Positions 1 to 64,000 of a stretch of DNA of 64,000 nucleotides are shown here, in pieces. Every line of letters begins with the position of its first letter. The stretch's first letter is position 1. The DNA lies in the NCBI GenBank assembly GCA_949825025.1, contig OX463784.1, positions 2,855,668 to 2,919,667 on the forward strand, given 5' to 3'. Both the position numbers and the translations under genes were made by a program. The notes under the pieces are model-generated. The model ran no database searches, was not told the DNA's origin, and was given only the letters and a program-made list of their open reading frames with translations. Source of the stretch: Siphlonurus alternatus (Eukaryota > Arthropoda > Insecta > Ephemeroptera > Siphlonuridae).

Positions 1-150
1 AAATTGTGCACTTGAGCTACTAATTATCTTGATACTACAGCAATCAGCTTGGCTCTAGCATAAAAATTACTCCGAGGAGCAATGATCAAAAATTAACATG
101 GTGAATATACGTCAGTGCTGCCAACTACCGGTGCTACACCCAATGCCCTT

Positions 151-376
151 AAGGCGGATTCAGATGGCGACATTGGCGATGCGACGCGATTTTGTCATAC
201 AAGCTGTGAAATCCTATGCGAAAGAGAATTCGCCATTGCGGCGGTGAATATCGCGTTATAAACTTTACGATGCTTTTCTTAATCGCCAAATATGGCCGCT
301 ATATAATAGATGTTACAGCAAGTGCGCATTATTCACTTCGCGTCGCATGCTGGAAATCGCCATGTGAGTCCGCCTT
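151..376. repeat. Short palindromic MITE
   Basis: The ends are inverted copies: AAGGCGGATTCAGATGGCGA on the left faces a right end whose reverse complement reads AAGGCGGACTCACATGGCGA. The match continues inward through a shared GCGACGCGA stretch. The interior has no coding potential. Its size (about 226 bp) fits a non-autonomous DNA transposon. I could not fix a target duplication, so the superfamily is open. Confidence 0.6.
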
Positions 377-882
377 TTTTAATATTAATTTATTTACGGC
401 AGTAATATAAGCTAGTCGGCTCCTGTCTCGCTGTCCGATTCCCCGCCCCAGTGCTTAAGAAGCCTGGGCGGCCCCAGGGCATGGGTTTGCGTAGCCCATG
501 AGCATCGCACCTCTATGAGCCGCCGTGGTGAAAGGCATATACAGCACACACAGTGCTCGCGGGAATGTTTCTTACCTCACCTAGGAATAGACCTGTCCAT
601 AATTCTGTGTGATGGGTTTTTTAATGATAAAAACAGCTACTTTAGACCAGCTGGTTACATTGTAATTTTTCCGCAATTTGTCAATGCATGCGACGGTAAA
701 TGTTGTCTAAAGATATAATTTAAATACTACATCAATATAAAGTTATAATGAGTATATTAATATTAACTATATTATCTTATTATGTATATATATTTAATTA
801 TTATAATACTATAAATTTATTAAACATAAATATATATTTTATTATGTAATAATTAATATATATAATGATGAATGTAGAAATT
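377..882. other. AT-rich interval, no gene seen
   Basis: After a moderately GC-rich stretch (about 410-560) the sequence becomes very AT-rich. No reading frame here resembles a known protein and no paired splice sites enclose one. Confidence 0.5.
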
Positions 883-1076
883 GCCAGACGCGGTTCCAGG
901 AGGAGGGGGGGGGGCTGCAACTTTCTCCAAATTTTGGATTTAACATGGGCAGTATAGGCGTTTCCCTCAATCCAGTTTTTTTTTAACATTAGGCAGCCCC
1001 CCCCCCCCCTTCCTTCAAATTTTGTAGCACCCCCCCCCCCCCTTCTCCCGAAATTTTTTCCTGGATCCGCGCCTAG
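883..1076. repeat. Imperfect palindrome with G/C homopolymer runs
   Basis: The left end carries ACGCGGTTCCAGGAGGAGG followed by a run of G. The right end is an inverted relative (reverse complement GGCGCGGATCCAGGAAAAAA) and contains two long C runs. The arms are homologous but diverged. It looks like a decayed foldback/MITE insertion. Confidence 0.45.
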
Positions 1077-1713
1077 AAATTGTTACCAAGTATTGATATA
1101 ATTTGAATGAGACATTCAGCATTTCATTTCAAAAATATATGAATGATTATTGCAAGTGAATTTAGTAATTTTTGTAATATAAATTATAACTTTAATAACA
1201 TTAAGTTAAAAATAAATTATAAACTTTTAAATACAGTTGATAATTTTAATTATTGTTTTCTTATAAGTTCGACTCATTGTGATCATCTCTAATTATCTAC
1301 TAAGTGCGGATGATTAATTGTGGCTTGTAAACAAGCCGCAACCAAACATGGCACACGCCAGACAACGATCAGCTACCCTAATAAAATCATGCCGGCAGTC
1401 GGCAACGTGTTTTATTGGAGCCTTGAAGCCGAGAAGCTAAAAGCTTTCTAATGTAATGCGGGGTCGGCTGGGATCTACCTGCGTTTTTTGATAGGGAATT
1501 TTTAGTCCCGCTCAGGGATAAATGAATATTTTGATGAAAATTAAATCCCATAAATTCCCTAATTGTCGGGCAAAATTCATTTTTTGCCATGTTGTGAGAT
1601 GTAAAAAGTTTGAGGATGTCCTAAAATTTCAATTTTTTATTTTGAACAGTTTAATGGGAATTAATGAATGTTTACCCTCAGGGACGAAAAAATCCCCACT
1701 CGGGAGGACGAGG
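1077..1713. other. Unassigned sequence ending at a duplication breakpoint
   Basis: No gene is recognisable. The stretch ends exactly at TTAA (1,714-1,717), where the homologous copy at 57,756 continues instead into the intron next to a caspase exon. Two loosely similar inverted blocks (near 1,495-1,560 and 1,650-1,700) share GGGAATT and CTCAGGGA motifs. The stretch may be the right part of a TTAA-targeting element that begins left of the window, but I see no matching left end. Confidence 0.35.
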
Positions 1714-2375
1714 TTAATAAGTTCAAATGTTAATGAGGCAAAAGATTTATGTTTAATCACTTCCTTAAAATTCTGAACAAGAGAATAATATTTATAATTT
1801 AAATTTTTGATTTCTCTGCAAGAACACTTCAATTTATTTATTTCGTCATCACAACATAAAAATTTTCAAAAATTTTGATTGAAATGCTGCGACTTTCCTA
1901 ATAATACACAATTTAAATCATCATAACTAATATTTATTAGCTGAATCGATAAAAGATATCGGAAAATACAATTGTCAATTCTATGCTGTTTTTAAGTTTT
2001 GAATCATGCTAAAAATATAAATTTTAGTAAACTGGAGGCAGGCTTGTGACAGGCTGTCTGCTCAAAGAAGCGATAAATTTTATAACAAATCAATGTAACT
2101 ACGAGGCTTTTGAAATACATACGCAATGATTAATTAATTTTTTACAAGCGTTTACATAAACGATTACCAGCAGACACTTCAATGACATCATGGGCGTAAC
2201 CACACCACAAGAAAATTGACTCTTCCTAATCTCTGTAAATATATTAGGCAAAATATATTAATTAAAAAATTGCACAAAATTTAAAGGTGTATTTCTCCGA
2301 GATGTTTCGATTGAGCAAATAAAAAAATTTGATACAATTTGTCCACTTTGTAGTCATCATCAATTTGTTTTTCAG

Positions 2376-2566
2376 CTTTTCTGCGGTCCGACATAGATAT
2401 CCCTGCAAGTGTTTTTGTTGTGATTTTTGCATCAATCAAAGACAATGCAATCCAAGAACATCCCATTGCAAGAATCGAGGAATTATTCCTTGCAGAGAAA
2501 TGCCCAAATCTCAATGGAAAACCAAAAATGTTAATGTTTCTTGATGCTAAAATTTCTTGCATACAA
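2376..2566 (+). pseudogene. Pseudo-caspase exon (p20 second half), duplicate copy
   Basis: A TTTTCAG acceptor precedes a 191-nt open exon that ends in CAA|GTAAGT. The frame (phase 1 in, phase 0 out) gives a caspase p20-like segment that includes FLAEKCPNLNGKPK, the counterpart of the family's 'CPsLkGKPK' strand before the catalytic cysteine. Its protein sequence is the same as that of the exon at 58,398-58,588; the two base differences I see are silent. The catalytic His position is Ala and no QAC motif is present. Both splice signals are intact, so it may still be expressed from an upstream gene outside the window. I label it a pseudogene because no complete gene is visible around it. Confidence 0.6.
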
Positions 2567-2914
2567 GTAAGTAACCAGTTATCCCCCCCTCCCACACACA
2601 CAAACACACATACCAAGAAAAAAGAAGCACATTACCAACTTGCCTGTACCATGAATATTGGCTGTTAAGTCAAGCTTCCTTCACTTACCCTTATTGATAC
2701 TTTTTGAATGTAATATTTAAAAAGAATGAAGTTCATTTTGTTAAAGAAATTAAACACGGTTAAATTACTATTAAATTTAATCCAGTGTGAAACGTAAACC
2801 TGAAACCAAAATTTAATTACAGATCATAATTTTCACGGCACGGCAAGCATTTACTAGATTAATTTTTTTCCAAATATCACTTCAAACAATTTTATGTAAT
2901 TCACAATTTGTAAT

Positions 2915-3229
2915 AGAGTATTGTCCTCAATTTTTTTTATTGCAGAAATGGAAAGAGGGTGCAAAGTTATGCTACACTGATTTTTTTCAGATTTTTTAGA
3001 GCCCGGGAACTATTTTTAAAAAATTATTGAAAGTCCGTTTCGTGACGTCACGAGACGCCGCTCCTTAAGAAAAAGATAGGACTTGACGCCGCGTGACGTC
3101 ACAAATAGGACTTTCAATAATTTTTTAAAAATACTTCCCGGGCTCTAAAAAATCGGAAAAAAATCAGGGTAGCATAACGTTGCACCCTCTATCCATTTCT
3201 GCAATAAAAAAAATGGAGGACAATACTCC
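2915..3229. mobile_element. 315-bp palindromic MITE with an empty site in the paralogous copy
   Basis: It is absent at the matching place in the other duplicate (near 59,680), where ...TGTAAT|TGCAT... is uninterrupted. The insertion duplicated AT (2,913-2,914 and 3,230-3,231). The arms are long inverted repeats starting GAGTATTGTCCTC, and they contain TTTATTGCAGAAATGGA, AGAGCCCGGGAA and a central GTGACGTCACG motif. It therefore inserted after the segmental duplication. Relatives lie at 35,196-35,465 and 35,944-36,280. Confidence 0.85.
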
Positions 3230-3253
3230 ATTGCATATATTTCAACATTCAAG

Positions 3254-3356
3254 GAATCTTCCCAAAGAGAACATGATGCCCGTGAAGGAACACTCAGCAC
3301 CGACTATTGCGTCACAAATCACTCAGACATCTTGATTGTGGGGGCCTGTGGAAAAG
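3254..3356 (+). pseudogene. Pseudo-caspase exon (p20/p10 linker), duplicate copy
   Basis: The 103-nt open exon lies between an AG acceptor (TTCAACATTCAAG) and a G|GTGAG donor, phase 0 to phase 1. It encodes a 34-residue segment ending DILIVGACGKG, the counterpart of the caspase 'DFLVxYSTxxG' strand. The copy at 59,706-59,808 reads IVRAYGKG instead. Three of the four differences I noted change the residue (Asn/Asp, Gly/Arg, Cys/Tyr), consistent with relaxed or altered constraint. No p10 exon follows within the duplicated block. Confidence 0.55.
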
Positions 3357-3473
3357 GTGAGATTGAAAATTTGAATCAAAGCTACCCTTCAAATTGTGAT
3401 TAACAGCTTTTTTCACTTGTTAAACGGTTTGAAGTAAATACGTGCAATGATGTAAGACACTATATTTAACCAA

Positions 3474-3722
<249 letters not shown>

Positions 3723-3839
3723 AATGAAAAGAAATGAACCGAAAAGGAAATGAAGCGAAAATTTTATTTTGCCACGCCCTCACCACGCCTTTGTTTAAGG
3801 GAGTGGTAGGGATGTATTTTAAAATCTGGCAACACTGTA

Positions 3840-3955
3840 ACATTTTCGGTTCATTTCCTATTCGATTTATTTCCTTTTCGGCTCATTTCATATTCGATTA
3901 AGTTCCTTCTCAGCTCAATCGGCTCATTTCCTTTTCGGCTGATTTCTTTATGTAC
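3840..3955. repeat. Short minisatellite, contracted copy
   Basis: Units of the type TTCGGCTCATTTCCTATTCG occur a few times here. The matching array at 60,300-60,590 is about 2.5 times longer. Confidence 0.7.
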
Positions 3956-4158
3956 GTGAAGTAGCTCCCCCCCCCCCCCGGCCCCTTACTTTCAGAACTA
4001 ATTCTAAAATTTGGTGCAGTAATAAGTGCTCCATTAGTGCTAATTAGTGTCGTATGACACACATCAGCCCCCCTTTATATATAAACACATGTTTAAATCA
4101 AATTTGAATGAGCTAGGGGGGGCCCACTTCACGGTAGTCTCCCCATTTACAGCACTAG

Positions 4159-5368
4159 CACTAGCACGGGTTACAATTCAATATTAAGTATGTGATTTGG
4201 CAATGTTAACTGATCTATTTTCCCATTTAAGATTCAATGTTATCACATCATTTTTGAGAGGTTTTAAAAATTCATATAAAATCAGGAAATTGTCGTAGAA
4301 TGCTGTAATAGGGATTGTTCTTCATGAAATTCTCGTGCCTTTTGAAATATTCACAAAAACTTTAAACTTTTTTTTTGGTCAGTACCCCATTGAGGACCTT
4401 AAGCAGTGATGCAACGCGTCGCAAAGCTTCGGGCGAATTTTCGCTAGTTAGCGAATATTCGCGAAGTTTCGCACGCCAAGTTTCGCGCGAAACTTCGTGA
4501 AATTGACATTTTCCCGATTTTCCCGCTCTACTTTTTCCAATCGTATGTAATGAATTCGCCGTTTTCTACCTAAATTTGCATTATTAAGGTAGAGATAACG
4601 CCGAACAGCTGTTCTACGTAATCCCCTTTGATTAACATGAAAAACTTAGCAAATTGACAAAAATTCTGATTTTTTTTTGAGAGACAGATATTAGTGCCTA
4701 AAAGCCATAGAAAAAAGTTATTCATTTTCAAGCTTGAAATTTTTTAAACAAATGCATAGATATGTTATCTTACACTTAAAAAATTAGTAATTGAAATAAT
4801 TAGCGGAAAAATTTGATACTGTTGTCACACATCTATAAGGGACACGTACTACTTTTTAGCATGAATAAAAAGAAAAGAAAATATGCATATTTTTTCCGCA
4901 TAAATTGAAAGTCAGAAATATCATGTGGTTAATACAGTCCCTTCATTTGTATGTACGTTATACAAAAATTAGGCTCAATATTATAACGTACATAAAACTA
5001 CTGGAATTCGAGTGCAGGTACTAGAGGCAGTGGGCTGGAGGGTTCGAGAAACGTGTGGCTGTAAAATCATAAAATTTCACCCCCTCCCTCTTGACGTCAT
5101 TTTATTATCTTCTGCATGTCGGCGGCAGTCTGCTCACTTTCTAGTTTCAAACCGTATTTGATTATTAGCCATAGTTATGGAATGTTATGTGTGTATTATA
5201 TTGATACACATACTTGCATTTTTTTTTTAATAAAGTTAACTTTGTGTTACAATCGTACGTAATGTAGACAAATTTTAATGTACAATATATATAAATGTAT
5301 ATAATATGTATATATATATATATATTATAATCAAAAGGGTACTTCTAATTACTATATAATAATATACT
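4159..5368. other. Intergenic, with a decayed half-MITE
   Basis: No gene is seen. At about 4,584-4,750, TTAAGGTAGAGATAAC followed by TTTGATTAACATG and TTTTTTTGAGAGACAG matches the left half of the palindromic element at 54,946-55,328, so a single arm of that family remains. Around 4,405-4,490 the motif TTCGC/GCGAA recurs in both orientations. Confidence 0.5.
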
Positions 5369-5735
5369 CTACGTAGTAAGTTTGAAACGTTGACCCTTCT
5401 GAAACCATAACTTAATTGAGCGTTTCGCGGGCTCGAATATTATCCGGAACGGGACGGTTAACGGTTTTGCAATCCATCCCAACATATTTTCTGCGGCTGA
5501 GGGAAACGTGAAAACCTTAGCCAGGATGGATGCTACAGCTTTTGTCCATGAACCGGAAGTGCAAAATAGTCCAAAGCCAGGGGTACCACACATGGTGGAA
5601 AAGCGCAACGATTTACTCCTGGGTGGAAAACTTATTTTTTTTAATGGTCACCCATCCATCTACTAACCACACTTAGCGTTGCTTGATTTCGGTGATCTGA
5701 CAAGACCCGGTCAAGTGTAGTGCACCTACACCTCC
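5369..5735 (-). mobile_element. 5S-rRNA-derived SINE, copy 1
   Basis: On the minus strand the head reads GATCACCGAAATCAAGCAAC, then GGTTAGTAGATGGATGGGTG, then ACC. These match the internal promoter region of 5S rRNA (A box, intermediate element, C box; 5S has GATCACCGAAgTtAAGCAAC and GGTTAGTAcTtGGATGGGTG). The body then diverges from 5S completely and is shared with copies at 30,668 and 33,480 (markers: CATGAACCGGAAGTGCA, CGTTTCCCTCAG). It is non-coding and would depend on a LINE for movement. Confidence 0.85.
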
Positions 5736-5915
5736 CATTATATACAAAGGGAGGAGCTGAACTTGACCGGGTCTCGTAAATAATAATAAATTATTATTAT
5801 TATGTATTTTTCTTGCTTTCTTCTTCATAAGCACTAACACCGGGCTCAATCAAGCCAAGGTGTAAGTGCCTGTACCAAACATTGAGAGGGGATTGCGGGT
5901 AAGCATGCAGGGGTG

Positions 5916-6518
5916 CTACAAGCTCAAAAACTTGCGCACAATATTAGCCGTGCCAAGAATAGCAGCCTTCTGCATGACACGCACATGGTATTCTTTGAGA
6001 GCCAACTTCTCTCTGGCATCTGACCAGTCTTTGGTCACAAGACCGTTACTAGAGATTACAACTGGAACCACATCAACACTACGGAGCTGGTACATGTCTT
6101 TGAGCTCGACAGCAAGTGGCTGGTACTTGCGCTTTTTCTCCGCAACTGTGGTCACAAGATTCTCGTCTAGCGGGACAGCAATGTCGACAATCACCGCTGT
6201 TCGAGCTTTCTTGTCAAAGAGAACAAGATCAGGTCTGTTTGCTTCAACAGCTCTATCTGTGGCGATGGCAGAATCCCACAGGATTTTTGCATCCTGATTA
6301 CGGAGAACCTGTTCCGGCTTGCACTTATAGTACGGAACCTCTCTCTCAATGAGACCAACTGGACAGCCCCCAGTGACATGCTGAATGGACTCGTTAGCCT
6401 GCTTGCAAAGACGACACCGGTCACTGATGTTGACTTTGAGGATGTGTCGCTCATACACCCTAGTCCTGATGACCTGATCCTGTATAGCACAGACAAAGCC
6501 CTCTGTCTCCGCAAACAA
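5916..6518 (-). pseudogene. LINE A copy 1, zinc knuckle and endonuclease part
   Basis: The frame encodes CRLCKQANESIQHVTGGCP (C-x2-C-x8-H-x4-C knuckle) and RPDLVLFDKK...VDIAVP, the PD...D core of a restriction-like nuclease. Compared with LINE A copy 2 about 77 bp are missing near 6,359, just after the knuckle (copy 2 bases 18,431-18,507). The copy is therefore cut between the knuckle and the nuclease fold, although the frame happens to continue. It is separated from its reverse transcriptase by the LINE B insertion. Confidence 0.85.
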
Positions 6519-6552
6519 CCCACTTGTCCGCAGCCACTCAGTGGAACTCTTG

Positions 6553-8087
6553 TTTTTTTTTTTTTTTTTTTTTTATTGGTCAATTTAATTATACATCTCA
6601 GCCAAGGTTATAACATATAACCTTATTGGCTGATACAAATTTCAAGAAAGTAAATTTCTTCAAGACCTTGCTGATAATAACTTTTAACTTAATTAACAAA
6701 AAATTTAAGACAAACTTCTTATTTTGAACAAAAGCAAATAAAAAATTTACGGTTGAAATTAGAAACATAATTATACTTGTTTTCAAATTTTTACATATTA
6801 TATTAGTTAATAGTTATCAATACTTTTTCAAATAGATACATAAATTTAAAAGAGAAAAATACAGATTTTTTTTTCACATAAAATCAAAATATAACCGAAA
6901 ACTCTAATACTATTTTTGAGTGTATATTATTTTGAACAAATGCAGATAAAAAATTTGCCGTTGAAATTAGAAACATAATTATACTTGTTTTCAAATTTTT
7001 ACATATTATATTAGTTAATAATTTTCATTACTTTTTCAAATAGATACAAAAATTTAAAAGAGAAAAATACAGATTTTTTATTCACATAAAATCAAAATAT
7101 AACCGAAAACTCTAATACTATTATTGAATATCCTATTTAAATTTTAAATTCATGACAAATTTTAGAAACAAAACAGAATAAAAAATAAACATTTTAGCAC
7201 ATCTTCATTGATGTCCATAACCTGAAACAAACAGAGTTTAGTATTTTTGTATAACATAATAAAATACAAACAAATTTCTTCATCATTTAAATATATAATT
7301 TTTATTTCATATTAATTCTTGATTCATGTACTTCAAATTCTGAACCTTGAATTTAAATAATAAAGGATATGAGTTAATTGTTACGGCAGGTTGAATTAAG
7401 TAATATTAAGAACTTTGGTGGAATTTTTCCATTCATAACACAAAAATAATATGTTGAAAATTACATTTACTTATTCAGAAATTTAGTAATTTATTTATCT
7501 AACTAATGATCTTATATCAAATCATATTATCAAATACTGTAAACATACATATTCAAAAATGCACCTTGTTTATTTTAGTAATAAAATTGAATTAAGCTGA
7601 AAATGAAATGTACATTTTATTAAATATGAACTGATGATTAGCCGATACCTGAAACATAACACATGAAACAATTCATATTTAAAGTGCAGTAAAAAATTTT
7701 TTTACATACAATTTTAACATTTAATCAAGTTGTTAGCATCCATTTCTTCATTTTAAAATTTACTTTATTTTTTGTATCCAGTTTTTTAGATTACTCGGTA
7801 ATTCATTCCATAATCTAGGAAGAATAAATTCCCAAGTTCTCTCACCAAACCTATTTACACTTCTTGGGGCAAATAATGGTTGTAATAAATATTGACGAGT
7901 ACCATATTCATGTTCTCTGGGCTTTCCATGTGACTCATCAAAATATTGTTCAAATAGTAAAGAGAGTTTAGCTTGAAGTTTGACTGGTAATATTTTCCAA
8001 TAGTTGTATATATTATCAGATTCATTAAATTTTTCTCCGAATTTCATGCTTTTTAACAACCTTTTTTGCATTTTATTATCTGATAAT
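6553..8087 (-). mobile_element. 5'-truncated LINE B inserted inside LINE A
   Basis: A T run (6,553-6,574) is the poly(A) tail read on the minus strand. The coding end (about 7,760-8,080) shows FDESHGKPREHEYGTR, RSVNRFGERTWEFILPRLWN and similar blocks, matching the C-terminus of the LINE B ORF2 at 27.3-29.8 kb. Compared with the uninterrupted site in LINE A copy 2 (near 18,697) only 3-6 bp of target are lost and no target duplication is visible. The 3' UTR, about 1.2 kb, carries an internal direct repeat (about 6,710-6,900 and 6,930-7,130). Confidence 0.85.
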
Positions 8088-11080
8088 CCACCTGATCCGA
8101 AGACAACGCTGCAGCAAACCGACCATGCAACGCTTTTGCTGACCACCCCAAAACTCTGTCAGCCTGGGTTCTAATAGCAGGCTGAAACTCTTGCTCACTC
8201 AAATGTAGCGGAGTGTAGCCACGGTCCTGGTTGCAAATAGCTGCATGCAACCCATCACCACGTGACACAAAGTACTGCCGAAGTTTCAACTCCTGCTGAC
8301 GACACATCAACTCCATGCTGAGCAATCCTCTTCCACCTACATGACGTGAAAGGTACAGTTTCTCGACTGAGCTCCTCGGGTGATGTATCCTGTGCTTCGT
8401 GAGGGTGGTTCTCACTTTTCTATCAAAAGCTTACAGTGACGTCTCCGACCACCTGACGACACCAAACGTATACCCAGCCACAGGGATAGCCCACGTATTA
8501 ATCGCAGTAATCTTGTTCCTCGCACTGACAAAAGACTTGCAAATCTTGTCGACTCGAGACAGCACTTTTTTCTCGACTTGTTTTCTGGCATCTACATCTT
8601 TAATGCCAATTAGCTGCTGCAGACCGAGGTACTTGTAGTTTTCCTCGACACCCAAGTCTTGAATAACGGTGCCTCCCATGAGCCGCAGGCCTTCTTGTGG
8701 ATCTTGAATCTCCCCTTTTCTCACATGCACAACAGCACACTTGTCAAGACCAAACTCCATGCAAATTGCATCACTAAAACTTTTGACAAGTTCAAACATG
8801 CTGAGCAACTGGTCTTCACCAGAAGCATATAACTTGAGGTCATCCATGTAAAACTGGTGAGAAATGCGAACTTCTGGATTCCTCTGTAGAACGTAACCAT
8901 ACCCAGAGGTTCGGAGCATCCTGCTCAGCGGGTTCAATGCAAGACAGAACCATAATGGGCTGAAACTATTTCCCTGAAAAATACCTCTCGAGATTCGCAT
9001 CTCTCTGGTCTTGTAGCTGACCGCCCCCTTTGTTTACATGAAGACAAGTCCTCCACATGCCCATGCAAGAAGTGAGAATCTGAACAATGCAAGGATGAAT
9101 CTTGTAAATGTGAAGTACAGAGAGGAGCCAGGAATGGGGGACTGAATCAAAGGCTTTCTTGTAGACAACCCAACCTACTGAAATATTACGGTGTTTTCTA
9201 CGAGCCTGCTGAGACACAACAGCGTCAACCACCAATAACTCCCGGCATCCCCTCGTGCCCTTCCGACAGCCATTCTGTTCCTCAGCAAGAAGTCCATTCG
9301 CGACAAGGTGGTCATAAATCTTTATCGACAGAATGGATGTGAAGATCTTGTATAGAGTGGGAAGACATGTGATTGGCCTATAGTTCTTGGAATTCAATGA
9401 ATCACCTGACTTTGGCTTCATGTACGTAATTCCAAGCGTACAAAATCTTGGCACAATAGACGGATCTTCCAAGGCCTCATGAAAGTGAGTAGCAAGAGCC
9501 TGGTGAGTATTTTTAAAATACTTCCACCAGAAGTTGTGAATACCATCCACACCCGGGGCCTTCCAGTTCTCCGTTTTCCTAATTGCAGCCTGTACATCAG
9601 CCAGTGTAATACTAACTGCTGGCATTGCCGGAATGTCTCTGCATTCCTCCTCTTCCTCTCGCAACCAGTAAGCATCTTCAGAGTGTTGCTTTGGCTCCGA
9701 CCAAATGGACGACCAAAACTCTGCCATTGTTTCTGCTTTAGGCGGCCGCTGAGGTTGCTCCTCTTTGCCCTCTTCCTCCAATTTCCGATAGAACAATTTC
9801 TGATCAGCAGCAAAAATGCTTATTTGCTGCCTCCGCTTAGCTGCCTCATTATATCTCCTGATACGGGCACCAAGCGCTGCAATTCGTTGTCTTAGTTGCT
9901 CTTCCTTCTCTCTTAGCTTCTTCTCGAAGTCCCTGTCCGTCCTTCTCACCTTGATACTTCTTTCAATGAGACGAATGCCTGCTAAAACCTTTTTACTGCA
10001 TCCATCCTGGTCAGCAAAGAACACCGCCAGATGGCTTATATCCCTCCGAGCTCTGTTGATCTTCTCCTCGATCCTCTTCCTCCAAGCTGGCACATACTCT
10101 TGAGAAGAACGCTTACGGGCTTGCCGCTGCGAGCGATTCTTAATCTCAACACCAAGAACCTGACATACAGCTAGAGCAGCACAGTGCACAAGCCCAGCAA
10201 CCTCCTCCAGACTAGACCCTGCCAAATCAGTTTCTAGCATCTGATCTGCAACAGCAACACAGGAGAAAACCTGCACATTGCATCTTAATTTGGGAATGCG
10301 AGGGCGACTCTCAAGCGGAACACCCTGATATTGCAACTTGAAAGACTCGTATAAATCCCCAAGCTTGTCTCGCAAATCTCTTTCCATATGATGTTGACTC
10401 TCTGCTCCTTCCCTTTCTAGCTCTGGCTGAGGCAACACTTCTTCCACAACATCCTCCTCCTCTCCTTCACTGCCACTTGAAGGTGCTTGCTGCTGATGTA
10501 GCTGCAACTCCTGTGCAATCTCCCCCTTGATCTTGTCCAGTTCCGCTGCCGAGAGAGCTCCTTTACTCATGATGGAACGCAGCTGGCCGCAAACTCGCTG
10601 CCCGTCCATTGTCGTGTCCGGAAAAATCTTCTTCCACTCGTCAAATATTCTCTCCCTATACCCTTCCATCTCCCTCTCAATGTTGGTACTCCTATAGTAC
10701 GCACGCATGACCGACATATTCATGTCCTTGGTCCACTTCGTGCGTTGGCGTACAAGGCCAGCAGCAGTGAGAGGAGCTCTGGGCTCCTCCAAACCACCAC
10801 CTGCCTGCGCAGCCGGAGCAGCTGCACTCGCGGTAGCCCTGAGTGGCGCAGCGCCGCGCCTCCCTCGATGTTGTGAGGAAGATTCACTACGTTCCACTGG
10901 TACGGGTAGCTCATTTGAAACAGACGGCCCAGTACCAGAACCCCCTGCGCGGCCTTTCGACCGGTCGCCATTATCTCGCTCCTTTAAAGAAATTTCCATA
11001 TTTTCCTTGTCCAGCGTACTGGTACTGAAGAGAAGCCCAAGGAACAACTCCCCAGGTGGAAACCCAAAGCACGGTCCCAC
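8088..11080 (-). pseudogene. LINE A copy 1, N-terminal and reverse-transcriptase part
   Basis: The longest piece (8,966-11,080, 704 codons) begins with a low-complexity leader, then RTKWTKDMNMSVMRAYYRST (a Myb-like DNA-binding segment usual in this element class), then a charged helical region, then the RT fingers (NWKAPGVDGIHNFWWKYF). Motif A reads GWVVYKKAFDS where copy 2 has GWVDYKKAFDS, so the catalytic Asp is lost. A frameshift near 9,020 moves the frame to 8,431-9,000, which carries FYMDDLKLYA. A stop near 8,430 separates a last part that runs to the LINE B insertion. Confidence 0.85.
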
Positions 11081-11335
11081 ACTCCGTTACCTCCTTACGA
11101 AGGCTGGGTACCCTCCCTGCCCTTTAGACCCCTGACGGGGAGCCTCCACACCACGACAAGGTGGACATGGGCCCCCCCCCCTGCATGCATCATCCCACAT
11201 GCTCCCAATCCCCTCATAAACAAAGCGCCGGGGCACAGTGCAGCATGCAAGCATCTAACACCGATCCCATTGCAAGCGAATACTTGGGCAAAAGCGACAT
11301 GCAAGGAAAAACATGCAGGGGGGAGAAGTGGGGGT

Positions 11336-12416
11336 TATTATTATTATTATTATTATTTTTTTTTTTTTTCTTGTGAGACACCACTAGATTGCCCTGGTCA
11401 TAGGACAGACCCAGCTGTGCCTCGTTTTTTCCCCAACAATGCCCCCTTGGAGTGCCAGACTTTCGGCCACGGTGTTACCCAGCCTCCACGGAATCACACC
11501 CGTAGGACCCGGGTCTATTACCCCGAGCATGACGTACGAATAGGTCACCGCAGTGACCATCAGCCCCACCGCGACCGAGCTTTGCACCCTCTCCCCCGAC
11601 CCACAATCCCCGTCCGCGAGCGCCGTTCACTGTTGTGTTCGGATATTAGCTTTGCTTCACCCACCCGTTTGGAAAGCCTCTCACCATTCAGACCACTGCC
11701 TCACTAAAAACATCCATGAGGAGCGTTCGTCATACGAGGGTCAGACCTAGGGGACTACTTCCTGACTGCACGGGCCACTACGATATATTGGCACCACATC
11801 TCCCTGAGCCGGCCGGCTGGTCACCATACACGAAACATGGTTCCCCCCACACAGTGAATACACCACATAGCGCTCGCGCCCACCCCCCACCCACAAAAAC
11901 CCCACCCTTTGCTGACACGGCTGCTCCTGACTTGCGTCAAGTAAGCCACCGTTCCGTCAGCCTGCCGCTACCACTCTGCAGGTTTCTGGTGCACCAATAA
12001 CCATCCACCCACAGAGTGGAGCACCCACCTGCACCAAAACCACCCTGATGGTAAGGTGGCCGATTTTGCGGACCTCCCCGCCACTAGGTGCAGCCGGCAA
12101 ACTGATCACGCCGGCCATCCGGGGACTCCTTCACGCAACCTCCGAAAATTTGCGCTAGGGACCGTTGCATTTATCCTCCCATAGTCTGCTGTTAAACTAT
12201 GAGAGTCCCCAGCATTGCCGAGATTTTGCTGCCTAGGTACTCTGAGCTCCGCGGCAGCAGGGAGAGCTCAGGCTCCATAACCGTTTAGTGGCTATGGACT
12301 GAGGGCTGTAATTAAAAAAACCCCAGGTGGAGCCCCAAGGGCGCGGTCCCACGCGTCGCGTACTGAACTTTCCCCTCACAGTGTTTAGCATGAGTCAAGA
12401 ACAGCCGGGTGCCCTT
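11336..12416 (-). mobile_element. Non-autonomous element D, copy 1
   Basis: About 1.08 kb, GC-rich, without a coding frame, bounded by (TTA)n/T tracts on both sides. It is almost identical to 16,781-17,856. On the minus strand its head (GTGGGACCGCGCCCTTGGGG, then CTCCACCTGGGG) resembles the 5' leader of LINE A. Its 3' end (GGTCTGTCCTATGACC ... GTGTCTCACAAG, A run) resembles the 3' end of LINE C. It is probably a short retroelement moved by the machinery of one of those LINEs. Confidence 0.7.
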
Positions 12417-12431
12417 TATTATTATTATTAT

Positions 12432-12468
<37 letters not shown>

Positions 12469-12645
12469 CACTACTAAGCCGTCTCATAGGTCATTACAAG
12501 ACAAACCTAGCAGTGCCTCCTCGACCCCAGCGCTCCGCACTCTCGTGCAGTTAACTCCAGGGCTGCCTTTTCATATTTTTTTCTTTTATCGGTGCACCTC
12601 ACCCAGCCTCCCCATGGGCCCGAAGTAGACGGAGGGAGCCCAGCA
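12417..12645 (-). mobile_element. LINE C 3'-end fragment
   Basis: An (ATT)n/T tail is followed by about 180 bp that repeats the 3' end of the longer LINE C copy beginning at about 12,712, with few differences (for example GACACTACTAAGCC against GACACTACTTACTAAGCC). It is a severely 5'-truncated insertion placed directly in front of the next element's tail. Confidence 0.8.
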
Positions 12646-12834
12646 ATATTATTATTATTATTATTAATAATAATATTATTATTATTATTATTTTTTATTT
12701 TTTTTTTTTTTAGACACTACTTACTAAGCCGTCTCATAGGTCATTACAAGACAAACCTAGCAGTGCCTCCTCGACCCCAGCGCTCCGCACTCTCGTACAG
12801 TAAACTCTGGGGCTGCCTTTTCATATTTTTCTTT

Positions 12835-13659
12835 TTATCGGTGCACCTCACCAACCTCCCCATGGGCCCAAAGTAGACGGAGGGAGCCCAGCAACACTGC
12901 CTTCTGCATGGCATCCACCAGCCGCTCAGCGGATCCATGGCATCCTGGTATTTGCCGCAGCCCAGAAACCAATGAGTCAGGAACTCCACCCATCACCCCA
13001 ACCAAAAGAACGACCAACACAACCGAATGTCCAGCATAGCTCTGCCGCAAGTCCATGACAAGATCGCGGTACTTATCGCGTTTTTCGGCATACTTTTCCG
13101 TGAGGTTCTGGTCCGAAGGAGCAGAAAACTCCACCACGGTCAACGACTTCTTGTGCTTCTCAAGTACCACGATGTCCGGCTTGTTGGCATGGAGCTTGCG
13201 AGTGGTGGGAAACGAATAGTTCCAGAAGATCTTCACCTGGTCATTTGCCACCACTGCCTCAACGTCCCCAGGAGCGTATGGTATGACAGGTGAATCGTCA
13301 ATACCGATATGGTGCCTCAGATGGAAATAAAGCACCCGCAGTGCTGCATTGTGCCTCTCGATGTAGAGAGTACGGGCATAGAAAGGACATGCAGAGAGAA
13401 GATGCATGGTGGTCTCGGGAGAACGGAAGCACGCCCGACATCTGGTGTCCAACTGACGACCAAAGATCAACTGCTGGTACACCAGGGATGCAAACACACC
13501 ATCCTGCATCTTGATGATATTGCTTTCTGACACGGAAGTCAGCCCATAGGCGCGAAGGAAGGCAAAAGTACGCTCCCTGCAAAGGCTCTGGCTCTCGATG
13601 TTCTTGTAGAACACGCTATGCATGCTCTTTGCCATGTGCCCTCGCAAAAGAAGACGCAC
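12835..13659 (-). pseudogene. LINE C knuckle and endonuclease segment
   Basis: The frame contains CRACFRSPETTMHLLSACP (CCHC knuckle) and KPDIVVLEKHKKSLTVVEFS, the PD...E core of a restriction-like nuclease, then a conserved helical tail (AEKRDKYRDLVMDLR). It is offset in frame from the reverse transcriptase. A bridging segment in a third frame (13,672-13,959) carries the thumb region, so at least two frameshifts separate the domains. Confidence 0.85.
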
Positions 13660-13671
13660 CTCCGCCTCCCT

Positions 13672-15604
13672 CTACCTCTGCTTGGCGAGAGTCCGAGGCA
13701 AACCTGTAAGGTTTACTCCTGGTCTCGACTCCGGCTCCACCAAATCTAACTGTACTCCCAATGCCCATGCCGCCCTTTTTGCTGCACTGAACAAAAACGC
13801 TCCACTGCCCCACAATTCATGCCCATACACAAGTTGAAGATTGGGATCTGTGCTCGTTACCACACGACACGCAATACTGATAACCATTCGGTTGTAGATG
13901 TTCTCAACTCCGAGCAACCCTCTACCTTCCCTGATCACGTGGAAGGTAGACCCTCTCAACAGAAGCCCGCTTATGGTGGCTCAAGTTTGAAGACATGACT
14001 TTCCTCGTGATGGTATCATGGCCCTTCAGCTCTGCCACGTTCCATTTCATGGCACCAAAGGTGTAGAGCAAGACAGGGATGGCTAGCATGTTGGTCGCTT
14101 GGATCTTATTGCGACCCGACAACCTGGAACTCCAGATCTTCTTCAGGCGTCGAACATACTCCCCACGAAGCACCTTCTGGCACAATCCTGTATCCTGAAC
14201 GTGACTTTCACTCACGCCCAGGTACTTGTACCGTGCTTCGGCATCGAGATGTCTAATGATGCTCCCATCTACCAGCTCCATGTCTTCTCGTTGGCCACAC
14301 ACCTTGCCATGTCGAATGTGCAGGACCGCACACTTGTCCAAGCCCAACTCCATCCCCGTGTCTGCTGCAAAGCTACTAACAAGATCAAGAGACTCCCTGA
14401 GCTTGCGATTGCTAGAACCATAGATTTTCAGGTCATCCATGAAGAATGCATGGGTGACCTTATGGCTCCAACACGAAGGTGGACCAGCAATGTACCCATC
14501 TTGTTCCCGAAATAAAGCAAAAAGAGGCAACTGGGAGATGCAGTAAAGTTTGGGGCTAAGGGAGTCACCCTGAAACACTCCCCGCTGATATGCCACGAAC
14601 TCTGTGTACGACACTCTACCACCAGCCTTACACTGGAAGCGAGTCCTCCACAGCGGCATGAGGTCCCCAATGCATCTCACCAGGTCGGGATGAACATTCA
14701 ATATCTCGAGACACCTCAAGTTTAAGCCATGCGATGTCATGTCGAAAGCTTTCCTGAAGTCCACCCAGGCCACAGAGAGGTTCTGCTTATGCTGTATGGC
14801 GTCTTGACAGACGCAGCGGTCCAGGAGAAGGTTCTCCTTACACCCCTCGTGGCCCCTCCGTGCCCCCTTCTGCTCGTGCAACTCCACCCAAACTGGCTGA
14901 ATAGAGTCCTCCAGAAGCTCATTCAAACAACCAGTAAAACTTTTATACTCGGTGTTGAGCGTGGTGATGGATCTATAGCTGGATGGAAGTGACAAGTCCC
15001 CCCCTTTGGGGATCAGGATCGTGCGTCCCTCCACCAACCAAGCAGGGATCTCCATCGTGCCCCTTAACATGGCGGTGTAATGCCTTGCCAAGTGAGGATG
15101 CACAGCCGTAAACTTTTTCCACCAGAACGTTTGGATCTTATCAACGCCTGGCGCTGCCCAATTGCGCTTTCCACTGAAAGATCGGGCAACAAGTTCTACT
15201 GTGATATCCGGGCACACTGCCTGCCTATTCTGCACTCTCCGACAAAGCTTCTCAAACTCTGAGAGAGCCTGAGACTCGACGTTGAACTCGACACTTTCCC
15301 CATAAATTCCCGCCCAGAACGCACGGACAGCATCCGCCGTAGGAGGGTTGTATGGAGGCGCTGGTCTCTCCCGCTCCAAAAATCGGCGCGTATTGTAAAG
15401 GTAGACGTTATTATCCTCCAAGCACTGCAAACGACTCAGCTTCTTTGCTTTTATAGCCTTCAGGGGGCGGATTCGATCCAGCAACTTCTGTTTGGCAACA
15501 ACCAAAACAGAAAAGCGTAGAGTCTTGTAAAGCGTCCGTGTTGAAGCTAAAAGTAGCTTCATCTTCCGGGAAGCATATTTACAAAGTCTACGGTCTGATC
15601 GCAA
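13672..15604 (-). pseudogene. LINE C reverse transcriptase
   Basis: The main frame (13,922-15,604, 560 codons) shows the RT blocks in order: NWAAPGVDKIQTFWWKKF, AWVDFRKAFDMTSH (motif A, catalytic Asp, about residue 276), GVFQGDSLSPKLY (motif B) and FFMDDLKIYG (motif C, about residue 386). The frame breaks at about 13,925, and REGRGLLGVENIYN continues it in the next frame. The first ATG of this frame lies inside the palindrome at 15,562 onward, so the apparent start is not the element's own. Confidence 0.85.
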
Positions 15605-16722
15605 AAGTTCTTTTCCGACCGCTAGGTGGCGACACTTCTTACCAGTGGGAGTCGCTGATTGGCTGCGAGGAGCGAGCGCGCGAAAAAGAGAATTGAACGA
15701 TTTAAAAAAGTATTTAACATTGTAATTGTCCTATTTTATTAAAACAAATTTTTAAATTTCAGGATATAAATATTAAATAAATATATTTAATTATAAATAT
15801 TAAATTGTAAACTATTGATACGTTAATAAAATAAAATAGCAACTTTTATTATTATAAATAAATAATATAATATATATCAAAGTGGAAAAATAAAAGAAAA
15901 AAAAAGTAAGTGGATCATACGTGACAAAAGCAAAATCTGAAACCAAAACTATATCACGTTTCATTTTTCCCAAGATTTGTTGTGCAATTGCCTAATTCAA
16001 GAAAACAAATAGATTTTGGGTGGATACTGAAATTTATAATTCTAAATTCAGAATATATAATATACATAATATATATATGTATATATATTATGATCGTTTA
16101 ATAAGCATTAAAACGAAAACGTATAAAAACATGAAAGGAAATTGAAAATAAGTATATAATTTAAATTACATGAAATGCATTGTAAAAATAGAACAATAAT
16201 AAAATAATTAAAAAAAAAAAGTCATCTGAATTTAGAATTATAAATTTTAGTATCCACCTAAAAGTTATTTCGCTATTTGTTTTCTTGAATTAGGCAATTG
16301 GCACAACAAATCTTGGGAAAAAATGAAACGTGATCGTTTTGGTTTCAGGTTTTGCTTTTGTCACGTATGATCCACTTACTTTTTTTTTTTCTTTTTTTTT
16401 TTCCACTTTGATATTTATTATATTATTTATTTATAATAATAAAAGTTGCTATTTTATTTTACTAACGTATCATTAGTTTACAATTTAATATTTATAATTA
16501 AATATATTTATTTAATATTTATGTCCTGAAAATTAAAAATTTGTTTTAATAAAATAGGACAATTACAATGTTAAATACTTCGAATACTTTTTTAAATCGT
16601 TCAATTCTCTCCTCGCAGCCAATCAGCGACTCCCGCAGGTAAGAAGTGTCGCCACCTAGCGGTCGGAACAGAACTTTTGCGATCAGACCGTATACTTTGT
16701 AAATATGCTTCCGGGAAGCTGG
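15562..16722. mobile_element. 1.16-kb foldback palindrome inside LINE C
   Basis: CTTCCGGGAAGCATATTTAC at the left is mirrored at the right end, and the arms (about 540 bp each) pair almost throughout. They include the GGTGGCGACACTTCTTAC block, an AT-rich middle, and GGTGGATACTGAAATTTATA near the centre. There is no coding capacity. LINE C-like sequence appears to continue on the far side (16,723-16,780), so it is best read as an insertion into LINE C. Confidence 0.8.
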
Positions 16723-16780
16723 TCTCCCTGAACGGACAAACTCCACAACACTCTGGATTCGTGACGCACCCCGTCACTAT

Positions 16781-17856
16781 TATTATTATTATTTTTATTT
16801 ATTTTTTTTTTTTTTGTGAGACATTACTGGATTGCCCTGGTCATAGGACAGACCCAGCTGTGCCTCGTTTTTTTCCCCAACAATGCCCCTTTGGAGTGCC
16901 AGACTTTCAGCCACGGTGTTACCCAGCCTCCACGGAATCACACCCGTAGGACCCGGGTCTATTACCCCGAGCATGACGTACGAATAGTGTCACCGCAGTG
17001 ACCATCAGCCCCACCGCGACCGAGCTTTGCACCCTCTCCCCCGACCCATAATCCCCGTCCGCGAGCGCCGTTCACTGTTGTGTTCGGATATTAGCTTTGC
17101 TTCACCCACCCGTTTGGAGAGCCTCACCTTCAGACCGCTGCCTCACCGAAAATATCCATGAGGAGCGTTCGTCATACAAGTGCCAGACCTAGGGGACTAC
17201 TTCCTGACTGCACGGGCCACTACGATATATTGGCACCACATCTCCCTGAGCCGGCCGGCTGGTCACCATACACGAAACATAGTTCCCCCCACACAGTGAA
17301 TACACCACATAGCGCTCGCGCCCACCCCCCAACCACAAAAACCCCATCCTACGCTGACACGGCTGCTCCTGACTTGCGTCAAGTAAGCCACCGTTCCGTC
17401 AGCCTGCCGCTCCCACTCTGCAGGTTTCTGGTGCACCAATAACAATCGACCCACAGAGTGGAGCACCCACCTGCACCAAAACCACCCTGATGGTAAGGTG
17501 GCCGATCCCGCGGACCTCCCCGCCACTAGGTGCAGCCGGCAAACTGATCACGCCGGCCATCCGGGGACTCCTTCACGCAACCTCCGACAATTGCGCTAGG
17601 GACCGTTGCATTTATCCTCCCATAGTCTGCTGTTAAATTATAAGAGTCCCCAGCATTGCCGAGACTTTGCTGCCTAGGTACTCTGAGCTCCGCGGCAGCA
17701 GGGAGAGCTCAGGCTCCATAACCGGTTAGTGGCTACGGACTGAAGGCTGTAATTAAACAACCCCCAGGTGGAGCCCCAAGGGCGCGGTCCCACGCGTCGC
17801 GTACTGAACTTTCCCCACACAGTGTTTAGCATGAGTTAAGAACAGCCGGGTGCCCT
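16781..17856 (-). mobile_element. Non-autonomous element D, copy 2
   Basis: Near-identical to 11,336-12,416, with the same orientation and (TTA)n tracts at both ends. It begins directly after the last LINE C sequence and ends where the tail of LINE A copy 2 begins. Confidence 0.75.
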
Positions 17857-20800
17857 TTATTATTATTATTATTATGTTGTTTCTTGCTTTCTTCTTCATA
17901 AACACTAACACCGGGCTCAATCAAGCCAAGGTGCAAGCGCCCGTACCAAACATTGAGAGGGGATTGCGGGTACACATGCAGGGGTGCTACAAGCTCAAAA
18001 CCTTGCGCACAATGTTGGCCGTGCCAAGAATAGCAGCCTTCTGCATGACACGCATATGGTATTCTTTGAGAGCCAACTTCTCTCTGGCAAATGACCAGTC
18101 TTTGGTCACAAGACCGTTACTAGAGATCACAACTGGAACCACATCAACACTACGGAGCTGGTACATGTCTTTGAGCTCGACAGCAAGTGGCTGGTACTTG
18201 CGCTTTTTCTCCGCAACTGTGGTCACAAGATTCTCGTCCAGCGGGACAGCAATGTCGACAATCACCGCTGTTCGAGCTTTCTTGTCGAAGAGAACAAGAT
18301 CAGGTCTGTTTGCTTCAACAGCTCTATCTGTGGTGATGGCAGAATCCCACAGGATTTTTGCATCCTGATTACGGAGAACTTGTTCCGGCTTGCACTTATA
18401 GTACGGAACCTCTGTCTCAATGAGACCAACTTTCTTGGCCAAAGCTTGATGTACAACTTTGGCAACAGAATTGTGGCGCTCTAAGTACTCTTTTGGAGCA
18501 AGCACTGGACAGCCCCCAGTGACATGCTGAATGGACTCGTTAGCCTGCTTGCAAAGACGACACCGGTCACTGATGTTGACTTTGAGGATGTGTCGCTCAT
18601 ACGCCCTAGTCCTGATGACCTGATCCTGTATGGCACAGACAAAGCCCTCTGTCTCCGCAAACAACCCACTTGTCCGCAGCCACTCAGTGGAACTCTTGGT
18701 GTCCACCTGATCCGAAGATAACGCTGCAGCAAACCGACCATGCAATGCTTTTGTTGACCACTCCAAGACTCTGTCAGCCTGGGTTCTAATGGCAGGCTGA
18801 AACTCTTGCTCACTCAAATGTAGCGGAGTGTAGCCACGGTCCTGGTTGCAAATAGCTGCATGCAACCCATCACCACGTGACACAAAGTACTGCCGAAGTT
18901 TCAACTCCTGCTGACGACACATCATCTCCATGCTGAGCAAACCTCTTCCACCTACATGACGTGAAAGGTACAGTCTCTCGACTGAGCTCCTCGGGTGATG
19001 TATCCTGTGCTTCGTGAGGGTGGTTCTCACTTTTCTATCAAAAGCTTGCAGTGACGTCTCCGACCACCTGACGACACCAAACGTATATCCAGCCACAGGG
19101 ATAGCCCACGTATTAATCGCAGTAATCTTGTTCCTCGCACTGACAAAAGACTTGCAAATCTTGTCGACTCGAGACAGCACTTTTTTCTCGACTTGTTTTC
19201 TGGCATCTACATCTTTAATGCCAATTAGCTGCTGCAGACCGAGGTACTTGTAGTTTTCCTCGACACCCAAGTCTTGAATAACGGTGCCTCCCATGAGCCG
19301 CAAACCTTCTTGTGGATCTTGAATCTCCCCTTTTCTCACATGCACAACAGCACACTTGTCAAGACCAAACTCCATGCAAATTGCATCACTAAAACTTTTG
19401 ACAAGTTCAAACATGCTGTGCAACTGGTCTTCACCAGAAGCATATAACTTGAGGTCATCCATGTAAAACTGGTGAGAAATGCGAACTTCTGGATTCCTCT
19501 GTAGAACGTAACCATACCCAGAGGTTCGGAGCATCCTGCTCAGCGGGTTCAATGCAAGACAGAACCATAATGGGCTGAGACTATCTCCCTGAAAAATACC
19601 TCTCGAGATTCGCATCTCTCCGGTCTTGTAGCTGACCCCCCCTTGGTTTACATGAAGACAAGTCCTCCACATGCCCATGCAAGAAGTGAGAATCTGAACA
19701 ATGCAAGGATGAATTTTGTAAATGTGAAGTACAGAGAGGAGCCAGGAATGGGGGACTGAATCAAAGGCTTTCTTGTAGTCAACCCAACCTACTGAAATAT
19801 TACGGTGTTTTCTACGAGCCTGCTGAGACACAACAGCGTCAACTACCAATAACTCCCGACATCCCCTCGTGCCCTTCCGACAGCCATTCTGCTCCTCAGC
19901 AAGAAGTCCATTCGCGACAAGATGGTCATAAATCTTTATCGACAGAATGGATGTGAAGATCTTGTACAGAGTGGGAAGACATGTGATTGGCCTATAGTTC
20001 TTGGGATTCAATGAATCACCTGACTTCGGCTTCATGTACGTAATTCCAAGCGTACAAAATCTTGGCACAATGGACGGATCTTCCAAGGCCTCATGAAAGT
20101 GAGTAGCAAGAGCCTGGTGAGTAGTTTTAAAATACTTCCACCAGAAGTTGTGAATGCCATCCACACCCGGAGCCTTCCAGTTCTGCGTTTTCCTAATTGC
20201 AGCCTGTACATCAGCCAGTGTAATACTAACTGCTGGCATTGCCGGAATGTCTCTGCATTCCTCCTCTTCCTCTTGCAACCAGTAAGCATCTTCAGAGTGT
20301 TGCTTTGGCTCCGACCAAATGGACGACCAAAACTCTGCCATTGTTTCTGCTTTGGGTGGCCGCTGAGGTTGCTCCTCTTTGCCCTCTTCCTCCAATTTCC
20401 GATAGAACAACTTCTGATCAGCAGCAAAAAGGCTTTCTTGCTGCCTCCGCTTAGCTGCCTCATTATATCTCCTGATACGGGCACCAAGCGCTGCAATTCG
20501 CTGTCTTAGTTGCTCTTCCTTCTCTCGGAGCTTCTTCTCGAAGTCCCTGTCCGTCCTTCTCACCTTGATACTTCTTGCAATGAGACGAATGCCTGCTAAA
20601 ACCTTTTTACTGCATCCATCCTGGTCAGCAAAGAACGCCGCCAGATGGCTTATATCCCTCCGAGCTCTGTTGATCTTCTCCTCGATCCTCTTCCTCCAAG
20701 CTGGCACATATTCTTGAGAAGAACGCTTACGGGCTTGCCGCTGCGAGCGATTCTTAATCTCAACACCAAGAACCTGACATACAGCTAGAGCAGCACAGTG

Positions 20801-21175
20801 CACAAGCCCAGCAACCTCCTCCAGACTAGACCCTGCCAAATCAGTTTCTAGCATCTGATCTGCAACAGCAACACAGGAGAAAACCTGCACATTGCATCTT
20901 AATTTGGGAATGCGAGGGCGACTCTCAAGCGGAACACCCTGATATTGCAACTTGAAAGACTCGTATACATCCCCAAGCTTGTCTCGCAAATCTCCTTCCA
21001 TATGATGTTGACTCTCTGCTTCTTCCCTTTCTAGCTCTGGCTGAGGCAACACTTCTTCCACAACATCCTCCTCCTCTCCTTCACTGCCACTTGAAGGTGC
21101 TTGCTGCTGATGTAGCTGCAACTCCTGTGCAATCTCCCCCTTGATCTTGTCCAGTTCCGCTGGAACTGGAACTGG
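17857..21175 (-). mobile_element. LINE A copy 2, 5'-truncated
   Basis: The 3' end carries a (TTA)n tail (17,857-17,875). The sequence is nearly identical to copy 1 but without the LINE B insertion, the deletion or the frameshifts. It stops within the N-terminal coding region (after CAGTTCCGCTG on the plus strand) and abuts a (TTA)n tract at 21,176. Confidence 0.9.
17987..21121 (-). CDS. LINE A polyprotein: reverse transcriptase plus restriction-like endonuclease, N-terminally truncated
   Basis: One uninterrupted frame of 1,044 codons from the first ATG (open frame continues upstream to the truncation). Order: charged helical region (1-300); RT with NWKAPGVDGIHNFWWKYF (about 315), GWVDYKKAFDS (motif A, about 445), GIFQGDSLSPLWF (motif B) and FYMDDLKLYA (motif C, about 554); knuckle CRLCKQANESIQHVTGGCP (about 852); nuclease core RPDLVLFDKKA...VDIAVP (about 937). 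All RT and nuclease signature residues are present. It lacks the Myb-like N-terminus and 5' leader seen in copy 1, so target recognition and transcription are probably impaired although the enzyme part looks functional. This is known for the R2/R4-type superfamily: the nuclease nicks the target and the RT primes on it. Confidence 0.9.
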   Translation of the reverse strand: MQLHQQQAPSSGSEGEEEDVVEEVLPQPELEREEAESQHHMEGDLRDKLGDVYESFKLQYQGVPLESRPRIPKLRCNVQVFSCVAVADQMLETDLAGSSLEEVAGLVHCAALAVCQVLGVEIKNRSQRQARKRSSQEYVPAWRKRIEEKINRARRDISHLAAFFADQDGCSKKVLAGIRLIARSIKVRRTDRDFEKKLREKEEQLRQRIAALGARIRRYNEAAKRRQQESLFAADQKLFYRKLEEEGKEEQPQRPPKAETMAEFWSSIWSEPKQHSEDAYWLQEEEEECRDIPAMPAVSITLADVQAAIRKTQNWKAPGVDGIHNFWWKYFKTTHQALATHFHEALEDPSIVPRFCTLGITYMKPKSGDSLNPKNYRPITCLPTLYKIFTSILSIKIYDHLVANGLLAEEQNGCRKGTRGCRELLVVDAVVSQQARRKHRNISVGWVDYKKAFDSVPHSWLLSVLHIYKIHPCIVQILTSCMGMWRTCLHVNQGGVSYKTGEMRISRGIFQGDSLSPLWFCLALNPLSRMLRTSGYGYVLQRNPEVRISHQFYMDDLKLYASGEDQLHSMFELVKSFSDAICMEFGLDKCAVVHVRKGEIQDPQEGLRLMGGTVIQDLGVEENYKYLGLQQLIGIKDVDARKQVEKKVLSRVDKICKSFVSARNKITAINTWAIPVAGYTFGVVRWSETSLQAFDRKVRTTLTKHRIHHPRSSVERLYLSRHVGGRGLLSMEMMCRQQELKLRQYFVSRGDGLHAAICNQDRGYTPLHLSEQEFQPAIRTQADRVLEWSTKALHGRFAAALSSDQVDTKSSTEWLRTSGLFAETEGFVCAIQDQVIRTRAYERHILKVNISDRCRLCKQANESIQHVTGGCPVLAPKEYLERHNSVAKVVHQALAKKVGLIETEVPYYKCKPEQVLRNQDAKILWDSAITTDRAVEANRPDLVLFDKKARTAVIVDIAVPLDENLVTTVAEKKRKYQPLAVELKDMYQLRSVDVVPVVISSNGLVTKDWSFAREKLALKEYHMRVMQKAAILGTANIVRKVLSL

Positions 21176-21233
<58 letters not shown>
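21176..21233. repeat. (TTA)n microsatellite at the end of the LINE train
   Basis: An almost pure TTA tract of about 58 bp. With the tracts near 11,336, 12,417, 12,646, 16,781 and 17,857 it marks the element junctions of the train, consistent with insertion into TAA/TTA repeats. Confidence 0.9.
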
Positions 21234-21235
<2 letters not shown>

Positions 21236-21380
21236 ATGTCTACTTCATAGTCAGGCAATTTTATTCTTAAATTTTTTATTTTATTTTTTCCAATATGTTA
21301 GCGATTCTATAGTAGATCCGCTATTAGGGTTAACATTGAAGCATTCAAAGTTAAACGCATTATTGTTACATAACTATTAA

Positions 21381-23504
21381 CCCATTAGAGCCTGAAATAA
21401 TTTTTTGTTTCAAATTTAATTTTTTTTGCTATTATTTGAAAGTATTAGGTCTCTAAGTGAGAAAAATCAAAATTTTAATTTTTTTTTAATTTTAATTGAA
21501 GTTTTAATTGACAATTAAAGAGTGATGCTAAATTGCATCGCTAGGCTCTAATGTAGTCAATTTCTGCTTTTTTGCTGTTTTGAGGTTAAGACCTCTTACA
21601 GTCCAAAAAAGTTTTTTGGGGGTCTCTAATGGGTAGGCCCTTCTGTTTTATGTCAAAACAAAAATTCAGAGGGTCCCAAGTGGGCCCTAAAGGCAAAGGA
21701 CCCATACTTTGACATCACTTATAGAAACAAAGTGTCAAAAAAGGCAATGGCTATTCAAATTTGTTATATCTGTGTGTTGAATATAATTTTCTATGTTACT
21801 TGGAAGCATATTTAGGGACTTTAACGGGTCCCAGCAAGAGGTCCCAAGGGTCCCAGAGTAGTTTTTTGCTCCCTATTCTTTTTATCATTGTAATTGAATA
21901 CCATATAGAAAGAATTATTTGAACTTATGGCATTGCAAGTCCCAAGATGCAAGTTACATGGTAGGGCCCATGCAGGGCCTCATATGAGACTCAGGGGCCC
22001 ATAATACTCTTGCTCCTATATTTTAGTTTGGTATTTTATATATTTTCTAATGCGGTCCTCAGTGTCTTTATTCCAGTAAAGTGTAACCCGTACCCTCAAG
22101 CTAGCGATAATTTTGTTAATATACAGTTAGCTTGAAAAAACGGGTCACCCTTTAGTAGCGCAAAGGCAATGAGCATTACATTAGAAAATAATCAAAGTAT
22201 GTAAGATGCCAAAATACAATATAAGAGCAAGCGCATTATGGGTCCCTGGGTCCCATGTGAGGCCGTGCATAGACTCCGCCATCATGTTGGGATATACCTT
22301 TCAATGCTAGCTCAAACAATACCCTCGAGTGTACTGTTTTTGAGCTAGCATTGCAAGGTATGAACATGATGGCGGTGTCTATGCACGGTCTCTCATGGGA
22401 CCCAGGGACCCATAATATGTTTGCTGTTATATTGTATTTTGGCATCTTACATATTTTCTAATGTAATGCTCATTGCCTTTGCGCTAATAAAGGGTTAACC
22501 GTATTTTCAAGGTAACTGTATATTTACAAAATTTTCGCTAGCTTGAGGGTATGGGTTACACTTTACTGGAATAAAGACACTGAGGACCGCATTAGAAAAT
22601 ATATAAAATACCAAACTAAAATATAGGAGCAAGAGTATTATGGACCCCTGGGTCTCATTTGAGGCCCTGCATGGGCCCCACCATGTAACTTGCATCTTGT
22701 ATCTTGGGATTTGCAATGCCATAAGTTCAAATAATTCTTTCTATATGGTATTCAATTACAATGAAAAAAAGAATGGGGAGCTCAAAACTACTCTGGGACC
22801 CTTGGGACCCCTTGTTGGGACCCGTTGAAGTCCCTTCATATGCTTATAAGTGTAACATACAAAAATATATTCAACACACAAATAACAAATTTGAATAGCC
22901 ATTACCTTTTTTGACACTTTATTTTGTTTCTATAAGTGATGTCAAAGTGGGTCTTTTGCCTTTAGGGCCCACTTGGGACCCTCTGAATTTTTGTTTTGAC
23001 ATAAAACAGAAGGATCTACTCATTAGAGATCCCCAAAAAACTTTTTTGGACTGTAAGAGGTCGTACCCTCAAAACAGCAAAAAAGCAGAAATTGACTACA
23101 TTAGAGCCTAGCGATGCAATTTAGCATCACTCTTACTTGACACGGCATATCACCCAAAATATTTATGTCAACCAACTTTTTGATTTTTTACTTCAAAGTG
23201 TAGTATGTAGGGAGCATTTTTATATAAGAATGAAAATTTTACTACAATTTTTAAAAAAGTTATTAAAATATTTGCAAAATAACTTTGAGCAGAAGGCGAA
23301 CAAAATTTGTACCCCAACTTTGATTTCGCGTCTGATGGGCAATTTTTTAAAAAAAATCAAAATTGACATATTAGCATATCTATAGGGTCAATGCAAATAG
23401 TTATTGACTGTTTTTAGCAATATAGCATTGTAACTCTATTTTTAAATATTTTTTCACCAGGGAGTGTTTTGCGATGCTAAAATGCATCGCTAGGCTTTAA
23501 TGGG
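21381..23504. mobile_element. 2.1-kb TTAA-flanked palindromic element
   Basis: TTAA at 21,377-21,380 and 23,505-23,508 flank CCCATTAGAGCC at the left and an inverted GGCTTTAATGGG at the right. Most of the element folds back on itself with a centre near 22,320; CAATGCTAGCTCAAACA faces TTTTTGAGCTAGCATTGC. The arms contain many CCC/GGG-rich blocks such as GGGTCCCTGGGTCCCA. Nothing codes. TTAA duplication with a C3/G3 end is the pattern of piggyBac-type elements (family knowledge), so this is a candidate non-autonomous member. Confidence 0.75.
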
Positions 23505-23689
23505 TTAAGTCAAAATGTACGTTAATTTGCTTTACAATTATCTAGAAATGAAATGCGTAACCGAAGAAGCGATATTAATTCATTAGGTGAAAGTTTTAAT
23601 GCTTGGATATACTCTAAACATCTCTCAGACTTAAAGGATTTTAAACGGAATGAAAATAAATTTTAATTATTCAATTATATTTTCATAAT

Positions 23690-23892
23690 GGGGGGCATTC
23701 ACAAAGCACTTTAACCCCAACTTTAGCCCCAACTTTAGCCCCAAGTTTTATCCCTGGTACTAAACATGGTGCTAGACTTGGGGCTATAACCATGTCTAGC
23801 TCCTAGTTTAGCACCATGTTTAGTGCCAGGGATAAAACTTGGGGCTAAAGTTGGGGTTAAAGTGCTATGTGAATATTGTGAATGTCCCCCTA
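23690..23892. repeat. Foldback MITE with ATTCAC ends
   Basis: The ends GGGGGGCATTCACAAAGCAC and an inverted GTGAATGTCCCCC enclose arms of repeated CCCCAACTTTAG. The right arm mirrors the left (GGGATAAAACTTGGGGCTAA). A decayed relative lies at 51,885-52,050 in an intron of the caspase gene. Confidence 0.75.
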
Positions 23893-25676
23893 TATGTACA
23901 CTATATGACTTTTTCATCTTTTTTTTTAAGTTTTTTATTATTAAATTGTGGACAAATACAGTCCAAACAAGGCCCTAAATGAAGCCCTATCGGTTGGAAC
24001 TGAGTTACATACAATTATTCAACACGTATAGTAAGCTTAAACAAAATTACCTTTATTTATTAAAAATAACAATGTTACAAAACAATATATTAATGATATT
24101 AACAAAATATAAAAACAAACAAAAATATTGAAAAATAAGCAAGTTATCAAAGTTCCTGTTATTTCAAGTTTAAAAAAACTGCTGTGAAATTAATCCAGGG
24201 ATTTCATTTTGATTTTTTCAGGAAAAAATAGAAATATTTTATATTTAGGAATTTGCGATTCACTTTATTTCTTAAGTATCAACTATCAGTGCGCCAAGGC
24301 TTCACATATTTTCGTTTATCCAGCTGTTATCAGTCACCTTGGCTGAGTCAACCCAAAGTCTGATAACACTCACACTTGAGATAAGGACCATGTTTATAAT
24401 AAAATTGTTTTATAAATTATCAACACGAAAATTGAAGAATTTTTTTATTTAATTTGTTATATTCTCGTTTTAACATTAAGTTAGCAAATTAAAATATAAA
24501 TATATTTCAATCAAACCCTAACTGCAGCCACTTGCGAGACAGTAGCTGTGGAGAGAGAGTAGGAGCTTCAGTAACCAGTCCATCAGAACCAGCTCGTCGT
24601 CAGGAGTCTATTGAACTGGGTACTGAACCTTCTATGATGACTCTTTAGTCTTTTCTTGTTATCCATGGAAAGAATTGTCAAAGAAGGTTCAGTATAGCCA
24701 GTCCAATGAAGCCAACTTGTCGTCAGGAGTCTATTGAACTGGCTACTGAAGCTTCTGTGATGACTCTTTCTTTGTTATCCATGTTTATGTTAATTACAGA
24801 GTGCAGGCAGCGTGCTATTACGAGGATCATAAAGTCCTATTTATTGTTATAAAACCAGCTGAGAATTGAGTATTGAGAATCAACGTTAAGCCTCTGTAAT
24901 GAGACTGCCGCCCTAAGCTTGTCTGGAATGCACAAACCAGCATTTATAAATTAAAAATTTAATATTGTGAAGCAAATTAGTTTAAGGTGGTTGAGTGCGG
25001 CCTGTTTAGGTGGCAACACTGACGTATCTTCACAAGGTTATTTTTTTAAATTTATTTATCTGTTGTAATTTGAACCTTATATAGAGATTAGCTGATTGCA
25101 GAAATGTCAAGATAATGAGTTTCTCTATTATAGCGGACAGATTAAGTTTTTATGTATTTATTTAAATAAAATTATTTTTTAACATTTTTTAAAAAAGAAC
25201 AGTATGTGTAATCTTTAAAAAAAATTAACAATAGCATTATTTACGTAAAAACATAAAAATTTAATTTTCCCGCTAGAAACACTCATAATCATAATACTTT
25301 CAAACTCTTTAACTGAAAAAAACTCCTTGGACGATATTAGTACAATTTTCAATTTTGATCTAAATAATTTATTATTCTCTATCTCACCGTCAAGAATTAT
25401 CATTTCTTTCACTCAGGACATACTAAATATTATCAGATGATGTAATTTTATTAAAACATGTTATTTATTATTTATTTATTACAATGTTGGCTTACTACAG
25501 CATATTCTGCTATTGGTGTAAGCATTCAAACTTAACAACAGTATTAACAACAGTTGGGATTGATAGGAAAGGAGGCGGCTGTCGGAAGATTATTTTTATT
25601 TAATTTGTTATATTCTCGTTTTAACATTAAGTTAGCAAATTAAAATATAAATATATTTCAATTAAACCCTAACTGG
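23893..25676. other. Intergenic, with one tandem and one direct repeat
   Basis: No gene is seen. Two tandem copies of about 95-100 bp lie at about 24,568-24,668 and 24,689-24,784 (shared GTCGTCAGGAGTCTATTGAA). An 85-bp block starting TTTAATTTGTTATATTCTCG occurs at about 24,443-24,526 and again at about 25,592-25,676, the second immediately before the presumed 5' end of LINE B. Confidence 0.6.
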
Positions 25677-25880
25677 GCACTTCTACTTACTAATTGCGTA
25701 AGTAGAGTTGCGGAGTTGGCTCCGTAGAGGATAGACGTGTTCTCTGCGCGCTCCTGCCAGCGACGCCGTATACGAGTTTACTTTGTCATATAAGTTAAAT
25801 TGTCAAAGCTCTGCGTGTCAAAGTGAAAATATTTTCACTGTCTTTACTGTTATTTACTCAAGAAGTGCTATACAAATTCT

Positions 25881-26825
25881 GTGGAAATGGTGTGTGATGT
25901 ATGTAAAAGAACATTACAAGAGGCAGAAGACACGATCAAATGCACAACTTGCAAGACAGTGGGTGTTCACGTAAACTGCATACAAAGAGCGTCGCGTAAC
26001 AAGCCAAGACAGGACTTAAAATGGAAGTGCAGCTTATGTTACAATAAAGCTGGTGAAAATGCTGACAATTCTGGTGAGGACGATAACTCTAATATCTCAA
26101 ATAAAGACTTATTAAAACATCTTATGAGTATTGAAAATAAATTAAGTGACATTCCTGACATAAAAAATTCTGTTGAATTTATATCAGCTCAGTACGAGGA
26201 TATAAAAATGAAACAGGAGGAACAAAATAAATTAGTGCATGAATTATTGAATAAAGTGGATATTCTGACGACCAAAGACAAAGAAAAAGATGAAGTGATA
26301 CTCAATCTAACGGACAGGGTGCATGAGTTAGAACAGGCTAATCTTGCTAAGTTTGTAGAAGTGCACGGACTAGAGGCTCCACCAAACGAGAATGTGAAGC
26401 ACACCGTGCAGTTATTGGCAGAAAAGATCGGTGCACCGCCTGCAGCAGACTCAGTGGAGGACGCATACCGCATGCCTGTAAACACGCGCAACACTAGACT
26501 ACGAGACCAACCGCCAGTGCTTGTTGTGAAGTTCAAGGCTGCAGCGGCTCGAGCGACCTGGCTCGACCGTCAACAGACCAGGAATTTGACGGTGGGTGCT
26601 GTGCTGGGGACGGCGAGTATGAACAGAGTTAAGGTATTTGAGCAGTTGACGCCCTACTACCGTAAGCTGTTGTGGATGACTCGTGAGGCAGCTCGCGAGA
26701 GAGACTATCATTTTACATGGGCTAAAAATGGAAAAATTTTTGCTAAAAAGAGACAAGATGAGGGAACTGTACGAATTTTCAATGAAAGAGATATTATAAA
26801 AAAAATAAATCCAAAAAGAACTTAA
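25881..26825 (+). CDS. LINE B ORF1: PHD-finger, coiled-coil nucleic-acid-binding protein
   Basis: 314 residues. The N-terminus has a C4HC3 PHD-type finger: Cys5, Cys8, Cys21, Cys24, His30, Cys33, Cys50, Cys53. Residues about 70-155 are charged and helical (coiled-coil-like). The C-terminal half (FVEVHGLEAPPNENV ... DAYRMP ... VLVVKFKAAAARATWL) resembles the FP/L1-ORF1-like RNA-binding region found in many LINE ORF1 proteins. The probable role is binding the element's RNA as a particle; the PHD finger may read chromatin, which is inference. ORF2 starts about 35 nt after the stop. Confidence 0.85.
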   Translation: MEMVCDVCKRTLQEAEDTIKCTTCKTVGVHVNCIQRASRNKPRQDLKWKCSLCYNKAGENADNSGEDDNSNISNKDLLKHLMSIENKLSDIPDIKNSVEFISAQYEDIKMKQEEQNKLVHELLNKVDILTTKDKEKDEVILNLTDRVHELEQANLAKFVEVHGLEAPPNENVKHTVQLLAEKIGAPPAADSVEDAYRMPVNTRNTRLRDQPPVLVVKFKAAAARATWLDRQQTRNLTVGAVLGTASMNRVKVFEQLTPYYRKLLWMTREAARERDYHFTWAKNGKIFAKKRQDEGTVRIFNERDIIKKINPKRT

Positions 26826-26859
26826 TGTTGCTGACTTAATTATATGTTTCTAACTATTT

Positions 26860-29795
26860 ATGTTAGATAACTTTGAAAATTTAGAACTAATTAAATGTGA
26901 AAAAACTGAATCTTTAAATGATTTTTTTAACTTAAATGATCAGACAAATAAGAATAAAATTAATATAATTCATCAAAATATAAGATCTCTAAGAAAAAAT
27001 TTTGATAACTTTTTTGCTCAAATTAAAAATAATTTACAAAACATCGATGTAATTGTACTAACTGAAATTTACATTTATGAAGAAGAGGGAACAAGGTATA
27101 ATATTCCTGGATACTCAAAGATTTTCAAGCCTAGAAATATAAATAGAGGGGGAGGAATAATAATATTCATTAAACATAACATAAAATATACAGAAATTGA
27201 CATTTTATTAGACTCAGTAGAATGTGTGGGAGTTGATATAAATAATAACATTACCTTGTTTGCATTATACAGACCCCCATCAGAAAATAAAAAATTATTT
27301 ATTATGAAATTAAAAATAAAATTATCATAAAATCATGGCGGAAAAATATAAAGTTGATTGGGGATATTAATATTAACCTGTTTGCTGTAGAGGATGATAA
27401 TAAGGACAAATATGAAAATAATATGGCCAAATATGGTTTTTTAAAGGGAATTTATCATCCGACACGAGAAGAAATTCGTAGTAATAATAAATCATCCACG
27501 TGCATTGACCATATTTTTGTTAAACTTTATAAAATGGATTGTATTACATCTGTAATCCAAACAAAAGTAACTGATCACTATATGATTGCTGCTAGTTTAT
27601 CGGTAATAAACAACTCAAATTATGATGTTATAAAAAAAAATGTAAACAGACTTAACTATAAAAAATACTTAAATAAAATTTCTAGTTTTGACTGGCAACA
27701 ATATTCAGATGAAAAAAGTGTAGATGTATTGTATAATAATATTGTAAAGGTTTTCAATGATATTAAAACTAATTGTACTATTTTAAATGATGTAAAAGAA
27801 TTAGATTATAAGAAAAAAAATGTAATTGTTGATAAATGCTGGGTGACGGATGAACTTAAGAATCATTTTAATACACGAGATTATTGGTTTAAACGATCAA
27901 ATAATAATCCTACTAACAAAAATTACCAAAATTTGTATAAAAAATATAGAAATATTGCAAATGAAAAAGTTAAATATGCTAAAATTAACTATTTCAGAAA
28001 TAAATTCCAAATATCACAAGGCAATATAAAAATTACTTGGTCAATTATAAATGATATTCTTGGAAGAAAACTGAGCAATATCGATGAAATCATATTGCGT
28101 CATATGGGAAATAAATATAGCATAAAAAATATTGTGAACGGGTTTGCGAATTTTTTTTTGGAGGGAGTAGAAAACATAATACATAATTGTGATGTAAAAT
28201 TAAGTGAATTCAATAATAATTGCAGCCAACCTCAATCTATTTATATTCCTCCAATTACATATGAGGTCACCAAAAATATTATTAACAATTTGAACATAAA
28301 TAAAGGACCTGGGTATGATAAAATAACAGTTAAAGATATTCTTGCAGGAGGAGTAAATTTAATTAAATGTATAACAAATCTTATAAATTTATGTTTAAAA
28401 ACATCGAAGTATCCGATGAAACTTAAACTTGCTATAATTCGTGCTATTTATAAATTGGGTAAATTTAATGAGTTTTCTAATTATCGTCCTATTGCTATTC
28501 TTTCTATTGTTGATAAAATTATACAGAAATATATTGATATGCATTTGGCGACATACTTATCTAAATTTAATATTATTCATAAAAATCAGTATGCCTTTCA
28601 AAAAAACAAAAATACAACTCAGTTAATTGGTGAGATTTTTAACCATGTAAACAATGAACTGAGTCAAAATAAGCATGTAATTTGTTTATTTGTTGATTTT
28701 TCGAAGGCTTTCGATACTGTTAACCATGATATCTTGATAAAAGATTTAGAAGAAATCGGAATACGAGGTCCTGTATTAAAATTATTGTCCTCACTAATAA
28801 GGGAGAGAAAAATTACTGTTAAAGTTAATGATGAAACTAGTAATATTAAAAATATATACATTGGCTTAGCACAAGGATCAATATTGGCACCTAAATTTTT
28901 CCTAATATATGTAAATAAAATTTTTTCTTTGTTAAAAAACTGTAAAATTTATATGTTTGCCGATGATTTACTTGTTATTTGCTCTCACCTTAATTTTGAA
29001 GTAGCGCAGAACATAATGCAATGCAATATAGACTTACTTTCTGAATTTACACATGATAGAGGATTAGTGCTTAATCTACAAAAGACCAAAGCTATGCATA
29101 TATTTAATAAATTTTTAAGGGCTGGAGAATTATTAACTTTGAAAGCTCACACTAATGAATGTTTACATAACTTTCAGCTGGGTTGTATGTGTAATGTTCT
29201 TCAAGAAGTATACCAACATAAATATTTGGGGGTCATTATAGATCAAGATTTTAAATGGGATGCTCATGTAAATAATCTTATAAAAAAACTAAGATCGGCA
29301 CTCTCTCAAATTATTGCAATTAAAAAATATGTTGATGAAAAGACCCTAAGATCTGTTTATTTTTCATTAGTTCATTCTCATTTAATTTATGGTTTAACGT
29401 CATGGGGTTTTGTTCCTTCTGGGGCATTTACTGCACTCGCTAAAATGCAAAAAAGAATACTAAAAAATATGAAAAAGGGGGTGAAATTTAACTCAAATGA
29501 TAACATATTTAAATATTGGGGTGTACTGCATTTAAAGAAAAATTCTGAGTACCTACTATTAGTAGAAAGATATTTTGATGAGTCGCATGGCCTCCCCAGA
29601 GTTCATATATATGAGACTAGAATTGCTGGTAATAATCCACTCATAGCCCCTAGAAGCTTAAATAGATTTGGAGAGAGGACCAGTAATTATATTTTGCCAA
29701 GACTCTGGAATGCTCTACCGCCATCCCTTAAACATTTTGATACGAAAGCTAAAGTTAAAATTGAATTAAAAAGATGGTTCCTAGATAATACATAA
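26860..29795 (+). pseudogene. LINE B ORF2: APE endonuclease plus reverse transcriptase, one frameshift
   Basis: First part (26,860-27,330): NIIHQNIRSLRKN, VIVLTEIYI and GGGIIIFIKHNI are APE-nuclease blocks. A frameshift near 27,330-27,350 moves the frame; it resumes with IGDININL and later TDHYMI, the nuclease motifs usually written GDFN and SDH. The 813-codon second part has RT motifs LFVDFSKAFDTVNHD (about residue 446), GLAQGSILAPKFF and MFADDLLVIC (about 535), then the LINE C-terminus (SHLIYGLTSWG, RSLNRFGERTSNYILPRLWN). All catalytic residues of the RT are present. Repairing a single shift would restore the frame, so a source copy elsewhere in the genome may be active. Confidence 0.85.
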
Positions 29796-30667
29796 TAAAA
29801 CTCTTCTTTGCAGCTAATATTTTTTTTTTCTTCTTTTTCAGGTATTATGTTAAATTTACAATATAAATATTCACACATTACTCATTTTCTGTAATTTAAA
29901 GGGAAATAATGGTTAAATTGCAGTTAATTAATTCAAATAAATTTAACTGTTGTTTTTAATATAAAAATTCAACTGTTTAAAAATAATATTAAAAACGGGA
30001 AAAAATGTTGATCATAAATTATATAAGCAACTACTTAATATAACAATAGTAATTCTTTACAAAATATCCTTTACTCTTTCTTATATTAAAATTAAATATT
30101 TTAATTATTAATAGTAACTTACTTTCTATATAAACATCTTCTCTTAGCTTTATTCAATGATTTAATTACTATCTTAAAATACAGGGATTATTTCTATTAT
30201 GTTTTGGCAAAGTACAAAATACTAAAATCAAACACCTGATTGCATGGATGGGGTCCGGGTCTGGTATGGGGTTGGGCCTTGTCTATGCAGTTGGGTTTAT
30301 CTTCTGTTTCAGATATGAACATCGAATATGTTTATTTTGTGTCTTGTTTTTTGTTTTTCAATTTGTCTCAGCTATATGTGTAAATAATTTCAAATTGTAT
30401 TTAGAATTTTAGGGAATGGTTAAAAAATTGTTATCATGTAACTTGTATTATTGGTTTAAATTAATTTCAACTATTGAGAATTAAAAAAATATATATATAT
30501 ATTTATAAAAACCATTTCTACAATAAATTTAAAATATTAAATAATTTTTTGTAAAAAAAAAATATTATATTTTGACAATAGATTAATGTAATGTGAACTA
30601 GAATTATAAGGCTCTGCCTTTTCTGGACACTACTGTAAAACTTAAGGTCAAATAAAAAAAAAAAATT

Positions 30668-31012
30668 ACTCCCTAAGTTTGAAACTTCGAACCTTCCGAA
30701 ACTCTAACTTAGCGTTTCGCACGCTCTTCCGGAACGGGGGTGGCCACGGCCTTGCAATCTATTCCGGCATTTGCCTACGACTGAGGGAAACGTGGAAGCC
30801 TCAGCCAGGATGGACGCTAAGCTTTTGTCAATGAACCGGAAGTGCAATGGTCCAAAACCAGGGGAACCACATGCAGTGGAAAAGCGTAACGATTTACCCC
30901 TGGGTGGGAAAAGTGGTTTTTGTTAAAAATGGTCACCAATCCAACTACTAACCACGCTGGGCGTTTCTTAACTTAGGTGATCTGATGAGACCCGGTCAAG
31001 CGCACTGTGCCG
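30668..31012 (-). mobile_element. 5S-rRNA-derived SINE, copy 2
   Basis: On the minus strand it begins near 31,012 with GACCGGGTCTCATCAGATCA, then CCTAAGTTAAGAAACG and GGTTAGTAGTTGGATTGGTG, again following the 5S internal promoter. The body is shared with copies 1 and 3. It lies directly after the poly(A) of LINE B in the opposite orientation. Confidence 0.85.
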
Positions 31013-31830
31013 CACATCCACCAAATATCATTAAGCTAGGGATGTAACAATCACTGAAAAATATCACTACACTTACTTAAATGAGCACTAAAATGACAGT
31101 TGATCTGATTAGGGTACATTTTTTCTAGTTTCTCTCTATCCCCTCCCCCTTTAGCACCTTCTCAAAATTATATTAATCTGGATCTATATAGTATATAGTA
31201 TTGCATTTTTTGACATTCAGTTTTTTTTACATATTTTTAATCAACTGAATCAAGTAACTCTAAGTAACTAGTTACTTTTTTGTAATTATTTTATTAATTA
31301 ATTTATATTTTTTTTAAAAAAACTGATTTCTAATCATCAATGAATATTTAATAAATCGTAATAATAATATTCATTACATTTACCTGAACAAATCTCTATT
31401 ACTAAGAAGTATAGGTCAGCGTTATGAATGTATTGATTGTGCATTCAAAAAATACGAATTTACTAACTTACAATTTAACAATTTTATAATTTTTTTGAAA
31501 AAAAGTTAAAAAGAAAAACAATCATGGTAGAACAATGGTATACCGTAATCTATTTATAACACTTTTTAAAGATATTTTAGAAGTATCTTTTATTTCACTA
31601 AATTACATTATATTTATAATACACGTTCTAGGCATTCAAGCATGCATATTTCTTAGATACATTTTTATTTTCAAGTACTTTTTTTTTTTAGCTTATTATG
31701 TTATTGATATTTTTATTTCCGCTTAACCCTACTATAGCTTTATATATTATAGGGGGTGTGGGGCTGAGACGGTCCGTAAATTTAAAAAAAAAAGCATTAA
31801 ATACTTCTATAAAAATTTTAAAGGAATAAG
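31013..31830. other. AT-rich interval, no gene seen
   Basis: Very AT-rich sequence with short frames only. No repeat family was recognised. Confidence 0.5.
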
Positions 31831-31833
31831 TCA

Positions 31834-32077
31834 CGTCGAGCGTGATTAGTTGTTGGATGGGTGACCGTTTAAATTAATTACATTGCTCCCTCCCTGGGGT
31901 AAATCGTCTCGCTCTCCACCCAGCACAGTGATGCACTTGTGTGTGGTTCCCCAGGCTTTGGACATCATTTTGATCCATTGATAAAATGAAGAAGTGTCCG
32001 TCCTGACTATGGTTTTCCACGGTTCCCTCAGTCGCACTTCAGTGAATGCTGGGACGCTAATGTTCACCAACTTTTCC
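31834..32077 (+). mobile_element. 5S-rRNA-derived SINE, copy 4 (plus strand, 5'-truncated)
   Basis: It starts within the 5S-like head (GATTAGTTGTTGGATGGGTG, ACC), then the shared body: CTGGGGTAAATCGTC, CCCAGGCTTTGGAC, CACGGTTCCCTCAGTCGCAC. It is more diverged than copies 1-3. The A box part is missing. A short piece of the same body (CCACGGTTCCCTCAGTC) recurs at about 32,430. Confidence 0.7.
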
Positions 32078-33479
32078 TTACGTTATCGTACCCATTACCC
32101 CACCTTGAGCTCCTATTTATTATTGGAGTTTCTTTGTAAAAAAAAAAAATAAAATATGGTCTCAACTTATTTGTCAATGTTATAATAATGAAAATAATTT
32201 CTCGAAGCGTCAATCAACATTTCTTATTTCAATTCAAGTTTTTAGACGCATCTTATCAAAGTTTTAAAAAAATCTATATGTGATATGTTTCCTGGTCTCT
32301 AATAAATGTGAGTGGAAATGTGAAATTCAAAATAAGGTATAATTTTGTACCTCTAATAATTATAATTATCGCTTGGATACAAAATCCTGCAGGTTTTGAA
32401 ATTAGATAAATTAAGTGGTTAATATAATTTCCACGGTTCCCTCAGTCCCTGTGCTGAGATGGCTAACAGCCACACTGTTTTAAAGTGACCCATAAAACAC
32501 TAAATATTGATGAGTAAGTTTCCCAAAGAGCTGAAATTTAAATAATAAAGTCACTTGTGAGCAGTACCACGTACACTGCAAAAAAAAACAACAAAGTATT
32601 AAAAGCATTGCATGAGAATCTGCACAAACATTTTTGCTTCACTAAAAGTGTAAAATTTGTCAATGCTTTTGTTGTGTAGTGTCTTCACACGTATGATAAG
32701 AAGCGATTACCTATCTAACTACTCACCAGTTTAACTTCGGTAATCACTATCAAACGTACCCTTACCATTGCACTGCTACTGCTGTTTTAACAGTGTGTAC
32801 ATTTTTAAGGTATATAAAATACATAAAAGTTATGGGGGAAATAAATTTATCATTGAGTTTAATTAAGTAAAAATATCAACCCTAAGGGTCGACCCCTAAA
32901 GTATTTCATGATCCATTCCGTATTATTACAAAATAATAATTTTTATATGCTATTAAAATGCAGTTTCTTAATGTTAATTCCATTAACATTGGTGCTACAT
33001 TCTATTAATATACAGTTTCTGTATGCTTTTTTTCTTAAAAATGAATATTTTAATCGTTAGTTTTTAAATAGTAAAACAATAATTAAGTTCCAAAGACATT
33101 TAGCTATTTTCCTAAATACTTTTAACGTAAAGTAAATGTTATTAGCATGGAGGGTCTCAATACGGATTTTTTGCATTGTTAACAAGGTTCATTTCAGGCA
33201 AAGAGAATACAATATATATATGTATATAATATTAATTTTTTGTAAATGTAGACCAGTTACAAGAATTCACAATAGTGCAGACATCTTTTGTAGTTGAGGT
33301 TATTATTCACAGTGACCACCGAGCTGAGAACACAAAAGTTACATTAAACAATCATCTGTCTGAAAGTCTCCCCTTGATGTTAGGCAACTTGTTCATCACC
33401 AAAGTAGAGAGGGTTGCAGACAGCAGGGGGCGTGACGTCATCAATTTTAGATTTAGTTATAATTATTTCACACCCTAAT
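32078..33479. other. AT-rich interval, no gene seen
   Basis: Apart from the SINE scrap near 32,430 nothing is recognisable. A short open stretch at 33,260-33,478 has no family resemblance. Confidence 0.5.
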
Positions 33480-33880
33480 TGGGTACTTATCTAACTTTAA
33501 AATCCCGAAACTTTAATTTGAACGTTTCGCGGGCTCATCGGGAACATGGGTTGCCACGGCCTTGCACTGCATCTCGGCATTTATCTTCGACTGAGGGAAA
33601 TGTGGAAACCTAAGCCAGGATTCATGCTACAGTTTTTATCAATGAACCGGAAGTGCAATGGGCCGTAGATGGACTGTATTTGTACACGGTTTAATAAAAA
33701 AATTAAAAAAAAAAGATTCAAAGCCAGGGGAAGCACATAGTGGAAAAAGCTCAACGATTTATTCCCGGCGGGTGCCTTAACTTCTCTTTTTTTTTTAATG
33801 GTCACCCGTCAAACCAATAACCATTGTCAGCTTTGATGGACTTCGGTGATTTGATGAGACCCGGTCAAGCGCACTGTTTC
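33480..33880 (-). mobile_element. 5S-rRNA-derived SINE, copy 3
   Basis: Minus strand, same head (GACCGGGTCTCATCAAATCA, then CCGAAGTCCATCAAAGC) and body. About 50 bp of extra sequence (33,664-33,718, A-rich) interrupt the body relative to copies 1 and 2. Confidence 0.8.
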
Positions 33881-34302
33881 CCAGTTAAAGAGTACATAAA
33901 GAACCAAGAGATAGCGCTGACATTTGAAATTTTGGCAGATTCTTTCGAGGATACGGCAATACCTATATAGCATTGGGAGAATCACAAAAGCAACAAAATT
34001 TATATATGAAATACATCACTTGCGAAGTTGAAATTTTTATTTATTTGTCTGAAAGTATTTGACAGCTAATTATGATGTTGTCGTTTCTGTAAGATTATGC
34101 AGTGGTTGCTGTTTACAATATTAAACATGAGCCAAACTATCCTCGCCAGACTCACGTAGTTCCAGCTGTTACCACCAGGTTCGCACTATTTTATGACGCC
34201 AATAATGAGTTGTATAAAATAAAGTTCAATTCAAATAATTCAATAATAGTCGATTGTTGTCACAAAGTCTCCTACTTTGTCACATCTCTCTAAGCCTGTA
34301 TA

Positions 34303-34475
34303 CAGTATAACAGATCTTAGTTTACCTCTTGACAGTTCAGTCTAGACTAGATGGCGCCGGATATAAGCCAATGAAAAGGCTAGAATGACTGCTTGCCACC
34401 TTTTCATTGGCTGATATATCTGGCGCCGTCTTGTCTACTGAACTGTCTAGAGGTAAACTAAGATCTGTTATACTG
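34303..34475. repeat. 173-bp TA-flanked palindromic MITE, copy 1
   Basis: TA duplications at 34,301-34,302 and 34,476-34,477 flank CAGTATAACAGATCTTAGTT and its inverse ending ACTG. The two arms pair almost completely (TTTTCATTGGCTGATATAT in one arm). TA duplication with CAGT ends is typical of Tc1/mariner-derived MITEs. Confidence 0.85.
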
Positions 34476-34477
34476 TA

Positions 34478-35195
34478 TGTCCATTCATTCGGAGCGAATA
34501 TTTATTAATTTATTTTATTGAAACATAAGCAGCAAAAGAGCTAAGGCAAGCATATCTTTTTATTTTCTAACTAATTGTTTTACAATATTATAGTAGACGT
34601 AAGAATGACATAACTTCACAAAATTAATTTTACTTTTCTTATGATAATAAATTAATAATGTTAAAAAAAATATACTTTTAAAATATAAGTTATACGAATT
34701 CAACTGTTGCAATTAGTAAATAATAAATTTGAATAGAGGATATCTAAGAAAAATGTAATATAAGCTCTATTTTCGTAAAATGAGAGTACTGTTTATGTTT
34801 TTCTTTGGTAATCAACTTCAATATGAAGTACAAGTCATTGTATAAAACTTTTTTTTGTATAAATTAAGAGAGCCGGGTATCAAATTATATTGATCTATTT
34901 TTTTCATATTATTTTGAAGCCTGGAAGTATTATTGAAGTCATGTTTGAACTCCCTTTACGTCCTGTTCCTAAAAATTAAAATGTGACGCCTCTCTCTGTA
35001 TCATGACTTAAAAAAATTTTATAAACTTTTCCGTGCCCTAAAAAAAGAGTAGAATATTAAATACCGTAGTATGAAATATTCCTGCAGCTTGCATGTCCAT
35101 TGCACAGTTCTGAAAACTCCAAACGTTCTTGTAATGATAAGATCGCCAATAATTCTCAATGAAAAACCAACACAAAAGTTGTAACTGCACAAAGA
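34478..35195. other. AT-rich interval, no gene seen
   Basis: No frame or repeat recognised. Confidence 0.5.
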
Positions 35196-35465
35196 ATATA
35201 GAGGGTACCAAATTATGCTCTTTGATTTTTTTTAAGATTTTATATAATCCCAAAACTATTTTTAAAAAATATTGATATTTCTGTAAGTTTTGTTGGCACC
35301 CCTGAACCCTTAATAAAAAGGATAAGGCCTAGACGCCTATTCTAGGGGGCGTCGCCACGCCTTAATTATTTAAAAATAGTGACGGGACTAAAAAATTAAG
35401 AGTAGTATAAAATTCTGTATACTCTATTCATTTCTGCAATAAAAATTAACATGCAGGATGTCCAT
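35196..35465. repeat. Diverged member of the 2,915 MITE family
   Basis: It shares AGAGGGTACCAAATTATGCT, TATTTTTAAAAAATATTG and the inverted TTTCTGCAATAAAAA end with the elements at 2,915 and 35,944. The central GTGACGTCACG motif is replaced. Confidence 0.55.
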
Positions 35466-35943
35466 TGTTAAAAGTAATTGTTATTTATAATTGTTAAGAG
35501 TAATTTTTATTTATAATTGTAAAGAGCCGACGTATAATATATGAATTTCAAAGAACCTTAAGTATCTTAATTTGGTCGTAAAAGCAGAGGTTACTATATT
35601 CAAGTGTAACAAATACTTTTGAAGAGGGCCCTCAAACAGTGAGTTTCTTGAAAATAAAACAATACAACATAACATATATATAATTGGAATAAAATCTAGT
35701 AATCGTTATTTACTTTATTTGGCATTAACTTTTTGCTCTGTATATCACGCGATATCATTTAGGCGTGAAGTTAATACAGATTAAAGTCAAAGAAATAAGT
35801 TTGAACGAAACAAAAAACTTTATTTAATGTGACGCTAGAATATGATGCAGGCTATATCGTCCCTGGTCCAGAAAAATTACCTATCTGTCTACCACGACTT
35901 CGTTGGAATAATAATTAAGCTATCTGCTATTTCAGGTGAGCGC

Positions 35944-36280
35944 AATGAAGTATCGATTTCATTTTTTTTTATTGCAGAAATGGATTAAGGGTGCAAAGTT
36001 ATGCTACCCTGATTTTTTTTTTCACATTTTTTAGAGTCCAGGAACTATTTTTAAAAAAAATTATTGAAGGTTCTTTTTGTGATGTCACGAGACGCCGCTC
36101 CTGAAGGAAAATATAGAACTTGCCACCGCGTGACGTCACAAAAAGAAATTTCAATAATTCTTTAAAAATACTTTGCGGTCTCTAAAACATCTGAAAATTA
36201 TCAGAATAGCCTAACTTTTCACCTTCTATCCATATCTGCAATAAAAAAATTTAGGTCGATACTCCATTATAAGCTAAAAA
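35944..36280. repeat. Member of the 2,915 MITE family
   Basis: Long inverted arms with TTTATTGCAGAAATGGATTA, GGGTGCAAAGTTATGCTAC and ACGAGACGCCGCTCCT, then the mirrored CGCGTGACGTCAC. It is similar over its whole length to 2,915-3,229. Confidence 0.75.
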
Positions 36281-36780
36281 TTGGTATAGAATAAAGCTCA
36301 TTTTTGCGCTTACCAGAAACAGCTGATAGGTCATTATTGCAAGGAAATTGTGGTAGGCAAATAGCTAATTTTTCCGGACGAGGTACGATTTAATATCATC
36401 TTCAATTTTTCTTAGTATCATGCTGGATATTGTTACAAAATAATATGTTTAGTTAAAATCTTCATTTACATATATACAGTTGATGTAATCAAACTTCAGA
36501 CAGACTTGATTTGTATAATACACGTGCACTATTTTTGTAACCTTAATTTTAATCTTTATCAGTTTTTCGTTCACATCGACGTCAATAAATGATAATGTTA
36601 TCATCTCGTTACATTCAGTTACATTTGCTAGCTCATCCACTTCAGTCGGCCATCAAAACGTCTCTCCAGCAACCAGATAAGGTGAGTACACTTTAGGTGA
36701 CAACAAACGTCGTCTTTGAAGTAAATTTATAAAAATACGTTAAGATAACAAAATATTAAACCTGCAGCTACAAGTTATAC
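36281..36780. other. Interval without a supported gene
   Basis: A good donor (AAG|GTGAGTAC) lies at about 36,680 behind a short plus-strand open stretch, and the minus strand has a 63-codon frame at 36,449-36,640. Neither resembles a known protein. Confidence 0.4.
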
Positions 36781-37181
36781 TAATAGACAATAATTGTTGC
36801 ATTTTTTTATTTCATAATTTGAGAATATACATTAAATTTTATGCTTTTCTGAATTTTTTCAGAATTTTTGGAGTGCGGGAACTAATTTTAAAAAAAAATA
36901 TTTAAAATATCTGAATTTGGGTGGTACACCTGATGGGACAACCGTGACGTCATTTGTCGTGCTGTGATTGGTTATTGATGATGTTATGGTTGCTGTGATT
37001 GGCTGTAGATGATGCCACGGTTGTCCCATCAGGTGTACCACCCTAATTCAGATATTTTAAATATTTTTTTTTTAAATCAGTTACCGTACTCCAAAAAATT
37101 TGAAAAAATTCAGAAAAGCATAATTTAATGTATATTTTCTAATTATGAAATAAAAAAATGCAACCATTATTGTCTATTAAG
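36781..37181. repeat. 400-bp palindromic MITE
   Basis: TAATAGACAATAATTGTTGC at the left is mirrored by GCAACCATTATTGTCTATTA at the right, and the arms continue for about 190 bp (GGGTGGTACACCTGATGGGA in both orientations). The centre holds CATTTGTCGTGCTGTGATTG. The outer AATTTTTTCAG-type blocks recall the 2,915 family, so it may be a distant member. Confidence 0.75.
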
Positions 37182-37780
37182 GTTCATATTTAAATTTCCT
37201 TTCATGGAAAACGCTTGGGTGTCCTTCGGCTCGGCCATGCAATGATATTCTTCGATACAAACAACACACCAATGACAGAAGACGTTACAAACATGACAAA
37301 AATCAAGTTAAATGTGAACCAGAGTATAGTGGAAATATGAGCTTCTATAAGTGGCAAACTCAGTATTATACGCGCGCTGTGATTGACCAAGTTGAGTTGC
37401 GACAAACCCAAAGTCTTCTACTCGCAATGGTTGTAACAAACCATTGTTTATAATGTCTGTCGCATGAAATCTTTTTCATTGTTAAACATGGGACGACGTA
37501 GTGCCTAATTTTGCCACCAGAGCAGAGAACGTAATGGCATTGTTGGCGCTAGGTAACAGTTTCAATTTCATAATTAAGTCATTTTCCCTAAGTTAACATG
37601 TAATTCAACAACCCTCCCATGTTTTTCCTTTTACGATGAGACAGAAACTATACAACAATATTTTGTTTACTAACAACGAGCAGAAGACTTTGGACAAACC
37701 ACCCCCACTTTCTATATCCTGCCAGGTAAAAAGTTGCGACTTGTGTTTAGGCGCAGAACAAAAGGCTCGTAAAACACTAA
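37182..37780. other. Interval without a supported gene
   Basis: Less AT-rich than its surroundings, but no frame with recognisable homology. Confidence 0.4.
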
Positions 37781-37784
37781 ACTG

Positions 37785-38062
37785 TTAGATGCTGAATTTT
37801 TTTCAGCACTTTTTATGGCATTACAAAATTGTTCCAATTTCGTCTTACATCCAGCACTTTTGACCTATAAAACACTTCATCCATGTACAAATATGGTACT
37901 GAAAAAAGGGTAAAAAAAATGTATTCTCTTTTTTCAGTTCCAAATTTGTACTTGGATTAAGTTTAGTGTTTTATAGGTCAAAAGTGCTAAATGTAAGAAA
38001 ATTGGAACAATTTTGTAATGCCATATAAAGTACTGAAAAAAATTCAGCATCTCTAAAATTTT
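37785..38062. repeat. 280-bp palindrome
   Basis: AGATGCTGAATTTTTTTCAG at the left pairs with CTGAAAAAAATTCAGCATCT at the right. The arms include TGGCATTACAAAATTGTTCC and AAACACTTCATCCATGTACA with their inverses. Non-coding foldback MITE. Confidence 0.8.
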
Positions 38063-38886
38063 TGAGTGATATTCACGGCTATCTACTATATAATATACAT
38101 CAGGATATGTAACCTTAACATTATTACTAAGGGGGGGGAGGGGGGAGTGAGTGGAGTGGGAGTGGTGAAAGTCAAACCAACCATGAACTATTTTAAAGCG
38201 AGGAAAAAAGTAAATAAATCTATAAGATCTGGAAAAAGTTATATATTTAGTCAATCAGCAATACATTAAAAAAAAAATGACACAAAACAGTAATTTCTTT
38301 TATGATATATCAGGAATTACAATAGTGGGTAGCTTCATTTCTCCTTCCCCTCTTCCTGGTGAAGCGTGTGATAATGCTAGTTGGTAATTTGGTAATGCTA
38401 GTTTAAGCGTTTGAGAAGTTTTGTAAATTATAAATCATTAGAGCGGCGGGAGGCTTAAAAGTGTCTATTCTCAGGCCTTATGAGTGATGCCATAAACGAC
38501 GTTTGGCATCAAGGTATTAGTGATCAGTAGAAAAAAAGTGATTAACCTTCACTCCACAAATACAATACACATCGTTGTCAACATATAACGTAATCAGTAC
38601 GTTTACATGAGTTGGTTGATCCGTATTAGACGAACACATATTTAACGGATCCATATTAAAGACTCATGACACTCATGTGAACATATATTTGATCCGTGTT
38701 CATCCAATGTGCTTTAATTATTCACGATACCTGTTTCAATCGATTCCGACGTTCAATACGATCGAAAATTCTCATGGTAACAGTTGATGAAAACGGTTTT
38801 GTTGAAAACGCATTCATCCAAGATCATGTAAACTTACTAATAGAAAGACACTTTTAAGTCAATGTCGTTACTGACGATCGATTATA

Positions 38887-38959
<73 letters not shown>

Positions 38960-39100
38960 TATAATATATAATATAATATTTGTAGCAGTATTTCTTATAC
39001 TAAATATATTACATGTAGGCTGTTATAACTTTATAAGATTAAGTAGTGTAAGCGATAATATCAAAATTATATTAAAGATGGTTTTCTGACGAGGGTTCAT
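38063..39100. other. Intergenic with an (AT)n tract
   Basis: A roughly 55-bp AT tract at 38,897-38,953 and a short G-rich run at 38,131-38,145. No gene seen. Confidence 0.5.
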
Positions 39101-39104
39101 TATA

Positions 39105-39690
39105 AAATAGAGGTATTTGAATCTTACCGGACTGTTTCCACTCGTCGATTATGTTGTAGTACGTCGAGAAACTTGAGCACTGAGTTATAATGTTGATGTT
39201 TTTATTATTGTCACTTATTATTTAGCGAAACTTAAATTAACGTGAGTCACTCAACTTATGGAAGCGTTACAGGAGTTGGTCAGAATTGATTTTTTTTTTT
39301 ATATCATGAATTATTCGGATTCGTTCACCACTATATACATGTATAAGTTGCACCTGTCTTTTACCGATCATTGAAATCATTAATTAAGATTCATCCGAGG
39401 ATGGGAAAAAATGATTCCCGAAAGCTCAAGAAGAAAACAGGTGCAACTGAACATCAACATTATAATTCAGTGCTCAAGTTCCTGGACGTAGTACAACATA
39501 ATTGACGAGTGGAAACAGTCCGGCAAGATTCAAATACCTCTATTTTAATATCACAGTTATCGCACATAAGTTAGTGGTATACGTGTATAGTGGTGAACGA
39601 ACCCAAATAATTAAAAATACAAAAAGAGACAAGTTCAATTCTGACCACCTCCTATAACGCTTCCATAAGTTGTGTGACCAATGTTAATTT
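39105..39690. repeat. Interleaved inverted repeats (order A-B-A'-B')
   Basis: Arm A (39,107-39,200, containing ATTTGAATCTTACCGGACTG) is inverted at 39,450-39,545. Arm B (39,242-39,365, containing CTTATGGAAGCGTTACAGG) is inverted at 39,560-39,690. An inner pair GTTGCACCTGTCTTT / AAAACAGGTGCAAC flanks the middle. Because B lies between A and A', the element cannot fold as one simple hairpin. Confidence 0.75.
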
Positions 39691-39744
39691 AAGTATCACT
39701 AAAAAACGCCCACTCATGCATCCGGAAGGAGGTTGATGACCTGC

Positions 39745-39832
39745 TTCATCAATGGGTGACCATCCTGACTGAGGTTTCCTAGTTCCCTTAGTCACAACCA
39801 GGCAAATTCTGGGATGGAATGCTTGAACATAT
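39745..39832 (+). mobile_element. 5S-derived SINE, body fragment
   Basis: TTCATCAATGGGTGACCATC followed by CCTGACTGAGGTTTCCTAG and TTCCCTTAGTC matches parts of the SINE head and body, heavily decayed. Confidence 0.45.
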
Positions 39833-40384
39833 CTGCCTCCTTTAATAAGAGACGTATAACATTATAAAATTGCTAGTTTAGATCTAGTTGAACCGAAAAG
39901 TTTAATCATAAAGTCACAATGCAGTAACTTACAACAATTTAACATATATGGTACACGTAACGATGGTAATAATAAGTGAAATAAAGAGCTACTTCTACGA
40001 GAAGTCATTGTCGCTAACCTTCATCTTTTAGCAGAAGCGGCATATTCTAGCATTTTTTTATTTACGCCGTGTGACGATGTATGCCACATAATGTGTACAT
40101 GGTGCACTTTTTGAACGCCAACCGTAAAACTAGCTGGAGCAAATAGAAGACGGCGAGTGATGATTTTTATTTTTTGTACAAATAATTATTTAACATTATT
40201 AATTTAGTTATGAAAATATAAAAATATAATAGCTGAAGGAATTTTATTCCGTTAAGTACAATTTTTACTTATTTTAGTTAAATTGACAATTTTTTAATAG
40301 AAAACTGAATGATTTTTTTCATTATTAAACTTTCTCTTTTTGTTCAGAATTTTTAAACAGCGGGAATTTTTGCTCCCGGTAGGC
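39833..40384. other. AT-rich interval, no gene seen
   Basis: Nothing recognisable before the outer arm of the next element. Confidence 0.45.
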
Positions 40385-43140
40385 AAAAAATTCAATTTTC
40401 AATCTACCCTTGTTGCAGAATTACGTCTTCAACTCATCAGTTACCCATCTAAACCAAATCCTTTTACCTCCAAAACACATCTTATTTCCTCTTCGATCAG
40501 ACTGACGATAAAAAGAAAACAATTTTTTTTAAATACTCGAAATTAAGAGATAAAAAAAATACGTCTTCTTACCTCTTTTTTACTCAAAAATGGTGCAAGA
40601 AAAGAGAAAATTAGACGAGAAGAGAGCTAAATATTGGTGAATAAAAGATGAAATTTATTTCAACCCGGGTATTATCCTCTTACAATTATATTTAGTTTTA
40701 TCCCTTCGTTAAGAGTGACGCCTCATTCTGTGATTAAAATAATAAAAATTTACTTATAAGTTTTAATTATTATAGCTGCAGTAATTAACATGAAATGTCT
40801 AATGTTATTGCATAATTTCATGTTAAAAACAAAACTGCTATGAAATCAACCAAGAGAATGGATTTTGATTGTGTATTTTTCATCATCAAACAAATTCAAA
40901 ACAAGTAAAAATGAAAAGTATTTATTACTTGGTTATTTGTGATTCAAAGCAAAAATATTCGAGATTAGCTGAGTGAACTAATTAATGATAATTTTTATAT
41001 AGAAGAGATGATAACAATATTTCATTGTAGGATTCAAAATAGAAGAAAATCACCAATTAAAGTAAACAGAATTGATACTTGTATTTATGTATAAACTTAA
41101 TTATGTTCATTTCTATATGAATTTTTAATTTTTATATTAGCGTCTCGCAGTGCAGTCAATTGGGCAGCTTGGCATATAAATCCTGCTTATAAATGCAAAA
41201 GTTACAACTTGTGGAAAAATTCATGACATGTAGAAAGTAGTCTTTTTCTCAGTTTGAGAAATGAAATTTGCAACTTAAAACTGCAGAGTATAAAAATTCT
41301 GAAATATTTTTAATGAATTAATTCATCATTTTTTCATTTAGGAGAAATTAGCGTTTTAATTAACAAAACTGAAGTGTCTATATCTCAGCAATATATAGGC
41401 ATTTCTGAAATTTTTTTTCCAAACAAAATTTGTGATATATGTACTTCAAATCTCATATATTTTTTTTATTTAATATTTTTTTTTATTTTGTAAAGGACAA
41501 ACTTTACTATTTAACAAAGCATTTTAGATGAATAATTGAAGTATTCACAAGATTTGTGGTCCTGCAGTCAATTACATTTTTTTTTCTTATGGGGCCAGTT
41601 CGCAGACTTCGTATCGCATCGTATGTTATCGTATGACTTGTTTTGATAAAAATCTCGAACCAGTTCTAAATGAGGAATGTAAATCCGCGATACGAAACGC
41701 AGCTGTATTTCTGATCATACAATTTTATTATGTACTTATTTTTTTTGTCATACGCTGTGAAATCACGCGGTTTTGTGTGAGATAACCCTAACGCTGTATC
41801 AAGGGGTGATTTCATGAACGAGGATAAATTAGATCATTTACTACAGTTTTTGGATTTATCACTTCTCATTATGTTATTCGCGGCAGACACAATGCTTGAT
41901 GACTAACAAAAGATTGTTCATTTTAATTATTTCCTATCATCATTTCACAATATTTTCTACTTTCATTTAGTTGTTGGTAGTTTTGATGCCACAGTATCCC
42001 TCTTCCAGATGGTTAATCCAAAATGTTTCATAAAAATCAAAGTTATAAAAGTTATAATAAAATAATGATATTCCTTAAGTTTCTTAACTTCTGATTTCAA
42101 TGTTTTGTGCTTTTTTGTACGAGCTTAAATTTTTTTTATGATAAGTAGAGAAAAATTTATTACGGTTCCATATTTTTTATTTATATTACTACGTGACAAC
42201 TCTTTCCATTAATTTTGCGCAGCGCTCGTTGATCTTTGCTCATTGTCACTTAGATCGTCACTTATCGGCGAGCGAATGAAGATAAGATGTACTTGACGTA
42301 AATCAATTTACCTTTTATAGAATATGCATTTCACTAAAAATAAGCTAGAGATGTAATAATTTTGACTGAACAACATAATTACAAGTACTCCTATAAATTC
42401 TTAAAATGGAAGGTTGTGATCTATTTACAGTATAACAGATCTTAGTTTACCACTAAACAGCTCAGTAGACTAGACGGCGCCAGATATATGAGCCAATGAA
42501 AAGGCTAGAATGTCAGCTGGCCATCTTTTCATTGGCTGATATATCTGGCGCCGTCTAGTCTACTGAACTGTTTAGTGGTAAACTAAGATCTGTTATACTG
42601 TAGGGCGGTAAGTTTTTCTAGATTTTTCAATTATTTCAAATTCTCATGTTTTTTCTTTTTATTTTAACCATAATTGCATGAAGAATTTGCCTCAGCTCTT
42701 TTTTATTTTTTCAAAATTAAAGAAACTAGATCAGCAAAATATACCCCCCTGTTGTGAAATGAATCTTATGGTAAAATGCTATGTGGTTCATAGTTTCATA
42801 TCATTGCAGGAAAGTTATATTATTTACAAAAGTGTAACTCAACGAGAGAGTATACCCGAGTTTAAATAAATTTCATCTTTTGTTCGCTATCAAGCACTCC
42901 TCTTGTCTGTTCGTCTCTTATTTTGTACCATATTAGAGTAACAAAGTCTAAAAGACGAGATTACGTCTTTTTCCCTCTTTTTGAACCTAAAATGTTAGAA
43001 ATATTGTAATTATTTAATCCTTACTTTAAGCAAAGAGGAAATAAGATGTGTTTTAAAGGTAAAGAGATTAGTTTTAGACGTGTTAAGGATAAGTTGAAGA
43101 CGTAATGTTTCAACTAGGGTTCTGTATTTTGATTTTAATT
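40385..43140. mobile_element. 2.75-kb DNA-transposon remnant with roughly 300-bp inverted ends
   Basis: The left arm (about 40,385-40,680: ATTACGTCTTCAACTCATCA, AAAACACATCTTATTTCCTC, AAAGATGAAATTTATTTCAA) is inverted at the right (about 42,850-43,140: GAAGACGTAAT, GAGGAAATAAGATGTGTTTT). The arms are diverged but collinear. The interior (40,700-42,840) has no long frame and contains a nested 173-bp MITE at 42,428. It is therefore an old, internally decayed element. Edges are accurate to about 30 bp. Confidence 0.6.
42428..42600. repeat. 173-bp TA-flanked palindromic MITE, copy 2
   Basis: Same length and same ends as 34,303-34,475 (CAGTATAACAGATCTTAGTT and its inverse), with TA on both sides (42,426-42,427 and 42,601-42,602). 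The two arms are nearly perfect complements, so this copy is young. Confidence 0.9.
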
Positions 43141-43867
43141 CTTTATTAATTCTCATACAAACAAGCCCTTATCCTACATTGATGAATACTTAGAATAAAA
43201 TTATAATCCAATAATGTTATTTAAATATAAAATACATAACACAATATGTACATGACTAATAACTATACAGTATATTCAAATAGTACAAATTAATATTAAA
43301 TAGATTGATATTTTGACTTCTAGTCTGTAAACCTGTAAGTTCCTATAACAGTCATTGCCCATAACGTAATAATACATTACTTAAATTTAGTACTTACTAA
43401 TCAACACATTATAGTCATAAAATTAGCTAAGATCAATTGAAAAAACAAAAGTAATTAATAATGTGTTTTTAATCTTTTCACGATGGAAAAAAAAATATTT
43501 CAAACTTAAAATATAAGTGATTTATATTTGATTTGGTTATTTCATATTTAGGATAATTGTCGTTGATTTTGATTGGTTATTGATTTTATCGTTTCGATTA
43601 AATTTTTTGTGTGAAATAAATATGTTGTTTCGTACTACGAAGGAAAAAAATCAGTAGAAATTTATTCTATATTTTTGATTGACATTAAAATTTGTTTATT
43701 AATTACTATAACGTGAAAACTATATAATTGTATAAATTTTACGCAGCGCTCGTTGAACTTCAGTCATTTATCTGTATGGAGAGCGAACGTAAATAAGACG
43801 TCCTTGACATATAAATAAAAAAATATTACTTTTAAAATTTTCATATTTTTTTTTAATATTAAGACAG
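43141..43867. other. AT-rich interval, no gene seen
   Basis: At 43,680-43,815 a diverged repeat of 42,160-42,310 is visible (GCAGCGCTCGTTGA ... GACGTCCTTGAC). No gene. Confidence 0.45.
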
Positions 43868-44577
43868 AAACCACATATGAGTCTACTGGTTGCAAAAACC
43901 TCTAAATCCAGTTTTTCATTTTTTAGGTAATGGGCAAAAAACTGTAGCAAGCTTATTTCTTAACATATCAACTTGAAATTTTTATTGGAGGTTGATTGGG
44001 TCAAAAAAATAAGATTCAGAACAAAAATTTGCCCATTAAACCAAAAACCAAATTTAGGGAAATTTTCAAAAATGGAAGTAGAGGTTTTTGCAACTAACTT
44101 TTTGAAAATCTGCCCATATCTGTGTCAAAAATTGTTTTAAAAAAATATTTGGGTTAAGGGAGGTCATTAATATATAGTCAGATACTTAACTTTTCCATTT
44201 TGGAAAATTTTGCAAAATGGAAATTTTGCCCATGAACCTATAAAAATATGAATTTCGAGTTTTGGGCAAACTAGGTATCTAACCATACTAATGTAGCCCC
44301 CAAAAAGCTGAATTCATTAACCAAAAAATTCTCAAAAAATAATTGGGGGTTGTAGAATTTTTTGAAATTTGAAAAAGTGATTTTTAAACGTTCCCGCCGT
44401 GGAAGTAGAGGTTTTTGCAGCCAACTTTCTGCTTTGTAGCCCATTTAGCATGGGAAGAAGAGATTTTTGCAACTCAATTTTTTTATACCAAATAAAATGT
44501 GTCTTAAAGAATATGTATCAATAATAAAACCATTTTTGAAAATTTGGTCTTTAGAGGTTTTTACCAGTAGACTCATA
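43868..44577. repeat. 710-bp foldback element with internal AGAGGTTTTTGCA repeats
   Basis: The ends ATATGAGTCTACTGGTTGC and inverted ACCAGTAGACTCATATG define the element. The motif AGAGGTTTTTGCA (or its inverse) appears at least five times inside. Non-coding. Confidence 0.65.
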
Positions 44578-45635
44578 TGTACTGATAGAATTATACAAAT
44601 TCCTAATGACATCTTAAATATCAGGTTGATTGATAAGACAATTTCCTTCTAGTTTCTTCTATTACTTAAAGCTTCCAATTTTGGAATTTGATACCAAAAA
44701 AAAAAAACGATCTTAATTAACCCATAAGTGCCCAGTTTCTTTTTTACTAAAATTTGAAATATAAATTGACTATAACTTTGAAAAATTCCTGTGTTCTCAT
44801 ATTTTGACCTAGAGCTTTAAAACTTGAACAAAATATAAAACAAACCTGGTTATTTAGGAAAAATGTACCTGAAATGTCTTTCATTTTTTTTCAGGGTCAG
44901 GGTGGTCTCTAAGTAGCAACTACTTTTGGACAAAAAATTGTCTTAAATTTTTTCAAATTTTCGGGAATAACTACTTAAACATACGTTATAACCAATAATG
45001 TCATTAATATTGAATTAAGGATTATTGTCACTAGTCTTAGGAAATGGTAAATCACTCCAATTTTTCAGCATTGCATAGAGAAAAAATAAATAAAAATTCT
45101 CATGCAATAAAATACACCTAAATTCAGTGCCATTATTTTTTAAATTGAGATATAAAAAACGCATGTTATCAAATGCAAAATTCAATCTCCGTAATGGTAC
45201 TGAATAATGGATTCAAATTTTAGCTTAAAAAACAATCATTATTTTAAATAGAATTATGATGAAATAATAATTATAGATAACCATTTACTTTTTGAGATAC
45301 AAGCCTTCATAAAAACTGCACAATTCGATCGGCAATGCTGCTCGTAGCTTAACTGGATGGGATAACAATGTTGCCAAATCGTCAAAAAACAACTTTACAC
45401 TTTTCAGCAGAAAAAACAAATGAATTGCGGTCATTTTGACTAGTGAGTCAAAACAGCGTACAACTATTTACCACTCATATTTAAATGTTTTTCAATGTTT
45501 GCAAGGATGACGGATGAATAAATACACGAGAAAGTGTTTAAAGTGATTCATTTTATTAAAAAAACATATTTTACTGTGCTGATCACTGCTTTCCTAATAG
45601 TGCTTGTTCTTGTCACTCATATGTATTGCGTATGA
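44578..45635. other. AT-rich interval, no gene seen
   Basis: No frame or repeat family recognised. Confidence 0.5.
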
Positions 45636-45639
45636 AAAG

Positions 45640-45680
45640 AAGATGGCGGTGCATAAAAGAAAGATGGCGGAACTTCCGGT
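45640..45680 (+). promoter_or_regulatory. Candidate promoter: two YY1-like sites and one ETS-like site
   Basis: AGAAGATGGCGG occurs at about 45,639, AAGATGGCGG again at 45,661-45,670, and AACTTCCGGT follows directly at 45,671-45,680. In animals AAGATGGCGGC is the YY1/Pho motif and CCGGAAGT the ETS motif, and both cluster near start sites of TATA-less genes (established for vertebrates, less so for invertebrates). The site lies 3.6 kb upstream of the first caspase exon on the same strand. Link to that gene is inference. Confidence 0.35.
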
Positions 45681-46348
45681 GACAATAATCGTTAATTATG
45701 CATTCACAAAATGCAAAATTATGTACCAAAAATTAACAAATATTTAAAAGTTAAGAAAATTGTTTACAAAAAAACATATTAGCACAAATGTTGTACTGTA
45801 TTTTAATTAAAAAAAATACCTTTATAATTATTTTGTTTTATTGTAACAGCATATTTGCTTTTAAATTTTTACTATAAGGGTGGGGGAAGGGGAAGCGACA
45901 AGTATTTCTAGCAGCACTTTTCTTATTGCAAGATGGAAAAGTAGATGGAGGATGTGGGACATATCTGTACACGCCAAGTGAACACAGATAAGGTAGAAGC
46001 CAGATCTCTAATTTTCATAGTGTTATTAAAATGTATGCTACATTAATTTAGTCTTCAAATTGCACGAAGTTTGAAATTTTTATTGCCAAAAATGCCATAG
46101 AGTTTATCTGGAAAAAAATATTTTAAAAATATAATAACTGCTTCAGATTTTTCCCGTAAAGTAAATTGTTTCCTGTTTCATAAAGCTGCAAATGCAGTTC
46201 TATACCCAAAAGGCCACCTTTTCGCGATTAAAATCAAAATAAATTTTGCGCATGGCATGATTCTTTTTTCCCCCTATTCCCTCGATATAATATGGTGGAT
46301 TTTTATGTACTTTTTATTTTTTGCTCTTGACGTAAACGTAAGGAAATA

Positions 46349-48975
46349 TGTTTTTTTTTTTTTTTTTTTTTTTTAATATCTTTATTTATAAAATAGTAGC
46401 GTCCAGCCAGGATAAATCCTAATGGCCGGTTAGCATTACATTATTTATATAGTTGTTACACAGTTCAATAATAATAATAATAATAATTTTTTATAAGTTT
46501 GCATTTTACAATATCTTAATGATTATCTCCAACTTTGTACATTGTATATGAAATATTTACTTGAAATAATCAAAATAACAAAAGAAAACATTATAGTTAT
46601 AATTTTGTGAAGCTTAAAAATAATTTTTAGTATTATATTCAAAACAACAACGAGAGCATCAAATTTAAATTACATAATATTTTCCTAAAATTCTATTACA
46701 ACTCAAAAAAATTTTTTTAAGTCCAATCAGAAAACATACATATAGACAATAAGAGCCACAGCTCTTCTAGGTCCATCTGAAACAAAGGACTTTAGTATAT
46801 TTGTTTTATACACTACAAACAAGCACACAAGTAAACAGATTTATGTATTACTCAGTGAAAATAAAAGTGAGCATGAATTATTATTAATTTCAAAATTTTA
46901 AAAAAGATTGAAGAAAAGAATATCTTAGAGAAAAAAAAGTAATAATATAATATAACTATATTAATTATCCAATTATTTATTTAATTTTATAAAAGAACAA
47001 AAGGAAAGAAACAATATGTTTCCGTGCTTAAAAGAAAATTTAATACATGAAAGATAAACCACTAAAAAGCTAGAAAGAGCTAAAACGGTATACACAATAA
47101 CTAAAAACTGAAATAGATTGAAAAAATAATTATTTGCTGAAACAAAAGAAATTCTGAAACAAAAGAATATCTGGAACAGAATAGACATAACAATTAATTT
47201 ATCATACATGATGTGTATTTTATATGTCATTATATTATGAACAATAATTATACATAGTTATAACTGTATTTATCTATTTATGTAGAACAATTGTTACCAC
47301 AAACATTAGTATAATAAATACATCTTACTATAGCTTATTCAAAAACAATCTTTTTAACTTAAATTTTACACTAACTTTACTATCTAAATTTTTAACACTA
47401 GCAGGTAGAGTATTCCATAATCTTGGCAATATAAAGTCTATTGTTCTCTGTCCGAATCTATTTGTACTCCGTGGACGTCTTAGCGGATTATTCATTGCAT
47501 TCTAGTATGATGAGGATGCACACGAGGTATACCATGGCAATCTACAAAATATATATCCACTAAAAGTGAATACTCAGCAATCTGTTTTACTGGTAATACA
47601 CTCCAATATTTAAAAATATTATCATTGATTTTAAATTTAACTCCTTTTTTCATTTTTTTCAAAATTCTTGTTTGCATTTTACACAAGTAAGTATAAGCCC
47701 CAGATTGTACAAAACCCCAAGAAGTGATACCATAAATAAGATGAGAGTGTACCAATTAAAAATAAATAGATCGTATAGTTTTTTCATCAACAAATTTTTT
47801 AATCATTAATAATTGTGATAAAACTGACCTTAGATTTTTTATTAAGTTATGGATATGAATATCCCAATTAAAATTTTGATCCAATATTACTCTTAAGTAT
47901 TTATGATGGTCCACTTGTTCAAGTATTTCACAGTTACAACCAATTTGAAAATTATGTAAACATTGATTGCTATGAGCTTTCAATTCTAGTTTTTCATCAG
48001 ACCTCAAATACTTATTGAAAATATGCATTGCTTTAGTTTTTTTCAAGTTCAAAATTAAACCTCTATCATGAGTAAATTCAGACAAACAATCAATGTTCTT
48101 TTGCATTATTTTCTGTGCCTCTGCAAAGTTTTCATGTGAACAGACCACCAACAGGCCCCAGAATACTTCCTTGAGCAATTCCAACAGTAATGGTTTTTAT
48201 CTCACCTTTAACATTATTAACTTTAAAACTGATTTTCCTATCACGTATGAGGTCACCAAAGAGCTTTAAAAGGGGCCCTCGTATACCAATTTCTTCTAAA
48301 TCAGACAGTAAAATATTATGATTTACCGTATCAAACGCTTTCAAAAATCTACAAACAGAGAAATTAAATGTTTATTATGACTTAATTCTTTATTAATATG
48401 ATCGGATATTTCACAAATTAGCTGAGTTGTACTTTTATTCTTCTGATATGCAAATTGATTTTCATTGATAATATTAAATTTAATAATATAAGCTGTTAAA
48501 TGATCATCCAAATATTTTTGTAAAATTTTATCAATAATTGACAGAATTGCTATCGGACGATAATTTACAAATATATTATGCTTGCCTGATTTAAAAATGG
48601 CTCGAATAATAGCCAGTTTCAGCTCAGATGGAAATTCAGATAATTTTAAACAAAGATTAATAAAATTATTAATACACAAAATCATATCATCGCCCGCTGC
48701 AAATATATCTTTAATAGTTATCCCATCATGACCGGGACCTTTATTGATATTAAAATTTAAAATAATATTTTTTGTGATTTCAAAAGTAATAGGTGGTATA
48801 TATAATGATTGAGGTTGTTCACAGTTACTTACAAATTCACTAAGTTTGATATCACAATTATGAATAATATTTTGTACACCTTCAACAAAAGTATTCGCGA
48901 AACCATTAACAATTTCAATAGTGCTTTTATCATGACTCATGTAACATCATCATTATTATTTACCTTTCTGGTGTA
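46349..48975 (-). mobile_element. LINE B copy 2, 5'-truncated and decayed
   Basis: The T run at 46,350-46,374 is a minus-strand poly(A). A 3' UTR of about 1 kb follows, then ORF2 fragments in several frames: 47,4xx-47,755 (SHLIYGITSWGFVQSG), 47,756-48,184 (DRGLILNLKKTKAMHIFNKY), 48,132-48,344 (KAFDTVNHNILLSDLEEIGI) and 48,341-48,940 (YRPIAILSIIDKILQKYLDD). The 5' end is lost within ORF2. Confidence 0.85.
47492..48940 (-). pseudogene. LINE B copy 2 reverse transcriptase with the catalytic FADD block deleted
   Basis: Compared with LINE B copy 1 the sequence passes from IAQGSILGP (motif B) directly to LLVVCSHENF. The roughly 25 residues between them in copy 1, including the FADD catalytic motif, are missing. 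Frameshifts near 47,756 and 48,340 also break the frame. The copy cannot encode an active enzyme. Confidence 0.8.
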
Positions 48976-49050
48976 AATGGACCACCACGCTGGTGCTCCA
49001 TAAGTCAAAATTTCTTTTAAAAATAAACATAGATATGCCATACGTTTAAA
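48960..49050 (-). pseudogene. Fragment of another LINE (C-terminal RT region)
   Basis: On the minus strand a short frame reads FKRMAYLCLFLKEILTYGAP then AWW, resembling the 'LYkaxlrPxLtYgapxW' block that follows the RT of Jockey-type LINEs. It is not part of LINE B at this position (LINE B has SHLIYGLTSWG there) and joins LINE B copy 2 at its truncation point. Confidence 0.35.
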
Positions 49051-49308
49051 TCTAGGAGTACAAAAAAAGTATTACCATTGTTGGTCATAAAATAATAATA
49101 ACGAATCTTAAATTGGCTTTACACCAATGAAATAAATAATTTAAGTACAAATCAAGAACATAAAATTATTATTCATTAACTAAAATAATTGTTCCTTGTT
49201 ACAGAAAGTTTAATGAATTTTAGGCTCCAGTTCAAAGACCTTTTGAACTGAGGTGTTTTGGTTTACCAGCACCTTATAGTTGCAATTGGAACTAATCGAA
49301 GAGTTAAA

Positions 49309-49316
49309 ATGCAGAG
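49309..49316 (+). CDS. Caspase exon 1 (start codon exon), candidate
   Basis: ATGCAGAG|GTAAGC: an ATG in good context (TTAAAATG) leaves phase 2 at a strong donor, which is the phase the next exon needs. This gives Met-Gln-Arg before the caspase fold and so a short-prodomain enzyme. An upstream in-frame stop (49,244 area) makes this ATG the first one available. A longer prodomain spliced from further upstream remains possible. Confidence 0.5.
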
Positions 49317-52300
49317 GTAAGCATGTTAAGGAGTAGTAAGAAAATAAGAGGGCAATTCAACGTGTATTCAATTCAAATACATAGTTATTATGGTTAGATT
49401 TTTAAAATGTGTGTCAAGAATAAATTTATATTTTAAAATGAAATTTTATAAAGAGATGCTTAATTATATTTGCCATACTACAAATTAAATTTTCAGTTAA
49501 GCTGCGTCTTTTTATATAAATATTTAGTTTCCTACACTGCAAATTCGTGCGAGTAAAAGAGTCAATTCATATTTTTTTTTATACAATATTTACCTTGCGT
49601 TACATACTACAACAGTTAGCAGGATACTAAAATAATCCTATATAGATCAGAGTTAACAGATTAAAGCACGAAAACATTCCTTTTCAATTTAAAAGTAAAG
49701 ATTGACATTTAAAACAATAGGAATATGAATTCTGGTGTAACAATCAGTATAAGATCTCCTATCAATTATATGAACAAAACTAGTAATGTTAAATTTCAGA
49801 TTTTTCAAATGATTTTTTCCAGACTTGTTACCGGACTTCGTGACTTCAAGGTTCCTGGACGAGTGCTCGTCTTCAACCATTACAGTTATGAAAGTAATGA
49901 ACTCACAACGAGGGTTGGAACAAGTGAAGACGTCAAAAGTCTTAGAAAGGTTTTTACGGACATGGGTTTTGAGTTCGAAGTGTGTGAAGAATTAAAGAAA
50001 AAAGAAATTATCAACAAATTAAAAAAATGTAAGTTTTATAATAATATATTGTAGGTATTAAATCAGCAATATCAGTTAATTGTGATGCAAAAAAAAATAG
50101 TATTTTTGTCATCGAAATTACGTACTGCAATACAGTCTTTTTAAATTAATGTTGATCACTTCGTACTTCACTTCACTAGTGATCTCGAGTGACCATTACA
50201 ACACCAAGGCTTTGCCATGTAATGTAAGATGTGGCAATCCTGCATACGGTAAGTGGTAGCGAGCACACCTCTGGGAAACATTTCATTCCCCTGTGATGTG
50301 CGGCTCTGTAATACCTTTACATCATACGCCGTGTTGTCACATCTTGCATATATTATACGGAGGAGAATTGATGCCGTTTAGCGGATAATGTTCTGATAAA
50401 TGTTCATATAATATCACATGCAATGCGAAGTGTTTTTCTTTTTATATAGTATAAACAGACAGTAAATATAAAAGGAGTTAATTTAATGTAAGAAAAATCC
50501 ATAATAGTTCACTGAACAAACCTTATTTACTTTATTGAATTATTTGCAAGAACTTAATTTATTTGTTCAATTCAAATCAATTCGCAACAAATGTTTTCAG
50601 AAAAATTTAATCTATTTATTTATTTATACTTTTAAAAAAAAAAAGATGTTATCAATAACTTGTCTCGATTGTTATTCCTCGCAGATTCAGAAGAAGAATA
50701 CTCACAGGTTGGCAGTCTGGTGGTGGTAGTGATGACTCACGGAAGCAAGGAGGGAGTCTTGTGGGCTGATGACAAATCATACAATGTGAAAGATTTGTGG
50801 GATCCATTTGTCCCTTGCAAGGCCTTAAAAGGAAAGTTGAAACTTTTTTTTATTCAGGTGTGTGATATTTTTCAAAGATTTTACTGCATTATATATATAT
50901 ATAGTGATGTTTTCACTATTACGCTTAGTAAAATTTTGAGTTTCAAATAATAATATTGGTGGTGTAGCGATAACGTGGTCTAACGCAGAAGTGGAACAAT
51001 TTCACAAAACGGACAAACTCGTCGTATGCGTGCAAATTTTTTGTGGAATGTTTTCTCGGTCGAAAACAATAAAAAAAAACTTTTTATTCCTTATTTATTC
51101 ATGCTTTCATTCTATATGATTCCAGAAATCGTAGGCATCAGATTCTCTCAAATTAATATTAATACTTGTTATTTATTTCAGGCGTGCCGAAGTGATGCCA
51201 AGTCAAGGAAGAATGGAGTTTATCTTAATAGTAATGACTCAAGACCAAGTGCGAATGACACCTCCCCAAGCAGCATGTACCCACATGCCAAGGACTTCGT
51301 CGTATCATACAATACTGTGGAAGGTGAGTGGCTTTAGTTTTATTAAATGTTTCGCTCATTAGGTTGTGTACAATTATTTAATTACATTTTATGTGGTTTA
51401 AATCAGCATTAAATTAAGAGCTCCAATTTGGATGTAATTTTTCAACCATTTCTGTAAATTGAACTTCATTCACACTTAAAAGGAAAGAAAATGCAGCTCG
51501 TGTGCAAATTCTCGCTGAGTGGCTGGGAGGGGTCAGATCCCGAAGGTATTATACTGCTGGCAGGGAGACAGAAGGGTAGGCGGGGTATTATAATTTCATA
51601 GAATTGAAAGTAGACAAGTCATATCAGGGTCCATTTTTTGCGAATATTTCACGAAATTTTGCACTAAAATTTGCACAAAAATTTATTTTGTGCGTTTTTT
51701 TGCATCTCTGCTTAGAAGCCACTTCTGTCAATCTGAAGTGACGAGATGCTTTTAAGAACTTGAATCTTAGATCCTTTTTTGTTCTTTCGTATTGCAAGTT
51801 AATGTACAAACAAACAACAATTCCAAATTTTTATTAAAAAGTGACAATGAAATATGGTTGCTAACTCGATCTTATTAATAAATGTGATCGGGGACATTCA
51901 AGAAACACTTACATCAGATCCCCACTTTAGCCTCGATTTATATCGCTGGTGCTAAACCAGGGAATTAACACAGGGACTAACCATGTTTAGCACTAGGGAT
52001 AAATATTGAGGCCATGGTAAGTATTAGAAAGCTTCTTCAATGCCTCCCATTATCTTACTTGATTGCCACAGTATATATAAGAATTAACTGTATAATAATA
52101 TTTTATGGACGTTCTTTTCAGATCGACTTTCTACGCGAGATAGAGAAGTTGGAACATTTTTCATCCAAACGCTGTGCAGGGAGCTAACACAATGGAATAC
52201 TCTGGATCTTCTGACCATTCTTACGAAGGTCACCAAACACGTCATCCGTGACTTTCAGACTGCTGAAACTACTGGGCAAACCCCAGTCTTTGTCTCTTTC

Positions 52301-53088
52301 TTGCCTAGACAAATCTTAGCAAGGTGAGAGTATAATAAATAAATATTTACACCATTTTTTAAATAATTGCGAATCAAAATTAATAAATATTATTTTGTAT
52401 TCTTAAATATCTATAGTACACAAAAAACTAGTAGTTTAGTCATAAGATTTTGTTTTTCAATTTCTGTTTAGAATTGCACATTATTATTGCAATCACGAGA
52501 ATTTGCAAAAACTTGCTTCATTTTCCAATTGATCCATTTCTGAGAAAAAATTAAATTTAGCCATGCACAAAGCACTGCAAAATCTTGCAGAATTTTTTTA
52601 TTTTTCTAAGTAATTAAGTTCAACCAATATTATATCAACTAATAAAATTCAAGGTTTTCATAATTTGTTTTTACATTGTAATTTTCATAAAACGATATAA
52701 AAATTTAATTTAACTAACCCAAAGGCGATCACTAAAGTACTTACCTTCACATCATTTGGTGTCCTATCCAAACGAAATAAAAAGGAATTTCTAATATAAA
52801 TTCATTTATTATAAAATTAAATACTGGAAATAATTTAATAATTATTTTTAATTTATAAGTACTCTACTTTATAAATTAAAAAACTTACCATCTTAATGAA
52901 TATAGTTTTATATCTTGCTTTCACATATTCCCCGTGTATATTTAATTGAATAAAAAACAAGTTTAGTATACAGAACAACAACTTCCATGGATTTTTGCAT
53001 TTTTAGTAGAATTTGTAATTCATTACATGAAATTAAATATTTCGAATTCATTTTAGTCCTTAAAACTTGATTAAATAAGTAATTAATG

Positions 53089-53141
<53 letters not shown>

Positions 53142-53456
53142 AACAATTCCTACGACTGTTATTAAGTTTTAATTTTAGTTAATTATTGAACTTTCTCAAC
53201 AGCAAAACGCCATTTATTTCAAGAGTTAGATCAGCGTTGTCATTAAAGCCAAGCGAGTCTACAAACAGTACATCAAGGTGAGTAGCTGATTTTTTTTTTT
53301 TTTTTTACTCAGGATAGGAAATCTTGCAGGCAATTTATGGTCAGAATAATGATTGTGGAACAAAAAATGAGAAATAAATATCAATAAGAAACGATTGTAA
53401 TAAATTGGAATATATTTAAAAAGTATCATATAGGAATTAAAATAAAAAAATTATAA

Positions 53457-53519
<63 letters not shown>

Positions 53520-56500
53520 ATGTATGGATGCATGTATGCATGTATGCATTTATGCATGCATGCATGCATGCATGCATGGATGCATGTATGCATGTATGCA
53601 TGTATGCATGTATGCATGTATGCATGTATGCATGTATGCATGTATGCATGTATGCATGTATGCATGTATGCATGTATGCATGTATGCATGTATGCATGTA
53701 TGCATGTATGCATGTATGCATGTATGCATGTATGCATGTATGCATGTATGCATGTATGCATGTATGCATGTATGCATGTATGCATGTATGCATGTATGCA
53801 TGTATGCATGTATGCATGTATGCATGTATGCATGTATGCATGTATGCATGTATGTATGTATGTATGTATGTATGTATGTATGTATGTATGTATATATGTA
53901 TATATAGAAAAACAAATAAACACTTAAATAAACCAATTTGTTAAAAACAATATATATATTTAAGTCTTGTCATTATTTCTTAGTAGACTAGTATGGATTC
54001 ATGTATCAACTCTGGTAAACGGAGAAAATACCCTTTGATAAAATACCCTCAGATATAATACCCAGACAAAATACCCTAGGACAAAATACCCTCAGACAAT
54101 TTACCCTAGGACAAAATACCCTTGGATAATTTACCCTAGGACAAAATACCCTTGGACAATTAACCCTAGGACAAAATACCCTTGGACAAAATACCCTGGG
54201 ATAAAATACCCTTGGAAAAAATACCCTAGGACAAAATACCCTTGGATAATTTACCCTAGGACAAAATACCCTTGGACAAAATACCCTTGGACAAAATACC
54301 CTAGGAAAAAATACCCTTGGACAAAATACCCTCAGATAAAATACCCTCAGACAAAATACCCATGGACAAAATACCCTTGGACGAAATACCCTCGGACAAA
54401 ATACCCTTAGACGAAACACTCTTTGACAGAATACCCTCAGACAATTTACCATATTTATTATAATATATAACAGCATCTTAGGTATTTCGTAGAATGATAA
54501 AAATTATACCTACATCATGCAAACATTTTCCACACATGTATTGTATATAAACTGTACAGTACAGTATTATATAATATTATTATTATTAAAGGGACAGGGT
54601 ACAATAATTTTCATGTTGCATAAAAAGTTTCCTATTGAAGTAATAAAATTAAAAATGTGTCAATTGCCCCAAAATACCAACCAACCAACCAAAATTAAAA
54701 ATATATGATATTTCGGATTTCAACAGTACCAATAATTATAATCATAAATTTATGATTAAAATTTCTATAATTTATAATATGTTATTGCGAATTGCCCATG
54801 AAAAAGGTAAAAAAAAATTCACTGAATCCTGCGCATGATACTTTCACAGCATAATTTATTTTTTTATACGTTTAGTTGTAGAGTATAATAATTAAATATT
54901 TAGCACCTTTTAATTATTTTATTATTTATCATGTTATTTTTTTAAGGGTAAGATAACACGAAGAATCGATTGTTGTAGTCCCATTTGATTAACATGTAAA
55001 TCTTAGCAACCTCATAATAATTCTGAATTTTTTTTGAGAGACAGTTTTTGGCACCAAAAAAATATGGAAAAAATTTCAAAACAATCGGACGATCCAATTT
55101 TTTTAAACGAATTTTTTAAATTTTTAGTATAGGGCTTTCCCATGGAGACCTAAACTAAGAAAATAATTTAAAAAAATTGGATCGTCTGATTGTTTTGAAA
55201 TATTTTCCATATTTTTTTGGTGCCAAGAACTGTCTCTCAAAAAACATTCAGAATCATTATGAGGTTGCTAAGGTTTACATGTTAATCAAATGGGACTACA
55301 ACAATCGATTGTTCGTGTTCTCTTACCCTTAATGTAGGTTAATTTGGGTGCAATAAATTTGAGCCAACCCAGGCAAAAAGGACTTTGGGGGGGGGGGGGG
55401 GGGAAATAAGTAAATGTAAATGAACAGGGGAGACTAAATAAAACATCGCATAATAATTATGGTATAATCATTTTACAATGAATGTATGAATGCATTTTTT
55501 TCATTATTTTTTAATAAAGAGCAAAAACAAAACAAAAAGTAAGAATAAAAAATCGTCACCTCATGAATAGAAGAAAACATTGCTTCCCCACCCAATTTTT
55601 TACGTATTAACATAATGTTACATTGTAAGGTCGACAAGAGATACATTGCTTTTTGCAGTAGAATGTTCTATAAACTTACTCATGGAAACCAGCTATAAAA
55701 TTAAATGTTCATAATGGTTTTAAAATTTATGTTGTCACGGGTAACAACCAGCACAAAGCATGATAGTAAAATACGTATTGCTATTTCAGTTATTTATTTG
55801 TTATTTTATTGTACAAAATCATTATTTACCAGAAAAAATTATATTTAATTCACATTTTTAATGATGAGAAGAAATTTTATATTTTTGAAGATATAGAATT
55901 ACATGTACACTGGGTACATAATAAAATTATCTTTAAAAGTATTTAGTTGTGTTAAAAAGCCTTTATAACTTCTTAATGCATATTAGTGACTTAAAAATAT
56001 TGAGACACCGGGGAAAAAAATCATATACTTCTTTCTTACCGAACTTTTAGTTATATAATTTTGACAAAAAGACCAGACTACGGAGCCGGCCCCGTTAGGA
56101 AAAAACGAGCATTGATGTGTATAGTATATTAAAAGATATTTGAGTGAGACGACTATATATGAACGAACTGAACACGAGTGGGGACGTGCATTTTTACCCA
56201 AGCGTTTTGGAATTGAGATTCATATATCTATTATATATTATTCAAAACGATGATTATTCTTTGAATGAGCTAGTTTATGAATGTATTGCAAATGAAATAT
56301 TCCAGTATTTTCAAAAATGTGAATTTCTCGCCCTGAATTGAAACTGAAATTTTTCCCAACCTGAAAGTGATGGGTATTTTATCCGAGGGTATTTTGTCTA
56401 AGGGTATTTCGTCTAAGGGTATTTTGTCTGAGGGTATTTTGTCTGAGGGTATTTTGTCCAAGGGTATTTTGTCCAAGGGTATTTTGTCCAAGGGTATTTT

Positions 56501-59500
56501 GTCTAAGGGTATTTTGTCCAAGGGTATTTTATCTGTGGGTAAATTGTCCAAGGGTATTTTATCCCAGGGTATTTTGTCCGAGGGTATTTTGTCCGAGGGT
56601 ATTTTGTCCAAGGGTTAATTGTCTAAGGGTATTTTGTCCAAGGGTTAATTGTCTGAGGGTATTTTGTCCAAGGGTTAATTGTCCGAGGGTATTTTGTCCA
56701 AGGGTATTTTGTCCTAGGGTATTTTGTCTGGGTATTATATCCGAGGGTATTTTATCAAAGGGTATTTTATCCGTGATTCATCAACTCTATATAAAGTTAA
56801 AACAATTTTGTAAACAACATATACATGAACAATTATCATTTAAATAAAATTATCATTATAGTAATGACTATTATAAAATGCATTGGTTTAGTATTTTACT
56901 TTATAGTTAAACCAATTTGTGTAAATTAAAAATTTTTTCATGTGTTACAAGAATTACGTTATAAAAGTATTGGCTGTTTACAAATTTTTTTTGCCAGATT
57001 TATATCTGGCAAAACAAATTTGTAAAGCTTTAATTTTCCAAAATTTTCGGTACCATGGACCTATTCAATTCTGATATTTTTGCATATTATGTAAAAAAAA
57101 TCATTTATTTAAAGTTCAAGCAGAGTACAGAATCTAGTGAGCAAAATGAAAAAATGGAACAAACAATTGAATGATTACATTTATTTCATTTTCAAACAAT
57201 TTGTAATATTAATGTACGTATGTAATTATGTAATATATAGACTTATTTAACGTTCAGTTTTGATACATTATGGCACATAAATAGCAATGTTAGTAAAAGT
57301 GAATCAATAAAACAATAGCAACGAATATTCAATGCACAAATATAGCTAAAACATAAACTGTCTTAATATTGCAAAATTATATTGGTTTTCTACATTTTAA
57401 AATTCTGCATTACATGATACTTATTATTTATACTTATTACTTTTTTGTTACACACTAATCAATAATTACGTGTTGTTCTTTAAAAATATTAGAGAAATCC
57501 AGCAAAGCGAAGACAGTGACGAAGTTTACAAAATACCCGCAGACAAACCTGGATGTAGTTTTGTGTACTTTGAAGAAGGTCAGGAAAGCGATGCTAAAGA
57601 GATGTCAAAAATTTTGTCTCTACTTCACTTCATCCCTCACTTGAGAAAATTTGACTCGTCAGCTGTTATCATAAATGAACTGGAACAAGGTAATATTATA
57701 TAAATATAGTGTAAGTAGACTTGATTTGTTGAGAAACATACCACATAAAAATGCTTTAATAAGTTCAAATGTTAATGAGGCAAAAGATTTATGTTTAATC
57801 ACTTCCTTAAAATTCTGAACAAGAGAATAATATTTATAATTTAGATTTTTGATTTCTCTGCAAGAACACTTCAATTTATTTATTTCGTCATCGCAGCATA
57901 AAAATTTTCAAAAATTTTGATTGAAATGCTGCGACTTTCCTAATAATACACAATTTAAATCATCATAACTAATATTTATTAGCTGAATCGAAAAAAGATA
58001 TCGGAAAATACAACTGTCAATTCTATGCTTTTTTTAAATTTTGAATCATGCTAAAAATATAAATTTTAGTAAACTGGAGGCAGGCTTGTGACAGGCTGTC
58101 TGCTCAAAGAAGCGATAAATTTTATAACATATCAATGTAACGACGAGGCTTTTGAAATACATACGCAATGATTAATTAATTTTTTACAAGCGTTTACATA
58201 AACGATTACCAGCAGACACTTCAATGACATCATCAGCGTAACCACACCACAAGAAAATTGCCTCTTCCTAATCTCTGTAAATATATTTGGCAAAATATAT
58301 TAATTAAAAAATTGCATAAAATTATGTTTCGATTGAGCAAATAAAAAAATTTGATACAATTTGTCCACTTTGTAGTCATCATCAATTTGCTTTTCAGCTT
58401 TTCTGCGGTCCGACATAGATATCCCTGCAAGTGTTTTTGTTGTGATTTTTGCATCAATCAAAGACAATGCAATCCAAGAACATCCCATCGCAAGAATCGA
58501 GGAATTATTCCTTGCAGAGAAATGCCCAAATCTCAATGGAAAACCAAAAATGTTAATGTTTCTTGACGCTAAAATTTCTTGCATACAAGTAAGTAACCAG
58601 TTATCCCCCCCTCCCACACACACAAACACACGGTAAGCGGAAAAAAAACCCTCGGAAAAAAAACCCTTGTATTAAAAAACCCTTGAAAAAAAACCCTAGG
58701 AAAAAAAACCCTCGGGGATAAAAAACCCACGGAAAAAAAACCCTTCGCTGAAGGAGCAGCCCCAAGGAGCATTCGTGGCGTAGTGTAGCGCGGTGTAGCG
58801 AGGTTTCACGTTTTTTTTCCTATTTTGACAGATTATCATTATAATGTTCCAATAATATATATTACATAAGATATCATATATCTGATTAGTCTCATTAGTC
58901 ATGTTAATAATAATTATTGAATCACTTAACCTATAAGATATTATAATTTTCAAATGTTCATTTTATGTCTATATGTTATATAATAATAATAAGAGTAGGA
59001 CGACGACTTTTTTTTGTTTTATTTCTTTTTTATTTTAATTATTTTATATCCAATATATAATATTCGAAGTTAGAAAAAATATGTTTTTAAAATAATTTTT
59101 AACTAAAACACAGTTGGAATTACTATACAGATAATAGTTAACTTCCACAACATCGCCGCGTAGACTTCTTATACATTTTGATGAGCTCCCCACACCGTGA
59201 AACCTCGCTACCGCGCTACTACGCCACGAATGCTCCTTGGGGCTGCTCCTTCAGCGAAGGGTTTTTTTTCCGTGGGTTTTTTATCCCCGAGGGTTTTTTT
59301 TCCTAGGGTTTTTTTTCAAGGGTTTTTTAATACAAGGGTTTTTTTTCCGAGGGTTTTTTTTCCGCGATTCAAACACACATACCAAGAAAAAAGAAGCACA
59401 TTACCAACTTGCCCGTACCATGAATATTGGCTGTTAAGTCAAGCTTCCTTCACTTACCCTTATTGATACTTTTTGTATGTAATATTTAAAAAGAATAAAG

Positions 59501-59808
59501 TTCATTTTGTTAAAGAAATTAAACACGGTTAAATTACTATTAAATTTAATCCAGTGTGAAACGTAAACCTGTAATTAAAATTTAATTACAGTTCATAATT
59601 GTCACGGCACGGCAAGCATTTACTAGATTAATTTTTTTCCAAATATCACTTCAAACAATTTTATGTAATTCACAGTTTGTAATTGCATATATTTCAACAT
59701 TCAAGGAATCTTCCCAAAGAGAACATGATGCCCGTGAAGGAACACTCAGCACCGACTATTGCGTCACAGATCACTCAGACATCTTGATTGTGCGGGCCTA
59801 TGGAAAAG
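49309..59808 (+). CDS. Caspase fused to a catalytically dead caspase domain (spliced gene, 3' end incomplete)
   Basis: Nine exons join in frame into 432 codons: 49,309-49,316; 49,823-50,028; 50,685-50,857; 51,182-51,323; 52,122-52,323; 53,203-53,277; 57,493-57,689; 58,398-58,588; 59,706-59,808. Domain 1 (residues about 11-243) is a complete caspase: substrate Arg33 (TTRVGT), catalytic His90 (MTHGS), catalytic Cys131 (QACRS), S1 Arg182 (STRD) and the p10 motif GTFFIQTLCREL. The Arg-to-His spacing (57) and His-to-Cys spacing (41) match executioner caspases (57 and 42 in caspase-3). There is no long prodomain. A 25-residue linker leads to domain 2 (269-432), which lacks the Arg, His and Cys. Caspases are cytosolic cysteine proteases that cleave after Asp. 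The dead half may regulate the live half, as FLIP-type pseudocaspases do in other animals (inference). The p10 part of domain 2 should lie further downstream. Confidence 0.85.
49823..50028 (+). CDS. Caspase exon 2 (p20, first half)
   Basis: Acceptor TTTTTTCCAG and donor AAT|GTAAGT; 206 nt, phase 2 to phase 1. It encodes VPGRVLVFNHYSYE (first strand) and TTRVGTSEDVKSLRKVF with the substrate-pocket Arg33, then GFEFEVCEELKKKEI. The following intron (50,029-50,684) holds nothing recognisable. Confidence 0.9.
50685..50857 (+). CDS. Caspase exon 3 (p20, catalytic His)
   Basis: Acceptor TTCCTCGCAG, donor CAG|GTGTGT; 173 nt, phase 1 to phase 0. It encodes GSLVVVVMTHGSKEGVLWAD with the catalytic His90-Gly91 and ends with KGKLKLFFIQ, so the intron falls between Gln and Ala of QAC. 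Confidence 0.92.
51182..51323 (+). CDS. Caspase exon 4 (catalytic Cys and p20/p10 linker)
   Basis: Acceptor TTATTTATTTCAG, donor AAG|GTGAGT; 142 nt, phase 0 to phase 1. It opens with ACRSD: the active-site pentapeptide is QACRS rather than the usual QACRG. The linker has Asp134, Asp148 (NSND|S) and Asp155 (SAND|T), which could serve as self-cleavage sites. KDFVVSYNTVE is the first p10 strand. Confidence 0.92.
51885..52050. repeat. Decayed ATTCA-end MITE in caspase intron 4
   Basis: CGGGGACATTCAAGAAACAC, CCCCACTTTAGCC and TAGCACTAGGGATAAATATT correspond to the element at 23,690-23,892 in the same order, with much divergence. It ends just upstream of exon 5. Confidence 0.55.
52122..52323 (+). 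CDS. Caspase exon 5 (p10)
   Basis: Acceptor GTTCTTTTCAG, donor AAG|GTGAGA; 202 nt, phase 1 to phase 2. It encodes STRDREVGTFFIQTLCRELT (S1 Arg182, then the small-subunit helix) and ends TPVFVSFLPRQILAR, the usual end strand of a caspase. The family's Trp before that Arg (SWR) is Thr here. Confidence 0.92.
53092..53139. repeat. (AT)n in caspase intron 5
   Basis: A pure AT tract of about 48 bp. Confidence 0.9.
53203..53277 (+). CDS. Caspase exon 6 (interdomain linker)
   Basis: Acceptor CTTTCTCAACAG, donor AAG|GTGAGT; 75 nt, phase 2 to phase 2. It encodes a Ser/Thr-rich 25-residue stretch (KPSESTNSTS) with no Asp. It is supported by splice signals and by phase agreement on both sides, and could be skipped without changing frame. 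Confidence 0.7.
53457..53892. repeat. (AT)n followed by an 8-bp (ATGCATGT)n array in caspase intron 6
   Basis: About 60 bp of AT lead into roughly 34 copies of ATGCATGT (to about 53,850), then (ATGT)n. Almost every step alternates purine and pyrimidine. Frames run open through it on both strands, but they are pure repeat (Met-His-Cys-Tyr type) and not genes. Confidence 0.95.
54014..56779. mobile_element. 2.77-kb foldback element with tandem-repeat inverted ends (intron 6)
   Basis: ATCAACTCT (9 bp) is duplicated at 54,005-54,013 and 56,780-56,788. The ends are GGTAAACGGAGAAAATACCC and the inverse of GAATCACGGATAAAATACCC. Each arm is an array of a 15-bp unit, GGACAAAATACCCTT (variants GGATAATTTACCCTA and others), at 54,020-54,440 and inverted at 56,370-56,775. 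The interior is AT-rich, non-coding, and contains a nested 383-bp palindrome. Drosophila FB elements also have inverted ends made of short tandem repeats and 9-bp duplications (family knowledge). Confidence 0.85.
54946..55328. mobile_element. 383-bp TTAA-flanked palindrome nested in the foldback element
   Basis: TTAA at 54,942-54,945 and 55,329-55,332. The ends GGGTAAGATAACACGAA and the inverse of GGGTAAGAGAACACGAA lead into long arms (GTCCCATTTGATTAACATG, TTTTTTGAGAGACAG) that mirror around 55,135. A one-arm relative is at 4,584-4,750. TTAA duplication with GGG ends suggests a piggyBac-type MITE. Confidence 0.85.
57493..57689 (+). CDS. Pseudo-caspase exon 7 (p20 first half, domain 2)
   Basis: Acceptor ATATTAG, donor AAG|GTAATA; 197 nt, phase 2 to phase 1, the same phases as exon 2. 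DEVYKIPADKPGCSFVYFEE aligns with FKVPGRVLVFNHYSYE of domain 1, and EMSKILSLLHFIPHLRKFDS with the following helix. The loop that carries the substrate Arg (TTRVGT) is missing. Before the fold, EDSDEVYK offers possible caspase-cleavable Asp sites (DSD, SDEV). Confidence 0.8.
58398..58588 (+). CDS. Pseudo-caspase exon 8 (p20 second half, domain 2)
   Basis: Acceptor TGCTTTTCAG, donor CAA|GTAAGT; 191 nt, phase 1 to phase 0, as in exon 3. PASVFVVIFASIKDN aligns with GSLVVVVMTHGSKEG: the catalytic His is Ala353 and Gly is Ser. CPNLNGKPK is the typical strand lead-in, but LMFLDAKIS stands where LFFIQACRS would be (Cys replaced by Lys), or ESSQ of the next exon if intron positions are aligned (Cys replaced by Ser). 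On either reading no catalytic Cys remains. Confidence 0.85.
58632..59370. mobile_element. 739-bp foldback element with tandem-repeat ends (intron 8)
   Basis: AAACACAC (8 bp, or 9 with the preceding C) is duplicated at 58,624-58,631 and 59,371-59,378. The sister copy at 2,600 has the empty site. The ends are GGTAAGCGGAAAAAAAACCC and the inverse of GAATCGCGGAAAAAAAACCC. The arms hold about six units of GGAAAAAAAACCCT, then a unique inverted block (AAGGAGCAGCCCCAAGGAGC). It is the same family as 54,014-56,779 by end sequence and design. It inserted after the segmental duplication. Confidence 0.9.
59706..59808 (+). CDS. Pseudo-caspase exon 9 (linker and first p10 strand, domain 2)
   Basis: Acceptor TTCAACATTCAAG, donor AAG|GTGAGA; 103 nt, phase 0 to phase 1, as in exon 4. 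It opens ESSQ where domain 1 has ACRS and ends HSDILIVRAYGKG, parallel to KDFVVSYNTVEG. The linker is 13 residues shorter than in domain 1. Confidence 0.8.
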
Positions 59809-59929
59809 GTGAGATTGAAAATTTGAATCAAAGCTACCCTTCAAATTGTGATTAACAGCTTTTTTCATTTGTTAAACGGTTCGAAGTAAATACGTGCAAT
59901 GATGTAAGAAACTATATATTTATCTAATT

Positions 59930-59977
59930 GAGCTTTCTACTTTCGAATTATTTTTGCTGTTTTTAGAAACGCCAAGC

Positions 59978-60052
<75 letters not shown>

Positions 60053-60063
60053 GTATGTATGTA

Positions 60064-60111
<48 letters not shown>

Positions 60112-60180
60112 CGTGTGTGTATGTGTGTTGCTTGGCGTTTCTAAAAACAGCAATTAATTCGAAAGTAGAAAGCTTAATTG
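59930..60180. repeat. Hairpin with (AC)n/(GT)n core, copy 2
   Basis: Same arms as 3,474-3,722 around a core of (AC)n, a short AT stretch and (GT)n. Confidence 0.9.
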
Positions 60181-60299
60181 GATGAAAAGAAATGAACCGA
60201 AAAGGAAATAAACCGAAAATTTTATTTGGCCACGCCCTCACCACGCCTCCGTTCAAGGGAGTGGTAGGGATGTATTTTAAAATCTGGCAACACTGTAAC

Positions 60300-60595
60300 A
60301 TTTTCGGTTCATTTCCTATTCGATTCATTTCCTTTTCGGCTCATTTCCTATTCGATTCAGTTCCTTTTCGACTCATTTTCTTTCGGCTCATTTCCTTTTC
60401 AGCTTACTTCCTATTCGATTCATTTCCTTTTCAGTTCATTTCCCATTCGATTCATTTTTTTCTTCGGCTAATTTCCTTTTCGGCTTATTTCCTATTCGAT
60501 TCATTTCCTTTTCGGCTCATTTCATATTCGATTAAGTTCCTTCTCAGCTCAATTGGCTCATTTCCTTTTCGGCTCATTTCTTTATGTACGTGAAG
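60300..60595. repeat. Minisatellite, expanded copy
   Basis: About a dozen half-units alternate TTCATTTCCTATTCGATTC and TTCCTTTTCGGCTCAT. The homologous array at 3,840-3,955 is much shorter. Confidence 0.8.
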
Positions 60596-60788
60596 TACCT
60601 CCCCCCCCCCCCGAACCCTTACTTTCAGCACTAATTCTAAATTTTAGTGCAGTAATAAGTGCTCCATTAGTGCTTATTAGTGCCGTATGACACACATCAG
60701 CCCCCCTTTATATATAAACACATGTTTAAATCAAATTTGAATGAGGGGGTGGCCCACTTCACGGCAGTCTCCCCATTTACAGCACTAG

Positions 60789-61327
60789 TTTCAATTTTGG
60801 ATGCAAAAATTAGTCCTCGATTAGTGCTTATTATTGCCGTAAAAACTTTTGCTTCAGCTAAATATCTTCATTTTCAAATAAAATTGAAACACATGAGAGC
60901 AGCACCCCCCCTCCCCCAAACCCTTAATTTGCAAGTTTTGACGCAAGGATTCAAAACTTAAAAATTAAGTTGAATTAAAGGTACCCAATTACTCCAATTA
61001 GTGCTATATAATCCCACAATTTCATTTATTTTAACTCGTAAGTTATTTGCAATAATTCATGGGACATATATGGGACAATGTAACATGGTGGGAGGGAAAT
61101 TCAAATCTATATTTTTGTTTCATGGAAAGTTGAACGCTGTTACAACACATTCATTCAACACTTCTATTGCAACGACATTGCAGTAGCATTAAATCTATAA
61201 ATTTGTATTTTTACCCAATTAAAATTATGTAAATGATTAAATTTTTATTTAAATTTAAAATATTTAAATGCTTAAAATGATGTTTTTTTAAATATGTTTC
61301 TGGAAAAAATACCAGAAATAAAATCAT
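60789..61327. other. Probable caspase intron, no exon seen
   Basis: Open stretches at 60,680-60,961 and 61,001-61,186 show no caspase resemblance. Confidence 0.45.
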
Positions 61328-61482
61328 TGGGTGCGATTCACGAAGCAGTTAGCCAGGTTTCTAACCACGTTTGACTTAACCACGTTTAACTATACCTGTT
61401 TTACGTGTTAAACCACCTAGGTAAAAGTGGTTAAGCTAAACGTGGTTAGAAACCTGGCTAACTGCTTCGTGAATCGCGACCA
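61328..61482. repeat. 155-bp foldback MITE with ATTCACGAAGC ends
   Basis: GGTGCGATTCACGAAGCAGT at the left and inverted ACTGCTTCGTGAATCGCGAC at the right, with arms of about 65 bp including CCAGGTTTCTAACCACG. The ATTCAC-AAGCA end motif is shared with 23,690-23,892. Confidence 0.85.
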
Positions 61483-62030
61483 GTAAGCACACAAGGATAT
61501 CTTGCGATTGTTTAATGATTTTTTTGCATAAATTTTAATCACAATGATTTTTGAGCAATTAAAAAAAAATAAAAATTGTTCGTTTTGATACCTGCATGGT
61601 AAATGATAAATAAATAAGTAGCACAACTGCATCATTTGCTGCAACATTTTTTATGATGCATGATGATACTTGTATTGTAACGTTGATAATCATAATATTT
61701 ATAGATGATAATTATTGCCATTACTTTTTGCTGCATTTAGTTTTTTGCAATTAAGAAATTGAAATTTTTATGGTGTCAACACGTGTCCACTGTATAATTT
61801 CAGTCCTTTTAATTACGTATTATTGTTGATTTTTGCACAACTGTTTTGTGAACAAATTAGTGAACAATTAATACAAAAATGAAAATTCATAAGTCGTAAC
61901 TACTTCAGAAACACATTAAAAAGTTTCGTCAGTTCATGGTATGAAAACTTCAGTGTTTTGCTGTTTTGCAATTGACCCCGCGGATTACAAAACTGATATT
62001 AATTTTTTGTCCTTTTAAATCTTTTATCCA
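61483..62030. other. AT-rich interval, no exon seen
   Basis: No frame or repeat recognised. Confidence 0.45.
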
Positions 62031-62039
62031 TCCCAAAGG

Positions 62040-63043
62040 CAATATGATCACATTGATCACCCCTTAAACGATTCAAAAAAAAAAAAAGAAGAAGAAAAGA
62101 CAATATTTACAGTGCTACAGTGTGTCGACCTCAAATTTTTTTTATTGCAAAAACTATTATTGCTTATACATAGGGTGAAACGTTACGCTACTCGGATTTT
62201 TTTTTTTTTTTTTTAGACTTTCTAGAGCCCGGGAAGAGATGCTAATTTTTTTGTTGGGGTTGGGTTTGAACCCACACCCCTTTCAGGTCCTATCATTTTA
62301 TCAAAGAAGTAAAATGCTGTACTTCCTTGGTTTTAAAAATTTAAAAAAAAAACTTAAAATTAAAGTTCCGATAAAAAATCATGAAATATTATTCAGAAAG
62401 CTTCTTTGCGCTTTTCAAATAACGTCAAAGTGTCATGATGACTTTCTACTGACGTGTGCTATGATATGTTGTCAATAATTTCACTTACTAAAGTTTGACA
62501 GTTTGACGCTAATTTAAAAGCGCTAAGAAACTCTCTGAATAATATTTCATAATTTTTTATCCGGACTTTAATTTTCAGCAATTTTTTTTATACTTTTTAA
62601 ACAAAAGTGTTTTGTGAATGAAATTATTGACACTATATCGTATCACACGTCAGTAGAAAGTCATCCTGACACTTTGACGTTATTTAAAAAGCGCTAAGAA
62701 GCTTTCTGAATAATATTTCATGCATCATTTTTTATCAGAACTTTAATTTTAAGTTATTTTTTATGCTTTTTTAAAACCAAGGAAGTATAACATTTTACTT
62801 CTTTGATAAAATGAAGGGACCTGAAAAGGGCGTGGGTTCAAACCCAACCCCAACAACAAATTTAGCATCTCTTTCCGGGCTCTAGAAAATCTCTAAAAAA
62901 AAAAATAATAAATAAATAGAATCAGAGTGGCGTAACGTTTCACCCTAGCTATATTAGTTTTTGCAATAAAAATTTTTTGAGGTCATTACACTATATAGCA
63001 CTGTAAATATTGTCTTTTCTTCATTTTTTTAAGGGCCCGATCT
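62040..63043. mobile_element. 1-kb palindromic element
   Basis: AAAAGACAATATTTACAGTG on the left is mirrored by CACTGTAAATATTGTCTTTT on the right. Inside, TTGGGTTTGAACCCACACCC is mirrored by GGGTTCAAACCCAACCCC, and TGACTTTCTACTGACGTGTG by its inverse. The outermost pairing reaches GATC next to CTTAAA at both ends. The inner AGAGCCCGGGAA and TTTTTATTGCA blocks are shared with the 2,915 MITE family. Confidence 0.75.
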
Positions 63044-63203
63044 AGTAGAGGGAAAACACCCCACGCGGAAAAATGTAGGCAACCACGCGGTTTTTCATCT
63101 TAAAAGGAAAAACCAGCTTTATCTGCTCCTCACCACATTTCTTCATTTATATATTTGGAAAGAAAAGTCACAGAGACGTGGGAAAAAAATGACTTTGGTC
63201 TAG
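63034..63203 (+). CDS. Candidate terminal exon of the pseudo-caspase domain
   Basis: The acceptor TCTTCATTTTTTTAAG joins exon 9 in the right phase (1) and opens 55 codons to TAG at 63,201. PTRKNVG and LYLLLTTFLHLY can be laid beside STRDREVG and LDLLTILTKV of domain 1 exon 5, but identity is weak and the segment is shorter than a full p10. The acceptor and first bases lie in the end of the palindromic element just upstream, so this could be an exonised transposon edge or chance. Confidence 0.3.
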
Positions 63204-63363
63204 TTTTTAATGAAAAATTCAATTTAATGCAGCTCTAAACAATTAGATTGGTACTTTTTGCGTATATGAGATGTTATTGATTGTGCGAATTTTGTATTCA
63301 TAAACATGTCATTGTTGAGATGGGTAGCGTCCACTAAGCTGCTGGTATTGTTGTTTAGAGCAC

Positions 63364-63369
63364 AATAAA
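63364..63369 (+). terminator. Candidate polyadenylation signal
   Basis: AATAAA 160 bp after the candidate stop codon, in a local stretch that is less AT-rich than the surroundings. The signal is common by chance in such DNA, so it only supports the exon at 63,034 weakly. Confidence 0.25.
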
Positions 63370-64000
63370 GTGCTTCTGCACTTGCTGTTAGAGGAGGAGA
63401 AAGCCATAAAATGAACCGCTGTCAAACACGTTTATAATTTTGATTGTTTATTTCTCAATGCAAGAAAATACTATACCAGTGATCTGAGACTTTAGAGAAT
63501 AATATTATTTATATATTTTTTATAGTTAGAAAAATGGAAATTTTCTCTATTGCGCCAAGTTTCTAAGACAGTAATTTTTTTTGTGTATATGTATATTGAA
63601 AATTAAATAAAAAAATATATACGATTATTACATCTTGTAAAAGTATAGTAAATGTCACAAAATGTGTTATTAAATTAATATTTTCATTTAATTCACAATC
63701 AAACAATATAAATAAAGGAAAGGTAAATTGGTTATTTTAAAAAAAGTGCAAATTAACAAATACACATTTTCTCTCGATTTATTCATATTTACAAATTTCA
63801 GTGATAAATCACAAAAACAATTTTAATAAAATTTTAATTTTTTAAATTTTACATACAAGCATTGGATCCAACCACCACATTGGGCAACAACCCTTCGCTT
63901 TTACAGCTGTATACATACGTCACTGATATCCATGTAGCCACCATACCATGGATACAGATTTGAAAGCTCAAAAAGTCATTTTATTTTTTTTATTCTAGGC
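63370..64000. other. AT-rich interval, no gene seen
   Basis: No frame or repeat recognised. The last bases (TTTTTTTTATTCTAG|GC) could be an acceptor for an exon beyond the window. Confidence 0.35.

Follow-up and report, generated by a model that had tools for sequence, protein, structure and literature searches.

Caspases cut their substrates after Asp and work as dimers. In separase, a member of clan CD that is not itself a caspase, a dead caspase-like domain stands in front of an active one. Tandem dead/active caspases as such have already been published, from corals and from mammals. Coral caspase-X (Acropora) joins a dead and an active caspase domain, exists as several paralogues, and upon removal of its dead domain showed raised killing in HeLa cells; its authors considered it perhaps restricted to corals (PMC4715348). 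Mammalian CASP16 is reported to carry one dead and one active domain per chain, derived from duplicated caspase exons (PMC12198278). These two reports answer the doubt, voiced in an earlier note on the DNA studied here, whether a tandem caspase had been described, both proteins having the opposite domain order. Mytilus coruscus is reported to have four caspases with two CASc domains (PMC10967218). Among separate proteins, cFLIP(L) is a dead caspase homologue that pairs with caspase-8 and alters its output (PMC11121540), and a decoy role, that of enhancing CASPS19, is described for mosquito CASPS18 (PMC4840389). In the literature searched, with most subscription papers outside its scope, we found no described insect family of active-plus-dead tandem caspases. 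Insect database models with two caspase domains include P0004 from Anopheles aquasalis (active-dead) and P0042 from Frankliniella occidentalis (dead-active), judged from their motifs by eye, and P0040 from Condylostylus longicornis, in which both domains carry catalytic motifs (also by eye). An AlphaFold2 model of the Anopheles tandem gave two caspase folds (pTM 0.50) with no confident domain packing.

We analysed a stretch of 64,000 nucleotides from the mayfly Siphlonurus alternatus (C7:2855668-2919667; the window) and the 456 Mb genome from which it comes. With a probability of roughly 57%, the gene described here belongs to an insect multigene family in which an active executioner-like caspase is followed, in the same chain, by a caspase domain that long ago ceased to bind substrate and to catalyse and that serves as its tethered dimer partner.

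Gene model and domains of the window gene

Nine exons, rebuilt exon by exon over 49309-59808, form a single open frame of 442 amino acids in which every internal border is AG/GT (Table 1), bearing out the in-frame join at canonical splice sites that had been read previously. Exons 2, 3 and 4 have the phases 2-1, 1-0 and 0-1, and the identical series is found in exons 7, 8 and 9. The donor of exon 1 scores 5 out of 7, and this exon has no independent support; for exon 6, a search of paralogue loci gave no convincing homologue (best E 2.0). We infer the exon 5-6-7 join and the status of the locus as one gene. Exon 9 terminates at a donor, and the model is therefore open-ended and incomplete.

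Table 1. Positions of exons, repeats and the partial duplicate in the window, and of loci in the genome (Mb) with a dead exon-8-type match
Feature	Position	Strand	Remarks
Exon 1	49309-49316	+	8 coding bases (ATG + 5); phase out 2; ATGCAGAG/gtaagc; weak
Exon 2	49823-50028	+	Active domain: first strand and Arg33 loop; PF00656 match in own-genome search
Exon 3	50685-50857	+	Active domain: His90 (VVMTHGS); PF00656 match in own-genome search
Exon 4	51182-51323	+	Active domain: Cys131 (QACRS) and inter-subunit linker
Exon 5	52122-52323	+	Active domain: small subunit, Arg182; phase-2 donor AAG/GTGAGA
Exon 6	53203-53277	+	75-base linker exon; phase 2 in, 2 out; frame kept
Microsatellite	53463-53905		Intron 6
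Element with long inverted arms of 15-bp units	54019-56774		Intron 6; inner palindrome 54942-55332; 2.75 kb
Exon 7	57493-57689	+	Dead domain: first strand, Arg loop deleted; phases as exon 2
Exon 8	58398-58588	+	Dead domain: His to Ser, Cys to Ala; phases as exon 3
Exon 9	59676-59808	+	Dead domain (TDHSDILIVRAYGK; paralogue TEHTDFFLVYGYGK); phases as exon 4
Tentative exon 10	63860-63963	+	Dead-domain end, stop; fitting phase 1; best p10-profile match, E 0.58
Partial duplicate of introns 7-9 and exons 8-9	1714-3842	+	Exon 9 copy without acceptor AG, with insertion
Dead loci on C7	2.914 (window), 7.414, 7.482, 7.507, 24.437
Dead loci on C2	1.814, 2.928, 3.911
Dead loci on C1	8.144
Dead loci on C5	18.721, 36.681
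Dead loci on C6	9.027, 16.611, 17.673

The Peptidase C14 HMM search of the joined protein that the earlier note had proposed returns two matches (Pfam Peptidase_C14), and in domain 1 (exons 2-5) the best stretch spans residues 15-238. The alignment places Arg33, His90, Cys131 and Arg182 of this domain exactly where they had been assigned from the letters. By its Pfam C14 match, its His-Cys dyad and its two substrate-pocket arginines, domain 1 is classed as a caspase (Peptidase C14A). Among solved structures, insect caspases score best as its relatives, namely 1m72 from Spodoptera (E 5.1e-33) and 3sir (E 5.6e-33), which we take to be Drosophila Drice.

Domain 2 alone (exons 7-9) reaches 27.3 bits with the same profile, above the curated cut-off of 21.4, with E 3.4e-6. 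Ser takes the position of the catalytic His (FASI against MTHG) and Ala that of the Cys (MFLDAK against FFIQAC), and the loop bearing the first Arg is deleted in the alignment; the second Arg lies beyond the exons read, and the losses read are those of His, Cys and the first Arg. Judged by these motifs, domain 2 is a pseudocaspase, recognisable by profile with the catalytic His and Cys absent, which agrees with the earlier description of a dead domain with the signature of the caspase fold; its role would presumably be regulatory. In the 34 kb downstream, five queries and a nine-sequence p10 profile gave no convincing small-subunit exon for domain 2, the best match being at 63838-63963 (E 0.58).

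When the exon 5 donor is read through, a stop follows immediately (PRQILAR, then stop), and the product is a complete 244-residue caspase. The same stop is present in six of eight exon sets examined, seven of which have a dead partner. We considered this stop as the mark of a designed short isoform and rejected it in that role, keeping it merely as a possibility, because codon arithmetic makes a stop automatic at any phase-2 GTGA or GTAA donor.

Active and dead exons elsewhere in the genome

The whole genome was queried with three dead domains (those of the window, L045 and L048), with the active domain of the window gene and with a Pfam search. A dead exon-8-type match was found at 14 loci (Table 1), and at 13 of these an active caspase exon lies 5′ of the dead exon on the same strand, at a distance of 1.7 to 15.7 kb; the sole exception is C6:16.611. 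Being related by duplication, the 13 loci do not count as independent events. At C5:18.72 the active match is weak (24.7 bits, one stop), and the match at C6:17.67 also contains one stop. The weakest locus kept, C7:7.414, has a dead match of E 0.11, no better than the active exon at C3:40.88, and is absent from the list obtained with the active query. Of the 14 dead loci, four were read at the catalytic positions and a fifth at the His position, the other nine being called dead by query matching, in which dead queries match and the active query matches more weakly or not at all. Left out of the count were the relic at C7:2858039-2859022, the active caspases at C3:40.88 and C11:59.89 that dead queries matched, four matches with E above 6 (C4:49148852, C3:48849171, C3:48863502 and C11:14843846), ankyrin-only matches, and an intronless gene at C2:27.88 that is counted apart.

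Most caspase genes read in this genome follow a four-exon plan. Profile matches and a splice scan place dead exons behind the active sets of L045 (C7:7.48), L047 (C2:1.82, on the minus strand) and L048 (C5:36.68). At all four loci read, exons 7 and 8 of the dead domain exist with the expected phases, as found by a scan that was preset to these phases (exon 7: 2 in, 1 out; exon 8: 1 in, 0 out). Of all nearby AG sites, the acceptor richest in pyrimidines is in the expected phase at L047 and L048 for both exons, and at L045 for exon 8. For exon 7, the L045 locus has a TAAG site of another phase that is more pyrimidine-rich than either of its two CAG sites in the expected phase. All three of these other dead domains, read over exons 7-8, are devoid of the catalytic His and Cys, with Thr (L045), Thr (L047) and Lys (L048) at the His position and Asn, Pro and Ala, respectively, at the Cys position. 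The visible part of the dead exon at C6:9.03 (L049) reads VVVLATRV, without His. The active partners read at seven loci (window, L044, L045 in part, and L046-L049) all have THG or SHG together with QACR, and retain the first substrate-pocket Arg in 6/6 and the second in 7/7. For a Drice-like paralogue, the named matches among the best 120 of 715 are insects, headed by the mayfly Cloeon dipterum, which leads narrowly at 61% identity.

The intronless gene (L036, C2:27.8747-27.8764 Mb) is a 556-codon frame with two C14 domains of 138 and 128 bits. The first has THG and QACQ, while the second keeps THG and has NAS for QAC, so that its Cys is replaced by Ser. At the level of sequence, L036 is a case in this species of one frame uniting an active domain with one that lacks the Cys.

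The window locus could alternatively consist of two adjacent genes, an active caspase that ends at exon 5 and a separate decoy that has a promoter of its own and begins with a tiny first exon in intron 6, giving separate proteins as in CASPS18/CASPS19. Stand-alone dead caspases are known from Diptera (PMC3141678, PMC4840389), exon 1 of the window gene is itself a tiny phase-2 exon, and the exon 5 read-through gives a complete caspase, although this last point is uninformative given that the stop is automatic. Intron 6 parts the two halves by 4.2 kb and consists mostly of the inverted-repeat element and the microsatellite; without these, the spacing would be about 1 kb. In a scan of intron 6, no ATG mini-exon was found with a donor score of 6 or more, and 12 were possible at a score of 5, nine of them inside the microsatellite. 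Because exon 1 of the window gene itself scores 5, the scan is no argument against two genes. With regard to a separate gene of the CASPS18 type, the join in one frame in the window has to be set beside these possible mini-exons. Against two genes stand the constant order and strand at 13 loci and the one intronless joined gene, and we consider the two-gene layout unlikely. The covalent union of enzyme and regulator that the earlier note proposed has gained indirect support from 13 of the 14 loci, the intron phases at the loci that were read and the intronless paralogue; that the two halves form a single transcript is the part we infer.

Descent and possible retention of the dead domain

In a tree of 32 rows and 257 columns, the four dead domains form one clade with support of 100/98, on long branches; in a tree with the C11 caspase row out of frame, one dead domain fell outside this clade and the picture was less clear. 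Five active partners (window, L046, L047, L048 and L049) form a group with the C9 caspase at 93/84, and the two active partners at C7:7.5 lie outside this group, so the active partners are not shown as one clade. Constraining the eight active and the four dead domains to one group was not rejected (p-AU 0.442), nor was grouping L036 with the four dead domains (p-AU 0.446). As regards an origin of the dead domain by exon duplication of the CASP16 type, the phases of exons 2-4 match those of exons 7-9, but domains 1 and 2 of the window gene are rejected as sisters (p-AU 0.018). A recent internal duplication, in which domain 2 was copied from domain 1 of this same gene, is rejected on this result, with the reservation that the branches are long. 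The deletion of the Arg loop, corresponding to about 11 residues of window domain 1, is common to all four dead domains read. The rejected sister relation, the clade and the shared deletion therefore suggest that the dead domain is likely, though given the long branches not certain, to be older than the window gene and common to its sister genes.

We also asked how well the dead exons fit a decaying duplicate, a situation in which the working protein would come from the active exons and exons 6-9 would be a recent relic. The missing exon 10, the long dead-domain branch and the nearby copy of exons 8-9 would agree with decay; this copy is itself a relic, as its exon 9 is without the acceptor AG and carries an insertion. 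Against decay, exons 7-9 run through 174 codons without a stop or a broken splice site, and the homologous dead exons of three sister loci, which are 21-27% identical, likewise have open frames, a condition that long neutral decay would not leave. Base-shuffled versions of the dead exons kept an open frame in 38, 48 and 259 trials out of 4000, exon by exon, and exon 8 matches the dead exon at C7:7.48 with E 2.2e-7. Compared with the partial copy, exon 8 differs by two synonymous and no non-synonymous changes (the absence of the latter has P 0.024), exon 9 by three non-synonymous changes and no synonymous one, and the introns by 28 changes in 1119 positions; for the exons together, three non-synonymous changes against 6.1 expected (P 0.14) leave constraint not proven. 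On balance we regard decay as improbable.

Proposed tethering of the dead domain and comparison with described systems

If the two halves are indeed translated as one chain, the covalently attached dead protomer would have a high local concentration and would pair with its active neighbour in the manner of cFLIP(L) with caspase-8. Occupying the dimer site of domain 1, the tethered domain could determine when and on what domain 1 acts, and could set a threshold for its activity or shape it. The active domain would be set free by cleavage of the linker or by retention of intron 5, the latter yielding the 244-residue free caspase, a consequence of the arithmetic of the phase-2 donor and not evidence of design. 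By analogy with the known pairs, intramolecular control of the enzyme by the dead domain is plausible. What counts against a tethered dimer is that the small-subunit exon of the window dead domain, its would-be dimer interface, was not found with confidence in the 34 kb downstream. The dead domain of the C7:7.48 paralogue scores 39.3 bits (Pfam C14) and keeps the small-subunit region in the alignment.

In this same C7:7.48 gene, the last exon of the dead domain (phase 1) continues into ankyrin-like repeats in one open frame of 852 codons. The first repeat matches the consensus with E 1.4e-7; the repeat query matches three further places in the frame, each weakly (E 0.06, 2.8 and 5.3), and Pfam Ank_2 gives 20.7 bits, below its cut-off of 27.3, in a stretch that is cut by the end of the locus. 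A fusion of this dead domain to ankyrin repeats is likely. At the corresponding place the sister gene at C7:7.51 has just a 104-codon frame, and within 30 kb beyond the window no convincing ankyrin repeats were found near the window gene, the best match (E 1.1) lying upstream of the gene. Phrase searches of the literature for caspase-ankyrin fusions returned nothing relevant.

The probable ankyrin fusion would also suit a dead domain that acts as a scaffold or sensor module, recruiting other proteins and leaving dimerisation of the enzyme untouched, and the deletion of the substrate-pocket Arg loop leaves mainly surfaces for such a function. This role appears unlikely to us: the dead domains keep the core motifs of caspases in the alignment, and published dead caspase domains are described as pairing with active ones (PMC4715348, PMC11121540). 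A broader proposal, which we offer as speculation with the odds well against it, is that this lineage possesses an arsenal of self-contained caspase switches in which the dead protomer acts in cis, splicing or retention of intron 5 selects between gated and free enzyme, and at least one member carries ankyrin repeats. Were this so, the ankyrin member would unite sensor, regulator and protease in a single chain, with a logic like that of an immune receptor with a built-in executioner.

Returning to the tethered partner, a real chain would provide a series of natural experiments on a dead protomer controlling a live one, in paralogous pairs held at a fixed 1:1 ratio, and whether the pseudocaspase activates or restrains its partner would be testable by linker cutting and domain removal. 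From cFLIP(L) and caspase-8, which are separate proteins, the insect gene would differ in being a single chain. Mosquito CASPS18 and CASPS19 likewise combine a dead caspase with an active paralogue in an insect, but as separate genes. The Anopheles model P0004 has the same active-dead order as the window gene; its dead domain has TCG and QAR for THG and QAC and falls outside the clade of the four dead domains. The insect gene is like CASP16 in the splice phases kept between its two sets of caspase exons, and would be like it in uniting one dead and one active domain in a chain, whereas CASP16 is described as one gene with an N-terminal dead domain, and the dead domain of the insect is C-terminal and found at many loci. 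With coral caspase-X the insect gene shares the existence of several paralogues and a dead domain without His and Cys, and would share the union of both domains in a single chain, with which its exon phases are compatible; the difference is that the coral protein as published is dead-first and the insect gene active-first. If the chain is real, its order would therefore be the opposite of both caspase-X and CASP16. What seems to be new here is this active-first order, the scale of the multi-locus insect expansion and the ankyrin fusion, and the tandem architecture, known from corals and mammals, would extend to insects.

Duplicated and repetitive sequence around the window gene

The partial copy of exons 8-9 is composed of two main pieces that are 96-97% alike and a third that is 89% alike. 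Its exon 9 copy has lost the acceptor AG and bears, as judged by eye, an insertion with inverted ends. The intron 8 insertion of the gene itself, the arms of which are 98% alike, is missing from this duplicate. An inner palindrome (54942-55332) is positioned within the larger element in intron 6 (54019-56774). Fragments resembling a non-LTR retrotransposon reverse transcriptase were observed by eye in the ORF list on the minus strand (47492-48946).

Features of the window (window positions)
Feature	Position	Arms
Partial copy of exons 8-9 and their introns	1714-3842	
Element with inverted arms	54019-56774	400 bp, of 15-bp units
Insertion with inverted arms, intron 8	58626-59370	58637-58810 and 59196-59365

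Other caspase loci in the genome

At least four caspase exon sets whose inter-subunit linker carries long insertions are clustered on sequence C5 (17.910-17.955 Mb; L037-L040), and the cluster gave no match to the three dead-domain queries in the whole-genome search. The L036 gene (4742-6358; C2:27.8747-27.8764 Mb) is intronless, its two caspase domains sharing one frame, and the second domain has Ser in place of Cys with His retained. On the minus strand of C9 (17.65 Mb), locus L050 holds a caspase exon set, and a further exon-3-like piece, in which His is replaced by Asp (LTDG), lies ~3.6 kb upstream of it in the same orientation; the order here is possibly dead-then-active. At L045 (9637-10000; C7:7484636 onwards), ankyrin-like repeats follow the dead caspase domain exon in one 852-codon open frame, and this gene is likely a fusion of caspase, dead caspase and ankyrin.
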